Assembly: GCF_000299935.1 (NCBI RefSeq)
Contig: NZ_AMRL01000004.1
Span: forward strand, 124,001-188,000
DNA from: Oceanibaculum indicum P24
Lineage (GTDB): Bacteria; Pseudomonadota; Alphaproteobacteria; Oceanibaculales; Oceanibaculaceae
Direction of reading: 5' to 3'
DNA length: 64,000 nucleotides
The position numbers and the translations under genes are program-made. A model generated the notes under the pieces. That model saw only the letters and a list, made by a program, of their open reading frames with translations, did no database searches and was not told the origin of the DNA. Positions 1 to 64,000 of the stretch are shown here, one piece after another (positions within the stretch are counted from its first letter, which is position 1; each line of letters opens with the position of its first letter).

Positions 1-527
1 AAATCCTGCACCAGCTTCACCGGCTCATAGACCACGCGCTTCTGCTCCTCGTCGTAGCGCACCTCGACATAGCCGGTCAGCGGGAAGTCCTTGCGCAGCG
101 GATGCCCCTCGAAGCCATAGTCGGTGAGGATGCGACGCAGGTCGGGATGGTCGCTGAACAGCACGCCATAGAGGTCCCAGGTCTCGCGCTCGAACCAGTT
201 GGCGCTGGGGAACACCCCGACGACCGACGGCACGGGCGTCGCCTCGTCGGTCGCCACCTTCACCCGGATGCGCTGATTGTGCTTCAGGCTCAATAGGTTA
301 TAGACCACCTCGAAGCGTTGCTCGCGGGCCGGGTAATCGGCGCCGCACACGCTGACCAGCACCTTGAACTGGCAATTGCTGTCGTCCCGCAGCAGGGTCA
401 TCAGCCGGATCAGCGAGGCCGGGCGCGTCCACAGGATCAGTTCGCCGGAGACGAACTCGCTGCGCTCCACCTCGTTCGCCGCGGCGCCCGCGATATAGTC
501 GCCCAGATCGATCAATGCTTGGTTCAT
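1..527 (-). CDS. nuoC: NADH-quinone oxidoreductase subunit C (partial, 3' end outside window)
   Basis: This is the 30-kDa peripheral-arm subunit of respiratory complex I, which lies between the Fe-S module and the quinone site. The ATG is at 527, and 175 codons read without a stop to the window edge, so the C-terminus is missing. The family signature is visible near the end of the visible part: [17 protein letters not shown] followed by [16 protein letters not shown]. It is the third gene of a minus-strand nuoA-nuoB-nuoC run, with a 27-nt gap after nuoB, as expected for a complex I operon continuing outside the window. NuoC and NuoD are fused in some bacteria, and the missing 3' end prevents excluding that here. 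Confidence 0.95.
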
Positions 528-554
528 GATGCAGTCGCTAGCGATGAGAAGGGA

Positions 555-1139
555 TCAGCGGGCAAAGCTGCTGGAACGCCCGATTTTCTTCTGCAGTTGC
601 AGGATGCCGTAGAGCAGCGCCTCCGCTGTCGGCGGGCAGCCCGGTACGTAGATATCGACCGGCACCACACGGTCGCAGCCGCGCACCACCGAATAGGAAT
701 AATGGTAGTAGCCGCCGCCATTGGCGCAGCTGCCCATCGAGATGACGTAGCGCGGTTCCGCCATCTGGTCATAGACCTTGCGCAGGGCCGGCGCCATCTT
801 GTTGCACAGCGTGCCGGCGACGATCATCACGTCGGACTGGCGCGGGCTGGGGCGGAACACGATGCCATAGCGGTCAAGGTCGTAGCGGCTGGCGGCGGTG
901 TGCATCATCTCCACCGCGCAGCAGGCCAGGCCGAAGGTCATCGGCCACATGGAGCCGCTGCGGGCCCAGCCGATCAGCTTGTCCAGCTGGGCGACCACAA
1001 ACCCCTTGTCGGAAATCTCATCGGTCACGCGACGCAGCAGCGCATCCTGCTCGGCGCCGGGCTGCAGCACGCCCTGCGGGCCCTGTGCGAGACCGTCACG
1101 CGGAAGAGTTACTCCCATTCCAGGGCTCCTTTCTTCCAT
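555..1139 (-). CDS. nuoB: NADH-quinone oxidoreductase subunit B
   Basis: This 194-residue complex I subunit holds the terminal Fe-S cluster N2, which hands electrons to ubiquinone. The four expected cluster ligands are visible: the adjacent pair C73-C74 in [12 protein letters not shown]138 in [10 protein letters not shown] and C168 in [14 protein letters not shown]. The first 30 or so residues are low-conservation and the exact start is uncertain. The ATG used here (1139) gives a 31-nt overlap with the end of nuoA; an in-frame ATG seven codons later (1118) would still overlap. It sits between nuoA and nuoC, which supports tight translational coupling. Confidence 0.97.
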
Positions 1140-1474
1140 TCATAGACGAAGCCGATGGTCAGGATGCCGAGGAAGACCACCATGGACCAGAAGCCGAACA
1201 GCCCGATCTCACCCAGGGATATAGCCCAGGGAAACAGGAAGGCGACCTCAAGGTCGAAGATGATGAACAGGATCGCCACCAGGTAAAAGCGCACATCGAA
1301 CCGGCCGCGCGCATCGTCGAAAGCCTCGAACCCGCACTCATAGGCCGAAACCTTTTCCGAGTCGGGCCGCTGCGGCGCGACCAGATAGGAGGCAATGACC
1401 ATCACGGCGGCCAAGCCAATGGCTACGCCGAGAAAGATCAGTATCGCCAGATACTCTTTCAGAAACTCTTCCAT
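1109..1474 (-). CDS. nuoA: NADH-quinone oxidoreductase subunit A
   Basis: This is a 121-residue membrane subunit of complex I and the first gene of the nuo operon. Three hydrophobic segments are evident, at about residues 8-30, 62-85 and 90-110. Between them is the conserved loop with [20 protein letters not shown], whose cysteine lies near the quinone channel. Length and order match the family (about 120 residues). The 312 nt upstream, up to tRNA-Asp, contain no gene but do contain a credible sigma-70 promoter (see 1628-1655), so transcription of the operon probably begins there. Confidence 0.97.
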
Positions 1475-1627
1475 GCGATGCGGCCCTAGCGAGAACTCAC
1501 CGGGTTGGCGGCGGGGCTATACCCCTGTTCCGTAATCCTGCGTCCCGTGCATTTGGCAGTCCGCCGTACACCGCCCTGACCCATGGCCATCGGACGGCGA
1601 CTTCGTCAGCCATCGGATACGGGCGCC

Positions 1628-1655
1628 ACTATACAGATGACATATGATTTGGCAA
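1628..1655 (-). promoter_or_regulatory. Putative sigma-70 promoter of the nuo operon
   Basis: Read on the minus strand the site is TTGCCA, 16 nt, TATAGT, close to the -35/-10 consensus. It lies about 150 nt upstream of the nuoA ATG in the 312-nt gene-free stretch 1475-1786 and points toward nuoA. Nothing else in that stretch looked like a gene or a structured RNA. The call rests on pattern match only. Confidence 0.45.
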
Positions 1656-1786
1656 AGCAAACCGCACGCGGAACAGGGATTCAGGCGCGACATAACCGCC
1701 CGGAAGAAGGCCCAGAACGGCAAATGCGCCGCACACGGAAGTGGCGACGCATGGTCTGGTCGAAACGATGTTCATTTCCGAGGAAA

Positions 1787-1863
1787 TGGCGGGAGTGACG
1801 GGGCTCGAACCCGCGACCTCCGGCGTGACAGGCCGGCACTCTAACCAACTGAGCTACACCCCC
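1787..1863 (-). tRNA. tRNA-Asp (GTC)
   Basis: The minus-strand sequence folds into a normal cloverleaf. The 7-bp acceptor stem pairs GGGGGTG with CACTCCC. The anticodon stem-loop is CCGGCC-TGTCACG-CCGG with anticodon GTC, and the T-loop is GGTTCGAGC. The discriminator base is G, as expected for Asp, and the CCA end is encoded (1787-1789). It is 124 nt downstream of tRNA-Val in the usual alphaproteobacterial hup/tRNA/nuo neighbourhood. Confidence 0.97.
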
Positions 1864-2000
1864 GCGACAGGGCCCCTCGTGAAAGGGAGCCTTGAAATAG
1901 CGTCTCACCCGATGGGTGTCAACGATCTTTCTCGGCCTTGAAACAGATTGTCCGACGCTAAAGTAGAAGCCCTTGCGGGCCGCTCCGACGCGGACGGAAA

Positions 2001-2075
2001 TGGTGGGCGATGACGGGATCGAACCGCCGACATTCTCGGTGTAAACGAGACGCTCTACCGCTGAGCTAATCGCCC
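2001..2075 (-). tRNA. tRNA-Val (TAC)
   Basis: The acceptor stem pairs GGGCGAT with ATCGCCC, the discriminator is A and CCA is encoded. The anticodon arm TCTCG-TTTACAC-CGAGA gives anticodon TAC (valine), and the T-loop is GGTTCGATC. It lies between the HU gene terminator and tRNA-Asp on the same strand. The two tRNAs may be expressed as a pair. Confidence 0.97.
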
Positions 2076-2105
2076 TCACCATCCGGTATCAGCGCGTGTG
2101 GCGCT

Positions 2106-2147
2106 GAAATAAAAATCACGCCAGGAGAAGCCCCGCTGGCGTGATTT
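2106..2147 (-). terminator. Rho-independent terminator downstream of hup
   Basis: A perfect 12-bp stem pairs 2113-2124 with 2136-2147 (CTGGCGTGATTT arm) around an 11-nt loop. On the minus strand it is followed by a TTTTTATTT-like tract. It starts 25 nt after the hup stop codon, so it should end the hup transcript before the tRNAs. Confidence 0.85.
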
Positions 2148-2171
2148 CTAAGCCCCTAAACGGAACGCGAT

Positions 2172-2444
2172 TTAGTTGATCGCGTCCTTCAGACCCTTGC
2201 CAGCCTTGAACTTCGGCTGCTTGGAAGCCGGGATCTTGATCTTCTCACCGGTCCGCGGGTTACGACCTTCGCTGGCCGCGCGCGCCGAAACGGCAAAAGT
2301 ACCGAAGCCGACGAGGCGAACCTCATCACCAGACTTCAGTGCAGCAGTAATCGAATCGAAAACAGCATCGACCGCCTTGCCGGCATCGGCCTTGGTCAGC
2401 CCGCTGTTCTCCGCGACCGCAGCCACGAGTTCATTCTTATTCAC
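2172..2444 (-). CDS. hup: DNA-binding protein HU (beta type)
   Basis: This is a histone-like nucleoid protein of 90 residues, the normal HU length. It begins MNKNELVAAVAENSGLTKAD and contains the beta-arm signature GRNPRTGEKIKIPAS. The start is the GTG at 2444, preceded by a purine-rich GAGGGGGG Shine-Dalgarno 5-6 nt upstream. The reading frame extends eight codons further upstream but those residues are not part of the HU fold. It follows lon on the same strand, a classic bacterial order, and has its own terminator. Confidence 0.97.
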   Translation of the reverse strand: MNKNELVAAVAENSGLTKADAGKAVDAVFDSITAALKSGDEVRLVGFGTFAVSARAASEGRNPRTGEKIKIPASKQPKFKAGKGLKDAIN

Positions 2445-2656
2445 GTCGGCCCCCCTCGCAATCCTCAAAAAAAGAAAGGCGTATACAAATCAACGCCCAA
2501 GAACGCCACAAGGCATCCTTAAGACCGGAAGACTGTAAATCGCAGAATCCGTCTGCGTCAATCGCCAAGCCGCAGAAATCCGCAGTTTCCTGACGTTTTC
2601 TGGGGATAAATGCAAGTTTGTCGCATATTCCGGCATGCTTTCCTCCCTGGAGGCGC

Positions 2657-2694
2657 AAAAAATCGGCCCCGGTCACGAGGACACGGGGCCGATT
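2657..2694 (-). terminator. Rho-independent terminator downstream of lon
   Basis: The minus-strand RNA would form AATCGGCCCCG paired with CGGGGCCGATT (2661-2694), followed by a run of six T residues. It lies 28 nt after the lon stop codon and separates lon from hup. Confidence 0.88.
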
Positions 2695-2721
2695 CCAGAA
2701 CATATGGCAGGTAGATCGGGA

Positions 2722-5127
2722 TCAGTGAGTCGTCAGACCGCCCCGATCTTCCTCGCCTGCCGGCCGGGAAACCGGCTCGACCTTGCTCTCATCCCATTCG
2801 ATGGGAGTCAGCGCCTGGCTCAGCGCCACCTTCAGAACCTCATCGATGTTGGAGCATGGGATAATCTCCATGCCCTTCTTCACATTGTCCGGAATATCCG
2901 CCAGATCCTTCTCATTCTCTTGAGGGATCAGCACGGTCTTCAGGCCGCCGCGAAGGGCTGCGAGCAGTTTCTCCTTCAGGCCGCCGATCGGCAGCACCCG
3001 GCCACGCAGCGTGATCTCGCCGGTCATGGCGACATCGCGGCGCACCGGAATACCGGTCAGCACCGAGACAATCGCTGTCACCATGGCAACACCGGCCGAG
3101 GGGCCATCCTTGGGCGTGGCGCCTTCGGGAACGTGGACGTGAATGTCCTTCTTCTCGAAGATCGTCGGCTTGATCCCGAAGGCGATGGAGCGCGACTTCA
3201 CGAAGGATTCGGCAGCGTGCACCGATTCCTTCATCACATCGCCCAGCTTGCCGGTCGCGGCCACCTTGCCCTTGCCGGGCAGCGTCACCGCCTCGATCGA
3301 CAGCAGCTCGCCGCCAACCTCGGTCCAGGCGAGGCCAGTCACCACGCCGACCGCATCCTCAAGCTCCGCCTCGCCGAAGCGGAACTTCCGCACGCCGGCA
3401 TACTTGTCGAGGTTCTCGCTGGTGACCTCGATGGTCTCCTTGCCTTCGGACAGGATTTCCTTCACCGCCTTGCGCACCAGGTTCGCGATCTCGCGTTCCA
3501 GGCTACGCACGCCTGCTTCCCGCGTGTAATAGCGGATCAGGTCACGCAGTGCGCCATCGGTGATCGACCATTCGGCCGGCTTCAGACCGTTCTCCGATAC
3601 CTGCTTGGCAATCAGGTGGCGGCGCGCGATCTCCACCTTCTCATCTTCGGTGTAGCCGGGGATGCGGATGACCTCCATGCGGTCGAGCAGCGGCTGCGGC
3701 ATGCGCAGCGTGTTCGCCGTGGTCACGAACATCACATCCGAGAGATCATATTCGACCTCCAGATAATGGTCGGAGAAGGTCCCGTTCTGCTCCGGGTCCA
3801 GCACCTCCAGAAGCGCGGAGCTGGGGTCGCCGCGCCAGTCGGCACCCAGCTTGTCGATCTCGTCCAGCAGGAACAGCGGGTTCGAGGTCTTCGCCTTCTT
3901 CATGCCCTGGATCACCTTGCCCGGCATGGAGCCGATATAGGTGCGCCGGTGGCCGCGTATTTCCGCCTCGTCACGTACGCCGCCCAGGCTGATGCGCACG
4001 AAATTGCGGCCCGTCGCCTTCGCCATGGACTTACCCAGCGAGGTCTTGCCCACACCCGGAGGACCGACGAGGCACAGGATCGGCCCCTTGATCTTGCCGA
4101 CGCGCTGCTGCACGGCGAGATATTCCAGGATGCGTTCCTTCACCTTCTCGAGCCCGTAGTGATCGGAGTCGAGAACCTCCTGCGCCAGCTTGATGTCCTT
4201 CTTGACCTTGCTGCGCTTCTTCCACGGAATCGACAGCATCCAGTCGAGATAGTTTCGCACCACCGTCGATTCGGCGGACATCGGGCTCATCGAGCGCAGC
4301 TTCTTCAGCTCCGCCATGGCCTTGTCGCGGGCTTCCTTGCTGAAGCGGGTCTTCTTGATCCGCTCCTCCAGCTCGGCCACCTCGTCGCGGCCATCCTCGC
4401 CCTCGCCCAGTTCCTTCTGAATGGCCTTCATCTGCTCATTCAGATAGTACTCGCGCTGGGTCTTCTCCATCTGCCGCTTCACGCGGTTACGGATGCGCTT
4501 CTCCACCTGCAGCACGCCGATCTCGCCTTCCATGAAGGCAAAGATCTTCTCCAGCCGCTCGGCGATGGAGTTGGTCTCCAGCAGCTGCTGCTTGTCGGCG
4601 ATCTTGAGCGCCAGATGCGAAGCAACCGTATCGGCCAGCTTGCTGGGGTCGTCGATCTGGTTGATCGACACCAGCACCTCCGGCGGGATCTTCTTGTTCA
4701 GCTTGATGTACTGCTCGAACTGCGTCACCGCGGCCCGCGACAGCGCCTCCAGCTCCTGCCGTTCGGTGGCGACATCGTCGAACACCTCGGCATACGCCTG
4801 GAAGAAGTCCGGATTGTCGGTGAAGCTCTTGATCCGGGCACGCTGGCCGCCCTCGACCAGCACCTTCACGGTCTGGTCCGGCAGCTTCAGCAGCTGCAAC
4901 ACGGTACCGATGGTACCAACCTGATAGATGTCGCCGGACTGCGGATCATCCTGGCTGGCATCCTTCTGCGTCACCAGCATGATCTGCTTGTCGTCGCGCA
5001 TCACATCTTCGAGCGCGCGGACCGACTTTTCGCGCCCGACGAAAAGGGGAACGATCATATGCGGGAACACCACGATGTCCCGCAGCGGGAGAACCGGATA
5101 CGTACCGCCACGCGATTGTTCGTACAT
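2722..5127 (-). CDS. lon: ATP-dependent Lon protease
   Basis: This is a cytoplasmic AAA+ serine protease that degrades damaged and regulatory proteins. It has 801 residues, the usual size for LonA. Domain order is an N-terminal substrate-binding LON domain (about residues 10-205, starting [15 protein letters not shown]), a coiled-coil linker, an AAA+ module with Walker [10 protein letters not shown] near residue 355 and Walker B FLLDEIDK, and a C-terminal protease domain. The catalytic Ser is in [11 protein letters not shown] near residue 678 and the catalytic Lys in [11 protein letters not shown] near residue 721. The ATG at 5127 is unambiguous. It sits between clpX and hup, all on the same strand; the 237-nt gap to clpX carries a long hairpin. 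Confidence 0.98.
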
Positions 5128-5294
5128 TCTACCTCATTTCGACCTTGTCCCGCCGGGAGGATAGCCGCTTCAAGAGGTGGGGAAGCGGCGGAAATGGCGC
5201 GGGATTTCAGATCGACCTTTCGCCTATTCAGATGGCCTTTGTTTTGGCCCGTTCAAGAGCGTGGCAGCACCACACATCGTCCGTCAAGACGGAA

Positions 5295-5327
5295 CAGCCA
5301 CAACCCCTTGTTTAGGGGTTGTGGCTG
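5295..5327 (-). terminator. Strong hairpin between clpX and lon (terminator-like, no U-tract)
   Basis: A 14-bp perfect stem (5295-5308 with 5314-5327, arm CAGCCACAACCCC) surrounds a 5-nt loop. It lies 38 nt downstream of the clpX stop. On the minus strand the following bases (TTCCGTCTTG) lack a T-run, so it may be a weak terminator, an mRNA 3'-end stabiliser or a processing site rather than a full intrinsic terminator. Confidence 0.5.
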
Positions 5328-5364
5328 GTCCCGATTTCGATGATTTGGGCTGCCGCAAGCACCG

Positions 5365-6633
5365 TCACGCGCTTGTGTTGGCGTCCTTGCTGCGCTCCCG
5401 GCTGTGGACGTAGAGCGGTGCAACCTTGCTCTCGACCACCTCGCGGTTGATGACGATCTCGTCGATGTCCTCCATGCCCGGCAGGTCGAACATCGGATCG
5501 AGCAGGATGCCCTCCATGATCGAGCGCAGGCCGCGTGCACCGGTCTTGCGCTGGATCGCCTTCTGCGCGATGGCGCGCAGCGCGTCCTCGGCGAAAGTCA
5601 GGTGCACATCCTCCATCTCGAACAGGCGCTGATACTGCTTCACCAGCGCGTTCTTCGGGCTGGTCAGGATGTCCACCAGCGCGTTCTCGTCCAGATCCTC
5701 CAGCGTCGCGAGGACCGGCAGACGGCCGATGAATTCGGGGATCAGGCCGAACTTCAGCAGATCCTCCGGCTCGACCTCGCGCAGCACATCGCCGGTGCGG
5801 CGCTCGTCCGGCCCCTGCACATCGGCGCCGAAGCCAATTGAGGTGCCCTTGTTGCGCTGCCCGATGATCTTCTCCAGGCCGGAGAAGGCACCGCCGCAGA
5901 TGAACAGGATGTTGGTCGTGTCCACCTGCAGGAATTCCTGCTGCGGATGCTTGCGCCCGCCCTGCGGCGGCACGGAGGCGACGGTGCCTTCCATGATCTT
6001 CAGCAAGGCCTGCTGCACACCCTCGCCCGACACGTCGCGGGTGATCGACGGATTGTCGGACTTGCGCGAAATCTTGTCGACCTCGTCGATATAGACGATG
6101 CCGCGCTGCGCCCGCTCGACATTATAGTCGGCGGCCTGAAGCAGCTTCAGGATGATGTTCTCGACATCCTCGCCGACATAGCCAGCCTCAGTCAGCGTGG
6201 TCGCATCGGCCATGGTGAAGGGCACATCGATGATGCGCGCCAGCGTCTGCGCCAGCAGCGTCTTGCCGCAGCCGGTCGGGCCGACCAGCAGGATGTTCGA
6301 CTTGGCCAGCTCGACATCGCCATTCTTCGCGCCATGCGCCAACCGCTTGTAGTGGTTGTGCACGGCAACGGACAGCACGCGCTTTGCATGCGCCTGCCCG
6401 ATGACATAGTCGTCCAGCACGGTCCGGATTTCCGTTGGCGTCGGAATGCCGTCACGCGATTTGACGAGGCTGCTCTTGTGCTCCTCGCGGATGATGTCCA
6501 TGCACAGCTCGACGCATTCATCGCAGATGAAAACGGTCGGGCCCGCAATCAGCTTGCGGACCTCGTGCTGGCTCTTGCCGCAAAAGGAGCAGTAAAGCGT
6601 GTTCTTCGAATCGCCGCCGCCGGATTTGCTCAT
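5365..6633 (-). CDS. clpX: ClpXP ATPase specificity subunit ClpX
   Basis: This AAA+ unfoldase recognises substrates, including SsrA-tagged proteins, and feeds them to ClpP. The 422 residues start with a C4 zinc-binding domain (C15, C18, C37, C40 in [10 protein letters not shown] and [10 protein letters not shown]). The AAA+ core follows, with Walker A GPTGCGKT at residues 118-125, Walker B VYIDEVDK and the pore motif GYVGEDVEN. The loop that contacts ClpP (IGF-type) is seen as SIGFGADV. It lies 181 nt downstream of clpP on the same strand. The gap contains a 12-bp inverted repeat, so separate as well as joint expression is plausible. Confidence 0.98.
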
Positions 6634-6762
6634 CTTAACTCCGTGGGGTCACGTGCGCTTAATATTCTATGTTAGACGCAGCGTTCCGCTACGCTCAACG
6701 TGAAAAAACGCGGCTGCGCGTCGTTTTCGTTACAGCCGGCTTCACGCGATCAACAGGATTCA

Positions 6763-6809
6763 AATGGGTTACGGATCGCGCCAGGTAAAGGCACAAGCCG
6801 TAACCCATT
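6763..6809. repeat. 12-bp inverted repeat just after clpP
   Basis: AATGGGTTACGG (6763-6774) is repeated inverted at 6798-6809 with a 23-nt spacer. It lies within 52 nt of the clpP stop codon in the clpP-clpX gap. It could fold as an mRNA stem-loop between the two cistrons; there is no adjacent T-run on the minus strand, so it is not a clear terminator. Confidence 0.45.
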
Positions 6810-6814
6810 GATGC

Positions 6815-7456
6815 CTATTTCTTTTCTTCGCCCTCAGGAATGGCGCGCCGTGACACGACCTCGTCGATCAGGCCGAAATTCTTGGCTTCTTCGGCCGACA
6901 TAAAACGGTCACGCTCCAGCGTCTTTTCGATCTCTTCGATCGGCTGGCCGGTGTGATCGGCGTAAATCCGGTTCAGTCGGGCGCGGATCGAGAGGATCTC
7001 GCGGGCCTGGATTTCGATGTCTGTCGCCTGCCCCTGGGCACCGCCGGAGGGCTGATGCACCATCACGCGGGAATGCGGCAGGCAGAAGCGCTTGCCCTTG
7101 GCGCCCGCGGTCAGCAGCAGCGAGCCCATGGAGGCCGCCTGGCCGATGCACAGGGTGGAAACGTCGGGCCGGATATACTGCATGGTGTCGTACATCGCGA
7201 GGCCGGAGGTGACCACACCGCCCGGCGAATTGATGTAGAGCGCGATATCCTTGGTCGGATTCTCGGATTCCAGGAACAGCAGCTGGGCGCAGATCAGGCT
7301 GGATACGCCATCATGGACCTGCCCCGTCAGGAAGATGATCCGCTCTTTCAGCAGACGGGAATAGATGTCGTAGGCACGCTCGCCCCGGTTGGTCTGCTCG
7401 ACCACCATCGGGACCAGGGTGTTCATGTAGACGTCAATCGGATCACGCTCACGCAT
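6815..7456 (-). CDS. clpP: ATP-dependent Clp protease proteolytic subunit
   Basis: This is the serine peptidase core of ClpXP/ClpAP. With the ATG at 7456 the protein is 213 residues and begins [20 protein letters not shown], matching the normal family N-terminus. The catalytic Ser109 is in [10 protein letters not shown] and His134 in MVHQPSGG. The frame is open upstream to an ATG at 7525, which would add a Pro/Gly-rich 23-residue extension without an evident ribosome site. The shorter form has AGGA about 13 nt upstream and is preferred with moderate certainty. It lies between tig and clpX on the same strand. Confidence 0.96.
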
Positions 7457-7570
7457 CATCAGTCGGGTGCTTTCCTGCTTCGGACCGGAACCGCCGGGCG
7501 CCCTGCCCGGCGGCGTTGGCATCATGTCATGGGAATTTGGCCCGCAACAAGCCCGGCTTCAAGCGCCGGC

Positions 7571-9148
7571 TCACTCCGACTTCGCGGCGGCCTTCTTGGT
7601 GGTCTTCTTCGGCTTGGCTTCCGCGTCTTCCGCCTTCGTCTCCTTGGCGTCCTTGTCGGCAGCCTTGGTCTTCTTGGCAGCGGTCTTCTTCGCCGGCTTC
7701 TTCTTGCCGGAATCGGCCTCCTCGCCATCCTCGTCGATCGGCTTGAACAGCTCTTCCGGCGTCACGGTCTTGTCCGACACCTTCGCCATCTCGAGGATGA
7801 AGTCGATGATCTTCTCCTCGAACAGCGGGGCGCGCAGATTGGCCAGCGCCTGCGGGTTGCCGCGATAGAATTCGATCACCTGACGCTCCTGTCCCGGATA
7901 GCGGCTGGCCTCCTGGATCATCGCGCGCTGCACCTCTTCGTCAGCGACATCAATGTTGTTCAGCCGGCCGACCTCGGAGAGCAGCAGGCCGAGGCGGACG
8001 CGACGCTCGGCGATGGTGCGATATTCCGCCTTCTCCTCGTCGCTCAGCTTCTCGTCCACGGCGTGCTTATGACCATGATCATGGTCGTGATCGTGCCCAT
8101 GGTCATGATCGTGATGATGATGGTCGTGGTCATGATCGTGGTCATGATCATGATCGTGCGCATGGTCGTGGTCGTGATCATGGCCGGCACCGGCGACCTG
8201 GCGCACGATGGTCTCGTACTCCGCATCCAGCATGCCCTGCGGCACCTCAAAGCTGTGCGACTCGGCCAGCTTGTCGAGCAGACGGCGCTTCACCTTGGTG
8301 CGCGCGGCCTGCTTGTACTCGCCCTCGATCTGCTGGCGGATCGCCGCCTTCACGCCGGCCAGGTCATCGAAGCCCAGGGTCTTGGCGAACTCGTCATTGA
8401 TCTCGACCGGGATCGGTTCGTGCAACTCCTTCACCTCGACAGTGAACACGGCTTCCTTGCCGGCGAGTTCGGCATTGCCGTACTCCTCGGGGAAGGTCAC
8501 CTTCACCTCTCGGGTATCGCCCGGCTTGGCGCCGACCAGCTGGTCCTCGAAACCGGCGATGAAGGTGTTAGAGCCCAGGGTCAGGCGCGCGCCCTCGCCC
8601 TTCAGCCGGTCATCATCCTTGCCTTCCAGCTTGCCGGTGAAGTCGATCACCACCACGTCGCCGCTCTTCACAGCGCGCTTCTTCTCGACCGGCTTGGTCT
8701 GCTGGTTCTGCTCGGCAATACGGGACATCGCCTGCTCGATCTCATCCTCGGCGATCTCGGCGGTCTCGCGCTCGACCTCAATGGTGGAGAAATCGACCGG
8801 CACAATCTCCGGCATGACCTCGACCTTCAACTTGTATTCGAGGTCGGCCCCCTCGTCGAACTTCTCGATCTCGATCTGCGGCTGCATGGCCGGACGGACA
8901 TTGTTCTCGGCCAGCGCCTGGCTGGAGCTGTCCTGCACCACCTGCTCCAGCACTTCCCCCATCACCGAGGCGCCGAAGCGCTTCTTCACCAGCGTCAGCG
9001 GCACCTTGCCGGGGCGGAAGCCCGGCAGGTTGACCATCCCCTGCACTTCCGCGAGACGGATATTCAGCTTTTCCTCGATGTCCTTGGCGGCGACGACCAC
9101 CTTGAATTCACGGGTCAAGCCGGCGGACTGCGTCTGGGTGATTTCCAT
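7571..9148 (-). CDS. tig: Trigger factor with His/Asp-rich insertion
   Basis: This is a ribosome-associated chaperone and peptidyl-prolyl isomerase. With the ATG at 9148 it has 525 residues, longer than the usual 430-490. The ribosome-docking signature GFRPGKVP is at residues 43-50. A FKBP-type isomerase domain follows (DVVVIDFTGKLEG near 165-180), then the helical C-terminal domain. Two oddities are seen: a 40-residue His/Asp repeat (residues 323-362, 22 His and 14 Asp) inserted in the C-domain, and a Lys/Ala-rich tail of about 60 residues. Upstream in-frame codons run through the tRNA-Leu gene and are not coding. The tig-clpP-clpX-lon order is standard. Confidence 0.96.
   Translation of the reverse strand: MEITQTQSAGLTREFKVVVAAKDIEEKLNIRLAEVQGMVNLPGFRPGKVPLTLVKKRFGASVMGEVLEQVVQDSSSQALAENNVRPAMQPQIEIEKFDEGADLEYKLKVEVMPEIVPVDFSTIEVERETAEIAEDEIEQAMSRIAEQNQQTKPVEKKRAVKSGDVVVIDFTGKLEGKDDDRLKGEGARLTLGSNTFIAGFEDQLVGAKPGDTREVKVTFPEEYGNAELAGKEAVFTVEVKELHEPIPVEINDEFAKTLGFDDLAGVKAAIRQQIEGEYKQAARTKVKRRLLDKLAESHSFEVPQGMLDAEYETIVRQVAGAGHDHDHDHAHDHDHDHDHDHDHHHHDHDHGHDHDHDHGHKHAVDEKLSDEEKAEYRTIAERRVRLGLLLSEVGRLNNIDVADEEVQRAMIQEASRYPGQERQVIEFYRGNPQALANLRAPLFEEKIIDFILEMAKVSDKTVTPEELFKPIDEDGEEADSGKKKPAKKTAAKKTKAADKDAKETKAEDAEAKPKKTTKKAAAKSE
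8063..8182 (-). repeat. (His-Asp)n coding repeat inside tig
   Basis: This 120-nt degenerate CAT/CAC-GAT/GAC repeat encodes 40 residues, of which 22 are His and 14 Asp. It replaces a loop in the C-terminal arm of the trigger factor. Codon use is mixed, so selection seems to act on the protein rather than on a DNA slippage tract. The composition is that of a divalent-metal-binding segment, compare the His-rich tail of the FKBP metallochaperone SlyD. Metal binding here is inferred. Confidence 0.9.
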
Positions 9149-9251
9149 GGGGCTCTCGAATCGTTCTCGTCTGGGGCCGCGACGGGCGGCGGTGTCTCGT
9201 CGAATCTCTATAAGCGCGCTGTCCGGAACGGCAATCCAGCCTGATATGGCA

Positions 9252-9336
9252 TGGTGCGGGCGGAGGGACTTGAACCCCCACGGCTTTCGCCACAGGAACC
9301 TAAATCCTGCGTGTCTACCAATTTCACCACGCCCGC
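9252..9336 (-). tRNA. tRNA-Leu (TAG)
   Basis: This is an 85-nt class II tRNA. The acceptor stem pairs GCGGGCG with CGCCCGC, the discriminator is A and CCA is encoded. The anticodon arm CAGGA-TTTAGGT-TCCTG gives TAG. A long variable arm (TGGCGAAAGCCG) is present and the T-arm reads GGGTTCAAGTCCC. It lies just upstream of tig on the same strand. Confidence 0.97.
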
Positions 9337-9440
9337 CCGGGACGCCGCACCGGTCGGGATCGCGACACGCCAGCCGAGAGGCCAAGAGCCAAGCAGCCAG
9401 ACGCTATCGCCGCTCTCCCGAGCAACGCTAAGGGGGCGCT

Positions 9441-9467
9441 TGTATACCAATTGCCGGGACGCGGCAA
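9441..9467 (-). promoter_or_regulatory. Putative promoter of tRNA-Leu
   Basis: The minus-strand site is TTGCCG, 15 nt, TATACA, with an extended TGG before the -10. It lies about 105 nt upstream of the tRNA-Leu 5' end in an otherwise gene-free gap. The spacing is short, so confidence is limited. Confidence 0.35.
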
Positions 9468-9474
9468 CACCCGC

Positions 9475-10956
9475 TCAAAAGCCGGCTACAGGATTCCGTC
9501 GCAACCGCTGCAGCAGGCCCGGCAGCCGGTCCGGAATATCCTCGGCGATCAGCCCTGCCGACGCTGTCCCCGCGGCGGCGCCATGCAGCCAGACCGCGGC
9601 GCACGCCGCCTCGAAGGCCGGCATGCGCTGCGCCAGAAGCCCCAGCACCAGCCCGGCCAGCACATCGCCGCTGCCCGCCGTCGCCAGGTCGGCCGGCGCA
9701 TTGTCGTTGATCGCCGCCTTGCCATCGGGTGCCGCGATGACCGTGTCCGATCCCTTCAGGACCAGCACCGCACCCAGCCGCCGCGCCGCTTCCCGTGCAC
9801 GGGCCAGCCTGTCGCCCTCAATATCAGGGAACAGTCGCGTGAACTCCCCCTCATGCGGGGTCAGCACGCACGGCCCCTGGATCAGCCCGGCCAACGCCTC
9901 AGCATCGTCGGCAAAGGCGCTGATCGCTTCGGCATCCAGCACGCAGAACCGGCCGGTCGCCAGCATGGCGGCAACGGACTCACCTACCTCTGGCCCACTG
10001 CCCGCTCCGGGCCCGACCAGCAGCGCATTGCGGCGCGGATCGCGCAGGATGTCAGCCAGTGCCGCCCTGTCCGGGCATTCCAGAACGATGGCGCCCGGAT
10101 GATCCGCGGCGTAGATGGCAGCGGTGCCCGGCGGCACGGCAAGGCTGACCAGCCCTGCCCCGATGCGCCGCGCAGCCTGCGCCGCCAGCCTGCCGGCGCC
10201 AGTCATCGGCCCGCCCAGAATCAGCGCATGGCCGCGATGATATTTGTGCGTCTCGCCGCGCGGCACGGGCAGGCTGTCCAGCCACAGGGCGGGGCCATTG
10301 CGCCAGCAGCTGGGCTTAATCTCGTCCAGCACCATATCGGGAATGCCGATGGGGGCGATCTCGACAGGGCCGCAGAGATCGCGCCCGGGCAGCAGCAGAT
10401 GGCCCGGCTTGGCGCGGAAGAAGCTGACCGTCAGCGCCGCCTGCGGCGCATAGCCCAGAACCGCCCCGCTATCGCCGGAGACACCGCTCGGCACATCGAT
10501 GGCGACGATGGGCAGGCCACGTGCTTCTGCCGCCTGTAGCGCCGCGCGCGCAGCACCCTCCACCGGCTTCGACAGGCCGGCACCGAACAGCGCGTCGATG
10601 ACGAGGCCAACCTCATCCCAACCGATGCCGTCGATACCGATGACCGGACCAGTCCAGCGCGCCGCCATCGCCGCTGCATCGCCTTTTAGAGTCTCGGGCG
10701 GCGTCAGGACGGCAATTGTCACCGGCCAGCCGGCCTGTGCCAGCAGGCGCGCAGCGACATAGCCGTCGCCGCCATTATTGCCCGGCCCTGCCAGCACCAG
10801 CACCGGCCGGGGCGACCAGCGCCGGCGAATCGCCTCCGCGACCGCCCTGCCCGCCGCCTCCATCAGATCGAGGCTGGAAACACCGCCCGCCATCGCTGCC
10901 CGGTCCGCCGCATACATCTGGGCAGTGGTCAGCAGGGCGAGCGGGCCGGCTTTCAT
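9475..10956 (-). CDS. nnr: Bifunctional NAD(P)H-hydrate epimerase / ADP-dependent dehydratase
   Basis: This enzyme repairs hydrated NADH and NADPH. The N-terminal YjeF_N half (about residues 1-215) epimerises R- and S-NAD(P)HX, with the motif AGPGNNGGDGYVAARLL near residue 57. The C-terminal ribokinase-like half (about 225-490) dehydrates S-NAD(P)HX using ADP; ALILGGPMTGAGRLA and the catalytic TAGSGDVLAG motif are visible. At 493 residues it has the normal length for the fused form. The ATG at 10956 lies 2 nt after the stop of the upstream aldolase gene, so the two are probably co-transcribed. Confidence 0.95.
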   Translation of the reverse strand: MKAGPLALLTTAQMYAADRAAMAGGVSSLDLMEAAGRAVAEAIRRRWSPRPVLVLAGPGNNGGDGYVAARLLAQAGWPVTIAVLTPPETLKGDAAAMAARWTGPVIGIDGIGWDEVGLVIDALFGAGLSKPVEGAARAALQAAEARGLPIVAIDVPSGVSGDSGAVLGYAPQAALTVSFFRAKPGHLLLPGRDLCGPVEIAPIGIPDMVLDEIKPSCWRNGPALWLDSLPVPRGETHKYHRGHALILGGPMTGAGRLAAQAARRIGAGLVSLAVPPGTAAIYAADHPGAIVLECPDRAALADILRDPRRNALLVGPGAGSGPEVGESVAAMLATGRFCVLDAEAISAFADDAEALAGLIQGPCVLTPHEGEFTRLFPDIEGDRLARAREAARRLGAVLVLKGSDTVIAAPDGKAAINDNAPADLATAGSGDVLAGLVLGLLAQRMPAFEAACAAVWLHGAAAGTASAGLIAEDIPDRLPGLLQRLRRNPVAGF

Positions 10957-10958
10957 GT

Positions 10959-11741
10959 CTACTTCCCGCCGGTGATATCGGCCACGGCGCGCACTTTGGC
11001 CAGCGCCCCGTCGCGCAGGAAGGCGACATCCGCGCCATCCAGCACCAGATCGAAGCCCTGGCCGAACAGGGTGCGGGCGTCGTACTCCGGCGTCGGGATG
11101 ATGCCGATCAGCTTGCCGGCCTGCTTCACTGCCGCCTTCACGCCGTCAATGGCCTTGCGCACCTCGGGATGGTCCGGCTGGCCGAAATAGCCAAGGCTGG
11201 CGGAGAGATCCATCGGCCCGACGAAGATCAGGTCGATGCCATCGGTGCCGGCAATGGCCGCAGCATTCTCGACACCTGCTCTTGTTTCGATCTGCGCCAT
11301 GATCAGCAGCTCATCCACCGTCTTCTCCAGATAGGCGGCAAGGTCGGTGCCATAGCGGGAGGCGCGCACGATGGGATAGGCGATGCCGCGCACGCCGCGC
11401 GGCGGGTAGCGGCAGGCGGCGACTGCGGCCTGCGCCTCCGCGCCCGTGCTGATGGCGGGGATCATCACACCCTCGGCGCCGGCATCCAGGATGCGCTTCA
11501 GATAGACCGTATCGTTCCACGGTACGCGCACCATCGCCGGGCAGCCGCCCGCGTTTGCCGCCTGCATCTGCTGGATCGCCGCCGTGATATCGCCTGGCCC
11601 GTGCTCGCAATCGATCAGCACCATGTCGAAGCCGGCACGGGCGCAGATTTCCGCCGACATGCCGTTCGCCATGTTGAGAAAGCAGCCAAGGGCCGGCCGG
11701 CCCGCCTGCAAGCTGTGCTTCAGCGGCGTGTTCTGGGTCAC
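10959..11741 (-). CDS. HpcH/HpaI family aldolase (2-keto-3-deoxy sugar acid / HHED aldolase type)
   Basis: This 260-residue class II, metal-dependent aldolase would cleave 4-hydroxy-2-oxo acids to pyruvate plus an aldehyde. The family features seen are VLIDCEHGPGD (near residue 42), the metal-ligand region AQIETRAGVENAAAI with Glu near residue 147, and FVGPMDLSASLG (near 172). The family includes HpaI, GarL and RhmA, and the sequence alone does not tell which substrate is used. It precedes nnr by 2 nt; a functional link between them is not obvious. A 244-nt gap upstream separates it from the divergent RTX phosphatase gene. Confidence 0.9.
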   Translation of the reverse strand: MTQNTPLKHSLQAGRPALGCFLNMANGMSAEICARAGFDMVLIDCEHGPGDITAAIQQMQAANAGGCPAMVRVPWNDTVYLKRILDAGAEGVMIPAISTGAEAQAAVAACRYPPRGVRGIAYPIVRASRYGTDLAAYLEKTVDELLIMAQIETRAGVENAAAIAGTDGIDLIFVGPMDLSASLGYFGQPDHPEVRKAIDGVKAAVKQAGKLIGIIPTPEYDARTLFGQGFDLVLDGADVAFLRDGALAKVRAVADITGGK

Positions 11742-11985
11742 CTTATTGTTCCTCCCCCTGCATTACAGACGCTTCATGCATAGGCCGGGCAAAACGGCCT
11801 GACAAGCGCACGCGAGGGCAGGTCTGCGCTGCACCGGTCACGGCATCGGCATGTCCAGTTCATGAAACCGTCCGCAACTCTTCACACCCCCGCAACCGCC
11901 CTGCAATGCCGACGTAACTGCCGCCGTTTAATCGGGACAGGATCGGGCGATTGCGGCCCGCTGAGGCTTAAGAGGGGGAACTCAA

Positions 11986-14559
11986 ATGGCCTATACGCTT
12001 CAAATCCTGCACGCTTCCGACCTGGAAGGCGGTGTCGATGCCATCAGCCAGGCGCCGAATTTCGCCGCCATCGTCGATTATCTGGAAGATACCTACGCGA
12101 ACACCATCGTACTGTCCGCGGGCGACAATTTCATTCCCGGCCCGTTCTTCAACGCGGCAGCCGACTCCTCGGTCGCGGCAACGCTGAACTCGGTCTATAC
12201 GCAGCTCTATGGCCAGACCTTCTCGGGCCTGTCCACCGGTTCCGGTCGCCTCGACATCGCGATCATGAACACCATCGGGTTCGACGCCTCGGCGCTCGGC
12301 AACCATGATTTCGACGCCGGCACGGACGGGCTGCAGTCAGTGATCTCCGCCAGCCTGGGCAGCAGCACGGCCAATACCGGCTGGCTGGGCACCATGTTCC
12401 CGTATCTCAGCGCCAATCTGGATTTCTCTGCCAATAGCGGGCTGAACGCGCTGTACAGCAGCACATTGCAGCAGAACACCGCCTTCCAGTCGCTGAATGC
12501 GCAAGGCGAACTCGTCTCCGGCGCGCCGAAGCTGGCGGCCTCCACCATCATCGAGCGCGACGGCGAGCAGATCGGCGTGGTCGGCGCGACGACGCAGTTG
12601 CTGGCCTCGATCTCCTCGCCCGGCACCGTCTCCGTCGAGAGCGGTGGCAGCAACGACATGGCCGCGCTGGCCGCGATCATCCAGCCGGAGATCGACGCGA
12701 TGCTGGCCGCCGGCATCAACAAGATCATCCTGGTCAGCCACCTGCAGCAGATTTCGCTGGAAAAGGAACTGGCCGGCCTGCTGAAGGGCGTGGACGTCAT
12801 CATCGCCGGTGGTTCCGACACGCTGCAGGCCGATGCCGAGGACGTCTCGCGCGGCCTGAAGGACGGCGACACGCCGGCCGAGACCTATCCGTTCCTCACC
12901 ACCAATGCCGACGGCGACCCGGTCGCCATCGTCAGCACCGATGGTGAATACAGCTATGTCGGCCGGCTGGTCGTCACCTTCGACGATAATGGCGTGCTCG
13001 ACGCCTCCAGCATCGACGCCAATGTCAGCGGCGCCTTCGCCGCCACTACGGAGCAGGTCGAGGCACTGTACGGCACGGCGGACGCCTTCGCCGACGGCAG
13101 CAAGGGCGATCTGGTGCAGGAACTGACCAGCGCGGTCAGCACCATCGTCACCGCGCAGGACGGCAATGTCTTCGGCAACACCGATGTCTATCTAAACGGC
13201 GTGCGCGGCTCCGTCCGTACCGAGGAAACCAACCTCGGCAATTTGACCGCCGACGCCAACCTCTATGTCGCGCAGCAGACCGACAGCAGCGTGCTGGTGT
13301 CGATGAAGAATGGCGGCGGCATTCGTGCTGCCATCGGCCAGGTCAGCGAGACCTCGCCCGGCGTGTACGAACTGTCCCCGCCGGAGGCCAACGCGCTCTC
13401 CGGCAAGGAGGCCGGCCAGGTCTCCCAGCTCGACATCCTGAACGCGCTGCGCTTCAACAACGCGCTGTCGGTGGTCACCGTCACCGCCGATCAGCTGAAG
13501 CAGCTTGTCGAGCATTCGGTCGCCGCGTCCGGCGGCAGCGCCACGCCGGGCCAGTTCGGCCAGTGGGGCGGCATCCGCTTCAGCTACGACACCAGCCTGG
13601 AAGCCGGCAGCCGGGTGCAGAACCTGGCTATCGTCAATGATGACGGGTTCATCGTCGATGTCATCGTGCAGAATGGCGAGCTGGCGGGCGATGCCGGCCG
13701 GGCCATCCGCATGGTGACGCTGAGCTTCCTGGCCGATGGCGGCGACAGCTATCCGCTGGACGATTTCATTGCCGCCAACCCGACCTTCGCGAACCGGGTC
13801 GATCTCGCCGATACGCTGACCGAGGCCGGGCTCGCCACCTTCGCCGATCCGGGCACGGAACAGGACGCGCTGGCCGAATATCTGGCGGCCTTCCACAGCA
13901 CCACGCCTTATGCAGAGGCCGATACGGCCGCCAGCCTGGACATCCGCATCCAGAACCTGTCGGTGCGCAGCGATAGCGTCCTGACCGAGCAGCGCAACGG
14001 CACCAACGGCGCCGACACCATCAATGGCGGCGACTACAATGACAACATCCGCGGCGGGGCCGGCAACGACTCGCTGACCGGCGGTGCGGGCAACGACACC
14101 ATCGAAGGCGGCGACGGTAATGACATCATCGACCTTCGGGCCGACAGCGGCGTAACGGTCGCCAATGGCAACCGCAATGCCGACACCATTCTGGGCGGCG
14201 ATGCCGGCGAGGTGCTGCGCGGCGGCAAGGGCCATGACTCGATCGATGGTGGGGCCGGCAATGACCTGATCTATGGCGGTCAGGGCAACGATACGCTGGC
14301 CGGCGGCAGCGGTGTGGATTTCTTCCTGTTCGAGGCGTCCAGCGGCACCGATGTCATCACCGACTTTCAGGCCGGCACCGACAAGCTGTTCGTCACCTCC
14401 AACGCCAATGGCAACAGCATCTTCACGGCCGAGCAGCTGCTGGCGGCGGCGGTGAACAGCAGCGGTAATGTGGTGATCGAGCTGGGCGGCGAGAACAGCG
14501 TCACGCTGCAGGGCGTCACCCTGGCCCAGCTGACGGTGGCGGATTTCGCCGTCGCCTGA
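11986..14559 (+). CDS. 5'-nucleotidase/metallophosphatase with C-terminal RTX calcium-binding repeats
   Basis: This 857-residue protein is probably secreted. The N-terminal calcineurin-like phosphoesterase domain (about 1-330) has ILHASDLEGG, LSAGDNFIPGP, LGNHDFDAG and the later LVSHLQQ metal-site motifs. The 5'-nucleotidase C-terminal domain (about 395-610) has LGNLTADANL and KNGGGIRAAI. Residues about 670-775 carry RTX nonapeptides such as GGAGNDSLTGGAGNDTIEGG, followed by a typical RTX-exoprotein C-terminus ending in hydrophobic residues. There is no N-terminal signal peptide, which fits type I secretion, but no ABC/HlyD/TolC exporter genes lie nearby. A role in extracellular nucleotide/phosphate scavenging is likely. 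AAGAGGGGGAA precedes the ATG, and a terminator follows 21 nt after the stop. Confidence 0.93.
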   Translation: MAYTLQILHASDLEGGVDAISQAPNFAAIVDYLEDTYANTIVLSAGDNFIPGPFFNAAADSSVAATLNSVYTQLYGQTFSGLSTGSGRLDIAIMNTIGFDASALGNHDFDAGTDGLQSVISASLGSSTANTGWLGTMFPYLSANLDFSANSGLNALYSSTLQQNTAFQSLNAQGELVSGAPKLAASTIIERDGEQIGVVGATTQLLASISSPGTVSVESGGSNDMAALAAIIQPEIDAMLAAGINKIILVSHLQQISLEKELAGLLKGVDVIIAGGSDTLQADAEDVSRGLKDGDTPAETYPFLTTNADGDPVAIVSTDGEYSYVGRLVVTFDDNGVLDASSIDANVSGAFAATTEQVEALYGTADAFADGSKGDLVQELTSAVSTIVTAQDGNVFGNTDVYLNGVRGSVRTEETNLGNLTADANLYVAQQTDSSVLVSMKNGGGIRAAIGQVSETSPGVYELSPPEANALSGKEAGQVSQLDILNALRFNNALSVVTVTADQLKQLVEHSVAASGGSATPGQFGQWGGIRFSYDTSLEAGSRVQNLAIVNDDGFIVDVIVQNGELAGDAGRAIRMVTLSFLADGGDSYPLDDFIAANPTFANRVDLADTLTEAGLATFADPGTEQDALAEYLAAFHSTTPYAEADTAASLDIRIQNLSVRSDSVLTEQRNGTNGADTINGGDYNDNIRGGAGNDSLTGGAGNDTIEGGDGNDIIDLRADSGVTVANGNRNADTILGGDAGEVLRGGKGHDSIDGGAGNDLIYGGQGNDTLAGGSGVDFFLFEASSGTDVITDFQAGTDKLFVTSNANGNSIFTAEQLLAAAVNSSGNVVIELGGENSVTLQGVTLAQLTVADFAVA

Positions 14560-14580
14560 TCGGCCCAGCCAGAAATACAC

Positions 14581-14613
14581 AAGGCGCGTCGGACCCGTCC
14601 GGCGCGCCTTTTT
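14581..14613 (+). terminator. Rho-independent terminator after the RTX phosphatase gene
   Basis: AAGGCGCG-T-CGGAC folds back on GTCCG-G-CGCGCCTT, a 14-bp stem with one G-T pair, followed by TTTTTC. It is 21 nt past the stop codon. Confidence 0.9.
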
Positions 14614-14637
14614 CTATCAGGCAAATCTTGAGAATAG

Positions 14638-14714
14638 TGGGGCGAGCTACGGGGTTCGAACCCGTGACCTCATGGACCACAACCATGCGCTCTAACCAAC
14701 TGAGCTAAGCCCGC
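14638..14714 (-). tRNA. tRNA-His (GTG)
   Basis: The acceptor stem pairs GCGGGCT with AGCTCGC. The extra G-1 (complement of 14715) faces discriminator C73, the histidine identity element, and CCA is encoded. The anticodon arm CATGG-TTGTGGT-CCATG gives GTG, and the T-arm is CGGGTTCGAACCCCG. Confidence 0.97.
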
Positions 14715-14783
14715 CACCGTGGGAGCGCCTTGGTACCCGAACGCCCCTTTCCGGTCAAGAACCAGATGCAGGATTCTTGAGGG

Positions 14784-15959
14784 TCAGGCTGCCTGCCTGC
14801 CGAAGTGCCGCGCCAGCCGGTCCAGGGCCTCGTCCAGCACCGCGTCCTGCTTGGAAAAGCAGAAGCGTGCCGTGGTGCGCACAGCACTTTCCTGGTCCTG
14901 ATAGAAGGCGGAAACCGGGATCGCGGCGACGCCCGCCTCCTCGATGATATGGCGGCAGAACTCCGCATCGTCGCCTGCAAAGCCCAGCGGCGCGAAACCG
15001 GCATTCACGAAATAGGTGCCCTGGCAGGGCTGCACCGCAAAGCCGATCCGCCGCAGCCCCTCCGAGAACCGGTCGCGCTTGGCCTGCATGGAGGCGGCAA
15101 GGCCGGTGAAATAGCTGTCATCCTGCGTTAGCCCGAAGGCCACCGCGCGCTGCAGATTGGGCGCCGTGGTGAACACCAGAAACTGGTGGCATTTGGAGAT
15201 CGGCTGCAGCAGCGCCGGACACGCCGTCACATAGCCGACCTTCCAGCCGGTCAGCGAGAAGGTCTTGCCGGCCGACCCGATGCGCACGCAGCGCTCCCGC
15301 ATGCCGGGCAGCGTCATCAGCGGGTGATGCGTCAGCCCGTCGAAGACAATGTGCTCATAGACTTCGTCGCACACCGCATAGGCATCATGCTTCTTCACCA
15401 GATCGGCGATGAAGCCCAGCTCCTCCCGGCTGAACACCTTGGCTGCCGGGTTCATCGGGCTGTTCAGCAGGATCAGCTTGGTCTTGTCGGAGAACGCCGC
15501 CGCCAACGCCTCGTAAGGCAGTTCCCAGCGCGGCGGCTCGACCCGCACCAGCTTCGGGATGCCGCCGGCACGGCGGATGATCGGCAGGTAGCAATCGTAC
15601 AGCGGCTCGATCAGCACCACCTCGTCGCCCGGCTCAATCAGCCCGAACAGGCAGGAGGCCAGCGCCTCGGTGGCGCCCGAGGTCACCATCGTCTCGGTCT
15701 GCCAGTCCACATCCAGATTGTAGAAGCGCTTGTTGTGCGCGGCGACGGCCTGGCGCAGTTCCGGCACGCCCATCATCGGCGGATACTGGTTCGGGCGGTC
15801 GGCCAGCGCCGCCTGCGCGGCGGCCACCACCTCCGACGGGCCGTTATCGTCCGGGAAGCCCTGTCCCAGATTGATCGCCCCCTTCTCCATCGCCAGCCGC
15901 GACATCACCTCGAACACGGTGGTCCCGTAACCGGAAAGGATGGCATTGGCTGGCTTCAT
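14784..15959 (-). CDS. Class I/II PLP aminotransferase (methionine/kynurenine aminotransferase-like)
   Basis: This 391-residue fold-type I aminotransferase has an N-terminal INLGQGFPDDNGP substrate loop and VTSGATEALASCLFG for the PLP phosphate. LNSPMNPAAKVFS holds the conserved Asn, CDEVYEHIVFD the Asp/Tyr pair, and SAGKTFSLTGWKVGY the PLP-binding lysine near residue 235. The FPDDNGP loop and overall length resemble YbdL/KAT-type enzymes that transaminate methionine, glutamine or aromatic amino acids; the exact substrate is not determined. It is transcribed divergently from the next aminotransferase across a 152-nt intergenic region. Confidence 0.9.
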   Translation of the reverse strand: MKPANAILSGYGTTVFEVMSRLAMEKGAINLGQGFPDDNGPSEVVAAAQAALADRPNQYPPMMGVPELRQAVAAHNKRFYNLDVDWQTETMVTSGATEALASCLFGLIEPGDEVVLIEPLYDCYLPIIRRAGGIPKLVRVEPPRWELPYEALAAAFSDKTKLILLNSPMNPAAKVFSREELGFIADLVKKHDAYAVCDEVYEHIVFDGLTHHPLMTLPGMRERCVRIGSAGKTFSLTGWKVGYVTACPALLQPISKCHQFLVFTTAPNLQRAVAFGLTQDDSYFTGLAASMQAKRDRFSEGLRRIGFAVQPCQGTYFVNAGFAPLGFAGDDAEFCRHIIEEAGVAAIPVSAFYQDQESAVRTTARFCFSKQDAVLDEALDRLARHFGRQAA

Positions 15960-16111
15960 CGCAAGGCTTCCCTTGGCTGGTACCGAAAAAGGGCAAGTTT
16001 CCTAGCATGAAGTAGTGGCGCCGGCCATGCGGTTTTCGGCTTCTCCGCCGCGCATGGCATGCGGCATAGTGGCGGCCAACAATAACCAGCCTTCCAGGAA
16101 ACGACCCCGCC

Positions 16112-17314
16112 ATGGCCACCACTCTCGACGCCACTGCAATCGACGCCCCCACGCTTGCCGCCCGCATGTCCACGCTGGGCACCGAGACCGCCTTCGAGGT
16201 TCTGGCCCGCGCCGGCCAGCTTGCCGCGCAGGGCAAGGACATCATCAATCTGGGCATCGGCCAGCCGGATTTCCGCACGCCCGACCACATTGTGGAGGCG
16301 GCCTGCAAGGCGCTGCGCGACGGGCATCATGGCTACACGCCGGCGGCCGGCATCCCGGCGCTGCGCGAGGCGGTTGCCGCCGACATCCAGCGCAGGATTG
16401 GCGTCGGGATCGATCCCGGCCAGGTGCTGATCGTGCCGGGCGGCAAGGTGACGATGTTCTTCGTTGCCATGCTTTATGGCGAGCCTGGCGTGGAGATCAT
16501 GTACCCGAACCCGGGTTTCCCGATCTATGAGTCGGTGATCCGCTTCTCCGGCGCCACCCCGGTGCCGATCCCGCTGCTGGAGGAGAATGGCTTTGCCTTC
16601 TCCGCCGAGGATGTTCTGTCACGGATCACCCCGAAGACCCGCCTGATCATGCTGAACAGCCCGGCCAACCCGACCGGTGGCGCGGTGCCGAAGGAGGAGA
16701 TGGACAAGCTGGTGAAGGGCCTGCTCGACCATCCGACCGTCACCATCATGAGCGACGAGATTTATGGCCAGATGCTCTATGACGGGCGCCAGCATGTCAG
16801 CATGCTCTCCTACCCCGAAATCCGCGACCGGGTGATCCTGCTGGATGGCTGGTCGAAGACCTACGCCATGACCGGCTGGCGGCTGGGCTACAGCGTGTGG
16901 CCGAAGGCCGTGCTGCCGCATGCCGAGAAGCTGGCGGTGAACTGCCATTCCTGCGTGAACGCCGCCACGCAATATGCCGGCATCGCCGCACTGACCGGCC
17001 CGCAGGATGCCGTCCATGCCATGGTGAAGGCGTTCGACGAGCGCCGTCGCGTCATTGTTTCCGAGCTGAACCAGATTCCCGGATTCCGCTGTGTCGAACC
17101 GGGCGGCGCCTTCTATGCCTTCCCCAATGTCGAGGGGACCGGCATCGCCACCAAGCAGCTGCAGACCAGGCTGCTGGAGGAAGCAGGCGTCGCCGTTATC
17201 GCCGGCACCAGCTTCGGCAAATATGGCGAGGGCTATCTGCGATTCTCCTACGCCAACAGTACGGAGAACATTCGGGAGGCAATGGCGCGCATCCGCAGGC
17301 TGCTCTCTGCCTGA
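16112..17314 (+). CDS. PLP-dependent aminotransferase (aspartate aminotransferase family)
   Basis: This 400-residue class I aminotransferase has INLGIGQPDFRTPDH at residues 45-59 and VPGGKVTMFFVAML for phosphate binding. LNSPANPTGG holds the conserved Asn, SDEIYGQMLYDG the Asp/Tyr pair, and DGWSKTYAMTGWRLGY the Schiff-base lysine near residue 252. FLRFSYANS-like text (YLRFSYANSTENI) holds the carboxylate-binding Arg near residue 380. It is divergent from the other aminotransferase and is followed by the glnB control region. The precise amino-acid specificity is not read from sequence. Confidence 0.9.
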   Translation: MATTLDATAIDAPTLAARMSTLGTETAFEVLARAGQLAAQGKDIINLGIGQPDFRTPDHIVEAACKALRDGHHGYTPAAGIPALREAVAADIQRRIGVGIDPGQVLIVPGGKVTMFFVAMLYGEPGVEIMYPNPGFPIYESVIRFSGATPVPIPLLEENGFAFSAEDVLSRITPKTRLIMLNSPANPTGGAVPKEEMDKLVKGLLDHPTVTIMSDEIYGQMLYDGRQHVSMLSYPEIRDRVILLDGWSKTYAMTGWRLGYSVWPKAVLPHAEKLAVNCHSCVNAATQYAGIAALTGPQDAVHAMVKAFDERRRVIVSELNQIPGFRCVEPGGAFYAFPNVEGTGIATKQLQTRLLEEAGVAVIAGTSFGKYGEGYLRFSYANSTENIREAMARIRRLLSA

Positions 17315-17366
17315 TGATGGCGCGATATTAGGCACACGAAGATTAAAATTTAGTCGAACAATTGCC

Positions 17367-17392
17367 TATTTCGTGTGCAGAATGACGAAATA
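17367..17392. promoter_or_regulatory. Inverted repeat upstream of the glnB sigma-54 promoter (activator-site candidate)
   Basis: TATTTCGT (17367-17374) is matched by inverted ACGAAATA (17385-17392) with a 10-nt spacer. It is centred about 95 nt upstream of the -24/-12 element, a usual distance for an enhancer-binding protein site. It does not match the textbook NtrC box (TGCAC half-sites), so the protein that would bind is unknown. Confidence 0.35.
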
Positions 17393-17463
17393 TCGTCCGA
17401 TTCCCGCAACCGGCGGCAAGGTCACAGGGCGAGGGTGCAGGCGATTCCGCGATTCCGGCAAGC

Positions 17464-17479
17464 TGGCACGAGTCCTGCT
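17464..17479 (+). promoter_or_regulatory. Sigma-54 (-24/-12) promoter of glnB-glnA
   Basis: TGGCACGAGTCCTGCT matches the RpoN consensus TGGCACG-N4-TTGCW with one mismatch; the invariant GG (17465-17466) and GC (17477-17478) are spaced correctly. It is 112 nt upstream of the glnB ATG, on the same strand. It is consistent with NtrC/RpoN control of nitrogen genes. Confidence 0.75.
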
Positions 17480-17563
17480 ATCAGATGACAAACCTCGGGC
17501 GGCGGGACCTGTTCCCCGGAGCTGTTTTCCCGGAACTGTTTCGGTATCTCCCGACGGCCTTAG

Positions 17564-17929
<366 letters not shown>

Positions 17930-18005
17930 CGATATTTTGCCGGACGACCCGCCGGCAAGATTCACCGTACCCAAACCTAAGAAACCCGAGTGAGGGAAAA
18001 GGGAT

Positions 18006-19415
18006 ATGTCGGACACCAAGACCGTTATGCAGATGATCAAGGAGAATGGCGCGAACTACGTCGATCTCCGCTTCACCGACCCGCGCGGCAAGTGGCAGCA
18101 CCTGACCCAGCACATCGAAACCGTCGATGAGGAAGCGCTGGTCGAGGGCTTCATGTTCGACGGCTCGTCGATCGCCGGCTGGAAGGCCATCAATGAGTCC
18201 GACATGACCCTCATGCCGGACCTTGAGACCGCGGTGATGGATCCGTTCTCGGCGCAGCCGACCCTGATCCTGATCTGTGACGTGCTGGAGCCGTCCACCG
18301 GCCAGCCCTACGAGCGCGACCCGCGCTCCATCGCCAAGAAGGCGCTGGCCTATCTGGGCAGCACCGGCCTGGGCGATGTCGCCTATTTCGGCCCCGAGGC
18401 CGAGTTCTTCGTCTTCGACGATGTCCGCTTCAAGACCGGCATGAACGAGGCCTATTACCACCTCGATTCCGAGGAAGGCCCGTACAACAGCGGCAAGGTC
18501 TATCCGGAAGGCAACCTCGGCCACCGTCCGCCGGCCAAGGGCGGCTATTTCCCGGTCGCCCCGGTCGATAGCGGCCATGACATGCGCGGCGAGATGCTGG
18601 ACACCATCGCTGCGATGGGTGTCAGCGTCGAGAAGCATCACCATGAGGTGGCGGCGGCGCAGCACGAGCTGGGCATCAAGTTCGACACGCTGGTGAAGTG
18701 CGGCGACAACATGCAGATCTACAAGTACTGCATCCATATGGTCGCCGCCGCCTATGGCAAGACCGCGACATTCATGCCGAAGCCGGTCAAGGGCGACAAC
18801 GGTTCGGGCATGCATGTCCACCAGTCGATCTGGAAGGGCGGCAAGAACACCTTCGCGGGTTCCGGCTACGCCGACCTGTCGGAGACGGCGCTGTACTACA
18901 TTGGCGGCGTCATCAAGCACGCCCGCGCGATCAACGCCTTCTCCAACCCGACCACGAACAGCTACAAGCGGCTGATTCCGGGCTTCGAGGCGCCGGTGCT
19001 GCTAGCCTACTCCTCGCGTAACCGTTCGGCTTCCTGCCGCATCCCGCATGTGGCCAGCCCGAAGGGCAAGCGCGTCGAAGTCCGTTTCCCGGATCCGGCC
19101 GGCAACCCCTACCTGACCTACTCGGCGCTGATGATGGCCGGCCTCGACGGCATCATCAACAAGATCCATCCGGGCGACCCGATGGACAAGAACCTGTACG
19201 ACCTGCCGCCGGAAGAGCTGGCGGAAGTGCCGACCGTGTGCGGTTCACTGCGCGAGGCGCTGCAGTCGCTGGACGCCGACCGCGAGTTCCTGACCCGCGG
19301 CGATGTGTTCACCAACGAGATGATCGACGGCTACCTCGCCCTGAAGTGGGAAGAGGTGTACGCCTTCGAGCACACCCCGCACCCGATCGAGTTCGAGATG
19401 TACTACAGCGTCTAA
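18006..19415 (+). CDS. glnA: Glutamine synthetase type I
   Basis: It condenses glutamate and ammonia to glutamine with ATP, as a cytoplasmic dodecamer. At 469 residues it is the normal GSI length. The beta-grasp N-domain contains FDGSSIAGW. The catalytic domain has the ATP signature [16 protein letters not shown], the metal motif [10 protein letters not shown], and [17 protein letters not shown]. The adenylylation site is Tyr398 in NLYDLPPEE, the regulated beta subtype, which fits the adjacent glnB. The Shine-Dalgarno-like GTGAGGG lies about 10 nt upstream of the ATG. A strong terminator follows 31 nt after the stop. Confidence 0.98.
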
Positions 19416-19446
19416 GCTGACGCGCATCCGATATCGGAACGAGAAC

Positions 19447-19475
19447 GCCCCCGCCAGCCGGCGGGGGAGTTTTCT
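19447..19475 (+). terminator. Rho-independent terminator of glnBA
   Basis: The stem CCCCCGCC pairs with GGCGGGGG around an AGCC loop and is followed by AGTTTTCTT. Confidence 0.88.
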
Positions 19476-19504
19476 TATGGGCTCTCGCGGGATTACCGAT
19501 GCGC

Positions 19505-19537
19505 AAAAGAAAACGGCCCCGCTGGAGCGGGGCCGTT
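19505..19537 (-). terminator. Rho-independent terminator of the small gene at 19560-19781
   Basis: An 11-bp stem AACGGCCCCGC (19512-19522) pairs with 19527-19537 around TGGA. On the minus strand it runs into TTTTCTTTT, 23 nt downstream of the small gene's stop. With the glnA terminator it isolates the convergent transcripts. Confidence 0.87.
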
Positions 19538-19559
19538 CGCTATCAGATGGTGCTGCCGA

Positions 19560-19781
19560 TCAGGAGTGCGCAGCAGCGCCGTTGTGGCTTTTCAGGGCAT
19601 CCAGGGTGCGGCGCACAATGGCCTTCACCGGGTTCACCACGAACAGGGTCATGCCCTCGCGGATCGCCTGAGCCCGCAGCTGGCGGGCATACCGCACATG
19701 GGTATAAATCTGGCTCGGATCGTAGGGCGGCAGGGCATAGTCCTGGTACGCCGCGTGGGTCTTCTCAAGGTCCTGAAACAT
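19560..19781 (-). CDS. Small hypothetical protein (73 residues)
   Basis: I cannot assign a function. The ATG at 19781 is preceded by ACGGAG 8-9 nt upstream; the frame stays open a further 28 codons upstream but that part lacks a ribosome site. The protein starts MFQDLEKTHAAYQDYALPPY. It has a basic, amphipathic middle (HVRYARQLRAQAIREGM) and then NPVKAIVRRTLDALKSH. The layout loosely resembles the short alphaproteobacterial RSP_7527/DUF1127-type proteins, some of which are stress-related RNA-binding proteins; that similarity is by eye only. It has its own terminator, so it is very likely a real, separately expressed gene. Confidence 0.7.
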   Translation of the reverse strand: MFQDLEKTHAAYQDYALPPYDPSQIYTHVRYARQLRAQAIREGMTLFVVNPVKAIVRRTLDALKSHNGAAAHS

Positions 19782-19951
19782 CGGGTATCTCCGTAAAAAT
19801 GGGTTACGAAGAGCGCTCTCCCATATCGTTGAGACCAATATATTATTGCAGCGCACAATAGGCAAGCTTTACTGCCCTATTTTGCCATGCGTGCACTGCA
19901 ACAAAACCCTGTTCCTGACGCAGGTCTGAAAGGGCCGCCAGCGGCGGAAAC

Positions 19952-20344
19952 TCAGACTTCGGGATCGACCGGCCGCGGCCGCCGTGTCTCGTCGATGGCA
20001 ACGAAGGTGTAGGTGCCTTCCGTGACCAGCACGCGGGGGCTGTGGTCGCGGCGCTGCGCCCAGGCCTCGATGCGGATGGTCATCGAGGTCCGCCCCACCC
20101 GCTCGATGGTCGTGTAGCAGCACAAGATATCGCCAATGAAGACCGGCCGGTGGAAGGTCATCGCATCCACCGCCACCGTGGCGACCCGTCCGCCGGCCCG
20201 CTGCTGCGCCGCGACTCCGCCGGCAATGTCCATCTGGGACAGCACCCAGCCGCCGAAAATATCGCCATTCGGGTTCGCATCGGCCGGCATGGCGACCGTC
20301 CTGATCTGCAGATCGCCCTTGGGCGCGCGGTCATCAGCGCTCAT
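19952..20344 (-). CDS. Acyl-CoA thioesterase (YciA-like hotdog fold)
   Basis: This 130-residue single-hotdog thioesterase hydrolyses acyl-CoA to free acid and CoA. The YciA/BACH-type motif is ADANPNGDIFGGWVLSQMD (near residues 20-38, catalytic Asn/Asp region), followed by VDAMTFHRPVFIGD and ERVGRTSMTIRIEAWA. The ATG at 20344 has an excellent AGGAGGGG Shine-Dalgarno; an upstream in-frame ATG adds 11 residues without one. It is divergent from parE. YciA-type enzymes act broadly on short to medium acyl-CoAs; the specific substrate here is unknown. Confidence 0.92.
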   Translation of the reverse strand: MSADDRAPKGDLQIRTVAMPADANPNGDIFGGWVLSQMDIAGGVAAQQRAGGRVATVAVDAMTFHRPVFIGDILCCYTTIERVGRTSMTIRIEAWAQRRDHSPRVLVTEGTYTFVAIDETRRPRPVDPEV

Positions 20345-20451
20345 CTTTCCCCTCCTCTGTCGGGCCCCTGAATCCACTATATATTGTTAACCTAAAATTC
20401 CGTCACACAGGATACGCTTGAACCGTTGCCCGCTGCCGATATACTCGGCTC

Positions 20452-22446
20452 ATGGCAGACCTTTTTCAAACGACAGCGCGCGATACCGGCGACTATACCG
20501 CTAAGGATATCGAGGTTCTCGAAGGGCTGGAGCCGGTCCGGCGCCGGCCCGGCATGTATATTGGCGGCACCGACGAGCGGGCCCTGCACCATCTGGTTGC
20601 CGAGGTGCTGGACAACGCGATGGACGAGGCGGTCGCCGGCCATGCCAACCGTATCGAGCTGGAGTTGCTGGCGGACAGCAGCGTCATTGTCCGCGACAAT
20701 GGCCGCGGCATCCCGGTCGATCCGCACCCCAAATACCGCGACAAGTCGGCGCTGGAGGTCATCCTCACCACCCTGCATTCCGGCGGCAAGTTCAGCGATT
20801 CCGTCTATAAGACCGCCGGCGGCCTGCATGGCGTCGGCGTGTCGGTGGTCAATGCGCTGTCCGACCGGCTGACAGTCGAGGTCGCCCGCGAGAAGCGGCT
20901 GTACGCCCAGCATTTCAGCCGGGGCGCGCCGCAGGGGCCGCTTGAAGTCATCGGCGCCGCCCCGAACCGGCGCGGCACGACGCTGAAATTCCATCCCGAT
21001 CCGGAGATTTTCGGCGAACGGGCGCGCTTCAAGCCGGCGACGCTGTACCGCATGGCGCGCTCCAAGGCCTATCTGTTCAAGGGTGTGGAAATCCGCTGGA
21101 GCTGCGATCCGGTGCTGATAACCGGCAGTGACACCACGCCGGCAACCGAGACGCTGCATTTCCCCAATGGTCTCACTGACTTCCTCAGCCACGCGCTGGA
21201 AGACCGAACGCTGGTGACCGCCCAGCCCTTCACCGGCGAGGTGGAGGTGCAGAATGGCGAGACCGGCCGCGTCGAATGGGCTATCGCCTGGCCGGCCGAC
21301 GAGGATGACGGCTTCCTGAATGCCTACTGCAATACCGTTCCGACTCCGCTGGGCGGCACGCATGAGCAGGGCCTGCGCACGGCGCTGCTGCGCGCGCTGA
21401 AGGCCTATGGCGAGCTGGTCGGCAACAAGCGCGCCGCGCAGATCACGGCGGACGATATTCTGGGCGGTACCGCCATCATGCTGTCGGTCTTCATCCGCGA
21501 TCCGCAGTTCCAGGGCCAGACCAAGGAAAAGCTGGTCTCCCAGCATGCCACCCGCCTCGTCGAGCAGGCAGTGAAGGACCGGTTCGACCATTGGCTGGCG
21601 GACCAGCCGGAACAGTCGAACCAGCTGCTGGGCTTCATCATCGACAAGGCCGAGGAGCGGCTGAAGCGCCGCCAGCAGAAGGACACCCAGCGCAAGACCG
21701 CGACCCAGCGGCTGCGCCTGCCCGGCAAGCTGGCCGATTGCACACGCACCAACCGCGAAGACACCGAAATCTTCCTGGTCGAGGGCGATTCGGCGGGTGG
21801 GTCCGCCAAGCAGGCGCGCCGGCGCGACACCCAGGCGGTGTTGCCACTGCGCGGCAAGATCCTGAACGTCGCCTCGGCCTCCGCCGACAAGCTGCGCGGC
21901 AACCAGGAACTCTCCGACCTGCTGCTGGCGCTGGGCTGCGGCACGGGCGACCGCTATGACGAGGCGGCGCTGCGCTATGACCGCGTCATCATCATGACCG
22001 ACGCCGATGTCGATGGCGCGCACATCGCCTCGCTGCTGATGACCTTCTTCTACCGCGAGATGCCGAAGCTGATCGAGAATGGCCATCTTTACCTGGCCAT
22101 CCCCCCGCTCTACCGGCTGACGCAGGGGGCGGTCACGCTCTATGCGCGCGACGACAAGCACAAGGACGAGCTGATGGCCAATGGCTTCAAGGGCCGCGGC
22201 AAGATCGAGATCAGCCGCTTCAAGGGCCTGGGCGAAATGCCGTCGCAGCAGCTGAAGGAAACCACCATGGACCCGGATAAGCGCGTGCTGGTGCGGGTGA
22301 CCATTCCCGACACGCGCGACGCCGAACAGCGCGACGACGCCAAGGATACCGCCCAGCTGGTGGAAAGCCTGATGGGCCGGAAGCCGGAACTGCGCCTTGC
22401 CTTCATCCAGGAAAACGCCCGCTTCGTCCGCGATCTGGACGTCTGA
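20452..22446 (+). CDS. parE: DNA topoisomerase IV subunit B
   Basis: This ATPase subunit of the type IIA topoisomerase unlinks daughter chromosomes. It has 664 residues. The GHKL ATPase domain has EVLDNAMDEAVAGHA, DNGRGIPVD and GGLHGVGVSVVNALS. The transducer domain follows. The TOPRIM part has the EGDSAGGSAKQARRR signature and the acidic TDADVDGAHI. Absence of the long GyrB insertions and a length near 660 favour ParE over GyrB. The ATG at 20452 is in a short 107-nt intergenic region shared with the divergent thioesterase. The next gene begins 10 nt after the stop. Confidence 0.96.
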   Translation: MADLFQTTARDTGDYTAKDIEVLEGLEPVRRRPGMYIGGTDERALHHLVAEVLDNAMDEAVAGHANRIELELLADSSVIVRDNGRGIPVDPHPKYRDKSALEVILTTLHSGGKFSDSVYKTAGGLHGVGVSVVNALSDRLTVEVAREKRLYAQHFSRGAPQGPLEVIGAAPNRRGTTLKFHPDPEIFGERARFKPATLYRMARSKAYLFKGVEIRWSCDPVLITGSDTTPATETLHFPNGLTDFLSHALEDRTLVTAQPFTGEVEVQNGETGRVEWAIAWPADEDDGFLNAYCNTVPTPLGGTHEQGLRTALLRALKAYGELVGNKRAAQITADDILGGTAIMLSVFIRDPQFQGQTKEKLVSQHATRLVEQAVKDRFDHWLADQPEQSNQLLGFIIDKAEERLKRRQQKDTQRKTATQRLRLPGKLADCTRTNREDTEIFLVEGDSAGGSAKQARRRDTQAVLPLRGKILNVASASADKLRGNQELSDLLLALGCGTGDRYDEAALRYDRVIIMTDADVDGAHIASLLMTFFYREMPKLIENGHLYLAIPPLYRLTQGAVTLYARDDKHKDELMANGFKGRGKIEISRFKGLGEMPSQQLKETTMDPDKRVLVRVTIPDTRDAEQRDDAKDTAQLVESLMGRKPELRLAFIQENARFVRDLDV

Positions 22447-22456
22447 CGGCGGCGGC

Positions 22457-23293
22457 ATGTCCCGCGCCGACACCCGGAAACAGGAAAAGGCGGTACAGGC
22501 CGCCCTGCGCCGTGGCGGCCTGCCGCCGGAGCGGGATTTCGGCCTGCTGTTCGCCCACACATCCAATCTGCGACGCATCCTCGGTGAAGGATCGAACGCC
22601 GCCCGCGCCCAGGACGCCGCGCGCCATCACCTCGATGCGCTCAACCGCTCGCTGCGCCAGCAGGCCGGCGCCTTCTCCCTGGAATGCACCAAGGGGTGCA
22701 GCTATTGCTGCCATAATATGGTGACGGCCAGCGCGCCCGAGATTTTCCTGCTGGCCCGGCATTTCCGCAAGGCCGCCCCGGCGCACCTGCAAAAGGCGCT
22801 GGAAAAGCTGCGCGCGGCCGACGAGGCTGGCCGCGATCTCGACCCGCGCCAGCGTTACCTCGCCCATATCGGCTGCGGGCTGCTGGACGAGAATGGCCTG
22901 TGCACTGCCTATGAGGCACGGCCGAATGTCTGCCGCACCATGGTGTCAGCCTCGGTCACGGCCTGCCGTGCCAGTTTCGATGGCGAGCCGGCGCAAATCC
23001 CGGTGCCGAAGACCTATGGCGCGCTGCGCACGGCCTATTCCTACACGCTGCTGGCGGCCTTGCGCGCGGAAGGGCTGGATGACCGGCTGTACGAGCTGAA
23101 TCAGGCGCTGCGGACCGCACTTGAAACGGAAAATGCCGAGCGGCGCTGGCTTTCCGGCGAGGATATCTTCGCCGGCATCCGGCACGAACGGATTGATGCA
23201 GACAGCCAGCCGGAAGCCGTGCTGTTCCTGTCGGTCCTGGCGGCGGGGGCGGAAGATGGCCCCCTGCCCGCCAATCCCTGGATTACCCGCTAA
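22457..23293 (+). CDS. YkgJ-type cysteine cluster protein (UPF0153)
   Basis: This 278-residue cytoplasmic protein has a metal- or cluster-binding cysteine set: CTKGCSYCCHNMV near residue 78 and downstream C residues in HIGCGLLDENGLCTAYEARPN and VCRTMV. This spacing is the hallmark of the YkgJ/CxxCxxCC family (PF03692), which is proposed to bind zinc or Fe-S but has no settled function. The start is the ATG at 22457, with CGGCGG upstream. The frame extends further 5' into parE, which I reject. It follows parE by 10 nt and is likely co-transcribed. Confidence 0.85.
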   Translation: MSRADTRKQEKAVQAALRRGGLPPERDFGLLFAHTSNLRRILGEGSNAARAQDAARHHLDALNRSLRQQAGAFSLECTKGCSYCCHNMVTASAPEIFLLARHFRKAAPAHLQKALEKLRAADEAGRDLDPRQRYLAHIGCGLLDENGLCTAYEARPNVCRTMVSASVTACRASFDGEPAQIPVPKTYGALRTAYSYTLLAALRAEGLDDRLYELNQALRTALETENAERRWLSGEDIFAGIRHERIDADSQPEAVLFLSVLAAGAEDGPLPANPWITR

Positions 23294-23300
23294 GCGCCTG

Positions 23301-24929
23301 TCAGGCCGCGTCGAACTGGCCGAATTCCCAGTCCTTGCCGGGTGCTGCATCGAACAGCGCCTTGGTATATTCATGCTCTGGCGCGGTGAAGACCTTGGAC
23401 GCCAGGCCGTATTCCACCACCTCGCCCTTGAACATGACGGCGACCCGGTCACAGACCTGTGCTGCAACGCGCAGATCGTGGGTGATGAACAGCATGGCGA
23501 GATCGAAGCGCTTGCGCACATCGTCCAGCAGTTCCAGCACCTGTGCCTGCACCGACACATCCAGCGCTGACACCGCCTCGTCGGCAATCAGCAACTCCGG
23601 CTCCATCGCCAACGCCCGCGCAATGCAGATGCGCTGGCGCTGCCCGCCGGAGAACTGGTGCGGGAAACGGTCCACGGCGTTCGGATCGAGGCCCACCAGC
23701 TTCATCAGGTCACGCGCCCGGTCCCAGGCTTCCTTGGAGGACAGGCCGAAATTCATCGGCCCCTCGACGATGGACTGGCCGACGGTGCGGCGCGGATTGA
23801 GTGAGCGGTACGGGTCCTGGAAGACGATCTGCACCTTCTTGCGGTGCGGCCGCAGCAGGCTGGCCGGCAACGTGCCGATATCGACATTGTGCAGGTTGAT
23901 CGACCCCGATGTCGGATCGATCAGCCGGACCACGCAGCGCGCCACGGTGGATTTGCCGGAGCCGGATTCGCCAACGATCCCCAGCGTCTCGCCGCGGCGG
24001 ACGGTGAGATTCACCTCCTTCGCCGCATGCACCGGGTGCGCCTTCTGGAACAGCCCGCCGCCGCCATAGGTCTTGGAGAGGTTCGTGGTTTCCAGCACGA
24101 TCGGCGCATTGCCGATGGGTTCCCGCTGCTTCGGCTTGATGCTGGGCACGGAAGAAATCAGCATGCGGGTGTAGGGATGTTGCGGGTTGCGCAGGACCTG
24201 CTTCGCCTCGCCGAATTCCACCAGCTTGCCGAACTGCATGACGGCAACACGGTCGGCGATCTCCGCCACCACGCCGAAATCATGGGTGATGAACAGCACA
24301 CCGGTCTGGTGGCGGCCCTGCAGATCCTTGATCAGCCGCAGAATCTGCGCCTGGGTCGTCACGTCCAGCGCGGTCGTCGGCTCGTCCGCGATCAGCAGCA
24401 CCGGATCGAGGGCAAGCGCCATGGCGATCATAATGCGCTGGCGCTGCCCGCCCGACAGCTGATGCGGGTAGGAATTGCGGATACGCTCCGGGTCCGGCAG
24501 GCGCACATCCTCCATCACCGCCAGCACGCGCTCCAGCCGTTCCTGCTGGCTCATGCTGGTGTGGACGCTCAGCAGTTCGTCGATCTGGTCGCCGACCTTC
24601 ATCACCGGGTTCAGCGCCGTCATCGGCTCCTGGAAGATCATCGACATGCGGCTGGCGCGCAATTCGCGCATGCGCTCCGCCGAGGCGGTCAGCAGATTCT
24701 CGCCTTCCAGCAGAATCTCGCCGGCCGTCGGTACCAGCTGCTTCTTCGGCAGCAGCCCCATGACGGTATGCGCCGTCACCGACTTGCCGGAGCCCGATTC
24801 GCCGACGACGCAGAGAATCTCCTGCGGCCGCACTTCCAGGTTGATATGTTCCACCGCATTCTCGCGGTCGGCACCGCGCGGCAGGCGAACGGTCAGGTTC
24901 TTTACTTGCAGGACCGGCTTGTCGGACAT
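23301..24929 (-). CDS. ABC transporter ATP-binding protein, fused DppD-DppF (GsiA/YejF-like)
   Basis: Two complete nucleotide-binding domains of the peptide/nickel importer family are joined in one 542-residue chain. The first has Walker [10 protein letters not shown], signature [14 protein letters not shown] and Walker [13 protein letters not shown]. The second has [29 protein letters not shown] and [12 protein letters not shown]. Each is followed by an oligopeptide-type C-terminal extension. The ATG at 24929 has GGAAGGGA upstream and gives [14 protein letters not shown]; a longer in-frame start is rejected. No permease or binding protein is adjacent. The only matching permease/SBP set in the window lies at 30525-34005 and lacks an ATPase, so they are probably partners. 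Confidence 0.94.
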
Positions 24930-25132
24930 CTGTTCCCTTCCATCTCCTAAACGGTTCGCGCTCGCCTGGTTCATCACCCCCGCTTCGCTGCAGGATCGCG
25001 GCGTGCGGGAGCGTTTTAATGTGCCGTCCCGGCATTTTCCGGAACGCTGATAGAACTATAGCGAAGATGTCAGGGTTTGAGGCAAGTTTGCAGCGCAAAA
25101 AATGCGGAAAGTGGGAAAAAAGATAATCGGCC

Positions 25133-25543
25133 TCAGCGGCTGTTGCCCTGCTGGGCCTGCTGGGACTCCCGCCCCATCACATCGACCCTAAAACCGCCGC
25201 CTTCAGATCGCTGTAACACCGTATAGCGGACGATCCCCACATTTCCATCCTGAAGGGTCCGCGCCGCGCAATCGCGGGCTTCGATCACATCGCCAGCCAC
25301 GCGGCGGCGATTCTCGCGGAAGGAAACCACTTCGGGCGTGGAATGCCGCGCCGACCATTGTGCAGCCAGGGCCCTGCCGATCTCCTGGCGGACCGGCTCG
25401 CTGTCGCATCTGGGCAGGCCGGACGCGTAATACCCGTCATAGAGCGACCATGACAGGCCACCGGCCACCAGGACGGCAGCGGCGACGGCCAGTCCAAATC
25501 GCCGTTTGGGAGGACGCTTGAAGAATATGTTCTTGCGGCTCAT
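25133..25543 (-). CDS. Hypothetical membrane-anchored protein
   Basis: The function is unrecognised. The ATG at 25543 gives 136 residues; a TTG six codons upstream is possible. A basic N-terminus (MSRKNIFFKRPPKRRFG) precedes one hydrophobic segment, AVAAAVLVAGGLSWSLY (about residues 19-35), so it is probably a single-pass inner-membrane protein or one with an uncleaved anchor. The periplasmic domain has two cysteines (LPRCDSE and EARDCAA) that could form a disulfide. A beta-rich C-terminal end reads GIVRYTVLQRSEGGGF. It is divergent from the DUF4340 gene, and the AT-rich gap may hold both promoters. Confidence 0.7.
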   Translation of the reverse strand: MSRKNIFFKRPPKRRFGLAVAAAVLVAGGLSWSLYDGYYASGLPRCDSEPVRQEIGRALAAQWSARHSTPEVVSFRENRRRVAGDVIEARDCAARTLQDGNVGIVRYTVLQRSEGGGFRVDVMGRESQQAQQGNSR

Positions 25544-25713
25544 CCGAAACCCATAATGCAATGCGAAACCAAGAAGTCAGGTGGCGCAGAACCACCTTCT
25601 AGAGATCATCCTAACAAAAAATGGACATAATATGACGTCAATATGCAGCATGCTCACTGCATCGAACAGCCTGCCGATCAACATACGATTATCAAATTAA
25701 TGGAATCGGTTAC

Positions 25714-25732
25714 ATTCACCGCACCGGTGAAT
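25714..25732. promoter_or_regulatory. Short inverted repeat upstream of the DUF4340 gene
   Basis: ATTCACC-GCACC-GGTGAAT lies 29 nt before the DUF4340 ATG in an AT-rich 217-nt divergent intergenic region. Position and symmetry suit a repressor operator, but no regulator is known. Confidence 0.3.
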
Positions 25733-25760
25733 ATTAAAAACAAATGGAAGAAACTTGAAA

Positions 25761-26867
25761 ATGAACGAAATATCTAAGACGCGCTCCCGGAAATGGGCAA
25801 GTCCCGTCAATTTGCTGATACTGCTCGTGTTCATTTTCGTGGCCGGCATGGTGGCCCTCGGCAGCCACCTGTTTATGGAGCGCTCCATCGTCAAGACCGT
25901 CGAGGAGCAGGACGAGCAACTCTTCCCGCGCCTGTCCGGCGAAAACGACGCCGTGGCCGGTATCGTCATCGAACGCGGACAGGACAGGCTGGAACTGGTC
26001 CGCCGGGACGATGGCCATCAGGGGGATGACCAGTGGGGCCTCGCCAACTGGGACGGCTATCCGGTGGATGAGGAGAAGGTCGCCGGCCTGATCGACGATC
26101 TCGCCTCCCTGCGCGGCGTCGAGACGAGCACCGACCAGATCAGCGCCGCCAACATCCCCGACCTGCGCGACCGGAACACGGCAACGGAAGTGACCGTCCG
26201 CGACAATGAGGGTGCCGTGCTTGCTGGCCTGATAATCGGCGACACCGTCGCCACGCCGGGCGGTGCCGAGATCAACAGGACCTTCGTGCAGCCGCAAGGG
26301 GCCGAGCGGGCCTGGCTGTCCGCGCGGGAAATCAGGGTGCCGGTCGATCACACTGCCTGGATCAGCCCGATCATTCTCGATATCGCGCCTGACCGCATCG
26401 CCGCGGCACAGCTACGCGATACCGATGGCAACAGGCTGGAGATCGAGCGCCAGGAGAATATGGAACAGCCCTTCAAGCCGACCAACCAGCCGGAAGGCAC
26501 CCGTGTCTCCGAGCCCTGGCTCCTCACCCGCGTGGCCGCCGCGCTGGAAAAGCTGCAGATCGTCGAGGCACGAAAGGCAGACGGCACCCCTCTGCCCACC
26601 GATTCCGACACGCTGGAAGCAGAGTTCAAGACGCTCGACGGATTGCGGGTAAAGCTTGCGATGGCCCATCAGGGCGATGCGACATGGGCTGAGATCGAGG
26701 CTCAGGCCGACGATGCCAGCGCCGCGAAGCCGGAAGCCGATTCCATCAATGCCCGCACCGCCGGCTGGCACTTCCGGCTTCCCGATTTCGTCACCAAGGA
26801 CCTGACGGCCAATCCCGAAGCGACGGTCCGGGAAACGGACCGCGCTCCGGAACCGGCGCAGCGGTAG
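25761..26867 (+). CDS. DUF4340 domain-containing protein
   Basis: This 368-residue protein has one N-terminal membrane segment (WASPVNLLILLVFIFVAGMV, about residues 12-31) and a large periplasmic region. The middle part, with a DGYPVDEEKVAGLIDDLASL helix and then the GLIIGD...RTFVQPQGAERAWL strand pattern, is the DUF4340 layout also seen in periplasmic parts of GldG-like ABC systems. The ATG at 25761 is chosen; a TTG two codons earlier is less likely. No ABC partner genes of the Gld type are nearby, so it stands alone. It is convergent with the TRAP operon, with 4 nt between the two stop codons. The biological role is unknown. Confidence 0.82.
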   Translation: MNEISKTRSRKWASPVNLLILLVFIFVAGMVALGSHLFMERSIVKTVEEQDEQLFPRLSGENDAVAGIVIERGQDRLELVRRDDGHQGDDQWGLANWDGYPVDEEKVAGLIDDLASLRGVETSTDQISAANIPDLRDRNTATEVTVRDNEGAVLAGLIIGDTVATPGGAEINRTFVQPQGAERAWLSAREIRVPVDHTAWISPIILDIAPDRIAAAQLRDTDGNRLEIERQENMEQPFKPTNQPEGTRVSEPWLLTRVAAALEKLQIVEARKADGTPLPTDSDTLEAEFKTLDGLRVKLAMAHQGDATWAEIEAQADDASAAKPEADSINARTAGWHFRLPDFVTKDLTANPEATVRETDRAPEPAQR

Positions 26868-26871
26868 GAGG

Positions 26872-27048
26872 TCAGCCCTGCGGCTTCTTTCCCTTAAAGA
26901 GCTGCCCCCAGATATCGTAGGCCGCCAGCCCGCAGCCGATCAGCGCCACCGCGATGAGGGCCGGTTTCAGCACCGAAAACACGATGATGCCGATGAATCC
27001 GGTAAAGACGGCCAGCGCAATCAGGCCGAGAACACGGTCCATAGTCAT
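26872..27048 (-). CDS. Small membrane protein at the end of the TRAP operon (58 residues)
   Basis: I do not recognise a named family. The ATG at 27048 has a perfect GGAGG 7 nt upstream and lies 12 nt after the dctM stop, so it is almost certainly translated with the TRAP genes. The protein starts MTMDRVLGLIALAVFTGFIG. It has two hydrophobic stretches (about residues 7-26 and 29-44, the latter PALIAVALIGCGLAAYD) and a basic tail FKGKKPQG, predicting a two-span hairpin. The stop is at 26872. A role as an accessory or stabilising subunit of the TRAP permease is an inference from position alone. Confidence 0.7.
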   Translation of the reverse strand: MTMDRVLGLIALAVFTGFIGIIVFSVLKPALIAVALIGCGLAAYDIWGQLFKGKKPQG

Positions 27049-27060
27049 GCGGGTTCCTCC

Positions 27061-28410
27061 TTACCGGCCATAGATCAGCTGCGGCAGCCAGTACACGATC
27101 TCCGGCACCGTGTAGAGCAGGATCATGGTGATGAACACCATCGCCACATAGGGCAGTGACCCCCGGAAAATCTGCACCAGCTGCACATAGGGCGGTGCAA
27201 TCCCCTTCAGATAATAGGCTGACATCGCCATGGGCGGTGTCAGAAAGCTGGTCTGCAGGTTGATTGCGATCAGAATGCCGAAGAACAGCGGGTCGATGTC
27301 GAACAGCGGCAGCAGCGGCAGGAAGATCGGCACGAAGATGATGATGATTTCCGACCATTCCAGCGGCCAGCCCAGCAGGAAGATGATGAGCTGCGCCAGG
27401 ATCAGGAACTGCAGCGGCGTAAGGTCCAGCCCCTTCACGAACTCGCTGACCACATGTTCGCCGCCGAGATAAGAAAAGACCGACGAGAACACCCAGGACC
27501 CGACGAACAGCCAGCACACCATCGCCGTGGTACGGACCGTCAGATAGACAGATTCCTGCAAGCGCCGCCAGGTCAGCGCCCGGTAGGCGACAGCCAGCAG
27601 AAGGCCGCCGAGGGCACCGATCGCCGCCGCCTCCGACGGGGTGGCAAGGCCGAACAGGATCGCCCCCAGCACCGACAGGATCAGGAAGGCCAGCGGGAAG
27701 AAGGAGGTCAGCAGCATCAGCAGGATCTTCGTGATCGGCACGTCCTCCTGCTTCTCCGGTTTCGGGGCCAGCTTCGGCTGCATCCAGGCGCGCACGAGAA
27801 TGTAGAGCAGGTACATGCCGGCCAGCGTAAAGCCCGGCAGCAGCGCGCCGGCATAGAGCCGGACGATGGAAACGCCCGAGGTCGCGGCATAGACGATCAG
27901 CATGATCGAGGGCGGGATCAGGATGCCCAGCGTGCCGCCGGCGCAGATCACGCCGGAGGCGAAGCTGGTATCATAGCGCGCCTTCAGCATGGCCGGGAAG
28001 GCCAGCAGCCCCATCAGCGTCACCACGGCGCCGACGATGCCGGTCGCGGTGGCGAACAGCGCGCAGGTGATCAGCGCGGCGACCGCCATCGACCCCGGCA
28101 CCCGCCGGGTTGCCAGGGCCAGCGTCTGGAACAGCCGGTCCACGATGTTCGCGCGTTCGACGATATATCCCATGAACAGGAACAGCGGTATCGCCGTCAG
28201 CACATCGTTCGACATGACCGAATAGGTCTGGTTGACGAACAAATCGAAGATGCGGTTGTCGAAGATCGTCCGCATCCGCTCGGCATCAAAATAGGCGTAG
28301 TAGCCAAAGCCGATGCCCATGGCCATCAGCGTGAAGGCAATCGGGAAACCCAGCATGATGATGAGGATGAAAATCCCCAGCATCATGATCGCAATGAAGG
28401 GATCGCTCAT
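27061..28410 (-). CDS. dctM: TRAP transporter large permease subunit
   Basis: This 449-residue, about 12-span permease is the ion-coupled translocation channel of a tripartite ATP-independent periplasmic transporter. Typical text includes the N-terminal ILIIMLGFPIAFTLMAMG, GTLGILIPPSIMLIVYAA (a family hallmark) and FLTPPMAMSAYYLKGIAP. Length and the PPS/PPM motifs fit DctM of the C4-dicarboxylate/mannitol/2-keto acid TRAP group. Its ATG overlaps the dctQ stop (ATGA), showing translational coupling. It is followed by the 58-residue membrane protein. Confidence 0.96.
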   Translation of the reverse strand: MSDPFIAIMMLGIFILIIMLGFPIAFTLMAMGIGFGYYAYFDAERMRTIFDNRIFDLFVNQTYSVMSNDVLTAIPLFLFMGYIVERANIVDRLFQTLALATRRVPGSMAVAALITCALFATATGIVGAVVTLMGLLAFPAMLKARYDTSFASGVICAGGTLGILIPPSIMLIVYAATSGVSIVRLYAGALLPGFTLAGMYLLYILVRAWMQPKLAPKPEKQEDVPITKILLMLLTSFFPLAFLILSVLGAILFGLATPSEAAAIGALGGLLLAVAYRALTWRRLQESVYLTVRTTAMVCWLFVGSWVFSSVFSYLGGEHVVSEFVKGLDLTPLQFLILAQLIIFLLGWPLEWSEIIIIFVPIFLPLLPLFDIDPLFFGILIAINLQTSFLTPPMAMSAYYLKGIAPPYVQLVQIFRGSLPYVAMVFITMILLYTVPEIVYWLPQLIYGR

Positions 28411-29027
28411 GACCGGTCCACCTTCGGCGTGACAATATCGATGGCTTCGCTGCCATGCTTCAGGGCACCTGCCCCTTCCTTCTGCAGCACTGTTTCAAGC
28501 TCCTCCACATCGGCTTCGCGTTCGGGCCAGGCGCCACGCTGGATCGTCAGGATGCAGCGGAACACCTGGGCAATCCCCTGGATCGTCAGCAGGATGCCGG
28601 CGGCGATGATGACACTCTTGAACTGATAGATCGGGATGTTGGCGGGGCTCATGGTGCTGACTTCGAGATAGCGCCAGGAGCGCCCGGCATATTTCCAGCC
28701 GGCGAAGATCAGCGCCAGCACACCGGGAAAGAAGAAGAAGAAATACAGCACCAGCTCGACCTTCGCCTGGGTCGCCGGCTTCCAAAGCCGATAGACGAAG
28801 TCGCCGCGCACATGGCCGTCGCGCGACAGCGTGTAGGCGCCGGCAATCATGAACATGGTGCCGTACATCATGTAGGTGAGGTCGAAGGCCCAGACCGTGG
28901 GAGCATTCAGGACATAACGGACGAAGACCTCATAGCCTACCCCCAGCGCCATCACCATGACGCACCAGGCAAACACCTTGCCGAACCACGCCGACAGCTT
29001 GTCGGCGAACCGAATATACTGCTCCAT
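28407..29027 (-). CDS. dctQ: TRAP transporter small permease subunit
   Basis: This 206-residue, four-span membrane protein pairs with DctM. Hydrophobic segments lie at about residues 18-40 (VFAWCVMVMALGVGYEVFVR), 50-65, 95-112 (VLYFFFFFPGVLALIFAG) and 135-155. The GHVRGDFVY text after the second span is typical of DctQ. A relatively long polar tail of about 40 residues (EREADVEELETVLQKEG) is present. It overlaps dctM by 4 nt. It is separated from dctP by 108 nt containing a terminator-like hairpin. Confidence 0.94.
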   Translation of the reverse strand: MEQYIRFADKLSAWFGKVFAWCVMVMALGVGYEVFVRYVLNAPTVWAFDLTYMMYGTMFMIAGAYTLSRDGHVRGDFVYRLWKPATQAKVELVLYFFFFFPGVLALIFAGWKYAGRSWRYLEVSTMSPANIPIYQFKSVIIAAGILLTIQGIAQVFRCILTIQRGAWPEREADVEELETVLQKEGAGALKHGSEAIDIVTPKVDRS

Positions 29028-29083
29028 AAATCCGCTCGCGCTATACCGTTCGGGACCAGGGCGTCGTCCCGTTCGACGGCAGA

Positions 29084-29109
29084 AAAGTCCGGCCCGAAGG
29101 CCGGACTTT
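29084..29109 (-). terminator. Terminator/attenuator between dctP and dctQ
   Basis: A perfect 11-bp stem AAAGTCCGGCC/GGCCGGACTTT surrounds a 4-nt loop (TTCG on the minus strand) and is followed by TTTTCTG. It lies 26 nt after the dctP stop and upstream of dctQ. Partial read-through would give more binding protein than permease. Confidence 0.75.
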
Positions 29110-29135
29110 CCGCACTCCTACACCCAGATGGCCGA

Positions 29136-30284
29136 TCAGAAGTTGATCTTGCCCGGGAAATAATGCTGGTAGGCCAGCTTGTAGTCCGGCGCGTTCATCA
29201 GATCGTAGAACACCACGCGCTCGCACCAGGCCTTCTGGCTGTCCACGACCTTCTTGAAGTACGCGTCCTTCATCAGCGGCGGCAGGATCTTGTCCCAGGC
29301 CGCCAGCTGCGCCTTCAGCACCGATTCCGGGGTGCGCTTCACATTCACCCCATGGTCCTTCTGCAGCTTGTCCAGATCCTGGGAATACTGGTGCATCGCC
29401 AGCGCATAATTGGCAGTGCTGGCCGCCTCGACGGCATAACGCAGAACCGCCTGCAGATCCGGCGGCAGGCTCTCATACTTGCGCTTGGAGAAGATGAACT
29501 CGAAGCTCTCGCTCGCCTGATGGTAGGAGGACAGCATGTAGTTCTTGGCCACGTCCTGCGAACCGAAGCGCATGTCCGAGGTCGGGTTGTTGAACTCGAA
29601 CGCGTCGATCACGCCGCGCTCCATCGCCGGCACGATTTCGCCGCCCGGCAGCTGCGCAACGCTGGCGCCCATGGCCTGGAACAGATCGGCGGCCAGACCC
29701 ACGGTGCGGTACTTCATACCCTTCACCTGATCGGCATTCTCGATCGGCTTCTTGAACCAGCCGAAGGGCTGCGCCGGCATCGGGAAGCCCATGAAGCCAA
29801 CGATATCGAGGCCGAGAATGTCCTGGGTCAGCTCGCGATAGAACTCATTGCCACCGCCATGATACATCCAGGCGATCATCTGCGCCGCATTGGCACCGAA
29901 CACCGGGCCGGTCCCGAACAGCGAGGCCGCCTTGTTCTTGCCGTACCAGTACACCGGCACCGAATGGGCCGCGTCCAGAATGCCGTCATGGCAGGCATCC
30001 TGCACCTGGAAGGCGGCGACCACCGCACCCGCCGGCAGCAGATCGATCTTCAGCCGGCCGCCGGACATTGCCTCGACACGCTCGACATACTGCTTTGCCA
30101 TTTCCTGGAAAATATCCGAGGACGGCCAGGACGACTGCATCTTCAGCACGATTGGCGCCTGCGCCAGAACGGCCGGAGCCGCAAGGCTGCCGACACCGGC
30201 AACGGCACCTGCCGTGGCCGCGGTCGCAACCGTCGTGTTCTTCAGGAAATTGCGACGCGAGGTCGCCTTGTTAACGCTTTCCAT
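29136..30284 (-). CDS. dctP: TRAP transporter periplasmic substrate-binding protein
   Basis: This 382-residue binding protein of the DctP family resembles the TakP/2-oxo-acid subgroup. The N-terminus carries a twin-arginine signal: TSRRNFLKN then a long alanine-rich hydrophobic stretch ending PAVLAQA (cleavage near residue 42). Family text includes VERVEAMSGGRLKIDLLPAG, the ligand-Arg region MKYRTVGLAADLFQAMG, and GVIDAFEFNNPTSD. The ATG at 30284 has GGGAGG upstream. The substrate is probably a monocarboxylate or keto acid, inferred from subgroup resemblance. Confidence 0.94.
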   Translation of the reverse strand: MESVNKATSRRNFLKNTTVATAATAGAVAGVGSLAAPAVLAQAPIVLKMQSSWPSSDIFQEMAKQYVERVEAMSGGRLKIDLLPAGAVVAAFQVQDACHDGILDAAHSVPVYWYGKNKAASLFGTGPVFGANAAQMIAWMYHGGGNEFYRELTQDILGLDIVGFMGFPMPAQPFGWFKKPIENADQVKGMKYRTVGLAADLFQAMGASVAQLPGGEIVPAMERGVIDAFEFNNPTSDMRFGSQDVAKNYMLSSYHQASESFEFIFSKRKYESLPPDLQAVLRYAVEAASTANYALAMHQYSQDLDKLQKDHGVNVKRTPESVLKAQLAAWDKILPPLMKDAYFKKVVDSQKAWCERVVFYDLMNAPDYKLAYQHYFPGKINF

Positions 30285-30411
30285 AGTCTCTTACCTCCCT
30301 GTTTATCGTCGGCTGGCATGTTCACCATCCGCACCATCCTTTTTGAATGGCATTGTTTTTTAACGCATTTTGTTCGCCAGGCTTCTCCGTCGGGTCACGC
30401 GGCCGGATGGT

Positions 30412-30430
30412 CAAGTGGACATACCACTTG
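30412..30430. promoter_or_regulatory. Operator-like inverted repeat upstream of dctP
   Basis: CAAGTGG-ACATA-CCACTTG is a perfect 7-bp dyad with a 5-nt spacer, about 130 nt upstream of the dctP ATG. The TGG...CCA core resembles GntR/FadR-type operators, common regulators of TRAP operons. No regulator gene is adjacent. Confidence 0.4.
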
Positions 30431-30465
30431 CATTAGACTTGCCTAAGTTCGCCCCTGCCAGCAAC

Positions 30466-30492
30466 AAAAAAACGCGGGGCCGAAGCCCCGCG
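30466..30492 (-). terminator. Rho-independent terminator of the peptide ABC operon
   Basis: CGCGGGGC pairs with GCCCCGCG around a 4-nt loop (30473-30492). On the minus strand seven T residues follow. It is 33 nt past the stop of the last permease gene. Confidence 0.9.
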
Positions 30493-30524
30493 CAGAAATA
30501 ATTCCATATTGTGGAAAATTGAAA

Positions 30525-31409
30525 TCAGACCCGCTTCGCCAGTCTCGGGTCCAGTGTGTCGCGCAGACCATCGCCCAGAATGTTCACTGCCAGCACGGTC
30601 AGCGACAGGAAAATGCCCGGGAACAGGATGATCCAGGGGGCCAGCTGGAAATAGACCCGCCCCTCGGCCATGATGTTGCCCCAGGTCGGGATTTCCGGCG
30701 GGATGCCGGCGCCCAGGAAACTGAGGATGGCCTCCGTCAGCATCGCCGAGGCGCAGATATAGGTGCCCTGCACGATCAGCGGTGCGAAGGTGTTCGGCAT
30801 GACATGACGGATCAGGATCAGCGGCAGCGGTGTGCCGATGGAGATCGCCGCCTCGACATAGGGCTCCTCCCGGATCGACAGCACGACCGAGCGCACCAGG
30901 CGCACGACGCGCGGAATCTCCGGGATGGTGATCGCCACCATGACGGTCAGCAGCGAGGCGCCGGACAGCGACACCAGGGCAATCGCCAGCAGGATGCCGG
31001 GAATCGCCATGAGGCCGTCCATGATCCGCATCACGATGGCATCCACGATGCGGAAATAGCCGGAGATCAGGCCGACGAACAGCCCGATGGCGATGCTCAG
31101 CACCGCAGCACCAATGCCGACGATCAGCGATATCCGTGCACCATAGATGATGCGGGAATAGATATCGCGGCCAAAGGCATCGGTCCCCAGGAACCAGTCG
31201 GTGAAGGGCTTCTTCAGGCGCGTCAGCGGATCGAGATGGACCGGGTCCACAGTCCCCAGGAAGGGCGCGAAGATCGCCACGAAGACCATGATCGCCAGGA
31301 TGACGCCACCCACGATCACGCCCGGGTTGCGCAGCGCCTGCCGGAAGATCGCCTGGGCCGGTTTGGCCGGCGCGGCGTCGATCGGCGCGGTTTCGGTTTG
31401 CACGGCCAT
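30525..31409 (-). CDS. Peptide ABC transporter permease (DppC family)
   Basis: This 294-residue inner-membrane subunit of a Dpp/Opp-type importer has an N-terminal OppC_N region (KPAQAIFRQALRNPGVIVGG), then about six membrane spans. The cytoplasmic EAA-type motif YVEAAISIGTPLPLILIRH is near residues 195-213. Its ATG at 31409 overlaps the stop of the DppB-type gene by one base (TGATG). No ATPase gene follows; a terminator does. The transported substrate is not defined by sequence. Confidence 0.94.
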   Translation of the reverse strand: MAVQTETAPIDAAPAKPAQAIFRQALRNPGVIVGGVILAIMVFVAIFAPFLGTVDPVHLDPLTRLKKPFTDWFLGTDAFGRDIYSRIIYGARISLIVGIGAAVLSIAIGLFVGLISGYFRIVDAIVMRIMDGLMAIPGILLAIALVSLSGASLLTVMVAITIPEIPRVVRLVRSVVLSIREEPYVEAAISIGTPLPLILIRHVMPNTFAPLIVQGTYICASAMLTEAILSFLGAGIPPEIPTWGNIMAEGRVYFQLAPWIILFPGIFLSLTVLAVNILGDGLRDTLDPRLAKRV

Positions 31410-32350
31410 CAGTATCGTATCCTCGGGTCAAACAGCGTGTAGCTGAGATCGATCACCAGGTTCACGATCACATAGACGAAGGCGAAGATCAGGATGATGC
31501 CCTGGATCACCGGATAGTCCCGCGCCAGCACGGCATCCACGGTCAACCGGCCAAGCCCCGGCAGATTGAACACGCTTTCGGTCACCACCACGCCGCTGAT
31601 CAGCAGCGCGATACCGATGCCGATGATGGTGACGATGGGCACCGCCGCGTTGCGCAGCGCATGCACCAGCAGCACCCGCTTTTCGGTCAGGCCCTTGGCA
31701 CGGGCGGTCCTGATGTAATCCTCGTCGAGAATTTCCAGCACGCTGGCCCGGGTGATACGGGCGATCAGCGCGATATAGATGACGCTCAGGGTCAGCGTCG
31801 GCAGGATCAGCCGCTCGAAGAACGGCCAGAAGCCGTTGGCGATTGGCCGGTAGCCCTGCACCGGCAGCCAGCGCAGGTTGATCGAGATGCCGTAGATCCA
31901 GAGATAGCCCAAGACGAAAACCGGCACCGAGAAGCCGATGACCGAGAACATCATGATCGCCCGGTCGATCCAGGTACCGTGCTTCCAGGCCGCGATCACG
32001 CCCATCGGCACCGCGACGAGAACGGCAAAGATGATCGTCGTCGTGGCCAGCGCCAGTGTCGGCTCCAGCCGTTGCAGCACCATCGTCCCCACGGATGTAT
32101 TGGAGAGGATCGAGGTGCCGAAATCGCCCTGCAGCAGCCGGAACACCCAGTCGAAGAACTGGAGGTAGATCGGCAGGTTGAGCCCCAGGCGTTCCCGAAT
32201 CGCTTCAAGTTCGGCCGGGGTGGCGGCATCGCCTGCAATGATCGCCGCCGGGTCGCCCGGCGTCAGCCTGAGCAACAGGAAGACGACGAGCGCCACCACC
32301 CCCATGACGGGGATGGTGGCCAGGATGCGCCGACTAATGAAAGCAAACAT
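31409..32350 (-). CDS. Peptide ABC transporter permease (DppB family)
   Basis: This 313-residue permease has the conserved N-terminus ISRRILATIPVMGVVALVVF, the LLRLTPGDPAAIIAGD loop typical of DppB, six spans, and the EAA-loop text YIRTARAKGLTEKRVLLVHALRNA near residue 205. It lies between the binding-protein gene (51 nt upstream) and the DppC gene, all on the minus strand. Confidence 0.95.
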   Translation of the reverse strand: MFAFISRRILATIPVMGVVALVVFLLLRLTPGDPAAIIAGDAATPAELEAIRERLGLNLPIYLQFFDWVFRLLQGDFGTSILSNTSVGTMVLQRLEPTLALATTTIIFAVLVAVPMGVIAAWKHGTWIDRAIMMFSVIGFSVPVFVLGYLWIYGISINLRWLPVQGYRPIANGFWPFFERLILPTLTLSVIYIALIARITRASVLEILDEDYIRTARAKGLTEKRVLLVHALRNAAVPIVTIIGIGIALLISGVVVTESVFNLPGLGRLTVDAVLARDYPVIQGIILIFAFVYVIVNLVIDLSYTLFDPRIRY

Positions 32351-32400
32351 CGTCGGTTTTTCTTTTCTTCTGATTTTTCAAAATAAAGCCCTAAGCCGTT

Positions 32401-34005
32401 TTAGCCCTTGGTCTTTTCGATGTTCCAGAAGAACGGTGCCGGGCCGTCAAGCACGCCCTTCACCACGCCCTTGCGCCAGGCGCTGACGGTGAAGAACTGG
32501 CCCAGCGGCAGGTTCGGGATGGTCTGCCAGGAACGCTTGTTCATCTCCTCGGCAAGCGCCTTCTGCTTTGCCGGATCGGTCTCGCGGGCGTAGGCATCCT
32601 TCAACTTCTCCATCTCAGCATCTTCGTACCAGCCGAACCAGCCGCCCTGCTTGCCACGACCGCTGATGCCGAGGTTGGCAACCGGGCTCATCAGGTCCGG
32701 GCCGACCCAGGTGGTGATGAACATGTTCCAGCCGCCCTGCGCGACCGGGTCCTGCTTGGCGCGGCGGCCCACCAGGGTCTGCCAGTCCATCGCCTGCAGA
32801 TCGACCTTGAAGCCGGCCTGGCGCATCGCCTGGGCGACGATCGGCGGATGGCTGGACAGCGTCGCCACGTCGGTCGGATGCATGACCAGCACCGGGGTGC
32901 CGTCATAGCCCGCTTCCTTCAGCAGGGCCTTCGCCTTGTCGATATTGCCGACCATCATGCCTTCGGAACCGGCCTCGGTGCCAAGCGGCGTGCCGCACAC
33001 GAACTGCGACTTGCACAGCTTGTAGTACTTCTCATTGTCGCCCATCATACCGACCATCACATCCTTCTGATTGATGGCATAGGCGAGCGCCTGCAGCACC
33101 TTCGGGTTGTTGAAGGGCGGGTGGATGTGGTTCGGGCGCAGCATGACCATGCTGCCCAACTCGTTGATGGTGCGCATCTCGATGCCGTCATCGGCTTCGA
33201 GCAGCGGCAGCAGGTCGGTCGGCGGGTTTTCGATATAGTCGATCTCGCCGCTGATCAGCGCGTTCGCCGCCGTCATGTGGTCCGGCATGGTGACCCACTC
33301 GACGCGGTCCACCTTGGCGATCTTGCCGCCGGCGGCCCAGCTCGGCGCCTCGGAGCGCGGCTTGTAGTCGCCGAACTTGGCATAGACCGCCTTCACGCCC
33401 GGCTGGAAATCGGCTGCAACCCAGGTGAAGGGACCGGAGCCGATCTGTTCCGGCATCGGCTCGGACGGCGGCGTCTCGGCCAGCTTCTTCGGCACGATGA
33501 ACGGCACGTTGGAGCTGGGCTTGGACAGCGACGCCATGACGAGGCCATAGGGCTCCTTCAGGACGATGTCGAAGCTCTTGTCGCTGGTGGCCTTCATCTC
33601 CTTCACGAAGTCCATCAGCTTCTGGCCCATGCCGTCGCGCTTGCCCCAGCGCTGCAGCGAGGCCACGGCATCCTCGGCCTTGACCGGGGCGCCGTCATGG
33701 AACTTCAGCCCGTCGCGCAGGGTGATGGTGTAGGTCAGGCCGTCGGCGCTGACCTTGTAGCCCTCGGCCATCTGCGGCGTGACTTCCTGCTTTTCGTTCA
33801 GGGCGAAAAGCGTGTCGTAGATCATGTAGCCATGGTTACGAGACATGTAGGCCGTGGTCATGATCGGGTCGAGCACGCGCAAGCTGGAGTGCTTGACCAC
33901 GCGCAGGACCGATTCGGCCGAGACCGGGGCGGCGTTCGCCAGCAGCATCGGCGCGCTCAGCGCGACGACGGCACAAGCCCCTTTCAGCATGTGATGGAGT
34001 TTCAT
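32401..34005 (-). CDS. Peptide ABC transporter substrate-binding protein (SBP family 5)
   Basis: This 534-residue periplasmic binding protein has a Sec signal peptide MKLHHMLKGACAVVALSAPM with cleavage after about residue 30 (PVSAES). Family text includes LSADGLTYTITLRDGLKFHD-like GLTYTITLRDGLKFHDGAPV, IGSGPFTWVAADFQPG, and HPPFNNPKVLQALAYAINQ. The ATG at 34005 has AAAGGA upstream; an upstream TTG adds eight residues but is less likely. The C-terminal text GQFFTVSAWRKGVVKGV is typical. It heads the permease genes and probably binds small peptides. Confidence 0.94.
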   Translation of the reverse strand: MKLHHMLKGACAVVALSAPMLLANAAPVSAESVLRVVKHSSLRVLDPIMTTAYMSRNHGYMIYDTLFALNEKQEVTPQMAEGYKVSADGLTYTITLRDGLKFHDGAPVKAEDAVASLQRWGKRDGMGQKLMDFVKEMKATSDKSFDIVLKEPYGLVMASLSKPSSNVPFIVPKKLAETPPSEPMPEQIGSGPFTWVAADFQPGVKAVYAKFGDYKPRSEAPSWAAGGKIAKVDRVEWVTMPDHMTAANALISGEIDYIENPPTDLLPLLEADDGIEMRTINELGSMVMLRPNHIHPPFNNPKVLQALAYAINQKDVMVGMMGDNEKYYKLCKSQFVCGTPLGTEAGSEGMMVGNIDKAKALLKEAGYDGTPVLVMHPTDVATLSSHPPIVAQAMRQAGFKVDLQAMDWQTLVGRRAKQDPVAQGGWNMFITTWVGPDLMSPVANLGISGRGKQGGWFGWYEDAEMEKLKDAYARETDPAKQKALAEEMNKRSWQTIPNLPLGQFFTVSAWRKGVVKGVLDGPAPFFWNIEKTKG

Positions 34006-34242
34006 TGTGATATGTCCTTTCCTGTTCAACTTTTTTAGCTATCGCGACTTTTGCCGGTTCGACGCTTCCCCGCCACCAAGGCGAAAACCGTGCCAACTCG
34101 GCAGTACCGCGAAATTTTTATAAGCAACTGATTTTATTAGGTTAGCCGTACTCCTTCTCACCGTTTCGGCAGCTACTGCCTGTTGATTGCCCGCATCGTG
34201 CACGGGCCTGCCCTCATACGAGGCAGTTCACCCTCGACTGCA

Positions 34243-35748
34243 TCACTGTTGGGCAGTCGATGGCAAGAGCGTATCGTCATTCATCCGGTCCAGTGGGTAA
34301 ATAGGCCGCCGCAACCGCTCGAACGTCAGGATGCTGTTGTCCGACGTGGTCACCCCGTGGCCGTCACAGGTGATCGTCGCCTTGCCCAGCTCGGCGAAGC
34401 CTGCGCGGTAATGGATGCGGCTCTTCAGCACCAGATAGCGTTTGTGCTCCGGCTCGATGCCGACGGAGCGGAACACGCCGGTATCCCAGGGCTCGTGATG
34501 GCGCGAGACGATGACGATCTGCACCTTGCCGGTATCCAGCACCGCCGTCGGCCCCATCCGCACCGTCACGCCGGTGTACATCGGGCCGTGCACCACCCAT
34601 TCGCCATCGGTCAGAATCTTCACCTTGCCGGTGATCTCCAGCGGCTCGCCCTTCAGGCCGATGGACGGCATGTCGGTCTTGCCGCCCAGCCTGATGGTGA
34701 CAGTTGCGCCGATACCGGCTTTCGCCATGTCCTGTACCGCTGCCGGGTCCCAGACAGCCGCGACGGCGACATCCTCAAGCCCCTGGCGGATCACCTCGGC
34801 AATCACCGTCATCACGTCCTGCGTGCCGCCGGAGCCGGTATTGTCGGCATGGTCGAGCAGCAGCACCGGGCCGTTGGTCAGCGTCTTGGCGCGGGCGACC
34901 GCCTGCTCCAGCGGTTCATGCTGATAGATGAAGGTCTCGCGGGCCTTCCAGGCCGCCTGGCCGATCTCCTCACAGGCCGCACCGGCCTTTTCCCTGTCGC
35001 CATCGGCCACCACGATGACCGAGGTGCCGGCATCGCGGATATCGGCCATCGGAAAGCCGCCGAACACGCTGGCCGCCAGGATGCCCGGCCGTGCTTCCGC
35101 CGCGCACGCCATGGCGATCAGCGACTTCATCGGCTCGTCATCGGTGCCCTGCTTCAGGGTCTGGGACAGCAGCGGCAGGCTGCGCCACGCCATCACCGGG
35201 CGGCACTTGCCCTCCATGCTGTCCAGCACGACACGGCCGATCTGCTCGGCAACCTCGTACATATCGACATGCGGATAGGTCTTGTAGCCGATCAGCGCCG
35301 TGCAATTGTCGATCATGCGCTGGGTCAGGTTGGTGTGCAGGTCCAGCGTGACGGCAATCGGCACATCGGGTGCGATCTCGCGGATGCGGGCCAGCAGTTC
35401 CCCTTCCCCATCCTCGTGATCGACCGTAACCATGGCGCCGTGCAGGTCGAGCAGCACGCCATCGCAGCCCTTGACGACTTCCTCGCAGATGGCGCCAGCC
35501 ATCCGCTCATAGGCATCGCGTTCGACCGGGCCGGAGGGCATCGCCTCCGCCGCCATCGGGATGGTGAACTCGGCGCCGCGCTCGCGCGCCAGCTTCATGT
35601 AGGCACCCAGCGGCATCGCCGTCTTCTCGAAGGCCTTGCGGGCCTCATCGCCGGCGAAGGCACCCCAGTCCTGGAACCGCGCCCAGTCGGTCCGCAGCGG
35701 GGAGAAGGTGTTGGTCTCGTGCTTCATCATGCCGAGGACGAGACGCAT
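34243..35748 (-). CDS. M81 family metallopeptidase (MlrC-like), copy 1
   Basis: This 501-residue protein of the MlrC/DUF1485 family is named after the enzyme that acts on linearised microcystin; most members have unknown peptide substrates. The N-terminus LVLGMMKHETNTFSPLRTDW is the family signature. LLDLHGAMVTVDHEDGEGEL (near 100) and TLDLHTNLTQRM hold conserved Asp/His residues likely to bind metal. LLLDHADNTGSGGTQDV marks the end of the N-domain, and the C-domain has VIVSRHHEPWD and RIHYRAGFAELG. It is preceded by a perfect 30-bp palindrome and has a full-length paralogue upstream. No signal peptide is seen, so it is cytoplasmic, fitting breakdown of imported peptides. Confidence 0.9.
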   Translation of the reverse strand: MRLVLGMMKHETNTFSPLRTDWARFQDWGAFAGDEARKAFEKTAMPLGAYMKLARERGAEFTIPMAAEAMPSGPVERDAYERMAGAICEEVVKGCDGVLLDLHGAMVTVDHEDGEGELLARIREIAPDVPIAVTLDLHTNLTQRMIDNCTALIGYKTYPHVDMYEVAEQIGRVVLDSMEGKCRPVMAWRSLPLLSQTLKQGTDDEPMKSLIAMACAAEARPGILAASVFGGFPMADIRDAGTSVIVVADGDREKAGAACEEIGQAAWKARETFIYQHEPLEQAVARAKTLTNGPVLLLDHADNTGSGGTQDVMTVIAEVIRQGLEDVAVAAVWDPAAVQDMAKAGIGATVTIRLGGKTDMPSIGLKGEPLEITGKVKILTDGEWVVHGPMYTGVTVRMGPTAVLDTGKVQIVIVSRHHEPWDTGVFRSVGIEPEHKRYLVLKSRIHYRAGFAELGKATITCDGHGVTTSDNSILTFERLRRPIYPLDRMNDDTLLPSTAQQ

Positions 35749-35799
35749 ACCTTGGGCCTCCTGTTTTTCGCCAGTTGGAAAATAAGACTGCCCGCTCCG

Positions 35800-35829
35800 C
35801 CTGCTCGGTACAATATTGTACCGAGCAGG
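35800..35829. promoter_or_regulatory. Perfect 30-bp palindrome between the two mlrC-like genes
   Basis: Each 15-nt arm is CCTGCTCGGTACAAT, with no mismatch and no spacer, centred at 35814/35815. It lies 51 nt upstream of the copy 1 ATG and 30 nt after the copy 2 stop. The core GGTACAATATTGTACC looks like a dimeric repressor operator (GntR-type symmetry). As RNA it would also fold into a stable hairpin, but there is no T-run after it. Confidence 0.65.
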
Positions 35830-35859
35830 ACAGTTACGCTGGCAGGTTGCAAACGCTCC

Positions 35860-37365
35860 TTACTGCCCGGCCTTCGCCTCGTTCAGAATGTCGAGCGGAT
35901 AGATCGGCCGCCGGACATGTTTGAACTCCAGCTGGTTGTAGTCCGAGGTGCAGACGCCGACGCCGGCGCATTCCACCACATCCGTCATGATCGGCTTGAA
36001 GCCAGCGCGCCAGTGCACGCGGCTCTTCAGGCACAGATAGCGCTTGGCCAGCGGATCGATGCCCAGGCTGTAGAAGCAGTTGAGGTCGTTCGGCTCCTGA
36101 TGGCGGGAGATCACGACGATCTCCACCTTGCCGGTATCGAACACGGCGGTCGGCCCCATATCGTTCAGGATGCCGGTGCCCATCGGCCCGCGGTTGCGGA
36201 ACTCGCCATTGGTCAGCACACGCACCGTGCCGGTGACCTCCAGCGGCTCGCTGACCGCATCGGCGGCCAGCAGCGGCATCTTGATCTTGCCGCCCAGCTT
36301 CAGCGTCATCTTGGCACCGATGCCGGCCTTGATCATCTGCTGCACGGCTTCGGGATCATGGATCGCGAAGAAAGCGACATTCTCCAGCCCCTGCCGGACG
36401 ATCTCGCCCAGCACGGCGGTGGTATCCATCGTGCCGCCCGACGCCGCATTGTCGAAATGGTCGAGCAGCACCACCGGCCCGTCGCTCATCTTCTTGGCAC
36501 GCGCCACCGATTCGCCCAGCGGCTCCAGCTTGTAGACGAAGGCCTCGCGCTCGTCCCAGGCGAAGTCCAGCAGCTCGTCCAGATATTTCTGCGCCAGTGC
36601 CTTGTCGCCATCGGTCACCACCACCGCCGACAGGCCGGCATTGTGGATGTCGGCATGCGGGAAGCCGGTGAACAGGGTCGCCGCCAGCGCGCCGCCGGTC
36701 GTTTCCATCTCGCGAGCCCGGATCTGCAGTTCCTTGTTCGGGAAATCGTCGGTGCCCTGACGCATCACATGCGGCAGCATCGGCCGGTTGCCCCAGGCCA
36801 TGACCGGATTGGCCTTGCCCTTCAGCTTGGCGATCACCGGCAGCGCCGCGCGCGTGCCGGTCTCGTACACGTCGATATGCGGATAGGTCTGGTAGCCGGC
36901 GGCCGAGGTCGCGTTATCGATGATCTCCGCATAGAGGTTGGTGTGCATGTCCAATGCTACGGCGATCGGCGTATCCGGTGCGATCTCGCGCAGCGCCTTG
37001 ATCAGCTGACCCTCGCCATCCTCGAAGCTCTCGGTCACCATCGCGCCATGCAGGTCGAGCAGGATGGCGTCGTATTTGCGCGCCTTCGCCGCCGCGATGA
37101 TCTTGCCGGTCATGTAATTGTAGGCGTCATCCTGCACCGGGCCGGAGGGCCAAGCCTGGCCGGCGACCGGAATGTCGTAGGTGGCCCCCTCCTTCTCCGC
37201 GATGTCGATGAAGGCGGCCAGCGCACTCTGCGTACCGCGATAGGCATCCACCGCATCCTGACCTTCCGGCGGCGTGCCCCGGCCACGGGCGAACCGCTCC
37301 AGCGGCGTCGGCACCGGGGAGAAGGTGTTCGTCTCGTGTTTCATCATCGCCAGCAAGAAATGCAT
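35860..37365 (-). CDS. M81 family metallopeptidase (MlrC-like), copy 2
   Basis: This 501-residue paralogue of the downstream gene is the same length and collinear throughout. The N-terminus LLAMMKHETNTFSPVPTPLE, then LLDLHGAMVTESFEDGEGQL, ALDMHTNLYAEI, LLDHFDNAASGGTMDT and VVISRHQEPNDLN match the family in order. The two copies differ enough (roughly half the residues by eye) to be old duplicates with distinct specificity rather than a recent repeat. It is divergent from the hydroxyproline dehydratase-like gene across 174 nt. Like copy 1 it lacks a signal peptide. Its position next to a peptide importer suggests intracellular peptide or cyclic dipeptide hydrolysis, by inference. Confidence 0.9.
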   Translation of the reverse strand: MHFLLAMMKHETNTFSPVPTPLERFARGRGTPPEGQDAVDAYRGTQSALAAFIDIAEKEGATYDIPVAGQAWPSGPVQDDAYNYMTGKIIAAAKARKYDAILLDLHGAMVTESFEDGEGQLIKALREIAPDTPIAVALDMHTNLYAEIIDNATSAAGYQTYPHIDVYETGTRAALPVIAKLKGKANPVMAWGNRPMLPHVMRQGTDDFPNKELQIRAREMETTGGALAATLFTGFPHADIHNAGLSAVVVTDGDKALAQKYLDELLDFAWDEREAFVYKLEPLGESVARAKKMSDGPVVLLDHFDNAASGGTMDTTAVLGEIVRQGLENVAFFAIHDPEAVQQMIKAGIGAKMTLKLGGKIKMPLLAADAVSEPLEVTGTVRVLTNGEFRNRGPMGTGILNDMGPTAVFDTGKVEIVVISRHQEPNDLNCFYSLGIDPLAKRYLCLKSRVHWRAGFKPIMTDVVECAGVGVCTSDYNQLEFKHVRRPIYPLDILNEAKAGQ

Positions 37366-37539
37366 CGAAACGAACCCCCGTTCAGCCGTTTTGTTTTTTG
37401 ATAGGCGGGGATATGCAAACTTTCTTTACAACTCTCGTCAACCCCTCCCGTGCTAAATTACTAAAGCCGTATGGAATCCTCCTGACTCAAAGGTTAGTGT
37501 GGCGTCTCACAAGAAGCCGGCCAGCGGAGGAAGCGCGCC

Positions 37540-38643
37540 ATGAAGATCACCCGGATTTCCGCCTACCAGATCGATCTTCCGCTGCATGAGGGCAGCTACA
37601 AATGGGCGGATGGCAAGTCGGTCGAGGTGTTCGATTCCACCGTGGTCGCCATCGAAACCGATGCAGGCATCACCGGCCATGGCGAGGTCTGCCCGCTGGG
37701 GCCGGCCTATCTGCCGGCCTATGCCAATGGCGCGCGCACCGGGATCCGCGAGCTGGCACCGAAGCTGATCGGGCTCGACCCGCGCGATCTCGGCACCATC
37801 AACCGCGTCATGGACCAGGCGATGCGCGGGCACCCCTATGTGAAATCGCCGCTCGACATCGCCTGCTGGGATATTCTGGGCCAGGCCACCGGGCTGCCGG
37901 TGGTGACGCTGCTGGGCGGCCGCTGCGGCGAGGATGTCCTGCTCTACCGCGCTATCTCGCAGGACACGCCCGAGGCGATGGCCGCCAATGTCGCCGGCTA
38001 CCGGGCGGAGGGTTACACCAAGTTCCAGCTGAAGGTGGGCGGCGACGCCGATACCGATATCGCGCGCATTCATGCCGTCTCGAAGAAACTGCTGCCCGGC
38101 GATGTGCTGATCGCCGACGCCAATACCGGATGGCTGATGCATGAGGCGGCGCGCGTCGTCGAGGGCGTGCGCGATGTCGATGTCTATATCGAACAGCCCT
38201 GCCCGTCCTACGAGGAGTGCCTGGCGATCCGCCGCCGCACGCCAAAGCCCTTCATCCTGGACGAGGTGATCGACGGGCTGCCCGCCGTGCTGCGCGGCGC
38301 ATCGGACCTCGCCATGGACGTCATCAACCTGAAGATTTCCAAGGTCGGCGGGCTGACCAGGGCGCGGCAGATCCGCGACCTCTGCCTGTCGCTCGGCATC
38401 GCCATGACCATCGAGGACACCTGGGGCGGTGACATCACCACCGCCGCCATCGCCCATCTCGCCCACTCGACCCCGGCGGACTTCCTGTTCTCGGCAACCG
38501 ACTTCAACTCCTACGTCACCGTCTCGCTGGCCGAGGGCGCGCCGCAGCGCCAGCACGGCCGCATGAGCGCCTCCCCCGCGCCGGGACTGGGCGTCCTGCC
38601 GCGCATGGAAGTGCTGGGCGCGCCCGTGTTCAGCGTGGGGTGA
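37540..38643 (+). CDS. Enolase-superfamily dehydratase, cis-3-hydroxy-L-proline dehydratase-like
   Basis: This 367-residue mandelate racemase/muconate lactonising enzyme has the capping domain at 1-125 and a TIM barrel after it. The catalytic lysine pair region is [10 protein letters not shown] near residue 165. The Mg ligands are in LIADANTGW (near 190), [14 protein letters not shown] (near 216) and FILDEVIDG (near 241), and the second acid/base lysine is in [10 protein letters not shown]. The opening text [20 protein letters not shown] matches the hydroxyproline-dehydratase clade closely by memory. GGAGGAAGCG lies upstream of the ATG. It is divergent from the MlrC genes, suggesting shared catabolism of proline-type peptides; this link is inferred. 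Confidence 0.85.
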
Positions 38644-38695
38644 GTTAGAGAGGGTTGCTTTCCAGAGACACTCTGGCCGCTATTTCTCTCTGATC

Positions 38696-38793
38696 GTCAT
38701 TCCCGGGCTTCGCCCGGGAATCCAGGGTTCAGCTTATGCGACTGGCATCCAGTGAGCGTAGGCCTGGACCCCCGGCACAAGGCCGGGGGTGAC
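38696..38793. repeat. Composite palindromic intergenic repeat, copy 1
   Basis: Two hairpins face each other: ATTCCCGGG-CTTCG-CCCGGGAAT (38699-38721) and ACCCCCGGC-ACAAG-GCCGGGGGT (38768-38790), flanked by GTCA and TGAC. The whole 98-bp unit resembles REP/BIME-like elements common between alphaproteobacterial genes. A second unit of the same architecture lies at 48273-48370. The rest of the 225-nt gap shows nothing else. Confidence 0.75.
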
Positions 38794-38868
38794 GGTCAGA
38801 GAAATCGGCATTCCCCTGACATATTGAGGGAATGACGGTCTTTTTTTGTCTGCTACGTCTAGAGTTCG

Positions 38869-39972
38869 TCACCCCACCATCCGCCGCAGCCGGAATTCGG
38901 CGTCCAGCCGCCAGTTGCCATCCTCCTGCTGGCTCTCGCCGCGCCAGACGAAGCTGTCGGGCGTGATGTCGTTGAAGCTCCAGCGCGCCGGGCGGCCATA
39001 TTCCTCGCCTTCCAGTACAATCCGGCCATCCTTCATGCGGCCTTGCAGCCGGTTCAGCACGCCGGTCACCGGGTTCAGCCAGAGGATGCGCCATGTCTCA
39101 CCATCGCCATCGAGCCAGCGCAGGGTGGTGCTGTACCGGTCGCGGACCGGCAGATCTCCCGTCTCCCTACCGCCACGGGGCGGCGCGATCCAGATGTCCT
39201 GGATGGCACGGCCCTCCAGCGCCCAGCTGAACCACCATTCGCCGTGGCCTGTGCGGACCGTGCCATCCTGGCCATAGTCGAACACTTCGGCGCGCCATCC
39301 GCCGATCACCCAGTCGAAGGCCTTCGCGGCCTCCCCCAGTTCTGGCGACGGGCCGGGCGAGAACAGGGCCCCAGCCAGCGCATGGGTCAGCCCGCGTGCC
39401 GGTGCGCCATCGGCGATGCGTGTCCAGATACCTTCATACTGGACGGGGAATCCGTCCTCATCGACCTCCAGCACCGCCTTGAAGTCGCTGTCGAGATTGC
39501 GGTAGCGGTAGCGCCGCTCCGCCAGCCGATCATAGGCCTGCGGCGCTGCCGTCACCGTCAGTTCGGGAAACCGCACCCAGGCGGCGCGGATTTCCCCGGT
39601 TGCACCGATGGCGGGACGCAGCCGGTTCACCGGCAGCGCATTGGTGGACGGGCTGACACCCAGATCGATATCGGTGCAGCCGGCGAGATCCGGGGCAGCC
39701 GCGCCATTCAGCCGCCAGTTGCCCGCCCCGTCATGCAGCAGGGTCAGGCTGCGCGTCTTACCCTGGAAATCCTGGCTGACCTCGATCCGGCGGGTATTCC
39801 AGCCGGCATCGCACTGCACCCGGTATTCGACGCGCAAGGGGATGCCCTTCTCCGCCAGCAGCACCGTGCCGGCGATCTCTATCCCGTCCTCGCCCCGGCG
39901 GAAGGTCGCCTGCTCCATGCTGTTGCCGTCCCAGTCGCGCCGCCACATCAGGGTCCGCATGCTCGATGTCAT
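38869..39972 (-). CDS. Fusion of putative glycolipid-binding domain and DUF1579-like beta-barrel
   Basis: This 367-residue protein appears to have two parts. Residues about 5-190 look like the putative glycolipid-binding family PF06475 (opening MRTLMWRRDWDGNSMEQATF, then LLHDGAGNWRLNG and DLGVSPSTNALPVNRL). Residues about 215-367 look like a DUF1579-type small-molecule-binding barrel (FDWVIGGWRAEVFDYG, GHGEWWFSWALEGRAIQDIW, YGRPARWSFNDIT). The ATG at 39972 has AGGAGG 6 nt upstream. No signal peptide is present. It is divergent from an AraC regulator, which probably controls it. The family assignments are from memory of motif style; the fusion itself is seen directly in one open frame. Confidence 0.75.
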   Translation of the reverse strand: MTSSMRTLMWRRDWDGNSMEQATFRRGEDGIEIAGTVLLAEKGIPLRVEYRVQCDAGWNTRRIEVSQDFQGKTRSLTLLHDGAGNWRLNGAAAPDLAGCTDIDLGVSPSTNALPVNRLRPAIGATGEIRAAWVRFPELTVTAAPQAYDRLAERRYRYRNLDSDFKAVLEVDEDGFPVQYEGIWTRIADGAPARGLTHALAGALFSPGPSPELGEAAKAFDWVIGGWRAEVFDYGQDGTVRTGHGEWWFSWALEGRAIQDIWIAPPRGGRETGDLPVRDRYSTTLRWLDGDGETWRILWLNPVTGVLNRLQGRMKDGRIVLEGEEYGRPARWSFNDITPDSFVWRGESQQEDGNWRLDAEFRLRRMVG

Positions 39973-40052
39973 TTATTGCCTCCTTGGTCTCGGGCATGGT
40001 CTCGGAATGCCGGACCCTAGCGCCTGAAATGCACGCCTTTCTTGGGGATTAT

Positions 40053-40061
40053 TGCTATAAT
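40053..40061 (+). promoter_or_regulatory. Extended -10 promoter of the AraC gene
   Basis: TGCTATAAT is a perfect extended -10. Only 7 nt separate the hexamer from the ATG at 40069, so the predicted transcript would start at or next to the start codon (leaderless). No Shine-Dalgarno precedes the ATG. Confidence 0.5.
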
Positions 40062-40068
40062 TCCGTCC

Positions 40069-40908
40069 ATGAACATCGCCCCCGCCATCCACCAGGAGAA
40101 GGTCACCCAGACCGACCTCGCAAGAGGCGATGGCTGGAGCGTCAGCGACGTGATCTGCCGCTGCGGGCCAGAGGACAAACCCTATGAGGAACAGCATGGC
40201 CCTTCAGTGATCGCCGCCGTGCTGTCCGGCAATTTCGTCTATCGCTCGGACCGGGGCAGCACGCTGATGGCGGCGGGGTCGCTGATGCTGGGCAACGCAG
40301 GGGCGTGCTATTCCTGCGGGCATGAGCATGGTGCCGGGGACCGTTGCCTGGCCTTCCATTTCACGCCCGGTTTCCTTGAGGATGTCGCGGGCGGCCTGCC
40401 CGGCCTGCGGTGGATCGATTTCCCGCAGCATCGCCTGCCGCCGATGGCCACGCTGACGCCCTTGTTCGCGGCGGCGGAAACCGCCTTGCTGGAAGAAGAC
40501 GCCCCTGCACTGGAGGAATTGGCGCTGCGCATGGCGGGCGCAGCACTGCGTCTCAGCCACGCCGATTCACCGCCACCGGACCGCGCCCGGGATATCGGCC
40601 GCATCGCGGCTGCCGCCCGGCTGATCGAGGAGCACTACACCGAACCGCTGACGATTGCCGATATCGCCGCCAGGGTCGGTCTCAGCCGCTATCACTTCCT
40701 GCGCCTGTTCAGCGCCACCATGGGCATGACGCCCTATCAGTATCTGCTGAACCGTCGTCTGCGAGCGGCCGCCCGTACCTTGCGCGCGGATCGCAGGAGC
40801 GTGCTGGACGCGGCATTGTCTTCCGGTTTCGGCGATCTGTCGGAATTCACCCGGCGTTTCCGCCGCACCTTCGGGCAGACGCCGGCATCCTATCGGAGCA
40901 AGCGCTAG
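40069..40908 (+). CDS. AraC family transcriptional regulator
   Basis: This 279-residue regulator has an N-terminal cupin-like sensor domain (about 15-110, with AAGSLMLGNAGACYSCGHEH, a Cys/His-containing stretch) and a C-terminal double helix-turn-helix. In the latter, ADIAARVGLSRYHFLRLFSA (near 195) is the first helix-turn-helix and DAALSSGFGDLSEFTRRFRR the second, with the closing motif FGQTPASYR. The ATG at 40069 is chosen; a TTG nine codons upstream lies before the likely transcription start. It is divergent from the glycolipid-binding fusion gene, the natural candidate target. Its 3' end overlaps the convergent cNMP-binding gene by 4 nt. Confidence 0.92.
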   Translation: MNIAPAIHQEKVTQTDLARGDGWSVSDVICRCGPEDKPYEEQHGPSVIAAVLSGNFVYRSDRGSTLMAAGSLMLGNAGACYSCGHEHGAGDRCLAFHFTPGFLEDVAGGLPGLRWIDFPQHRLPPMATLTPLFAAAETALLEEDAPALEELALRMAGAALRLSHADSPPPDRARDIGRIAAAARLIEEHYTEPLTIADIAARVGLSRYHFLRLFSATMGMTPYQYLLNRRLRAAARTLRADRRSVLDAALSSGFGDLSEFTRRFRRTFGQTPASYRSKR

Positions 40909-41303
40909 TTCCAGCGCCCCATTTCGGCATCGCGGCGCAGATGGTCCGCCAGCATCATGTTGGTGGTGTAGAGCCGTTTCATCAGCACCTTCAGCAGCGC
41001 CTTCACGCCCGGCTCGCAGCTTTCCAGCAGCTTGTCCATGACCTGCTCGTTGATCGTCGAGCAGACGGTCAGTTCCAGGGCGCGGACCGAGGCCTGGCGC
41101 GGCCCCTTGGCGATCAGCGCCATCTCGCCGATGATCTCGCCCTCGCCCAGTTCGGCGAGCACGGTTTCCTGCTCGTTCCGGCCGACGAACACCTCAACCC
41201 GGCCGGATTCGATGAGATAGGCATGGCTGCCAAGCTCCCCCTCCCGGAACAGCACCGCACCGGCATAAAACACCCGACGGTCGAGTACCTTGGTCTTGGC
41301 CAT
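40905..41303 (-). CDS. Stand-alone cyclic nucleotide-binding domain protein
   Basis: This 132-residue protein is a single CAP-type effector domain without the DNA-binding helix-turn-helix. FYAGAVLFREGELGSHAYLI opens the beta-roll. The phosphate-binding cassette GEGEIIGEMALIAKGPRQASVRA keeps the conserved Glu (GEMALI) and Arg (PRQASV), so cAMP/cGMP binding is plausible. The C-terminal helices (about 90-132) are too short for a helix-turn-helix. It lies between the AraC gene (convergent, 4-nt overlap) and the photolyase operon (divergent, about 100 nt from its promoter). A partner protein is unknown. Confidence 0.85.
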   Translation of the reverse strand: MAKTKVLDRRVFYAGAVLFREGELGSHAYLIESGRVEVFVGRNEQETVLAELGEGEIIGEMALIAKGPRQASVRALELTVCSTINEQVMDKLLESCEPGVKALLKVLMKRLYTTNMMLADHLRRDAEMGRWN

Positions 41304-41406
41304 GCTGTGCGCCGCCTCTTCAGCCCTGATAAAGCCCGTTATCGCGCAGCCTGCCTAGGCTTGCAAATCAATAGGATGTTATCGCCGTGCGGATGCACGC
41401 CACGAA

Positions 41407-41434
41407 TGATCCGTTAGGCACGCGCTTCCGTAAA
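41407..41434 (+). promoter_or_regulatory. RpoE/ChrR-type ECF sigma promoter of the photolyase operon
   Basis: TGATCC (41407-41412), 18 nt, then TAAA (41431-41434). This equals the -35/-10 pattern I recall for the singlet-oxygen sigma-E of Rhodobacter sphaeroides (TGATCC-N18-TAA). It faces phrB and would start transcription near 41442, leaving a leader of about 35 nt before the ATG at 41479. Confidence 0.7.
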
Positions 41435-41478
41435 AGTTAATGTTTCTACACCATATCTTCGTGAGCGCCTTGCATTCC

Positions 41479-42933
41479 ATGCACCGAGACAGCGACAGGC
41501 CCCTCCTCCTCTGGTTCCGGCAGGATCTGCGCCTTGCGGACAATCCGGCCCTGCGCGCGGCGGTGGAGAGCGGACAACCGATCCTGCCCGTCTACATCCT
41601 CGATGACGAGACGCCTGGTGCCTGGGCGATTGGCGGTGCCGCGCGCTGGTGGCTGCATCACAGCCTGACGGCGCTGTCGCATGACCTGAAGGCGCTTGGT
41701 GCACCGCTCATCCTGCGGCGGGGCGACTCACGCGAGGTAATCGACTCGCTGGTGAGGGAGGCCGGCGCAACGGCGGTGTACTGGAACCGCTGCTACGAGC
41801 CTTTTGCCCGCAAGCGCGACGAGGCCATCAAGGCTACCCTGAAACAGGACGGGATCGAGGCCCGCAGCTTCAATTCCGCACTGCTGCACGAACCCTGGAC
41901 GGTCGAGAACAAGTCCGGCGAACCGTTCCGTGTCTATTCCGCCTTCTGGCGTGCCTGTCTGGCGAAGGGCAAGCCGGACAAGCCGCTGCCCGCGCCGGAA
42001 ACGCTTGTGGCGGCTTCCGCGCCGGCCAGCGACAGCATCGGGGATTGGAAATTGCTGCCCACCAAGCCGAACTGGGCGAAGCGCTTCGAGTCCGCCTGGA
42101 CGCCCGGAGAGAACGGCGCGCAGGAGCGGCTGACGGGCTTCCTTGACGAAGCGGTCAACCGCTACAAGGCAGAGCGCGACCGCCCGGATATCGAGGCGAC
42201 ATCCCGCCTGTCGCCGCATCTGCATTTCGGCGAGATCGGCCCACGCCAGATCTGGCATGCCACCCGCGCCGCCATGGCCGCCCATGATCTTAACGAGGCC
42301 AGCGCCGAGAAATTCCTGTCGGAAGTCGGCTGGCGGGAATTCTCCCACCATCTGCTCTATCACAATGATGCCCTGCCCGAGCATCCCCTGCGGCCGGAAT
42401 TCGCGGATTTCCCCTGGCACGAGAACGACAAGGCGCTGACCGCCTGGCAGCGCGGCCTGACCGGCTATCCCATTGTCGATGCCGGCATGCGGGAACTCTG
42501 GGCGACCGGCTGGATGCACAACCGGGTGCGGATGATCGTGGCCTCCTTCCTGGTGAAGGATCTGCTGATCCCCTGGCAGGAGGGCGAAGCCTGGTTCTGG
42601 GACACGCTCGTCGATGCCGACCTCGCCAACAACGCGGCGAGCTGGCAGTGGGTCGCCGGCTGCGGCGCCGATGCCGCGCCCTATTTCCGCATCTTCAACC
42701 CGGTGCTGCAGGGCGAGAAGTTCGACCCGGAGGGTGCTTATGTCCGGCGCTGGGTGCCGGAGCTCGCGAAGATGCCGGCCTCCCATATCCACAAGCCCTG
42801 GCTGGCCCCCGACGATGTGATGCGTCAGGCCGGCGTGACGCTGGGCAAGAGCTATCCCAACCCCATCGTGGACCATGGCACGGCGCGCGACCGCGCGCTC
42901 GACGCCTTCTCCCGCATCAAGAAGGCGGCCTGA
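41479..42933 (+). CDS. phrB: Deoxyribodipyrimidine photolyase (CPD class I type)
   Basis: This light-dependent FAD enzyme splits cyclobutane pyrimidine dimers. With the ATG at 41479 it has 484 residues. The antenna-binding alpha/beta domain opens LLLWFRQDLRLADNPALRAA. The FAD domain shows SRLSPHLHFGEIGPRQIW, SEVGWREFSHHLLYHND, GYPIVDAGMRELWATGWMHN, and NNAASWQWVAGCGADAAPYF near the end, with the electron-transfer tryptophans present. An ATG at 41440 and GTG at 41461 are in frame; the first lies upstream of the predicted transcript start, so the later starts are favoured. It is the first gene of a six-gene operon; the next ATG abuts its stop. Confidence 0.95.
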   Translation: MHRDSDRPLLLWFRQDLRLADNPALRAAVESGQPILPVYILDDETPGAWAIGGAARWWLHHSLTALSHDLKALGAPLILRRGDSREVIDSLVREAGATAVYWNRCYEPFARKRDEAIKATLKQDGIEARSFNSALLHEPWTVENKSGEPFRVYSAFWRACLAKGKPDKPLPAPETLVAASAPASDSIGDWKLLPTKPNWAKRFESAWTPGENGAQERLTGFLDEAVNRYKAERDRPDIEATSRLSPHLHFGEIGPRQIWHATRAAMAAHDLNEASAEKFLSEVGWREFSHHLLYHNDALPEHPLRPEFADFPWHENDKALTAWQRGLTGYPIVDAGMRELWATGWMHNRVRMIVASFLVKDLLIPWQEGEAWFWDTLVDADLANNAASWQWVAGCGADAAPYFRIFNPVLQGEKFDPEGAYVRRWVPELAKMPASHIHKPWLAPDDVMRQAGVTLGKSYPNPIVDHGTARDRALDAFSRIKKAA

Positions 42934-44250
42934 ATGAGAATAGCGATTGTCGGCAGCGGTATCTCCGGCCTCGGCGCCGCCTGGCTGCTGCACCAGCGCC
43001 ACGAGATCACGATCTACGAGAAGGAGTCCCGGATCGGCGGCCACGCCAACACGGTGGAAGCGGATTTCGGCGACAAGCAGATTCCGGTCGATACCGGCTT
43101 CATCGTGTTCAACGACCGCAATTATCCGAACCTGCGCGGCCTGTTCAGCGAACTGGACGTGCCCTACCGGAACAGCGAGATGTCCTTCGGCGTCTCCATC
43201 GATGGCGGGCGCCTGGAATATGGCGGCGGCAGTATCCCGCAGCTGTTCGCGCAGAAGCGCAATCTGCTGCGCCCGCGTTTTGTCAGGATGGTGCGTGATA
43301 TCTTGCGTTTCTTCCGCGAGGCGCCGGAGCTGCTGGAGGGCGATGCCGGTGCGCAGTCGCTTGGCGAGTATCTGAAGCGCAACCGCTATTCCGACGGTTT
43401 CCTGTACGACCATCTGCTGCCGATGGCGGCCGCCATCTGGTCCTGCCCGGTAGAGACCATGCTAGAGTTCCCGGCAGCCAGCTTCGCGCGCTTCTTCCAC
43501 AATCACGGCCTGCTGACCGTAAACGACCGGCCGCAATGGATGACGGTCGAAGGCGGCAGCCGCGAATATGTGCGGCGCCTCACGGCGCCCTTTGCCGACC
43601 GGTTCCGCCTCGGCAATGCCGCGGTGTCGGTGCGGCGGGTGCCCGGCGGCGTGATGGTGCGCGGCGCGGATGGCGAAGAGACTTTGTTCGACCAGGTCAT
43701 CCTAGCCAGCCATGCCGACCAGTCGCTGGCGCTGCTGGCCGATGCCGACGCGGCAGAGCGCGGCATTATGGGGCGGTTCCGCTACCAGCTGAACGAGGCG
43801 GTGCTACACCGCGACCCGGCCCTGATGCCGCGGCGCCGCGGCGTCTGGTCGAGCTGGAACTATCTGGCCGAGGGCGACGCCTATGACCGCGAGGTTGCCG
43901 TCACCTACTGGATGAATTTGCTGCAGGGCATCGACCCCGCCTGCCCGCTGTTCGTCACGCTGAACCCGATCCGCCAGCCCGACCCGGACAAGGTGTTCGC
44001 CCGGATTTCCTACAGCCATCCGGTGTTCGATGGCCCCGCCATGCAGGCACAGCGGGAGCTGAACCGCATTCAGGGCACGCGCGGCCTGTGGTTCTGCGGT
44101 GCCTGGGGCGGCTATGGCTTTCACGAGGACGGGCTGAAATCCGGCATCGCCGTTGCGCGTGCGCTGGGCGCGGACGTGCCCTGGCAGACCGAGGTGCAGC
44201 CCGCCGGGAACCCGCCCCCCGGTGTTGCGCCGCTGCTGGCGGGCGACTGA
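42934..44250 (+). CDS. NAD(P)/FAD-dependent oxidoreductase (amine-oxidase fold, COG2907-like)
   Basis: This 438-residue flavoprotein has an N-terminal Rossmann motif IAIVGSGISGLGAAWLL at residues 3-19, an Arg/Glu region EKESRIGGHANTVEADFGD, and VDTGFIVFNDRNYPNL. The C-terminal FAD motif is LWFCGAWGGYGFHEDGLKSG. It resembles the flavin oxidoreductase that travels with cyclopropane-synthase-like genes in RpoE/ChrR regulons and the flavin partner (UfaD) of furan fatty acid synthesis. Acting on phospholipid acyl chains is therefore likely but inferred. Its ATG directly follows the phrB stop, and the DUF1365 ATG follows after 2 nt. Confidence 0.92.
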   Translation: MRIAIVGSGISGLGAAWLLHQRHEITIYEKESRIGGHANTVEADFGDKQIPVDTGFIVFNDRNYPNLRGLFSELDVPYRNSEMSFGVSIDGGRLEYGGGSIPQLFAQKRNLLRPRFVRMVRDILRFFREAPELLEGDAGAQSLGEYLKRNRYSDGFLYDHLLPMAAAIWSCPVETMLEFPAASFARFFHNHGLLTVNDRPQWMTVEGGSREYVRRLTAPFADRFRLGNAAVSVRRVPGGVMVRGADGEETLFDQVILASHADQSLALLADADAAERGIMGRFRYQLNEAVLHRDPALMPRRRGVWSSWNYLAEGDAYDREVAVTYWMNLLQGIDPACPLFVTLNPIRQPDPDKVFARISYSHPVFDGPAMQAQRELNRIQGTRGLWFCGAWGGYGFHEDGLKSGIAVARALGADVPWQTEVQPAGNPPPGVAPLLAGD

Positions 44251-44252
44251 GC

Positions 44253-45092
44253 ATGACTGGCCAAACGCCGCATACGGATTGGCAATCCTGTCTCTATCGC
44301 GGGCGGGTGACACACAGCCGGCTATCGCCCTTCCGGCACAAATTCCATTACCGCGTCTTCTCGCTGCTGGTCGATCTGGACGAGCTGCCGGCGCTCGACG
44401 CCGGATTGCGGCTGTTCTCCTATAACCGCGCGAACCTGCTTAGCTTCCATGATCGCGACCATGGCCCGCGCGATGGCAGCCCCTTGCGCCCCTGGGTCGA
44501 GCGCCACCTGGCCGCCGCCGGCATCGACAATGATGGCGGGCGCATCTCGCTGCTGTGCTTTCCGCGCCTCATGGGCTTCGTGTTCAACCCGCTGTCGATC
44601 TATTACTGCCGTGACCGGCAGGACCGGCTGACCGCCATCCTCTACGAGGTGAAGAACACCTTCGGCCAGCAGCATGGCTATCTGCTGCCGGTTCCCGCCG
44701 ACCGGCAGCCCGGCGCGCCGATCCTGCAGCGCCAGGAGAAGGGCTTCTACGTCTCGCCCTTCATGCCGATGGAGTGCCGCTACCGCTTCCGCCTGAACGA
44801 GCCGGACGAGAGCCTGTCCATCCTGATCCGCCAGGATGAGGCCGGCCCTGATGGCGTACCGCTGCTGGCCGCCACCCACATGGCGGAGCGCGCGGCACTG
44901 ACGGACGCCGGCCTGCTGTCGGCCTTCGCGCAACACCCGCTGATGACGCTGAAGGTGATCGGCGGCATCCATTGGGAGGCGCTGCGCCTGTGGCGCAAGG
45001 GGGCGCGGTTCCATGCCCGCCCCACCCCGCCTGCCCGTGACGTTTCGATCTGGTCCGACCCCGCCCTCGCAAACGGGAGACACGAAAATTGA
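44253..45092 (+). CDS. DUF1365 domain-containing protein
   Basis: This 279-residue protein of unknown biochemistry nearly always lies between this flavin oxidoreductase and a CFA-synthase-like methyltransferase. The DUF1365 text is evident: CLYRGRVTHSRLSPFRHKFH at the N-terminus, LLCFPRLMGFVFNPLSIYYC near residue 108, YEVKNTFGQQHGYLLP, and KGFYVSPFMPMECRYRFRL. The ATG at 44253 lies 2 nt after the preceding stop; a much longer in-frame extension into the upstream gene is rejected. The stop overlaps the next start codon by 4 nt. A role in lipid modification is inferred from constant linkage. Confidence 0.92.
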   Translation: MTGQTPHTDWQSCLYRGRVTHSRLSPFRHKFHYRVFSLLVDLDELPALDAGLRLFSYNRANLLSFHDRDHGPRDGSPLRPWVERHLAAAGIDNDGGRISLLCFPRLMGFVFNPLSIYYCRDRQDRLTAILYEVKNTFGQQHGYLLPVPADRQPGAPILQRQEKGFYVSPFMPMECRYRFRLNEPDESLSILIRQDEAGPDGVPLLAATHMAERAALTDAGLLSAFAQHPLMTLKVIGGIHWEALRLWRKGARFHARPTPPARDVSIWSDPALANGRHEN

Positions 45093-46330
45093 GCGACGCC
45101 ACCATGACCATCGACGGCCGTTCCTGGATCGCCCAGATGCGGCGCCGGCCCGACCGCAGCCTGACACGCTGGATGTGGCTTGGCCTGAAGATGCTGCGCA
45201 ACCTCAGCCACGGCACGCTGATCGTTGTGCTGCCGGATGGCAGGCGCTTCCGCTTCGACAGCCCGCATGAGGGACCGGAGGCGACCATCCTGGTGCGCGA
45301 TCAGCGCATGGCGCGGCGCTGGTTCATGGGCGGCAGCGTCGGCTGGTCGGAATCCTATCTGGATGGCGAGTGGGACAGCCCCGACCCCGCCAAGGTGGTT
45401 GAGCTGTTCTCGATCAATGTCGCCGCGCTGGAACAGCATATCGACGGCAATTGGTGGAGCCGGCTGGCGGGCCGCGCGCTGCATGCACTGAACCGCAACA
45501 ACCGGCGCGGCAGCCAGCGCAACATCGCCTATCACTATGATCTGGGGAATGATTTCTACCGCCGCTGGCTCGACCCCTCCATGACCTATTCCTCGGCGGT
45601 GTTCGAGGGCAGCCAGCAGGATCTGGAAGCCGCCCAGCGCGCCAAGTACCGCCGTATCTGCACCCTGCTAGACGCCCAACCCGGCCAGCATGTGCTGGAG
45701 ATCGGCTGCGGCTGGGGCGGCTTTGCGGAGGTCGCGGCGGGCGAGTTTGGCCTGAAAGTCACCGGCATCACCCTGTCGCAGCAGCAGCACGCCTACGCCA
45801 CCGAGCGGATCGCCCGGGCCGACCTGTCAGACCGTGTGGAGCTGCGCCTGCAGGATTACCGCGACGTCAGCGAGCGGTTCGACCGTATCGCCTCCATCGA
45901 AATGTTCGAGGCGGTGGGCGAACGCTATTGGCCGGTATTCTTCGACAAGGTGAAATCCTGCCTCACGGAAAACGGCAAGGCAGCGATGCAGGTCATCACC
46001 ATCGCCGATGACCGGTTCGAGGCCTATCGCAGCTCCCCCGACTTCATCCAGCGCTACATCTTCCCCGGCGGCATGCTGCCGTCCGACAGTATCCTGCGCG
46101 GGCTGGTCAATGATGCCGGCATGTCTCTGACGCGCGATGACGGCTTCGGGCTGGACTATGCCCGAACGCTGCGCCACTGGAGCGACGCCTTCCGCACCGC
46201 CTGGCCGGACATCCGGGAGATGGGCTTCGACGAGCGTTTCCGGCGCATGTGGGAATTCTATCTGCATTATTGCGAGGGCGGCTTCCGGTCCGGCAGCATC
46301 GACGTGCGCCAGATCGCCTTCAGCCGCTAA
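45089..46330 (+). CDS. Cyclopropane-fatty-acyl-phospholipid synthase-like SAM methyltransferase
   Basis: This 413-residue enzyme methylates unsaturated phospholipid acyl chains in situ. The SAM motif I VLEIGCGWGGFAEVAAGEFG is near residues 200-220. The preceding text NIAYHYDLGNDFYRRWLDPS and YSSAVFEG, then IEMFEAVGERYW, YIFPGGMLPSD and HYCEGGFRSG, are CFA-synthase hallmarks. The TTG at 45089 has GGGAGA upstream and overlaps the DUF1365 stop by 4 nt; an ATG five codons later is the alternative. In this gene company the product may be a cyclopropane or a furan-fatty-acid precursor, so I avoid naming it cfa. Confidence 0.93.
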   Translation: MSDATMTIDGRSWIAQMRRRPDRSLTRWMWLGLKMLRNLSHGTLIVVLPDGRRFRFDSPHEGPEATILVRDQRMARRWFMGGSVGWSESYLDGEWDSPDPAKVVELFSINVAALEQHIDGNWWSRLAGRALHALNRNNRRGSQRNIAYHYDLGNDFYRRWLDPSMTYSSAVFEGSQQDLEAAQRAKYRRICTLLDAQPGQHVLEIGCGWGGFAEVAAGEFGLKVTGITLSQQQHAYATERIARADLSDRVELRLQDYRDVSERFDRIASIEMFEAVGERYWPVFFDKVKSCLTENGKAAMQVITIADDRFEAYRSSPDFIQRYIFPGGMLPSDSILRGLVNDAGMSLTRDDGFGLDYARTLRHWSDAFRTAWPDIREMGFDERFRRMWEFYLHYCEGGFRSGSIDVRQIAFSR

Positions 46331-46333
46331 CGC

Positions 46334-47650
46334 ATGCCCCATACCCCCCTGGCACGCCGGATACTCGCCGCCTATGGCCTGCCCGGCCTGCCGATGGCAG
46401 CGCTAGGACTGCCGCTGTTCATCTATCTGCCGACCTTCTATGCCGCCGATCTGGGGCTGAACCTCACGGCGGTCGGCGCGGTGCTGCTGCTGGCACGGCT
46501 GTGGGACGGGGTGACCGATCCGGCGGTCGGCGTGCTCAGTGACCGCACGCGCAGCCGCTGGGGCCGGCGCCGGCCCTGGATGATCACCGGGCTGCCGGTG
46601 ACCCTGCTGGCCATGTGGATGCTGTTCGTGCCACCGCAAGATGCGGGCATCTTGCATCTGCTGGGCTGGTCGATGCTGCTCTATCTTGGCTGGACGATGA
46701 TCTCCCTGCCGCATTCCGCCTGGGGGGCGGAGCTGTCGCCGGATTACCACGAACGCTCCCGCATTACTGCCTCACGCGAGTTGTTCGTCGTACTGGGCAC
46801 GCTGATCGCGGCCGGCCTGCCCTCGCTGGTCGGGGGCGGCAACGCCGAGGTGCTGAAAGTGCTGGCGATTACCCTGCTGATCGCCCTGCCGCTGACAATC
46901 CTGCTGGCCAGTGTGGTTGTCAGTGAACCGCCTCGCCCTGCCCCGCGTACATGTAACTGGAGACTGGCAATAAGGGTGCTCCTCGCGAACCGCCCCTTCC
47001 GCCGGCTGATCGTGGCCTATCTGCTGAATGGTATCGCAAATGGCCTGCCGGCGACCCTGGTTCTGCTGTTTGCGGCCCAGGTACTCCAACTGGGCGATTT
47101 GAGCGGCCTGTTCCTTACGGTGTATTTCGGATGCGGCATTCTCTCCATACCGGTCTGGATCGCGGCCAGCCGCAAGCTGGAGAAGCACCGCGCCTGGTGC
47201 ATGGCGATGCTGCTGAACTGCCTGTTCTTCGCACCAGTGCCCCTGCTGGGCGCGGGCGACATGGCGGGATTCCTGGCAATCTGTGTGCTGACCGGCCTGT
47301 GCCTGGGCGCCGATCTCGCCCTGCCGCCCTCAATGCAGGCGGATGTGGTGGATATCGACACGGCGGAGAGCGGGGCACACCGCGCCGGCCTGTATTTCGC
47401 GCTGTGGGGCGTGGCGACGAAGCTGGCGCTGGCGCTGGCCGTGGGCATCGCCTTTCCAATCCTCGACCTGTTCGGCTTTCAGGCGGCAGCTGGCAGTGCG
47501 AACGATCCGCTGGCGCTGTCCGCCCTGGCCGCGCTCTACGCCATCGCGCCGATCGCCTTCAAGCTGGCCGCTATCGCGCTGATGTGGGGCTATCCTATCG
47601 GCGCGGCCGAGCATGCGGCGGTGAAGCGCCGGATCGAGGCCGTGCCATGA
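46334..47650 (+). CDS. MFS transporter (GPH cation symporter type)
   Basis: This 438-residue, about 12-span membrane protein has the MFS_2/GPH layout: a short N-terminus RRILAAYGLPGLPMAALGLP, then LARLWDGVTDPAVGVLSDRT (near 50), and GRRRPWMITGLPVTLLAMWM. The second half shows GLCLGADLALPPSMQADVVD and the acidic ESGAHRAGLYFA. The ATG is 3 nt after the methyltransferase stop. In this operon it may move a lipid-related or sugar substrate; none can be read from sequence. Confidence 0.9.
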   Translation: MPHTPLARRILAAYGLPGLPMAALGLPLFIYLPTFYAADLGLNLTAVGAVLLLARLWDGVTDPAVGVLSDRTRSRWGRRRPWMITGLPVTLLAMWMLFVPPQDAGILHLLGWSMLLYLGWTMISLPHSAWGAELSPDYHERSRITASRELFVVLGTLIAAGLPSLVGGGNAEVLKVLAITLLIALPLTILLASVVVSEPPRPAPRTCNWRLAIRVLLANRPFRRLIVAYLLNGIANGLPATLVLLFAAQVLQLGDLSGLFLTVYFGCGILSIPVWIAASRKLEKHRAWCMAMLLNCLFFAPVPLLGAGDMAGFLAICVLTGLCLGADLALPPSMQADVVDIDTAESGAHRAGLYFALWGVATKLALALAVGIAFPILDLFGFQAAAGSANDPLALSALAALYAIAPIAFKLAAIALMWGYPIGAAEHAAVKRRIEAVP

Positions 47651-47677
47651 TTTCCAATGTTTCCGGGAGGATCACCA

Positions 47678-48238
47678 ATGTTTCGCGCCGCAGCAGCGCT
47701 GCTGGCTGCCGTTCTTCTGCTGGGAGGATGCAGCGCCATGAAGCCTGAGGATTTCGCCGGCACCGAGCCGAAATTGACCGTCGAGGAGTATTTTGCCGGC
47801 AAGAGCCGCGCCTGGGGCATCTTCCAGGACCGGTTCGGCACGCTGAAGCGCAGCTTCACGGTCGATATCGAGGGCCGGCAGGAAGGCGACGAGTTCGTCC
47901 TCGTTGAGGATTTCGTCTATGACGATGGCGAGACCGACCGGCGCATCTGGCGCATCCGCAAGCTGGACGAGCACCGCTATGAAGGCCGCGCCGACGATGT
48001 GGTCGGCACCGCAACCGGAATCGCCTACGGCAAGGCGCTGAACTGGCGCTACGATTTCGATCTGAAGGTCGGCGAGCGGACGATCCGCGTGCATTTCGAC
48101 GACTGGATGTTCCGGCAGGATGACAAGGTCATGGTGAACCGCGCCACGGTCACCAAGTTCGGCATCGAGCTGGGTCAGGTCACGCTGTTCTTCCTGCGCG
48201 AGGACAAAAAGCAGACCGCCTCCCTCGCGGCGGAGTGA
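47678..48238 (+). CDS. DUF3833 family lipoprotein
   Basis: This 186-residue exported lipoprotein has a signal peptide MFRAAAALLAAVLLLGGC whose lipobox LLGGC places the acylated Cys at residue 18. The mature domain shows YFAGKSRAWGIFQDRFGTLK and FVYDDGETDRRIWRIRKLDE, matching the DUF3833 pattern. The ATG at 47678 has GGGAGG upstream, 27 nt after the MFS stop; an in-frame ATG seven codons earlier is less likely. It ends the photolyase operon and is followed by a palindromic repeat. Its function is unknown; a periplasm-facing role in envelope lipid maintenance is inferred. Confidence 0.9.
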   Translation: MFRAAAALLAAVLLLGGCSAMKPEDFAGTEPKLTVEEYFAGKSRAWGIFQDRFGTLKRSFTVDIEGRQEGDEFVLVEDFVYDDGETDRRIWRIRKLDEHRYEGRADDVVGTATGIAYGKALNWRYDFDLKVGERTIRVHFDDWMFRQDDKVMVNRATVTKFGIELGQVTLFFLREDKKQTASLAAE

Positions 48239-48272
48239 GGCTAGAAAAGTTCAGAAGACAGCCCTTTTCCTT

Positions 48273-48370
48273 GTCACCCCCGGACTTGACCCGGGGGTCC
48301 AGGGGTGGTGCCCAGCCTCCGAGTTCTCAGGCCGCGGCCCCTGGATTGCCGGGTCAAGCCCGGCAATGAC
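48273..48370. repeat. Composite palindromic intergenic repeat, copy 2
   Basis: Hairpins ACCCCCGG-ACTTGAC-CCGGGGGT and ATTGCCGGG-TCAAG-CCCGGCAAT are flanked by GTCA and TGAC, with a further pair CCAGGGG/CCCCTGG inside. The architecture matches the unit at 38696-38793. It sits between the convergent DUF3833 and NTF2-like genes and may also serve as a bidirectional transcription end. Confidence 0.75.
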
Positions 48371-48383
48371 ACATGTTCGACGA

Positions 48384-48806
48384 CTAGACCGCCAGCTTCC
48401 GCCTCACCCACCGCAGCAGCGCGCCGAGGACCGGTAGGCGCTCATAAAGCTGGCTGGCGGCATCCCAATGGTCAACATGCTCTGCCACCAGCCCGTCGGG
48501 GCGGAAGCGCACCTCGCTCATGCCCTCGATGGTCCAGATCTCGACCGCGCCCTTGCGCCGGAAGCTGAACCGCCACCGGTAAAAGGCGGTATCGCCCTCG
48601 ATGGCGGTGCGCAGGATGGTGAAGCGCGGCTGCTCCACCGTCTCGAACATGTGCCGGAAGACGGCGCGGTATTTCTCGATGCCCGTCACATCGTTGAACG
48701 GATCGACGAAGCGCACATCGGGTGCCACGATCCCGTCCAGCCGGTCCAGACTGTCCGGGGCGATAGTCTCGAAGAAGCGGCCATAGGCCGCAACGGCCTG
48801 TTTCAC
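48384..48806 (-). CDS. Nuclear transport factor 2 (SnoaL)-like protein
   Basis: This 140-residue NTF2-fold protein starts at the GTG at 48806, whose GTGA overlaps the stop of the SDR gene, showing translational coupling. Text such as YGRFFETIAPDSLDRLDGIV, APDVRFVDPFNDVTGIEKYR and HMFETVEQPRF is typical of the fold; the cavity usually binds small hydrophobic ligands. A longer open frame upstream overlaps the SDR gene and is rejected. NTF2-like and SDR genes often accompany the DUF1365/CFA module in other proteobacteria, so a related role is likely. Confidence 0.85.
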   Translation of the reverse strand: MKQAVAAYGRFFETIAPDSLDRLDGIVAPDVRFVDPFNDVTGIEKYRAVFRHMFETVEQPRFTILRTAIEGDTAFYRWRFSFRRKGAVEIWTIEGMSEVRFRPDGLVAEHVDHWDAASQLYERLPVLGALLRWVRRKLAV

Positions 48807-49570
48807 TGTTTCGTCGCCCGCCTGATCATCGGGAAATAGAGAGCATAGGGCAGGCAGCGCAGAATCTTCAGCAGATAGGTGAAGCGCTTCGGAAAGGTGA
48901 TCTCGAAGCCGTCGCCGTCCAGCCCGCGAATGAGGGCGGCGGCCGCATCCTCCGGCTCCATCAAGAACGGCATGGGGAACGGATTCCTGTCCGTCAGCGG
49001 CGTGCGCACGAAGCCGGGATTGACGATCTGCATCTTCACGCCCAGCCGGTCGCATTCCGGTTTCAACGATTCCGCCATGTTGATCAGACCGGCCTTGGTT
49101 GCGCCATAGGCGGCGGAGGTCGGCAGGCCGCGATAGCCCGCAACCGAGGCAACGATGGCAATCTGTCCGCGCCTTCGGTTCCTGAACGTCGCCAGCAGCG
49201 GCTCCAGACAGTTTGCCGTGCCCATCAGGTTCAGCTCAACCAGCTCGCGCAGCTTTTCCGCCTTGAAATCATCGGCGCTGACCGGCTCATGCGTGCCGGC
49301 ATTCAGCAGGGCGATATCGATGGGGCCATGCTCCGCCTCGATGCGGGCAACCGTATCGGCGGTTGCTTGGCCGTCTGTCACATCCAGCTCGTAGGGCAGG
49401 ATGCTGCCTTCCGGCGCCTCCCCGGCCAGCCCCTTCAGCTTGTCGGCCGAACGCGCGCTGACCGCCACCCGGTCACCCCGACGGGCAAGCTGCAGGGCGA
49501 CTTCCCGGCCCAGCCCATAGCTCGCGCCGGTGATCCAGATCAGTCGGCTGGCGGGCTTAGCGTTGTTCAT
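48803..49570 (-). CDS. Short-chain dehydrogenase/reductase
   Basis: This 255-residue classical SDR has the NAD(P) motif TGASYGLGREVALQLARRG at residues 15-33. Asp near LDVTDGQ, NAG in LLNAGTHEP, catalytic Ser in ASVAGYRG and the Tyr-x-x-x-Lys pair SAAYGATKAG are present. The C-terminus is hydrophobic/basic (TYLLKILRCLPYALYFPMI), suggesting membrane association. It overlaps the DUF6134 gene by 14 nt and the NTF2 gene by 4 nt, so the three form one operon. The substrate is unknown. Confidence 0.92.
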   Translation of the reverse strand: MNNAKPASRLIWITGASYGLGREVALQLARRGDRVAVSARSADKLKGLAGEAPEGSILPYELDVTDGQATADTVARIEAEHGPIDIALLNAGTHEPVSADDFKAEKLRELVELNLMGTANCLEPLLATFRNRRRGQIAIVASVAGYRGLPTSAAYGATKAGLINMAESLKPECDRLGVKMQIVNPGFVRTPLTDRNPFPMPFLMEPEDAAAALIRGLDGDGFEITFPKRFTYLLKILRCLPYALYFPMIRRATKQ

Positions 49571-50270
49571 TCTGCGCCACCGTCACATAGCGGCTGGCGG
49601 GCTCGCCGGGCGGCACATCCTCAAGGCTGAAATTCCAGGGCGTATCCGACGGCACCAGGCGGCGGGTATAGAGCACTTCCTCGCCGCGCCCGTCGAAGCT
49701 GCCACCGACCCAGCGCTTATCCGCGTCGTAGCAGAGCTGCATGGTGAGCTCGCCGGTCATGTCGTAGCAGCCCTCACGCCCCGCCATCGCGGTCATCTCA
49801 ACTTCCCGGACGATGCCCTTCTGGGTATCCAGCAGACGGCCCTGGCGGACCGTCGCATAACGCCAGTAATCCGACGGGAAGATATCGGCCGGAACCTTGA
49901 TCCGGCCATCGACACCCAGCAGCGAGAGCGTGCCGTCGCCGCGCCCGGCATCATCCTGCCGGGCGAGTACGGCGAAGTAATCGCCATCATCATTGGTGCG
50001 GGTCTCGATGCTCACCACCTTGCCGTCCTCGATCAGGGTGCGGTTGCGGTGCGTGTAGCGGTACAACGCGATGGGACCGAATTTCAGCTCGAAATCGATC
50101 ATGATCTCGACCCTGGCCCTGTCGCCATCGCGCTCGATGCGCAGCCGGTGCCAGCCCAGTGGATCACCACCGCGCGTCACCTCGAAATCGATGCGCTCGA
50201 CCGTGGGTTCGGCCTGGGCCGACGGCGTGACGGCCAGAAGAATTGCGGCAGCGGCGAGAAGTCGTTTCAT
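49557..50270 (-). CDS. Exported DUF6134-like protein
   Basis: This 237-residue protein has a clear Sec signal MKRLLAAAAILLAVTPSAQA (cleavage after residue 20). The mature part is beta-rich: VERIDFEVTRGGDPLGWHRL, ALYRYTHRNRTLIEDGKVVS, FPSDYWRYATVRQGRLLDTQ. This follows the DUF6134 pattern as I remember it. The start is the ATG at 50270; the open frame continues upstream into the NicO gene region but lacks support. It overlaps the SDR by 14 nt. Its biological role is unknown, possibly handling a lipophilic ligand in the periplasm with the SDR/NTF2 pair. Confidence 0.8.
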   Translation of the reverse strand: MKRLLAAAAILLAVTPSAQAEPTVERIDFEVTRGGDPLGWHRLRIERDGDRARVEIMIDFELKFGPIALYRYTHRNRTLIEDGKVVSIETRTNDDGDYFAVLARQDDAGRGDGTLSLLGVDGRIKVPADIFPSDYWRYATVRQGRLLDTQKGIVREVEMTAMAGREGCYDMTGELTMQLCYDADKRWVGGSFDGRGEEVLYTRRLVPSDTPWNFSLEDVPPGEPASRYVTVAQNEQR

Positions 50271-50349
50271 GGCAACACATCCCGGTTTCCGTTGCGGATC
50301 AGTTCCCCTTTCTACGCACGGACAGGCGGAACGGATGTCGCAGCAGTCT

Positions 50350-51333
50350 TCAGAACATTCCGCCGCGCTGCAGCGTCGCCAGCAGGAACAGCAGCCCGAA
50401 GGCGGAAATCGCCAGCGAGCCGGCAACGCCGATGCCGCGGTGCAGCCGGTCGCGCCAGACCGACTCCGTCCGGTCGCCGAACGCCAGCGCTATCTTCCGG
50501 CCATAGACACTGGCCATGGCCAGCGCCGCGACCGTCATCGCCGTGCCCAGCGCCATCGCGAAGGTAGCTGCAACCCCCAGCAGGAAAAGGCCATTGGCCA
50601 GCGTGAACAGCAGCACCAGCACCGCACCGCTGCAGGGCCGGATGCCGACCGCCGCCGCCATCGCCCAAAAGCGCCGCAGCCCGCGCCGCGCCGTCACCGC
50701 ATGATCGTGTGCATGATCATGGTGGTGGTGGTCATGGTCATGGTCGTGGGCGTGATGCGCATGGTCATGATGGGCAGGACCGATACCGTGATCATGGTCG
50801 CAGCTCTCGCCCTTCCAGGCCCGCACCGCCAGCCACAAGCCGATCACGATGACGAGGCTGAAGCTGACGATTTCCAGCACCTTCACCTGCTCGCCGATGG
50901 CGAAGCGCGAGGCGCCCAGCAGCACAGCCAGCACAACGACCAGCATGACGGCACTCAGCCCCTGCACCAGCGAGGAGGCGAAGGCGAGCGCGATGCCGCG
51001 CTTCAACCGGCTGTCATGGCCGACCAGATAGGCCGAGATCACCGCCTTGCCATGACCCGGCCCGGCGGCATGGAAAATGCCGTAGAGGAAGGAGACACCG
51101 ATCAGCGTCAGCGCCGGCCACAGCGCCTCGCCCTGGCTCGTCGCCCGCACCAGCGCCGCCATCTCGCGGTGCAGTTGCGACTGCCAGCGGGCAATCTGCG
51201 CAAGGATGGCGGAGAACAGGCCAGGTTCGCCTGCCGGGGCTGATGGCCCCGCTAACGGCGATTGCGCCAGCGCTTCGGGAACAATGCAGACAAGCAACAG
51301 CAGACACAGCCCGCAAAAGGCGGCGATGCGCAT
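50350..51333 (-). CDS. NicO-family (RcnA-like) metal permease with His-rich loop
   Basis: This 327-residue membrane protein of the nickel/cobalt transporter NicO family has an N-terminal signal or span (RIAAFCGLCLLLLVCIVPEA), then about six spans. The hallmark metal-site motif FHAAGPGHGKAVISAYL is near residue 95, with a second GIRPCSGAVLVLLF. A cytoplasmic loop between them is very His/Asp-rich (about 30 residues from SCDHDHGIGPAHHDHAHH onward). The ATG at 51333 lies 5 nt after the DUF1007 stop. Family members move Ni or Co, but here the operon starts at znuA behind a Zur box, so zinc is also possible. Confidence 0.9.
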   Translation of the reverse strand: MRIAAFCGLCLLLLVCIVPEALAQSPLAGPSAPAGEPGLFSAILAQIARWQSQLHREMAALVRATSQGEALWPALTLIGVSFLYGIFHAAGPGHGKAVISAYLVGHDSRLKRGIALAFASSLVQGLSAVMLVVVLAVLLGASRFAIGEQVKVLEIVSFSLVIVIGLWLAVRAWKGESCDHDHGIGPAHHDHAHHAHDHDHDHHHHDHAHDHAVTARRGLRRFWAMAAAVGIRPCSGAVLVLLFTLANGLFLLGVAATFAMALGTAMTVAALAMASVYGRKIALAFGDRTESVWRDRLHRGIGVAGSLAISAFGLLFLLATLQRGGMF

Positions 51334-51338
51334 GAAAC

Positions 51339-51953
51339 TCAGCTCCCGGTGCAGCTTAACGTAGCAACGCGCGGAAAGAAGGCGCCGTAATAGAGCGGGC
51401 GGCTCATATCCTCCGTCATGTCGATGGCGCAGGCGGGCACGGCCTCGCCCGCCAGACGGAACGGGTCCCATTCATCGAGCAGCAGTTCGACATAATAGCT
51501 TTCGTCATAGAGCCCGACCGACAGCGCCGTCGCCCGCGGATCGATGGCCCGGGGCAGTAGCGCCCGGAAGGCGAAGACGACGCGGCCCTTCTCGATGCTC
51601 GCCTTGAAATTTGCGATCTTCTCGATCTTCAGCAGCGTTCCGTCCGCGCTGACATGGGTGAAGAAGCCGAACTCCGCCATCGGCAGCATGACCTGGCTTT
51701 CCAGGTCGGCATGTCCCTGCCTGGTGAAGCTCTTGCCGTCCTTGGCCGCGAAATCCTCGATCATCATGGAGCTGAAGAAATCGTCGAACACCCAGACGAC
51801 ATCGAGGGCGGTCAGCTTGCCGGCATCGAAGTGCAGCGTGGCGTGGGCATCGATCCAGACATGAGGATGGGACTGTGCGCCGCGCGGCGGCACCGCGAAC
51901 AGCAGCACCAGCGCCAGGAGAATGACCGCCAGCCCCTGCCCCCGTCCGGTCAT
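51339..51953 (-). CDS. DUF1007 family periplasmic protein
   Basis: This 204-residue exported protein begins MTGRGQGLAVILLALVLLFA, with likely cleavage near GAQSHPH. The mature N-terminus SHPHVWIDAHATLHFDAGKL exposes His residues that can bind metal, and the text VVWVFDDFFSSMMIEDFA is a family hallmark. DUF1007 proteins are nearly always paired with NicO/RcnA-like permeases, as here (5 nt upstream of it), and are thought to be periplasmic partners of the permease. The ATG at 51953 is chosen; the open frame upstream overlaps the preceding gene and is rejected. Confidence 0.9.
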   Translation of the reverse strand: MTGRGQGLAVILLALVLLFAVPPRGAQSHPHVWIDAHATLHFDAGKLTALDVVWVFDDFFSSMMIEDFAAKDGKSFTRQGHADLESQVMLPMAEFGFFTHVSADGTLLKIEKIANFKASIEKGRVVFAFRALLPRAIDPRATALSVGLYDESYYVELLLDEWDPFRLAGEAVPACAIDMTEDMSRPLYYGAFFPRVATLSCTGS

Positions 51954-51957
51954 GGCG

Positions 51958-52263
51958 TCAGCCGATGGGCGGGAATTTGGGGTCCAGCCGGCAGCCGCAA
52001 TAGGGGCAATCGAAGGCCGCCAGCAGCGCCTGCCGCTCGGTCTCCGGCACCGCCGTCCCGGCGTCCCGCACCTGCGCCAGCACCTCTTCGACCAGCTGCT
52101 TGTGGCGCTGCTGCTCAGTGCAGGCCTGCAGGCGCAGCTGCTGCACCGGCACCGGCGCCTCCTCCACGCTGAAGCCATGCGCCCGTCCGAAAAGGAAACC
52201 GGGTACAAGCGCCGCAACGGCGGTCAGCATGCTGGTTTCGAGAAGGCGGCGACGGCTGAGCAT
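51958..52263 (-). CDS. Small exported protein with CPYCGC motif
   Basis: Unrecognised 101-residue protein. The N-terminus MLSRRRLLETSMLTAVAALV resembles a twin-arginine signal, with a cleavage-like site near FGRAHGFS. The mature part is helical (QQLRLQACTEQQRHKQLVEE) and ends with DCPYCGCRLDPKFPPIG, a CxxCxC thiol/metal-binding motif close to the C-terminus. AGGAGG lies 7 nt upstream of the ATG. It sits between znuA (72 nt upstream) and DUF1007 (4 nt downstream) on the same strand, so co-expression under Zur is likely. A periplasmic zinc- or redox-handling role is inferred. Confidence 0.78.
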   Translation of the reverse strand: MLSRRRLLETSMLTAVAALVPGFLFGRAHGFSVEEAPVPVQQLRLQACTEQQRHKQLVEEVLAQVRDAGTAVPETERQALLAAFDCPYCGCRLDPKFPPIG

Positions 52264-52335
52264 GGAGTTTCCTCCTGAAAGGGGAACTACCGCTAAAATA
52301 GGCCGTCCCGGGCCGACATTCCAGTGGCCAACCTG

Positions 52336-53346
52336 TCAGCTCTGAGGCATCAGGCAGTCGCGCAGGGAGGTGGCCAGTCCGCGCATCACCTCGAAATAGG
52401 CGTCCGGGCCCGCTGGCAGGGCGGCGCCGATGGGGTCCAGCTCGCCGCGCTTTGCCTTGCTGCCCTCGATCACCACATCGACCAGCGCCGGCCGGAACTG
52501 CGGCTCGGAGAACACGCAGGCGGCACCGCTGTCGCTCAGCCGCTTGCGGATTTCGCGCAGGCGCTGGGCGCTCGGCTGCCGTTCCGGCGACAGGGTGATG
52601 GAGCCCACCGCCTTCAACCCGTAATGCGCCTCGAAATACTGGTAGGCGTCATGGAACACGATGTAGGGCCGGTCTTTCACCGGGGCCAGCTGCGCCTTCA
52701 GCTCGCTGTCCAGTGCCTCGATCCGCGCGACCATCTTCTGCGCATTGGCGCGATAGGCCACCGCATTGGCCGGGTCGATCTCGGCCAGCGTCTCTGCCGC
52801 GACCGTTACGATAGCCTCCGCATTGTGCGGGTCGAGCCAGAGATGGCCATCGATCCCGTCATGCGCGTGCTCATGCTTGTGGTCGTGAGAATGCTTCTTG
52901 TCGTGCTTGTGGTCATGCGAATGCTTGTGGTCGTGGCCATGTGCCGCCGCATGCGATTCCCACGCCCCGCCTTCCCGGCCTTCCAGCGTCTCGACGCCCC
53001 TGGCCTCGGCAAGCTCAATGATACGCGCCTGCTTGCCCAGCGTCTCCAGCGGGTGTTCCAGGAAGGTTTCCAGCGTCTCCCCGACCCAGAACACCAACTG
53101 CGCTTCCGACAGGGCACGCGCGTCGGAGGGCTTCAGCGTATAGCTGTGCGGGGATTCGCCGCCCTTCAGCAGCAGGTAGGGTTCGCCCACCCCCTGCATC
53201 ACGCCGGCGACCAGCGCATGCACCGGCTTCACGGTGACGAACACCTTCGGCGCCTGCGCCATCACCGGGCCGAGGCTGGCGAGCAGCAGCAGTCCCGCAC
53301 CGGCCAGCAAATGAAAAGGACGTCGCAGAGCGTGACAAGCGGACAT
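52336..53346 (-). CDS. znuA: Zinc ABC transporter periplasmic binding protein
   Basis: This 336-residue cluster A-I metal-binding protein has a signal peptide ending near GPVMAQA (about residue 31). The first zinc ligand His is in GESPHSYTLKPSDA, and the classical charged His-rich loop (28 residues of HDHKHSHD type near residue 138) is followed by HLWLDPHNAEAI with the second ligand. VFHDAYQYFEAHYGL has the third. The ATG at 53346 has AGGAG upstream. It is divergent from zur-znuC-znuB, with a Zur-box palindrome between, so expression should rise when zinc is scarce. Confidence 0.96.
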   Translation of the reverse strand: MSACHALRRPFHLLAGAGLLLLASLGPVMAQAPKVFVTVKPVHALVAGVMQGVGEPYLLLKGGESPHSYTLKPSDARALSEAQLVFWVGETLETFLEHPLETLGKQARIIELAEARGVETLEGREGGAWESHAAAHGHDHKHSHDHKHDKKHSHDHKHEHAHDGIDGHLWLDPHNAEAIVTVAAETLAEIDPANAVAYRANAQKMVARIEALDSELKAQLAPVKDRPYIVFHDAYQYFEAHYGLKAVGSITLSPERQPSAQRLREIRKRLSDSGAACVFSEPQFRPALVDVVIEGSKAKRGELDPIGAALPAGPDAYFEVMRGLATSLRDCLMPQS

Positions 53347-53404
53347 GGGAGTGCTCCTAATGCACGAAACCGGCATAATGTGCCGCTATCGACTTGAAAA
53401 TTCC

Positions 53405-53427
53405 GTGATGTTATAAAGTAACATTAC
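53405..53427. promoter_or_regulatory. Zur box between znuA and zur
   Basis: The 23-bp dyad has the core ATGTTA-TAAAG-TAACAT with matching outer bases (GTGATGTTATAAAGTAACAT at the left). It fits the Zur consensus GAAATGTTATANTATAAC. It lies 58 nt from znuA and 24 nt from the zur ATG, so one site could repress both divergent transcripts. Confidence 0.85.
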
Positions 53428-53451
53428 TAAGTGACGCAACGGGAAAACCGG

Positions 53452-54009
53452 ATGACGGAACTGAAATCCATGATCGCGGGGGCAGGCACTGGGGCAGGCG
53501 GCGAAACGCCGGCCGCCTTCCCGTCGGAGCGGCACGACCATGCGCATTGCGTCGATCAGGCGCTGAGTGCCGCCGAGGAAATCTGCGCCGAGCGCGGTGC
53601 GCGGCTGACGCCGCTGCGACGCCAGGTGCTGGAACTGGTCTGGCGCAGCCATGAGCCGATCGGCGCCTATGACGTGCTGGCGAAGCTGCAGCGCGAGGAT
53701 ACCGCTGGCGAGGATGGCCGCCCGGCGGCGCCGCCCACGGTCTATCGCGCGCTGGATTTCCTGCTGAAGCACCGGCTGGTGCATCGCATCGAATCGATGA
53801 ATGCCTATGTCGGCTGCCCGCATCCGGACAGCGAGCATAGCGGCCAGTTCCTGATCTGCCGCCAGTGTGGCAATGCGGCGGAGATCGACGACCCGGCGAT
53901 CCGCCGCGCCATCGGGGAACATGCCCGCAAGATCGGCTTCACCATCGAGCACATCACCGTCGAGGTTGCCGGCCTGTGCCCGAAATGCAGTGCCCAGCAT
54001 GCCGACTGA
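53452..54009 (+). CDS. zur: Zinc uptake regulator Zur (Fur family)
   Basis: This 185-residue zinc-sensing repressor has the winged helix (about 55-115) with ERGARLTPLRRQVLELVWRS, GAYDVLAKLQ and PPTVYRALDFLLKHRLVHRI. The metal sites are seen as GCPHPDSEHSGQFLICRQCG (His plus structural Cys) and the final CPKC. A His-containing N-terminal SERHDHAHC is extra. The ATG at 53452 has GGGA upstream; a GTG seven codons earlier (53431) is possible but lies 4 nt from the Zur box. It overlaps znuC by 11 nt, so zur is auto-regulated with the transporter. Confidence 0.94.
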   Translation: MTELKSMIAGAGTGAGGETPAAFPSERHDHAHCVDQALSAAEEICAERGARLTPLRRQVLELVWRSHEPIGAYDVLAKLQREDTAGEDGRPAAPPTVYRALDFLLKHRLVHRIESMNAYVGCPHPDSEHSGQFLICRQCGNAAEIDDPAIRRAIGEHARKIGFTIEHITVEVAGLCPKCSAQHAD

Positions 54010-54859
54010 CGTTGCCGCAACGACCGCCCCTGCCCTGATCGAGGCCAGCAACCTCAGCGTCCGGCGCGGCGCGGTACCGGTTCTGGACCATATCGACCTT
54101 GCCCTTCAGGCAGGCGAGATCGTCTGCATCATCGGCCCCAACGGTTCCGGCAAGACGACGCTGCTGCGGGCCCTGCTGGGGCTGATCCCCGCACAGGACG
54201 GCACTGTCACCCGGCGTCCCGGCCTGCGGGTCGGCTACATGCCGCAACGGCTTGCCATCGACCCGACGCTGCCGATCACGCTGGACCGGTTTCTGGGATT
54301 GTCGCGCAATGGCGGCAGTGCCGCGCGCCGGCAGGCGATGCAGGAGACCGGCATCGCGCATCTGGCCGACCGGCCGATGCAGGGCCTGTCCGGTGGCGAG
54401 ACGCAGCGCGCCCTGCTAGCCCGTGCCCTGCTGAACCAGCCGGATATACTGATGCTGGACGAACCGGCGCAGGGCGTTGACGTGAACGGCCAGGTCGAGC
54501 TGTACGAGTTGATCGGCCGCATCCGGCGCGAACGCGGCTGTGCCGTGCTGATGGTATCGCACGACCTGCACCTCGTCATGGCGGCGACCGACCGGGTGAT
54601 CTGCCTGAACGGCCATATCTGCTGTACCGGCCATCCCGAGGATGTCAGCCGCGACCCGGCCTATTTGTCGCTGTTCGGGCCGCGCGCCGCGCGGGCGCTG
54701 GCGGTCTATCAGCATCATCACGACCACCACCACACGCCGGGCGGCGGCGTGGTGCCGCTGCACGAGGACAGCACCCTGGAGAATTCCGGGGAGAATGCTG
54801 GGGAGAATGCCGGCTGCACCCATCCCCATCACGGGCACCATCACTACCATCATGGATGA
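53999..54859 (+). CDS. znuC: Zinc ABC transporter ATP-binding protein
   Basis: This 286-residue ATPase subunit has Walker A IGPNGSGKTTLLRA near residue 44, signature LSGGETQRALLARALL, Walker B ILMLDEPAQGVD and the H-loop MVSHDLHLVM. The ATG at 53999 overlaps the end of zur by 11 nt. The C-terminal tail beyond the ATPase core is unusual: a His-rich patch (YQHHHDHHHT) and a second one at the very end (THPHHGHHHYHHG), which could sense or buffer cytoplasmic zinc. The end overlaps znuB by 8 nt. Confidence 0.95.
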   Translation: MPTDVAATTAPALIEASNLSVRRGAVPVLDHIDLALQAGEIVCIIGPNGSGKTTLLRALLGLIPAQDGTVTRRPGLRVGYMPQRLAIDPTLPITLDRFLGLSRNGGSAARRQAMQETGIAHLADRPMQGLSGGETQRALLARALLNQPDILMLDEPAQGVDVNGQVELYELIGRIRRERGCAVLMVSHDLHLVMAATDRVICLNGHICCTGHPEDVSRDPAYLSLFGPRAARALAVYQHHHDHHHTPGGGVVPLHEDSTLENSGENAGENAGCTHPHHGHHHYHHG

Positions 54860-55658
54860 GTTCTTCCTGCGCGCCCTGCTGGGCGGCCTTGGCGTGGCGG
54901 CGCTTGCCGGCCCACTTGGTTCCTTCATCGTCTGGCGGCGTATGGCCTTCTTCGGCGACACGCTGGCGCATTCGGCGCTGCTGGGTGTGGCGCTGGGCTT
55001 CGTACTGGGCATCGACCTGACGCTGGGCATCTTCGCCAGCTGCATCGCCATCGCCTTGCTGCTGCCGGTCTGGCAGCGCCAGCAGAAGCTGCCCGGCGAT
55101 ACGCTGCTGGGCATCCTGTCGCACACCGCGCTGTCGCTCGGCCTCGTCACCATCGCCTTCCTCAGCACGCTGCGTGTCGATCTGCTGGGCTATCTGTTCG
55201 GCGATATCCTGGCCGTCGGCTGGCGCGATGTGGCGATGATCTATGCCGGCGGCGCCGTGGTCCTGGGGCTGATGGTCTGGCTGTGGCGCCCGCTGCTGTC
55301 GATGACGGTGCATGAGGAGATGGCGCGCGTCGAGGGTGTGCCAGTGGAGCGCGTGAAGCTGGGCTTCGTGCTGCTGCTGGCGATCACCGTGGCGATTGCC
55401 ATGAAGATCATCGGCATGCTGCTCATCACCTCGCTGCTGATCATCCCGGCGGCGGCGGCCCGCTCCTTCGCCCGCACGCCGGAGAGCATGGCGCTCTATG
55501 CCAGCCTGACCGGCATGCTTGCCGTGGTGCTGGGGCTGACCGCGTCGCTGCGCTTCGACCTGCCGACCGGTCCGGCGATTGTGGTCGCGGCGGCCAGCCT
55601 GTTCGTGCTGTCACTGCTGATCCCGGCGATCCGCGGCGGCCTGCCGGCGAAAGGCTGA
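54852..55658 (+). CDS. znuB: Zinc ABC transporter permease
   Basis: This 268-residue, about eight-span permease of the ABC-3 family reads FFLRALLGGLGVAALAGPLG at the start, FIVWRRMAFFGDTLAHSALL (the conserved family loop near 30-50), DLLGYLFGDILAVGW, and LLITSLLIIPAAAARSFA. The ATG at 54852 overlaps the znuC stop by 8 nt, so it is translationally coupled. It completes the Zur-controlled importer. Confidence 0.96.
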   Translation: MDEFFLRALLGGLGVAALAGPLGSFIVWRRMAFFGDTLAHSALLGVALGFVLGIDLTLGIFASCIAIALLLPVWQRQQKLPGDTLLGILSHTALSLGLVTIAFLSTLRVDLLGYLFGDILAVGWRDVAMIYAGGAVVLGLMVWLWRPLLSMTVHEEMARVEGVPVERVKLGFVLLLAITVAIAMKIIGMLLITSLLIIPAAAARSFARTPESMALYASLTGMLAVVLGLTASLRFDLPTGPAIVVAAASLFVLSLLIPAIRGGLPAKG

Positions 55659-55661
55659 GCC

Positions 55662-56915
55662 ATGCGCATCACAGTCCTCGGCGCCGGTATCATCGGCATC
55701 ACCACCGCCTACCGGCTGGCGCGCGACGGGCACCGGGTCACCGTCATCGACCGGCAGCCCGGACCGGCGCTGGAGGCCAGCTTCGCCAACGCCGCGCAGA
55801 TCGCCGCAGCACTCTCCGGCCCCTGGGCTGCGCCCGGCGTTCCCGGCCAGATCCTGCACTGGATGCGGCGCACCGACAGCCCGATGCGGTTCCGCCTGAA
55901 GGCCGACCCAGCGCAATGGCTCTGGAGCCTACGCTTCCTCGCCGAATGCCGGCGGGACCGGTTCGAGACCACCTTCCGCCGCATGCTGGACTTCGGCCGG
56001 TACAGCCAGCGGATGCTGGCCGGCGTGAAACAGGAGACCGGTCTTGCCTACGACCAGCTGGAAAAGGGCATCTTGAAGCTCTGCACCACGCCGGAAACTG
56101 TTGCTGAACTTGCAGATTTCGAGGCGATCCTGCGGCGCTCTGACATTCCGGCGCAGCGCATACCGATTGACGAAGCCATCGCCCTGGAACCGGCGCTGGA
56201 AGCCTCCCACGACCGGCTGGCCGCCTGCCTGCATCTGCCGACCGACGAGACCGGCGACGCGCATCTGTTCGCGCGTGGCCTCGCCGAACGCTGCGAAGCG
56301 CTGGGTGTCGATTTCCGCTATGGTCACGACATCCGCGATGTCGAGCTGCACAAGGGCGAAATCCTCTCGGTGCGCACCCACAAGGGCGAGATCGACGGCG
56401 AGCTGTTCGTGCTGGCGCTCGGCAGCCATTCACCCCGACTTGCCCGCAAGCTTGGCCTGTCGCTGCCGGTCTATCCGGTGAAGGGCTATTCCGCGACCGT
56501 GCCGGTGGGGACAAGCAACAGCGCGCCGCAGGTCAGCCTCTATATCGCCGAGAAGAAGGTGGCGATGAGCCGGCTGGGCGGTCGGCTGCGCATCGCCGGC
56601 ATGGCCGATATCGCCGGATACGATTTGAACCTCGAACAGGCACGCGCCCGGCAGGTGCTGGAGAGCGGCCTGTCGCTGTTCCCGGATATCGACGGCAAGG
56701 AAGCGGAGTTCTGGTGCGGGTTGCGCCCGCTGACACCGGACGGGCTGCCGGTGCTGGGCAGCTGCCGGGTGCCGAACCTGCTGCTGAATACCGGCCACGG
56801 CACCTATGGTTGGACCTATGCCTGCGGCTCCGCACAGGTGATCGCAGACCTCGCGGCGGGACGCACGCCGGACCATGACCTCAGCGGCATGACAATCAGC
56901 CGGTTTTCGCTGTAG
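55662..56915 (+). CDS. dadA: D-amino acid dehydrogenase
   Basis: This 417-residue FAD-dependent dehydrogenase oxidises D-amino acids to keto acids at the membrane. The FAD motif is VLGAGIIGITTAYRLARDGH at residues 4-23. ANAAQIAAALSGPWAAPGVP is the family text after the first strand, and YSATVPV plus GLRPLTPDGLPVLG and NTGHGTYGWTYACGSAQ close the domain. It begins 3 nt after znuB, so it may be read through from the zinc operon, though the function is unrelated. The 3' end overlaps the convergent DMT gene by 20 nt. Confidence 0.93.
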   Translation: MRITVLGAGIIGITTAYRLARDGHRVTVIDRQPGPALEASFANAAQIAAALSGPWAAPGVPGQILHWMRRTDSPMRFRLKADPAQWLWSLRFLAECRRDRFETTFRRMLDFGRYSQRMLAGVKQETGLAYDQLEKGILKLCTTPETVAELADFEAILRRSDIPAQRIPIDEAIALEPALEASHDRLAACLHLPTDETGDAHLFARGLAERCEALGVDFRYGHDIRDVELHKGEILSVRTHKGEIDGELFVLALGSHSPRLARKLGLSLPVYPVKGYSATVPVGTSNSAPQVSLYIAEKKVAMSRLGGRLRIAGMADIAGYDLNLEQARARQVLESGLSLFPDIDGKEAEFWCGLRPLTPDGLPVLGSCRVPNLLLNTGHGTYGWTYACGSAQVIADLAAGRTPDHDLSGMTISRFSL

Positions 56916-57804
56916 TCCGCTGGGCCAGCCAGATGCCGGCGAAGATCGCCGCCATGCCGGCAAAATGGAACCAGTACAGCCGCTCCCCCAACGTCAGCAC
57001 CGCCAGCAGCGTGCCGAACACCGGCACCAGATAGATGAAGTAGCCCGCCGTGCCCGGCGAGGTTGCCTCAATGCCCTTCTGCCAGAACAGGAAGGCCAGC
57101 ACGGAGGGAAACACTGCCAGGAAGACCAGGCTGACCAGCGGCACCCATCCGACATCCGCCGGCGACGGCCACCAGGCCGCGCCCGCCGCCGCCTCCCACG
57201 CAAAACCGAGGCCGAGGAAAAACCAGCCGGCGACAAAGGCGGCTAGCTGGAAGGGCAGCATCGGCAGGCGCGGCTTCAGGCGCGCCAGCAGCACGGAATA
57301 GCTGGCCCAGCACAGCATCGCCGCCAGGATGATCGGGTCGCCGGGGTTGAAGCGCACCGCCAGCAGCGTCTCAAGGCTGCCCTGGCCGACGATCAACACC
57401 ACCCCGGCCAGACATACCGCCACACCCATCAGCCGCTGCCGGCCGATCACATGGCCCAGCAGCAGCCGGGCAACGATCAGGATCATCACCGGCATGGTGG
57501 CGTTCAGCAGCGACAGGTTGGTGGCCGTCGTATAGCGCAGCCCGACATAGACCAGCGTGGTGAAACCGGTGACCGACAGGAAGCCCAGCACCAGCACCGC
57601 CAGCCAGTCCTGCCGAAGGGTCGCGCGCTGCTTCCACAGCGCCGGCAGCGCCAGCGGCGCCATCACGATCACTGCCCCGCTCCAGCGCCAGAAGGACAGG
57701 CTGATCGGCGGCACGCTACCCACCAGGAAACGCCCCAGCGCCGGGTTGGCGGCCCAGAACAGGGCCGCCAGGGCCAGCAGCAGGTAGGCTTGCCGTTGCG
57801 ACAC
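56896..57804 (-). CDS. DMT family (EamA) transporter
   Basis: This 302-residue, ten-span drug/metabolite transporter has two EamA repeats. The first starts LLLALAALFWAANPALGRFL, with SLSFWRWSGAVIVMAPLALP; the second (from about residue 150) includes ILAAMLCWASYSVLLARLKP and TAGYFIYLVPVFGTLLAVLT. Such proteins export amino acids or metabolites. It overlaps the end of dadA by 20 nt in convergent orientation and lies 28 nt upstream of nothing on its own strand except smpB, which it follows. Confidence 0.9.
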   Translation of the reverse strand: MSQRQAYLLLALAALFWAANPALGRFLVGSVPPISLSFWRWSGAVIVMAPLALPALWKQRATLRQDWLAVLVLGFLSVTGFTTLVYVGLRYTTATNLSLLNATMPVMILIVARLLLGHVIGRQRLMGVAVCLAGVVLIVGQGSLETLLAVRFNPGDPIILAAMLCWASYSVLLARLKPRLPMLPFQLAAFVAGWFFLGLGFAWEAAAGAAWWPSPADVGWVPLVSLVFLAVFPSVLAFLFWQKGIEATSPGTAGYFIYLVPVFGTLLAVLTLGERLYWFHFAGMAAIFAGIWLAQRTTAKTG

Positions 57805-57832
57805 GGTCTGTTCTCCTCGCTGTAGAGCCGGA

Positions 57833-58321
57833 TCAGCCCTTTTCGCGCAGCAACCGGGCCTTGTCGCGCTGCCAGTCGCGTTTCTTCGCCGTCTCGCGCT
57901 TGTCCGCCAGCTTCTTGCCCTTGGCGAGGCCGAGCTGCAGCTTGGCGATGCCGCGTTCGTTGAAATACATCTGCAGCGGCACCAGCGTGGCGCCCTCGCG
58001 CTTCACCATGCCGAGCAGCTTCGCCAGCTCGCGCCGATGCACCAGCAGCTTGCGCGTCCGCCGCGGCTCGTGATTCATCTGGTTCGCGGCCTGCCCGTAT
58101 TCCGGGATATGGGCGTTGAACAGATACAGCTCGCCCGCCTTCGGCCCGGCGTAGGATTCGCCGATGCTGGCCCGCCCGGCACGGAGGGATTTCACCTCCG
58201 TGCCCAGCAGCATGATGCCGACTTCCAGCGTGTCCTCGATGAAGTAATCGTGCCGTGCCCGGCGGTTATCGGCGACAATCCGATAGCGCTCGGCCTTCTG
58301 GGCGGCCTTATCGCCCGACAT
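57833..58321 (-). CDS. smpB: SsrA-binding protein
   Basis: This 162-residue RNA-binding protein partners tmRNA in rescuing stalled ribosomes. Family text is clear: [21 protein letters not shown]-like [36 protein letters not shown], and the C-terminal [20 protein letters not shown] tail that mimics the anticodon region. It lies 27 nt after dapA on the same strand, a frequent alphaproteobacterial order. The tmRNA gene itself is not in this window. Confidence 0.97.
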
Positions 58322-58348
58322 GGCGGTAACCCCGCTTTGACATCCGTG

Positions 58349-59236
58349 TTAGTTGAGCAGACCCGCGCTTTTCATCGCCGCCTCGACCCGCGCCTTGCTG
58401 GACGCGGCGATCTCGGTCAACGGCAGCCGGGTTCCGGCGTCCGACTTGCCCAGCAGCGACGCGGCGTATTTCACCGGGCCGGGGCTGGATTCGCAGAACA
58501 GCGCCTCATGTAGCGGCATGAGCCGGTCGTTGATCTGCTGGACCTTGGTGAAATCCCCGGCCTTCCACGCGGCATGCATCTCCGAGCAGAGACGCGGTGC
58601 CACATTGGCGGTGACCGAGATGCAGCCATGCCCGCCCTGCCCCAGATAGGCCACCTGGGTGCCGTCCTCGCCGGAGAGCTGGGCGAAATCCGCATCGATG
58701 GCAAGCCGTGTCGTCACCGGGCGGGTCAAGTCGTTGGTTGCGTCCTTCACGCCGACGATGCGCGGCAGCTTCGCCAGTTCCGCCATCGTCTCCACCTTCA
58801 TGTCCACGACCGAGCGGCCGGGAATATTGTAGATGATGATCGGAATGTCGGTCGCATCATGGATCGCCTTGTAATGGGCGATCATGCCGGCCTGGGTCGG
58901 CTTGTTGTAGTAAGGCGTGACGATCAGCGCCGCATCGGCACCGGCCTTCTGGGCATGCTGAGTCAGGCTGATCGCCTCGGCGGTCGAGTTCGAGCCGGTA
59001 CCGGCAATCACCGGCACGCGCCCCTTGGCGACCTCGACGCACAGCGCGGTGACGCGGTTATGCTCCTCATGGCTCAGCGTCGGCGATTCGCCGGTCGTGC
59101 CGCAGGGCACGACGCCGTTGATGCCTTCTTTGATCTGCCAGTCCACGAAAGCCTGGAATTTTTTCTCGTCCACCGCCCCGTTTGCGAACGGCGTGATCAA
59201 GGCGGTGATGGCACCGCTGAACGGCGGCTTGGCCAT
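58349..59236 (-). CDS. dapA: 4-hydroxy-tetrahydrodipicolinate synthase
   Basis: This enzyme condenses pyruvate with aspartate semialdehyde in lysine/meso-DAP synthesis. It has 295 residues from the ATG at 59236 (GGGAGAA upstream). The active-site motifs are GVVPCGTTGESPTLS near residue 40, the catalytic Tyr in VTPYYNKPTQAG, and the Schiff-base Lys in IVGVKDATND near residue 162. The long upstream open frame (another 59 codons) does not look like DapA. It is divergent from the lytic transglycosylase across 283 nt, in which I see no gene or clear RNA element. Confidence 0.97.
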   Translation of the reverse strand: MAKPPFSGAITALITPFANGAVDEKKFQAFVDWQIKEGINGVVPCGTTGESPTLSHEEHNRVTALCVEVAKGRVPVIAGTGSNSTAEAISLTQHAQKAGADAALIVTPYYNKPTQAGMIAHYKAIHDATDIPIIIYNIPGRSVVDMKVETMAELAKLPRIVGVKDATNDLTRPVTTRLAIDADFAQLSGEDGTQVAYLGQGGHGCISVTANVAPRLCSEMHAAWKAGDFTKVQQINDRLMPLHEALFCESSPGPVKYAASLLGKSDAGTRLPLTEIAASSKARVEAAMKSAGLLN

Positions 59237-59519
59237 GACGAGTTCTCCCTCTGGCTTTCGGTTTGCGCGGACCTGCAGCGGCCCGCCCCCTTGCGCACTC
59301 TGCGAAGGGCCGAAGACCATAGCGCCCGACCGCCCGCCCCGCAAGCATGCCGGCAGCGCTGGCACACATCGGCTTCCTACGCCAGCACCGCGATTATCGC
59401 TTAGTGCGCACATCTTGCTGTAAGCCCAAGAAAACGTTAGGATTGAAAGGATAAAAGGCGCGCCAAAAATCAGCCGATCGCGGCTTGGGTCACGACCATA
59501 AACAGTTCAAGGGGCCGGC

Positions 59520-61598
59520 ATGCCAATTCGTCTTGCAGTGCTATTTCTGTGTCTGGTCGCCTGGCCGGGCGGGCATGTCGTGGCTGCCGATACGCTGAAG
59601 CCGGCGCAGAAGGAGCTCTACACCAGGGTCTTCGAGGCGGCGCAGGCGGATAAGTGGACCGAGGCACGCGCCAGCGCCAGCAAGGCGCCTGCGGGCAGCC
59701 GCGACGCGCTGCTGGACAAGGCGCTGCACTGGATGGACCTCACGCGGTCCGATACCGACGCCACCTTCGCCGAGATCACCGCCTTCCTGCACGCCAACCC
59801 GTCCTGGCCGCACCGCAACACGCTGCGCCTGCGCGGTGAGCAGAAGATGCCGGATACCCTGCCCGCGACGGCGGTTGCGCAATGGTTCGACGAGTTTCCA
59901 CCGCTGACGCAGGATGGGCGGCTGCGCCAGCTGGCGGCACTGCAGGCCAGCGGCCACAAGGAGAAGCTGACCGGGCTGGTCCGCACCATCTGGCAGCGCA
60001 GCGTGTTCAGCAAGAGCGTCGAGACCGACTTCCTGAAGAGTTATGGCGGGCTGCTGCGCGCCCAGGACCATGCCAGGCGGCTCGACTGGCTGCTGTGGGA
60101 AGGGCACCTGTCCAGTGCCGAGCGCATGCTGCCGCTGGTCCCCGCCGACCTGCGCGCGCTGGCCAATGCGCGCATAAAGCTGCGCGACCTGCGCCCCGGT
60201 GTCGATGCCGCCATCGACGCCGTGCCGAAGGCGCTGCAGGACGATCCCTCCCTGCTGTATGAGCGCATCCGCTGGCGCCGCATGAAGGGCCGCACCGACG
60301 AGGCCCGCGAGCTGCTGGCCAAGGCGCCGGCCGATCCTGCCAATGCCAGCTACTGGTGGCGTGAGCGGGCCTACCATTTCCGCGAGGCGCTGAACGCCGG
60401 CCATATAAGCGACGCCTATAACCTCGCCAGCCGCCATGGCGCCAAGAGCGGCATCGTGTTCGCCGATGGCGAGTTCCTGGCCGGCTGGGTCGCGCTGCGC
60501 TTCCTGCAGGACAAGAAGGACGCGCTCACCCATTTCATCCGCATGCATGATGGCGTCTCCACGCCGATCAGCCGCAGCCGCGCCGCCTATTGGGCTGGCC
60601 GTGCCGCCGAGGCCCTAAACCGGCGCGAGGAGGCCGCCCGCTGGTATGGCGAGGCTAGCGCCCACATCACCACCTTCTATGGCCAGCTGGCTGCGGCGCG
60701 GCTGGAAGGGCCGCTGCCCGCCCTGCCCGCCGACCCGATCCCGACCAAGGCGGAAACCGCCGCCTTCGAGAAGAATGAGCTGGTGCGGCTGGTGCGCCGG
60801 CTGGGCGAGATCGACCAGCCGAAGCTGCTCTCCACCTTCCTCGACGCGGTGGCACGACAGGCCGATAGTCCCGGCCAGCGCCAGCTGGTCGCCGACCTCG
60901 GCCAGGCCAATGGCAACCCCGATGTCGGCGTCCGCCTTGCCCGGCAGTTCGCGCAGGACGGGCTACAGCTGATCGAAGCCGGCTATCCGCTGCCGGGCAA
61001 CATTGCCGAGGGGCATCCGAAGCAGTCGCTGATTCTCTCGCTGATCCGGCAGGAGAGCAATTTCGACAGCCAGGCGATCAGCCGCGCCGGCGCGCGTGGC
61101 CTGATGCAGCTAATGCCCGGCACCGCCAAGCAGGTGGCAAAGCAGGAACAGCTTGCCTATGCGCCCGCCAAGCTGACCGAGGACCCCGACTTCAATGTCG
61201 CGCTGGGCAGCCGCTACATGACCGACCTGCTGGACAGTTTCGACGGCTTCTACCCGGCCGCCATCGCCGCTTACAATGCCGGCCCCAGCCGGGCCTATCG
61301 CTGGCTGCGCGAGATCGGCGATCCGCGTCGCGGTGATATCGACATCGTGGACTGGATCGAGCTGATCCCGTTCTCCGAGACGCGCAACTATGTGCAGCGC
61401 GTGCTGGAGAACCTCTACATCTACCGCACTAGGCTGGAACAGCATCCGACCGGCATCGAGAAGGACCGCACCCTGCATGTCTGGTGCGTGATCGCCTGCG
61501 GCGTGCGGCTGGACAATCTGCAGCGTGACGCCGCACTGCTGCCGCACCCGACGCTGCATAACAGCCTGGCCGCCGATTTCGGGCGGTCGCCGGAATAG
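59520..61598 (+). CDS. slt: Soluble lytic murein transglycosylase
   Basis: This 692-residue periplasmic enzyme cleaves peptidoglycan glycan strands, leaving 1,6-anhydro ends. A signal peptide (PIRLAVLFLCLVAWPGGHVV, cleavage near VVAAD) leads into a long alpha-helical superhelix (about 30-490) typical of Slt70. The SLT catalytic domain has the active Glu in LIRQESNFDSQAISRAGARG near residue 508, then GLMQLMPGTAKQVA and AIAAYNAGPSRAYRWL. The slt/dapA/smpB cluster is conserved in related bacteria. Confidence 0.95.
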   Translation: MPIRLAVLFLCLVAWPGGHVVAADTLKPAQKELYTRVFEAAQADKWTEARASASKAPAGSRDALLDKALHWMDLTRSDTDATFAEITAFLHANPSWPHRNTLRLRGEQKMPDTLPATAVAQWFDEFPPLTQDGRLRQLAALQASGHKEKLTGLVRTIWQRSVFSKSVETDFLKSYGGLLRAQDHARRLDWLLWEGHLSSAERMLPLVPADLRALANARIKLRDLRPGVDAAIDAVPKALQDDPSLLYERIRWRRMKGRTDEARELLAKAPADPANASYWWRERAYHFREALNAGHISDAYNLASRHGAKSGIVFADGEFLAGWVALRFLQDKKDALTHFIRMHDGVSTPISRSRAAYWAGRAAEALNRREEAARWYGEASAHITTFYGQLAAARLEGPLPALPADPIPTKAETAAFEKNELVRLVRRLGEIDQPKLLSTFLDAVARQADSPGQRQLVADLGQANGNPDVGVRLARQFAQDGLQLIEAGYPLPGNIAEGHPKQSLILSLIRQESNFDSQAISRAGARGLMQLMPGTAKQVAKQEQLAYAPAKLTEDPDFNVALGSRYMTDLLDSFDGFYPAAIAAYNAGPSRAYRWLREIGDPRRGDIDIVDWIELIPFSETRNYVQRVLENLYIYRTRLEQHPTGIEKDRTLHVWCVIACGVRLDNLQRDAALLPHPTLHNSLAADFGRSPE

Positions 61599-61613
61599 CG
61601 GCGGCGACAACGC

Positions 61614-62507
61614 GTGGGCGGCGACCCGTCGGCCTATCGGGAGCGTTTCTTCTCCGCCAGCGACGGGGTTTCGCTGTATTTCCGCGAATACGGGACCAGA
61701 GATGACGGTCCTCTGCCCGCCATCCTCTGCCTGCCCGGCCTTGCCCGCAACTCCAAGGATTTCGACGGGCTGGCACGGCATCTGGCAGCGCGCGGGCATA
61801 GTGTGGTGGTGCCGGATTATCGCGGGCGGGGCCGCTCAGGACGCTGTAAGAACTGGCGGGATTATGCGCCGGCTCGGATCGTCGAGGATATCCGCCATTT
61901 GCTGGACATTGCCGGGCTGCACCGGGTCGTCGTCATCGGCACCTCGCTGGGTGGCGCCATCGCCATGGCGCTGGGGGCGATGTCGCCGTCGCGGCTGGCC
62001 GGTGTGGTGCTGAACGATATCGGCCCCGATGTCGCACACGATTCCGGGGGCGAGAGCGGTGCCATCCTGCGCTATATTGGCCAGGATCATCCCGTGCCGG
62101 ACTGGGACAGCGCCATCGCCTGGCTGCAGGAGCTGATGCCCGACCTGTCCTTCACGACCACGCAGGAATGGCGGGAGTTCGCCGAAGCGACCTTCGTGCC
62201 GGGCGAGGACGGGATGCTGCATCTGGACTGGGACCCGGCCATCGCCCTGCCCTTCGCCAGAGGCGCTGCGAGTGGGTACGATCTGTGGGCGCTGTTCGGC
62301 AGCCTGACGCCTTTCCCGCTGCTGGTGGTGCGCGGCGGCGTGTCGCGCATCTTGACCGAGCCGGTTTTTCGGCGCATGACCGGGGTACATCCGACCTGCC
62401 GGTCCATGACCCTGCCCGGCGTCGGCCATGCCCCCGCCCTGACCGAACCGACCTGCCTGGAAGCGATTGACGCGCTGCTTACCGTCATATCGGGGCATCA
62501 AGAATAG
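61614..62507 (+). CDS. Alpha/beta hydrolase
   Basis: This 297-residue serine hydrolase of the alpha/beta fold starts at a GTG at 61614, 15 nt after slt. The oxyanion-loop text is ILCLPGLARNSKDFDGLARH, the nucleophile elbow GTSLGGAIA (Ser near residue 108), and the C-terminal His is in PGVGHAPALTEP (near 278). An acidic residue is expected between. The family covers esterases, lactonases and C-C hydrolases; the substrate cannot be told. Likely co-transcribed with slt. Confidence 0.9.
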   Translation: MGGDPSAYRERFFSASDGVSLYFREYGTRDDGPLPAILCLPGLARNSKDFDGLARHLAARGHSVVVPDYRGRGRSGRCKNWRDYAPARIVEDIRHLLDIAGLHRVVVIGTSLGGAIAMALGAMSPSRLAGVVLNDIGPDVAHDSGGESGAILRYIGQDHPVPDWDSAIAWLQELMPDLSFTTTQEWREFAEATFVPGEDGMLHLDWDPAIALPFARGAASGYDLWALFGSLTPFPLLVVRGGVSRILTEPVFRRMTGVHPTCRSMTLPGVGHAPALTEPTCLEAIDALLTVISGHQE

Positions 62508-62557
62508 GCGCCCGAATTTCGGCGGCACCGCATTCCTGGCGGTGCTAGCTTTCCCCC

Positions 62558-63664
62558 ATGCTGCTCGAACGCCCCTCTGACGACACGCTTTATGCCGCGC
62601 TGCTCGCGCGCGACGCTGCCTATGATGGGCTTGCCTATGTTGCGGTCAGGACCACCGGCATCTTCTGCCGGCTGACCTGCCCGGCCCGCAAGCCGAAGCG
62701 CGCGCATGTGCTGTTCTTCGAGACCCCCGCCGAATGTCTTGCCGCCGGCTTTCGGCCCTGCCTGCGTTGCAAACCGCTTTCGACAGGGCGGGAGCCGGAA
62801 CCGGCTGTCAGCGCCCTCATCGAGCTGCTGGAACGAGAGCCGGAGCGCCGCTGGAGCGAGCGCGATCTGGTCAAGCGCGGCTACGACCCATCGACGGTAC
62901 GCCGGCAGTTCAAGCGCCGTTTCGGTATCAGTTTCCTGGAGCTTGCACGGCTGCGCCGGCTGGGGCATGCAGCGGAAACACTGACCGCCGGCACCAGAAT
63001 AATCGAGGCGCAGCTGGATGCCGGTTACGAATCGGGCAGCGGCTTCCGCGCGGCCATTACCCGGCTGTTCGGTGCCGCGCCGAAGCAGTTGCGGACGCGC
63101 GACCTGCTGAAGGCGGACTGGATCGAAACGCCCATCGGCCCGATGCTGGCCATCGCCGACAGGCTGGCGCTGCATCTGCTGGAATTTGCGGACCGTCCGG
63201 CGCTGCCTGCCGAAATCCGAAGGCTCCAGGAGCAGACCCGTTCCGCCATCGCCATCGGAAGATGTGCGCCAATCGATCAGATATCAAACGAACTCGCCGG
63301 GTATTTTGCCGGGAAGAGAACCCACTTCGAAACCCGGCTGGCGCTGCACGGCACACCCTTCCAGCGTTCGGTGTGGGATAGGCTGCGCGCCCTGGCCTCC
63401 GGTCAGACGCTGAGCTATGGCGCGCTCGCCCGGGAACTCGGACGGCCCGCCGCGATCCGCGCCATTGCCCAGGCGAACGGCGCAAACTCGATAGCCATCG
63501 TCATTCCCTGCCATCGCATCATCGGCGCGGATGGCAGCCTGACCGGCTATGGCGGCGGCCTCTGGCGCAAACGCTGGCTGCTGCGTCACGAACAACAAAT
63601 GCACGAAGGAGAGGCACCGGATGGAACAGATCGAGAAAGCCCGCCACTTTGCCAGCCTGCATGA
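62558..63664 (+). CDS. ada: Bifunctional Ada: transcriptional regulator / O6-methylguanine-DNA methyltransferase
   Basis: This 368-residue three-part alkylation-response protein has an N-terminal zinc domain with four Cys ligands in TGIFCRLTCPARKPKRAH and GFRPCLRCKP (residues 38, 42, 69 and 72); the first accepts methyl from phosphotriesters. A central AraC-type helix-turn-helix includes RRQFKRRFGISFLELARLRR. The C-terminal methyltransferase has the active-site motif IVIPCHRIIGADGSLTGYGG near residue 330. Its last 44 nt overlap the next gene, implying co-transcription. Slightly longer than E. coli Ada (354). Confidence 0.94.
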   Translation: MLLERPSDDTLYAALLARDAAYDGLAYVAVRTTGIFCRLTCPARKPKRAHVLFFETPAECLAAGFRPCLRCKPLSTGREPEPAVSALIELLEREPERRWSERDLVKRGYDPSTVRRQFKRRFGISFLELARLRRLGHAAETLTAGTRIIEAQLDAGYESGSGFRAAITRLFGAAPKQLRTRDLLKADWIETPIGPMLAIADRLALHLLEFADRPALPAEIRRLQEQTRSAIAIGRCAPIDQISNELAGYFAGKRTHFETRLALHGTPFQRSVWDRLRALASGQTLSYGALARELGRPAAIRAIAQANGANSIAIVIPCHRIIGADGSLTGYGGGLWRKRWLLRHEQQMHEGEAPDGTDRESPPLCQPA

Positions 63665-64000
63665 GCAGGGCTCGCCGCTGATCCTCTACAACATCTGGGA
63701 TGCCGGCACCGCGAAGGCCGCCGAGCAAGCCGGCGCAAAGGCTGTCGCCACGGGCAGTTGGTCTGTTGCCGCCGCGCAAGGCTTTGGCGATGGCGAGAAG
63801 ATACCGCTCGACCTGCTGCTGACCATCGTGCAGCGGATCGTCGATACAGTCGCGCTACCAGTATCCGTCGATTTCGAGGGCGCCTATGGCACGACGCCGG
63901 AACAGGTGGCGGCGTCGACGCGGCGGCTCATCGGAACCGGCGCCATCGGCATGAGTGTCGAGGATCGCATCGTGGGTGGCGACGGGCTGTACGACATCGC
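63621..64000 (+). CDS. Isocitrate lyase/PEP mutase family protein (partial, 3' end outside window)
   Basis: The ATG at 63621 has AAGGAGAGG upstream and opens MEQIEKARHFASLHEQGSPL. 126 codons are visible. The TIM-barrel text LILYNIWDAGTAKAAEQAGA, ATGSWSVAAAQGFGDGEKIP and LPVSVDFEGAYGTTPEQVAA is typical of the PEP mutase/isocitrate lyase superfamily (2-methylisocitrate lyase or oxaloacetate-decarboxylase-like). The catalytic loop lies beyond the window edge, so the reaction is undecided. It overlaps ada by 44 nt, an unusual pairing found in some other bacteria as well. Confidence 0.88.
   Translation, partial: MEQIEKARHFASLHEQGSPLILYNIWDAGTAKAAEQAGAKAVATGSWSVAAAQGFGDGEKIPLDLLLTIVQRIVDTVALPVSVDFEGAYGTTPEQVAASTRRLIGTGAIGMSVEDRIVGGDGLYDI

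Follow-up and report, generated by a model that had tools for sequence, protein, structure and literature searches.

A His/Asp run, predicted to be disordered, at the arm tip of the single trigger factor of Oceanibaculum indicum P24: a candidate metal-buffering segment

The only trigger factor (TF) of Oceanibaculum indicum P24 carries a 40-residue run rich in His and Asp within one of its C-terminal arms. The gene, tig, lies at 7571..9148 on the minus strand of the 64,000-nucleotide stretch of DNA that we analyzed (the window), and codon reading places the insert at residues 323-362 of the 525-residue product (8063..8182, minus strand). Judging from its sequence, metal binding by the insert is very likely. 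We consider it a little better than an even chance that this disordered segment chelates metal and gives the sole TF a side job as a high-capacity buffer of divalent metal, probably zinc; both the choice of zinc and the benefit from buffering are inferred.

The 525-aa product is a genuine, single-copy TF. A Pfam scan found the three TF domains in order and above the cut-off (Trigger_N 2.4e-38, FKBP 5.4e-17, Trigger_C 1.7e-30), and an AF2 model supported the assignment. Trigger_N was matched only once in the 3.95-Mb assembly, which rules out a specialized TF paralogue for this genome. The ribosome-binding motif GFRxGxxP, a TF signature named in a passage of PMC5988418, is intact as GFRPGKVP (residues 43-50; 8999..9022, minus strand), and its G43, F44, R45, G47 and P50 are invariant across 24 TFs. 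The FKBP-type PPIase domain (PF00254) is encoded at 8429..8680 on the minus strand. As had been claimed from the sequence at the outset, a long Lys/Ala-rich tail follows the insert: residues 475-525 (7574..7726, minus strand) are predicted to be disordered (pLDDT <50) and are devoid of His. Tails of at least 35 aa were present in 62 of 161 alphaproteobacterial TF rows, and Lys and Ala made up at least 40% of the tail in 54 of those 62.

The gene order at the locus, taken from the open reading frames, is tig, clpP, clpX and lon, where the names of the three neighbors are our own reading of the frames. A 763-aa open frame runs antisense to tig and clpP (6953-9244, plus strand) and reads the His/Asp run as a Met/Val/Ile-rich stretch. 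It is probably a by-product of GC-rich coding.

The insert comprises 22 His, 14 Asp, 2 Gly, 1 Ala and 1 Lys. The original prediction gave the His and Asp counts exactly but described these residues as standing in a row, whereas the two Gly, the Ala and the Lys make four interruptions. The insert is far beyond chance: the pattern CAYGAYCAYGAYCAY matched 12 times in the window, with 10 of the matches in the insert, and was absent from 100 dinucleotide-preserving shuffles. When the 120-nt insert DNA was folded as RNA, stability was only slightly above that of shuffles (z -1.74; 10 of 200 shuffles folded as well), and an RNA-level function was dropped on this ground.

Pfam splits Trigger_C around the run, which bears out the claim that the insert breaks the C-terminal chaperone arm. 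In an alignment to E. coli TF, residue 320 of the window protein corresponds to residue 320 and residue 376 to residue 337; E. coli residues 321-336 therefore give way to the run together with its flanks. The AF2 model, built with 24 sequences (mean pLDDT 81.4, pTM 0.65), has the TF fold with two C-terminal arms and aligns with PDB 1w26 over 426 residues (Z 23.9, 32% identity); the rmsd of 11.2 probably reflects shifted domains. Residues 324-362 of the model have pLDDT <50 and lie between the two helices of the arm-1 hairpin, formed by residues 304-326 on the N-terminal side (8171..8239, minus strand) and residues 370-396 on the C-terminal side (7961..8041, minus strand). The insert is predicted to be the disordered tip of this helical hairpin.

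The original prediction was to be refuted by an insert that was confined to one strain and erratic in length. This refutation failed: each of the four genus genomes has the run, which extends to 14 families, although its length does vary within the genus (43, 38, 43 and 51 aa, a range of 38-51 aa). An artefact of a single assembly is also excluded by the four genus genomes and by named ones, among them the complete genome of Kordiimonadales IMCC3096 (L032).

We surveyed 385 alphaproteobacterial genomes and read the TF in 149 of them. Trigger_C was matched in 361 of the 385, while the insert with its flanks, used as a query, gave matches in 48 at E 1e-12, many via the flanks alone. A pattern encoding HDHDHDH occurred in 110 of the 385; no TF was found in three of these 110 (G082, G104 and G314) and only fragments in another three (G204, G291 and G367). 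Using our own threshold for a His cluster (at least 4 His in 24 residues), we found an arm-tip cluster in at least 27 of the 149 genomes with a TF read and in 14 of 88 families, which is not a prevalence, as most of these genomes had been picked because of an HD pattern, a split Trigger_C match or kinship. The floor is 27 of the 385 class genomes, or 28 with a TF fragment (L088 of G291), and one TF (L120 of G039) was counted as positive although its insert mostly reads N. A cluster in the C-terminal tail was found in 4 of the 149. Three family-level groups had the cluster in every TF read (f1 4/4, f110 4/4, f83 3/3) and four were mixed (f98 1/4, f108 2/4, f35 2/4, f114 3/4). The median length of the arm-tip site was 26 aa without a cluster versus 50 aa with one. 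One arm-tip insert, HVHGPNCNHDHDH, near residue 334 of L100 (G111), has Cys among its His, unlike most others.

The arm-tip HD run is scattered and rare at large. In a phylum-wide sample of 349 genomes it was present in two, the window genome and G110, among the matches listed. The scan outside the class used patterns including HDHDHDHD and is biased to such loci; among the matches listed were an arm-tip version in a Gemmatimonadetes MAG (L051), C-terminal-tail versions in Actinomycetota (L053, L060-L064, L067) and Bacteroidota (L069, L070), and an HD run in the PPIase region of a Chloroflexi MAG TF (L068). Within the class, tail versions occur in Sphingomonas, Parvibaculum and Aestuariivirga, and a divergent alphaproteobacterial TF (L130) also has an HD run in its PPIase region.

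To follow these states we used a TF tree of 161 rows, built by a quick method with no mixture model and with the insert and tail columns left out. It required at least 15 changes in the arm-tip state and at least six in the tail state, counts that pool gains and losses. A second tree of 152 rows, from which nine rows that were long or badly placed had been removed along with the duplicate locus of the window itself, gave the same counts, and its branches with SH-aLRT of at least 95 force nine arm-tip changes and two tail changes. One starred clade of ten TFs comprises the window's genus, f97, f108 and one marine MAG, and the run is present in 8 of the 10. The two members that are devoid of it (L094 of G303 and L110 of G214) belong to 1.5-Mb f108 genomes and have a 46-aa insert with 2 His; as we read them, the spacer survived and the chelating run did not.

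Proteins other than TF provide a second line of evidence. After merging by hand, the matches listed for the class gave 64 distinct HDHDHDH loci. TF accounts for 6 of these 64, though it is one gene among thousands; the other 58 are non-TF, and in 57 of them the frame that encodes the HD run is open. Among the best 25 of 32 families, the Pfam tally for these frames was cobW 14, nitrile hydratase alpha 13, CbiX 4, UreE 3, ABC ATPase 3, ZnuA 2, NicO 2, RNase E/G 2 and FtsX 2, with one each of P-type ATPase, ZrgA, cation efflux and DUF3500. The metal roles of cobW, nitrile hydratase, CbiX, UreE, ZnuA, NicO and the like are well known, and families of metal transport, metal insertion or metalloenzymes account for up to 41 of the 57 frames (counts per family). 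The 13 nitrile hydratase alpha frames, within L222-L277 (e.g., L255, L256, L274-L277), often have an N-terminal HDHDHD stretch, as if it were the enzyme's own metal-loading tag. HD runs are also carried by two RNase E/G frames (L246 of G040 and L248 of G340), which are housekeeping proteins with no listed metal-trafficking role, and long ones by two FtsX/MacB-like permeases (L228 of G177 and L229 of G272). In the window genome itself, the named HDH-rich proteins besides TF are a CobW GTPase (L132), ZnuA and NicO; no convincing gene was assigned at two more places that match the pattern (C4:78330 and C9:100184).

The window also contains a zinc locus (50350-55658). Here znuA, encoding a zinc-uptake binding protein (PF01297; 52336..53376, minus strand) with its own HDHKHSHDHKH loop, is divergent from a Fur-family gene (PF01475; 53431..54009, plus strand) that we take to be zur by its position. 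A palindrome scan found a perfect, Zur-box-like palindrome, TGTTATAAAGTAACA, between the two (53409..53423). A znuC-like ABC ATPase with a His-rich C terminus and a membrane component are encoded on the plus side, and DUF1007 and NicO genes adjoin on the minus strand, the latter encoding a Ni/Co transporter with an HDH-rich loop (PF03824; 50350..51336). The palindrome between znuA and zur was the only clean one of its kind in the window, and no near-consensus Zur-like palindrome was found upstream of tig. Therefore, tig is not visibly zinc-regulated; we rejected zinc regulation of tig, and the result counts against a dedicated zinc-stress role. At 11986-14559 (plus strand) the window encodes an 857-aa protein in which RTX calcium-binding repeats come after a 5'-nucleotidase C-terminal domain.

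If the insert is a metal buffer, it would work as a disordered, multi-site ligand whose HxH pairs bind a number of divalent metal ions; zinc is the most likely of these, and nickel, cobalt or copper would probably bind in vitro too. The Asp residues would keep it soluble and extended, and the cell's only TF, an abundant protein, would thereby become a cytosolic metal buffer. Our analysis shows the position of the insert, its predicted disorder, its conserved state in the genus, its repeated evolution, selection at the protein level and a motif common to metal-handling proteins. The buffer reading draws on the hosts of the motif, the CobW, ZnuA and NicO proteins of the same genome, recurrence, selection on the protein, Cu(II) binding by mycobacterial GroEL1 and a SlyD-like FKBP that has no His tail (both discussed below). 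Several observations count against it: the trait is patchy (f98 1/4, f108 2/4, with the 46-aa f108 inserts devoid of an HD run), it is rare (2 of 349 in the phylum sample, among the matches listed), tig has no Zur-like palindrome nearby, and HD runs occur in two RNase E and two FtsX-like permease frames that have no obvious metal role.

One alternative is that the run is a tolerated low-complexity expansion, i.e., a hexanucleotide repeat that slippage lengthened in a surface loop open to such growth, which may bind metal in vitro with no benefit to the cell. The range of insert lengths within the genus, the patchy presence across genomes, the long pure repeats in relatives (10 identical hexamers in L069, 8 in L042 and 7 in L049) and the Ala/Pro-rich insert, about as long, that another TF (L109) has at this site are consistent with slippage. 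However, we consider it unlikely. In the window run no hexamer is repeated exactly in tandem beyond 2 copies. When 38 runs were pooled (917 codons; delimited by His, so that the counts somewhat favor His), we counted 489 CAY (His) versus 2 CAR (Gln) codons and 325 GAY (Asp) versus 12 GAR (Glu) codons, although the third bases were mixed (T 373, C 441). Free T/C turnover at the third base together with the near-zero Gln and Glu therefore argues that selection acts on the protein. When the window TF was compared with its closest relative (97% identical in tree columns), two-fold codons under identical residues agreed at 9 of 31 positions inside the run, a value due in part to repeat turnover and misregister, versus 170 of 198 outside. 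As read from these codons, the DNA has been scrambled while His and Asp were kept, which points to protein-level selection and not to slippage. Drift alone, moreover, would not predict that runs of this kind occur mostly in metal-handling proteins.

It could also be speculated that the insert is a co-translational metallochaperone or a metal-sensitive switch, with metal at the arm tip passed to nascent metalloproteins or shifting TF among its monomer, dimer and ribosome-bound forms. A passage of PMC5988418 describes the E. coli TF dimer, in which the ribosome-binding domain is contacted by arm-1 residues Leu314, Phe322, Leu332, Leu336 and Phe337. The insert, which stands in place of E. coli 321-336, would swap out part of this contact; the ribosome signature is intact and the genome's single TF bears the insert. 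On the other hand, the tail and PPIase-domain versions found elsewhere sit away from the dimer interface, and therefore one shared interface mechanism cannot account for all of them. We regard a switch of this kind as improbable. In its fullest form, TF would have been made a metallochaperone repeatedly, an arm-tip (HD)n holding zinc beside nascent chains and either loading them co-translationally or, because the run replaces a piece of the interface between dimer and ribosome domain, making the monomer/dimer/ribosome balance zinc-dependent; for this, too, the chances appear slim. Least likely is a charged, pH-responsive spacer that alters substrate binding or dimerization with no metal involved: the arm-tip site, the predicted disorder, the titration of His near physiological pH and the inserts at the site that have no His (L109, L116, L127) would suit it, but Glu should then do as well as Asp (GAR 12 versus GAY 325) and the motif matches metal proteins.

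The broader question is how new metalloproteins obtain the right metal in the cytosol, and whether this starts at the ribosome. A nascent-chain chaperone with a repeatedly gained, metal-binding-like arm offers a concrete and deletable handle on this question. Should buffering be its sole role, a protein so abundant would still, through its 22 clustered His, represent a sizeable cytosolic metal pool. TF from species that carry the run may also co-purify on nickel resin.

The window TF resembles E. coli Tig (1w26) in overall architecture, in its ribosome signature, PPIase domain and arms, and in being single-copy, and differs from it at the arm-1 tip, which is short in E. coli (residues 321-336) and holds the His/Asp run here. 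The metal tail of SlyD is C-terminal. SlyD and the window TF share the FKBP domain (84 residues aligned, Z about 11) and are both chaperones with a His-rich segment; however, SlyD has no TF arm of the kind that holds the run, and the window TF has no insert-in-flap domain. Its PPIase region is a plain FKBP_C within a full TF, and SlyD chains (145-157 residues) align over only 83-84 residues. With the insert-in-flap domain missing and the His run internal (323-362) and not C-terminal, we rejected membership of the SlyD group. A second FKBP of the genome, which we take to be SlyD-like from its sequence, has no His tail at its end; this fits TF as the FKBP-family protein with a metal segment, though it is only suggestive. 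The SlyD analogy drawn at the outset thus holds for a His-rich segment on an FKBP-domain chaperone and fails in that the run is internal to the arm and the SlyD-like FKBP has no His tail.

Among the open-licence papers that our searches listed, none dealt with a His-rich insert in TF, which is not proof of absence. According to an excerpt of PMC10170517, the tail of mycobacterial GroEL1, DHDHHHGHAH, binds Cu(II). GroEL1 is likewise a chaperone-family protein with a His-rich segment of metal-binding type, but it is a chaperonin paralogue with the segment in a C-terminal tail, whereas the window TF is the sole copy and its segment is internal. The original interpretation is supported in part: the claim of a metal-binding-like segment in TF gains from this Cu(II) binding and from the occurrence of the same HD runs mostly in metal-handling proteins, while the SlyD analogy supports it only in part. 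Part of PMC7840056 describes nickel handling by SlyD and by H. pylori HspA, a GroES with a His/Cys-rich extension. HspA is similar as a chaperone with a nickel-sequestering extension; unlike the run in TF, that extension is C-terminal, contains Cys and belongs to a nickel/urease context. His stretches in HypB and UreG, and COG0523 proteins in zinc homeostasis, are described in a section of PMC2770081. The His-rich loops of COG0523/CobW, ZnuA and NicO have the same HDH-rich composition as the insert and occur in the same genome, but these are dedicated metal GTPases and transporters and TF is a general chaperone. With 22 of 40 residues His, the insert gives the window TF the His-rich segment expected in a working class of metal-binding chaperones modelled on SlyD, HspA and GroEL1. 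His-rich chaperones are already known, and the window TF adds an internal, arm-tip case to them.

Follow-up and report, generated by a model that had tools for sequence, protein, structure and literature searches.

Which sigma factor transcribes the photolyase gene phrB of Oceanibaculum indicum P24, together with the genes that follow it? This question was addressed in a 64-kb stretch of the genome, the whole of which was analyzed and is referred to here as the window. A sequence-only reading had noticed TGATCC, 18 nt and TAAA at positions 41407–41434, correctly placed and oriented for phrB, and had equated this arrangement with the promoter pattern of the singlet-oxygen ECF sigma factor of Rhodobacter sphaeroides. 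The motif is present exactly on the plus strand, where 41407–41434 reads TGATCCGTTAGGCACGCGCTTCCGTAAA, with the TAAA at 41431–41434, and can be written as TGATCC-N16-CGTAAA. It is located in the gap between phrB and a divergently oriented gene for a cyclic-nucleotide-binding protein (40905–41303, minus strand). The comparison was correct as well, as the R. sphaeroides Pos19 promoter is TGATCC(N15)GCGTA, i.e., TGATCC-N16-CGTA (PMC5036791), and the phrB site agrees exactly with this published RpoE/ECF11 promoter form. The promoters of the phrB operons of Pseudomonas syringae (aGATCC-N16-CGTA, identified by ChIP-seq and qRT-PCR; PMC5507510, with the promoters in its Table 3) and Shewanella oneidensis (TGATCC...CGTAAT; PMC4336711) have a similar form. 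Based on the motif, its conservation, the gene content of the locus and the co-occurrence with ChrR, 41407–41434 is very probably a promoter recognized by RpoE, the ECF11-type sigma factor of the genome's own rpoE-chrR pair.

Table 1 Features of the phrB locus and of the convergent operon (positions in the window)
Feature	Position	Strand	Basis or remark
Predicted −35 element, TGATCC	41407..41412	+	Sequence read; invariant in four genus members
Spacer, 16 nt, GTTAGGCACGCGCTTC	41413..41428	+	Length invariant, sequence not conserved
Predicted −10 element, CGTAAA	41429..41434	+	CGTAAAA invariant in four species
phrB, photolyase (PF00875 + PF03441)	41479..42933	+	Start ATG 41479, not 41440, by start-codon comparison
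FAD amine-oxidase-type flavoprotein, family of RSP_1091 (UfaD)	42934..44250	+	Family and context; PMC7380195, PMC5507510 Table 2
DUF1365 protein, family of RSP_1090 (UfaO)	44247..45092	+	284 bits; PMC7380195
CFA-synthase-like SAM methyltransferase, likely UfaM-type (RSP_2144)	45089..46330	+	TTG start; PMC7380195
MFS/GPH-type transporter	46334..47650	+	Family match
DUF3833 protein, lipoprotein-like N-terminus	47657..48238	+	Cf. RSP_1088, listed as lipoprotein; PMC5507510 Table 2
SnoaL-like protein, last gene of convergent operon	48384..49055	−	True start probably within the ORF
Short-chain dehydrogenase (SDR)	48803..49570	−	Cf. RSP_1087; PMC5507510 Table 2
DUF6134 protein, first gene of convergent operon	49557..50270	−	
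Predicted second promoter of the same kind, ACATCC-N16-CGTA(GAA)	50313..50338	−	Degenerate −35; −10 and spacing kept in four species

The six genes of the phrB operon overlap or nearly touch at their ends. In R. sphaeroides, UfaD (RSP_1091), UfaO (RSP_1090) and UfaM (RSP_2144) are responsible for the synthesis of a methylated furan fatty acid (PMC7380195). Because a flavoprotein, a DUF1365 protein and a methyltransferase act together in that pathway, the gene that the sequence-only reading had called cyclopropane-synthase-like more likely belongs to the UfaM type, as judged from family and context. The orthology of its two neighbors with UfaD and UfaO is likewise suggested by family and context rather than by direct comparison. 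The three genes hint at the formation of furan fatty acids instead of ordinary cyclopropane lipids.

Transcripts from promoters of this kind usually start 7–9 nt after CGTA. For phrB this would be at about 41439–41441, that is, on the in-frame ATG at 41440, and therefore, contrary to the sequence-only reading, the promoter alone does not discard this ATG. The rejection of 41440 as start codon nevertheless stands on comparative grounds: all four species compared share ATG 41479, located 46–49 nt after CGTA, whereas ATG 41440 and the residues following it are not conserved. Because of this difference in conservation, translation of phrB most likely starts at 41479.

An operon of DUF6134, SDR and SnoaL genes faces the phrB operon. 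The putative promoter in front of it escapes a strict pattern search, yet it is kept in four species, the −35 elements of the other three genus members being GCATCC, TCATCT and TCATCC. In other genomes, perfect sites precede SDR and SnoaL genes as well (L220, L249 and L293). Together, the two convergent operons form one 9-kb block, in which the core RpoE-ChrR targets listed in Table 2 of PMC5507510 are present with the exception of rpoE-chrR itself. The targets gathered behind such promoters are phrB, the cfa/ufaM-like, ufaD-like and ufaO-like genes, the DUF3833 lipoprotein-like gene and the SDR gene.

The sequence-only reading presupposes an ECF11/ChrR-type sigma factor in the genome, and a search for rpoE-chrR recovered one such pair, an ECF sigma gene with a gene for a ChrR-family anti-sigma factor behind it (G000:C5:22622-23829), on a different contig of the assembly from the phrB locus. 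Against TIGR02451 (cut-off 124.5) the ChrR protein reaches 234 bits, and its alignment with the R. sphaeroides ChrR of known structure covers almost the full length. All eight zinc ligands are kept (list of ligands from PMC6852236; R. sphaeroides numbering), namely His6, His31, Cys35 and Cys38 of the anti-sigma domain and His141, His143, Glu147 and His177 of the cupin domain. The best PDB match of the sigma factor is R. sphaeroides RpoE with 161 bits, followed by a match with 62 bits, and at E ≤ 1e-40 the genome contains only one sigma gene of the RpoE type.

A search upstream of rpoE in this species found no canonical autoregulatory promoter. Here and in the nearest sister species, rpoE's own promoter reads TAATCC-N17-CGTATAAG, about 170–200 nt ahead of the probable start of rpoE (L009 and L327), whereas two other genus members have the canonical TGATCC-N16-CGTA at rpoE. 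The rpoE promoter thus appears to have drifted in these two species, and the autoregulation of RpoE in this species may be weak, or at least weaker, or absent. A canonical promoter is customary at rpoE-chrR, but a target promoter does not depend on it. This departure from the consensus has no bearing on the phrB site.

Upstream of phrB, all four genus members compared share an unchanged TGATCC and an unchanged CGTAAAA, with a spacing of exactly 16 nt. The region 5' of phrB is otherwise mostly unalignable among them, with a scrambled spacer, and the whole phrB locus with both operons is conserved in the genus. For a broader comparison, 109 phrB loci were searched for the motif within 300 nt upstream of phrB, and each genome was scored for ChrR. 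Of the 64 ChrR-positive genomes, 27 had TGATCY-N16-CGTA before phrB, compared with a single one of the 45 ChrR-negative genomes (Fisher p = 5e-7, not corrected for kinship; the sample contains related genomes and includes non-Proteobacteria, so that this p value overstates independence). Spacers of N14, N15, N17 or N18 and the reversed motif yielded no matches before phrB in the 109 loci. In a sample from the same class picked by kinship alone, the site was found in eight of 18 ChrR-positive and in none of 12 ChrR-negative genomes (p = 0.007). A survey of 120 TGATCC-N16-CGTA sites in ECF11 genomes placed them before rpoE-chrR, phrB, ufaD-ufaO, rpoH, DUF3833, MFS and SDR genes.

A genome-wide search for TGATCC-N18-TA sites had been proposed along with the sequence-only reading. 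The loose form TGATCC-N18-TAWR gave eight matches in the genome, which sorted poorly, and the N16-CGTA form was used instead. Strict TGATCC-N16-CGTA sites number five in the genome and lie before phrB, before an rpoH-type sigma gene and, in three cases, upstream of chemoreceptor genes. Relaxing the sixth base (TGATCN) added about three matches per alternative base, which is about chance level. Among the expected targets, matching sites in the genus precede the rpoH-type gene, rpoE-chrR (in two sister species) and the DUF6134-SDR-SnoaL operon. The strict site of the rpoH-type gene lies 112 nt upstream and is kept in two sister species. In R. sphaeroides, rpoHII is a direct RpoE target (PMC6852236).

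Short motifs also arise by chance, in which case another promoter would drive phrB. The phrB site is the sole strict match on both strands of the window, and dinucleotide-shuffled windows contained TGATCC-N16-CGTA with a mean of 0.1, at least one match occurring in 29 of 300 shuffles, i.e., in about 10%. The corresponding means were 0.2 for TGATCC-N18-TAWR and 0.42 for a looser spacer range. By itself, the match is unusual and not decisive. We regard the phrB site as more than chance because of its position, its conservation in four species around a scrambled spacer, and its link to ChrR across 109 genomes. The fixed spacing in the four species and the identical motif at expected regulon members also contradict a fortuitous match, which is extremely improbable. 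The promoter could also be real and be read by an ECF sigma factor of equal specificity other than the RpoE of the rpoE-chrR pair. Such a situation would resemble Pseudomonas fluorescens, which is reported to have phrB genes with the motif while lacking a sigma gene of this kind (PMC5507510), and the single ChrR-negative genome with a site before phrB, a fragmentary MAG (L012), fits it too. Against this stand the only RpoE-type sigma gene of the genome and the strong co-occurrence of the site with ChrR, which make a different sigma factor very unlikely.

Finally, the RpoE promoter may be genuine but secondary, with most photolyase made from a constitutive or light-controlled promoter and the RpoE site mattering only under strong stress. 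Photolyase can evidently do without the site, which is missing before phrB in 37 of the 64 ChrR-positive genomes. A scan of 41250–41520 for sigma-70-like hexamer pairs, the one promoter type covered, found none, which speaks against this division of labor; an Rfam search of the locus gave no match. We consider a secondary role rather unlikely, and it is compatible with transcription by RpoE, not exclusive of it. Transcription of the photolyase operon from an RpoE/ChrR-type promoter, as originally proposed, is supported by the rpoE-chrR pair, the conservation, the co-occurrence with ChrR and the matching targets. The promoter that had been recognized by eye in the sequence thus proved right.

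By analogy with published relatives, the zinc-containing anti-sigma factor ChrR, with its anti-sigma and cupin-like domains, would keep RpoE inactive until ChrR is lost in response to singlet oxygen or organic peroxides, both the signal and the ChrR turnover being taken from these relatives. Free RpoE would then bind TGATCC/CGTA and, if it acts as its described counterparts do, transcribe phrB-ufaD-ufaO-ufaM-MFS-DUF3833, and from the second site the convergent DUF6134-SDR-SnoaL operon. The encoded proteins would serve the repair of DNA photodamage and the remodeling or repair of membrane lipids, including furan fatty acids, provided that the enzymes function as in the characterized organisms. 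RpoE would also turn on the rpoH-type sigma gene, resulting in a cascade like that of Rhodobacter.

These features closely resemble the RpoE-ChrR system of R. sphaeroides (Donohue 2019, PMC6852236) with respect to the promoter motif, an rpoE-chrR pair with all zinc ligands, and photolyase; the regulation of R. sphaeroides phrA is attributed to Hendrischk 2007 as cited in PMC5036791. The regulon of that organism also shares the ufaD/ufaO/ufaM-type genes, an SDR gene, a lipoprotein gene and an rpoH-type target. However, the R. sphaeroides targets are located in separate loci (RSP_1087-1091 and RSP_2143-2144), in contrast to the two convergent operons of the 9-kb block. The PSPTO_1043/1042 regulon of P. 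syringae DC3000 (PMC5507510), a Gammaproteobacterium, likewise contains a phrB-led operon with flavin amine oxidase, RSP_1090-like and cfa genes, whereas its diguanylate cyclase and glyoxalase members were not seen at the locus studied here. S. oneidensis RpoE2-ChrR, for which the 5' ends of rpoE2 and pgpD have been mapped, has phrB and cfa in one operon behind such a promoter, but this operon begins with ybgA and the regulon has a glutathione peroxidase target (PMC4336711). The phrB promoter represents a further instance of a regulon already described and brings nothing new beyond the species, as the mechanism is known from Rhodobacter, Pseudomonas and Shewanella. It extends this stress regulon to another alphaproteobacterial genus with the core targets together in one 9-kb block, so that the locus can serve as a convenient marker for the response to singlet oxygen.

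Two of the strict sites upstream of chemoreceptor genes may indicate that the RpoE-ChrR regulon of this species and its closest sister took in chemoreceptors, namely the PAS-PAS-MCP protein and perhaps a HAMP-type protein. The PAS-PAS-MCP gene has a perfect site 84 nt upstream (G000:C12:52109-52134, minus strand, L158), which is well kept in the nearest sister (L166) with a diverged spacer. The HAMP-type gene, part of a chemoreceptor cluster, has a strict site more than 300 nt upstream (G000:C7:28929-28954, minus strand, L154; L151 in the sister). Photo-oxidative stress would then retune swimming behavior besides repair. No report of chemoreceptors in an ECF11/ChrR regulon was among the titles and abstracts returned by literature searches. 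A link of RpoE-ChrR to motility is not without precedent, as deletion of chrR suppresses swimming in P. syringae (PMC11813219). Because the orthologues in the two other genus members and most relatives lack the PAS-PAS-MCP site, we treat the recruitment of chemoreceptors as a weak and doubtful possibility.

The third match, before a small gene and a chemoreceptor gene (G000:C18:22805-22830, L162), was discounted as evidence for ECF11; it overlaps a perfect FNR-type box, TTGAT-N4-ATCAA, TTGATCCAAATCAA. In other genomes, strict sites were seen 120–150 nt upstream of a chemoreceptor gene (L235; Azospirillum brasilense HAMBI_3172, G085) and of a HAMP-domain chemoreceptor-like gene (L149; G002). 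The TGA of the PAS-PAS-MCP site on contig C12 doubles as the stop codon of the upstream gene.
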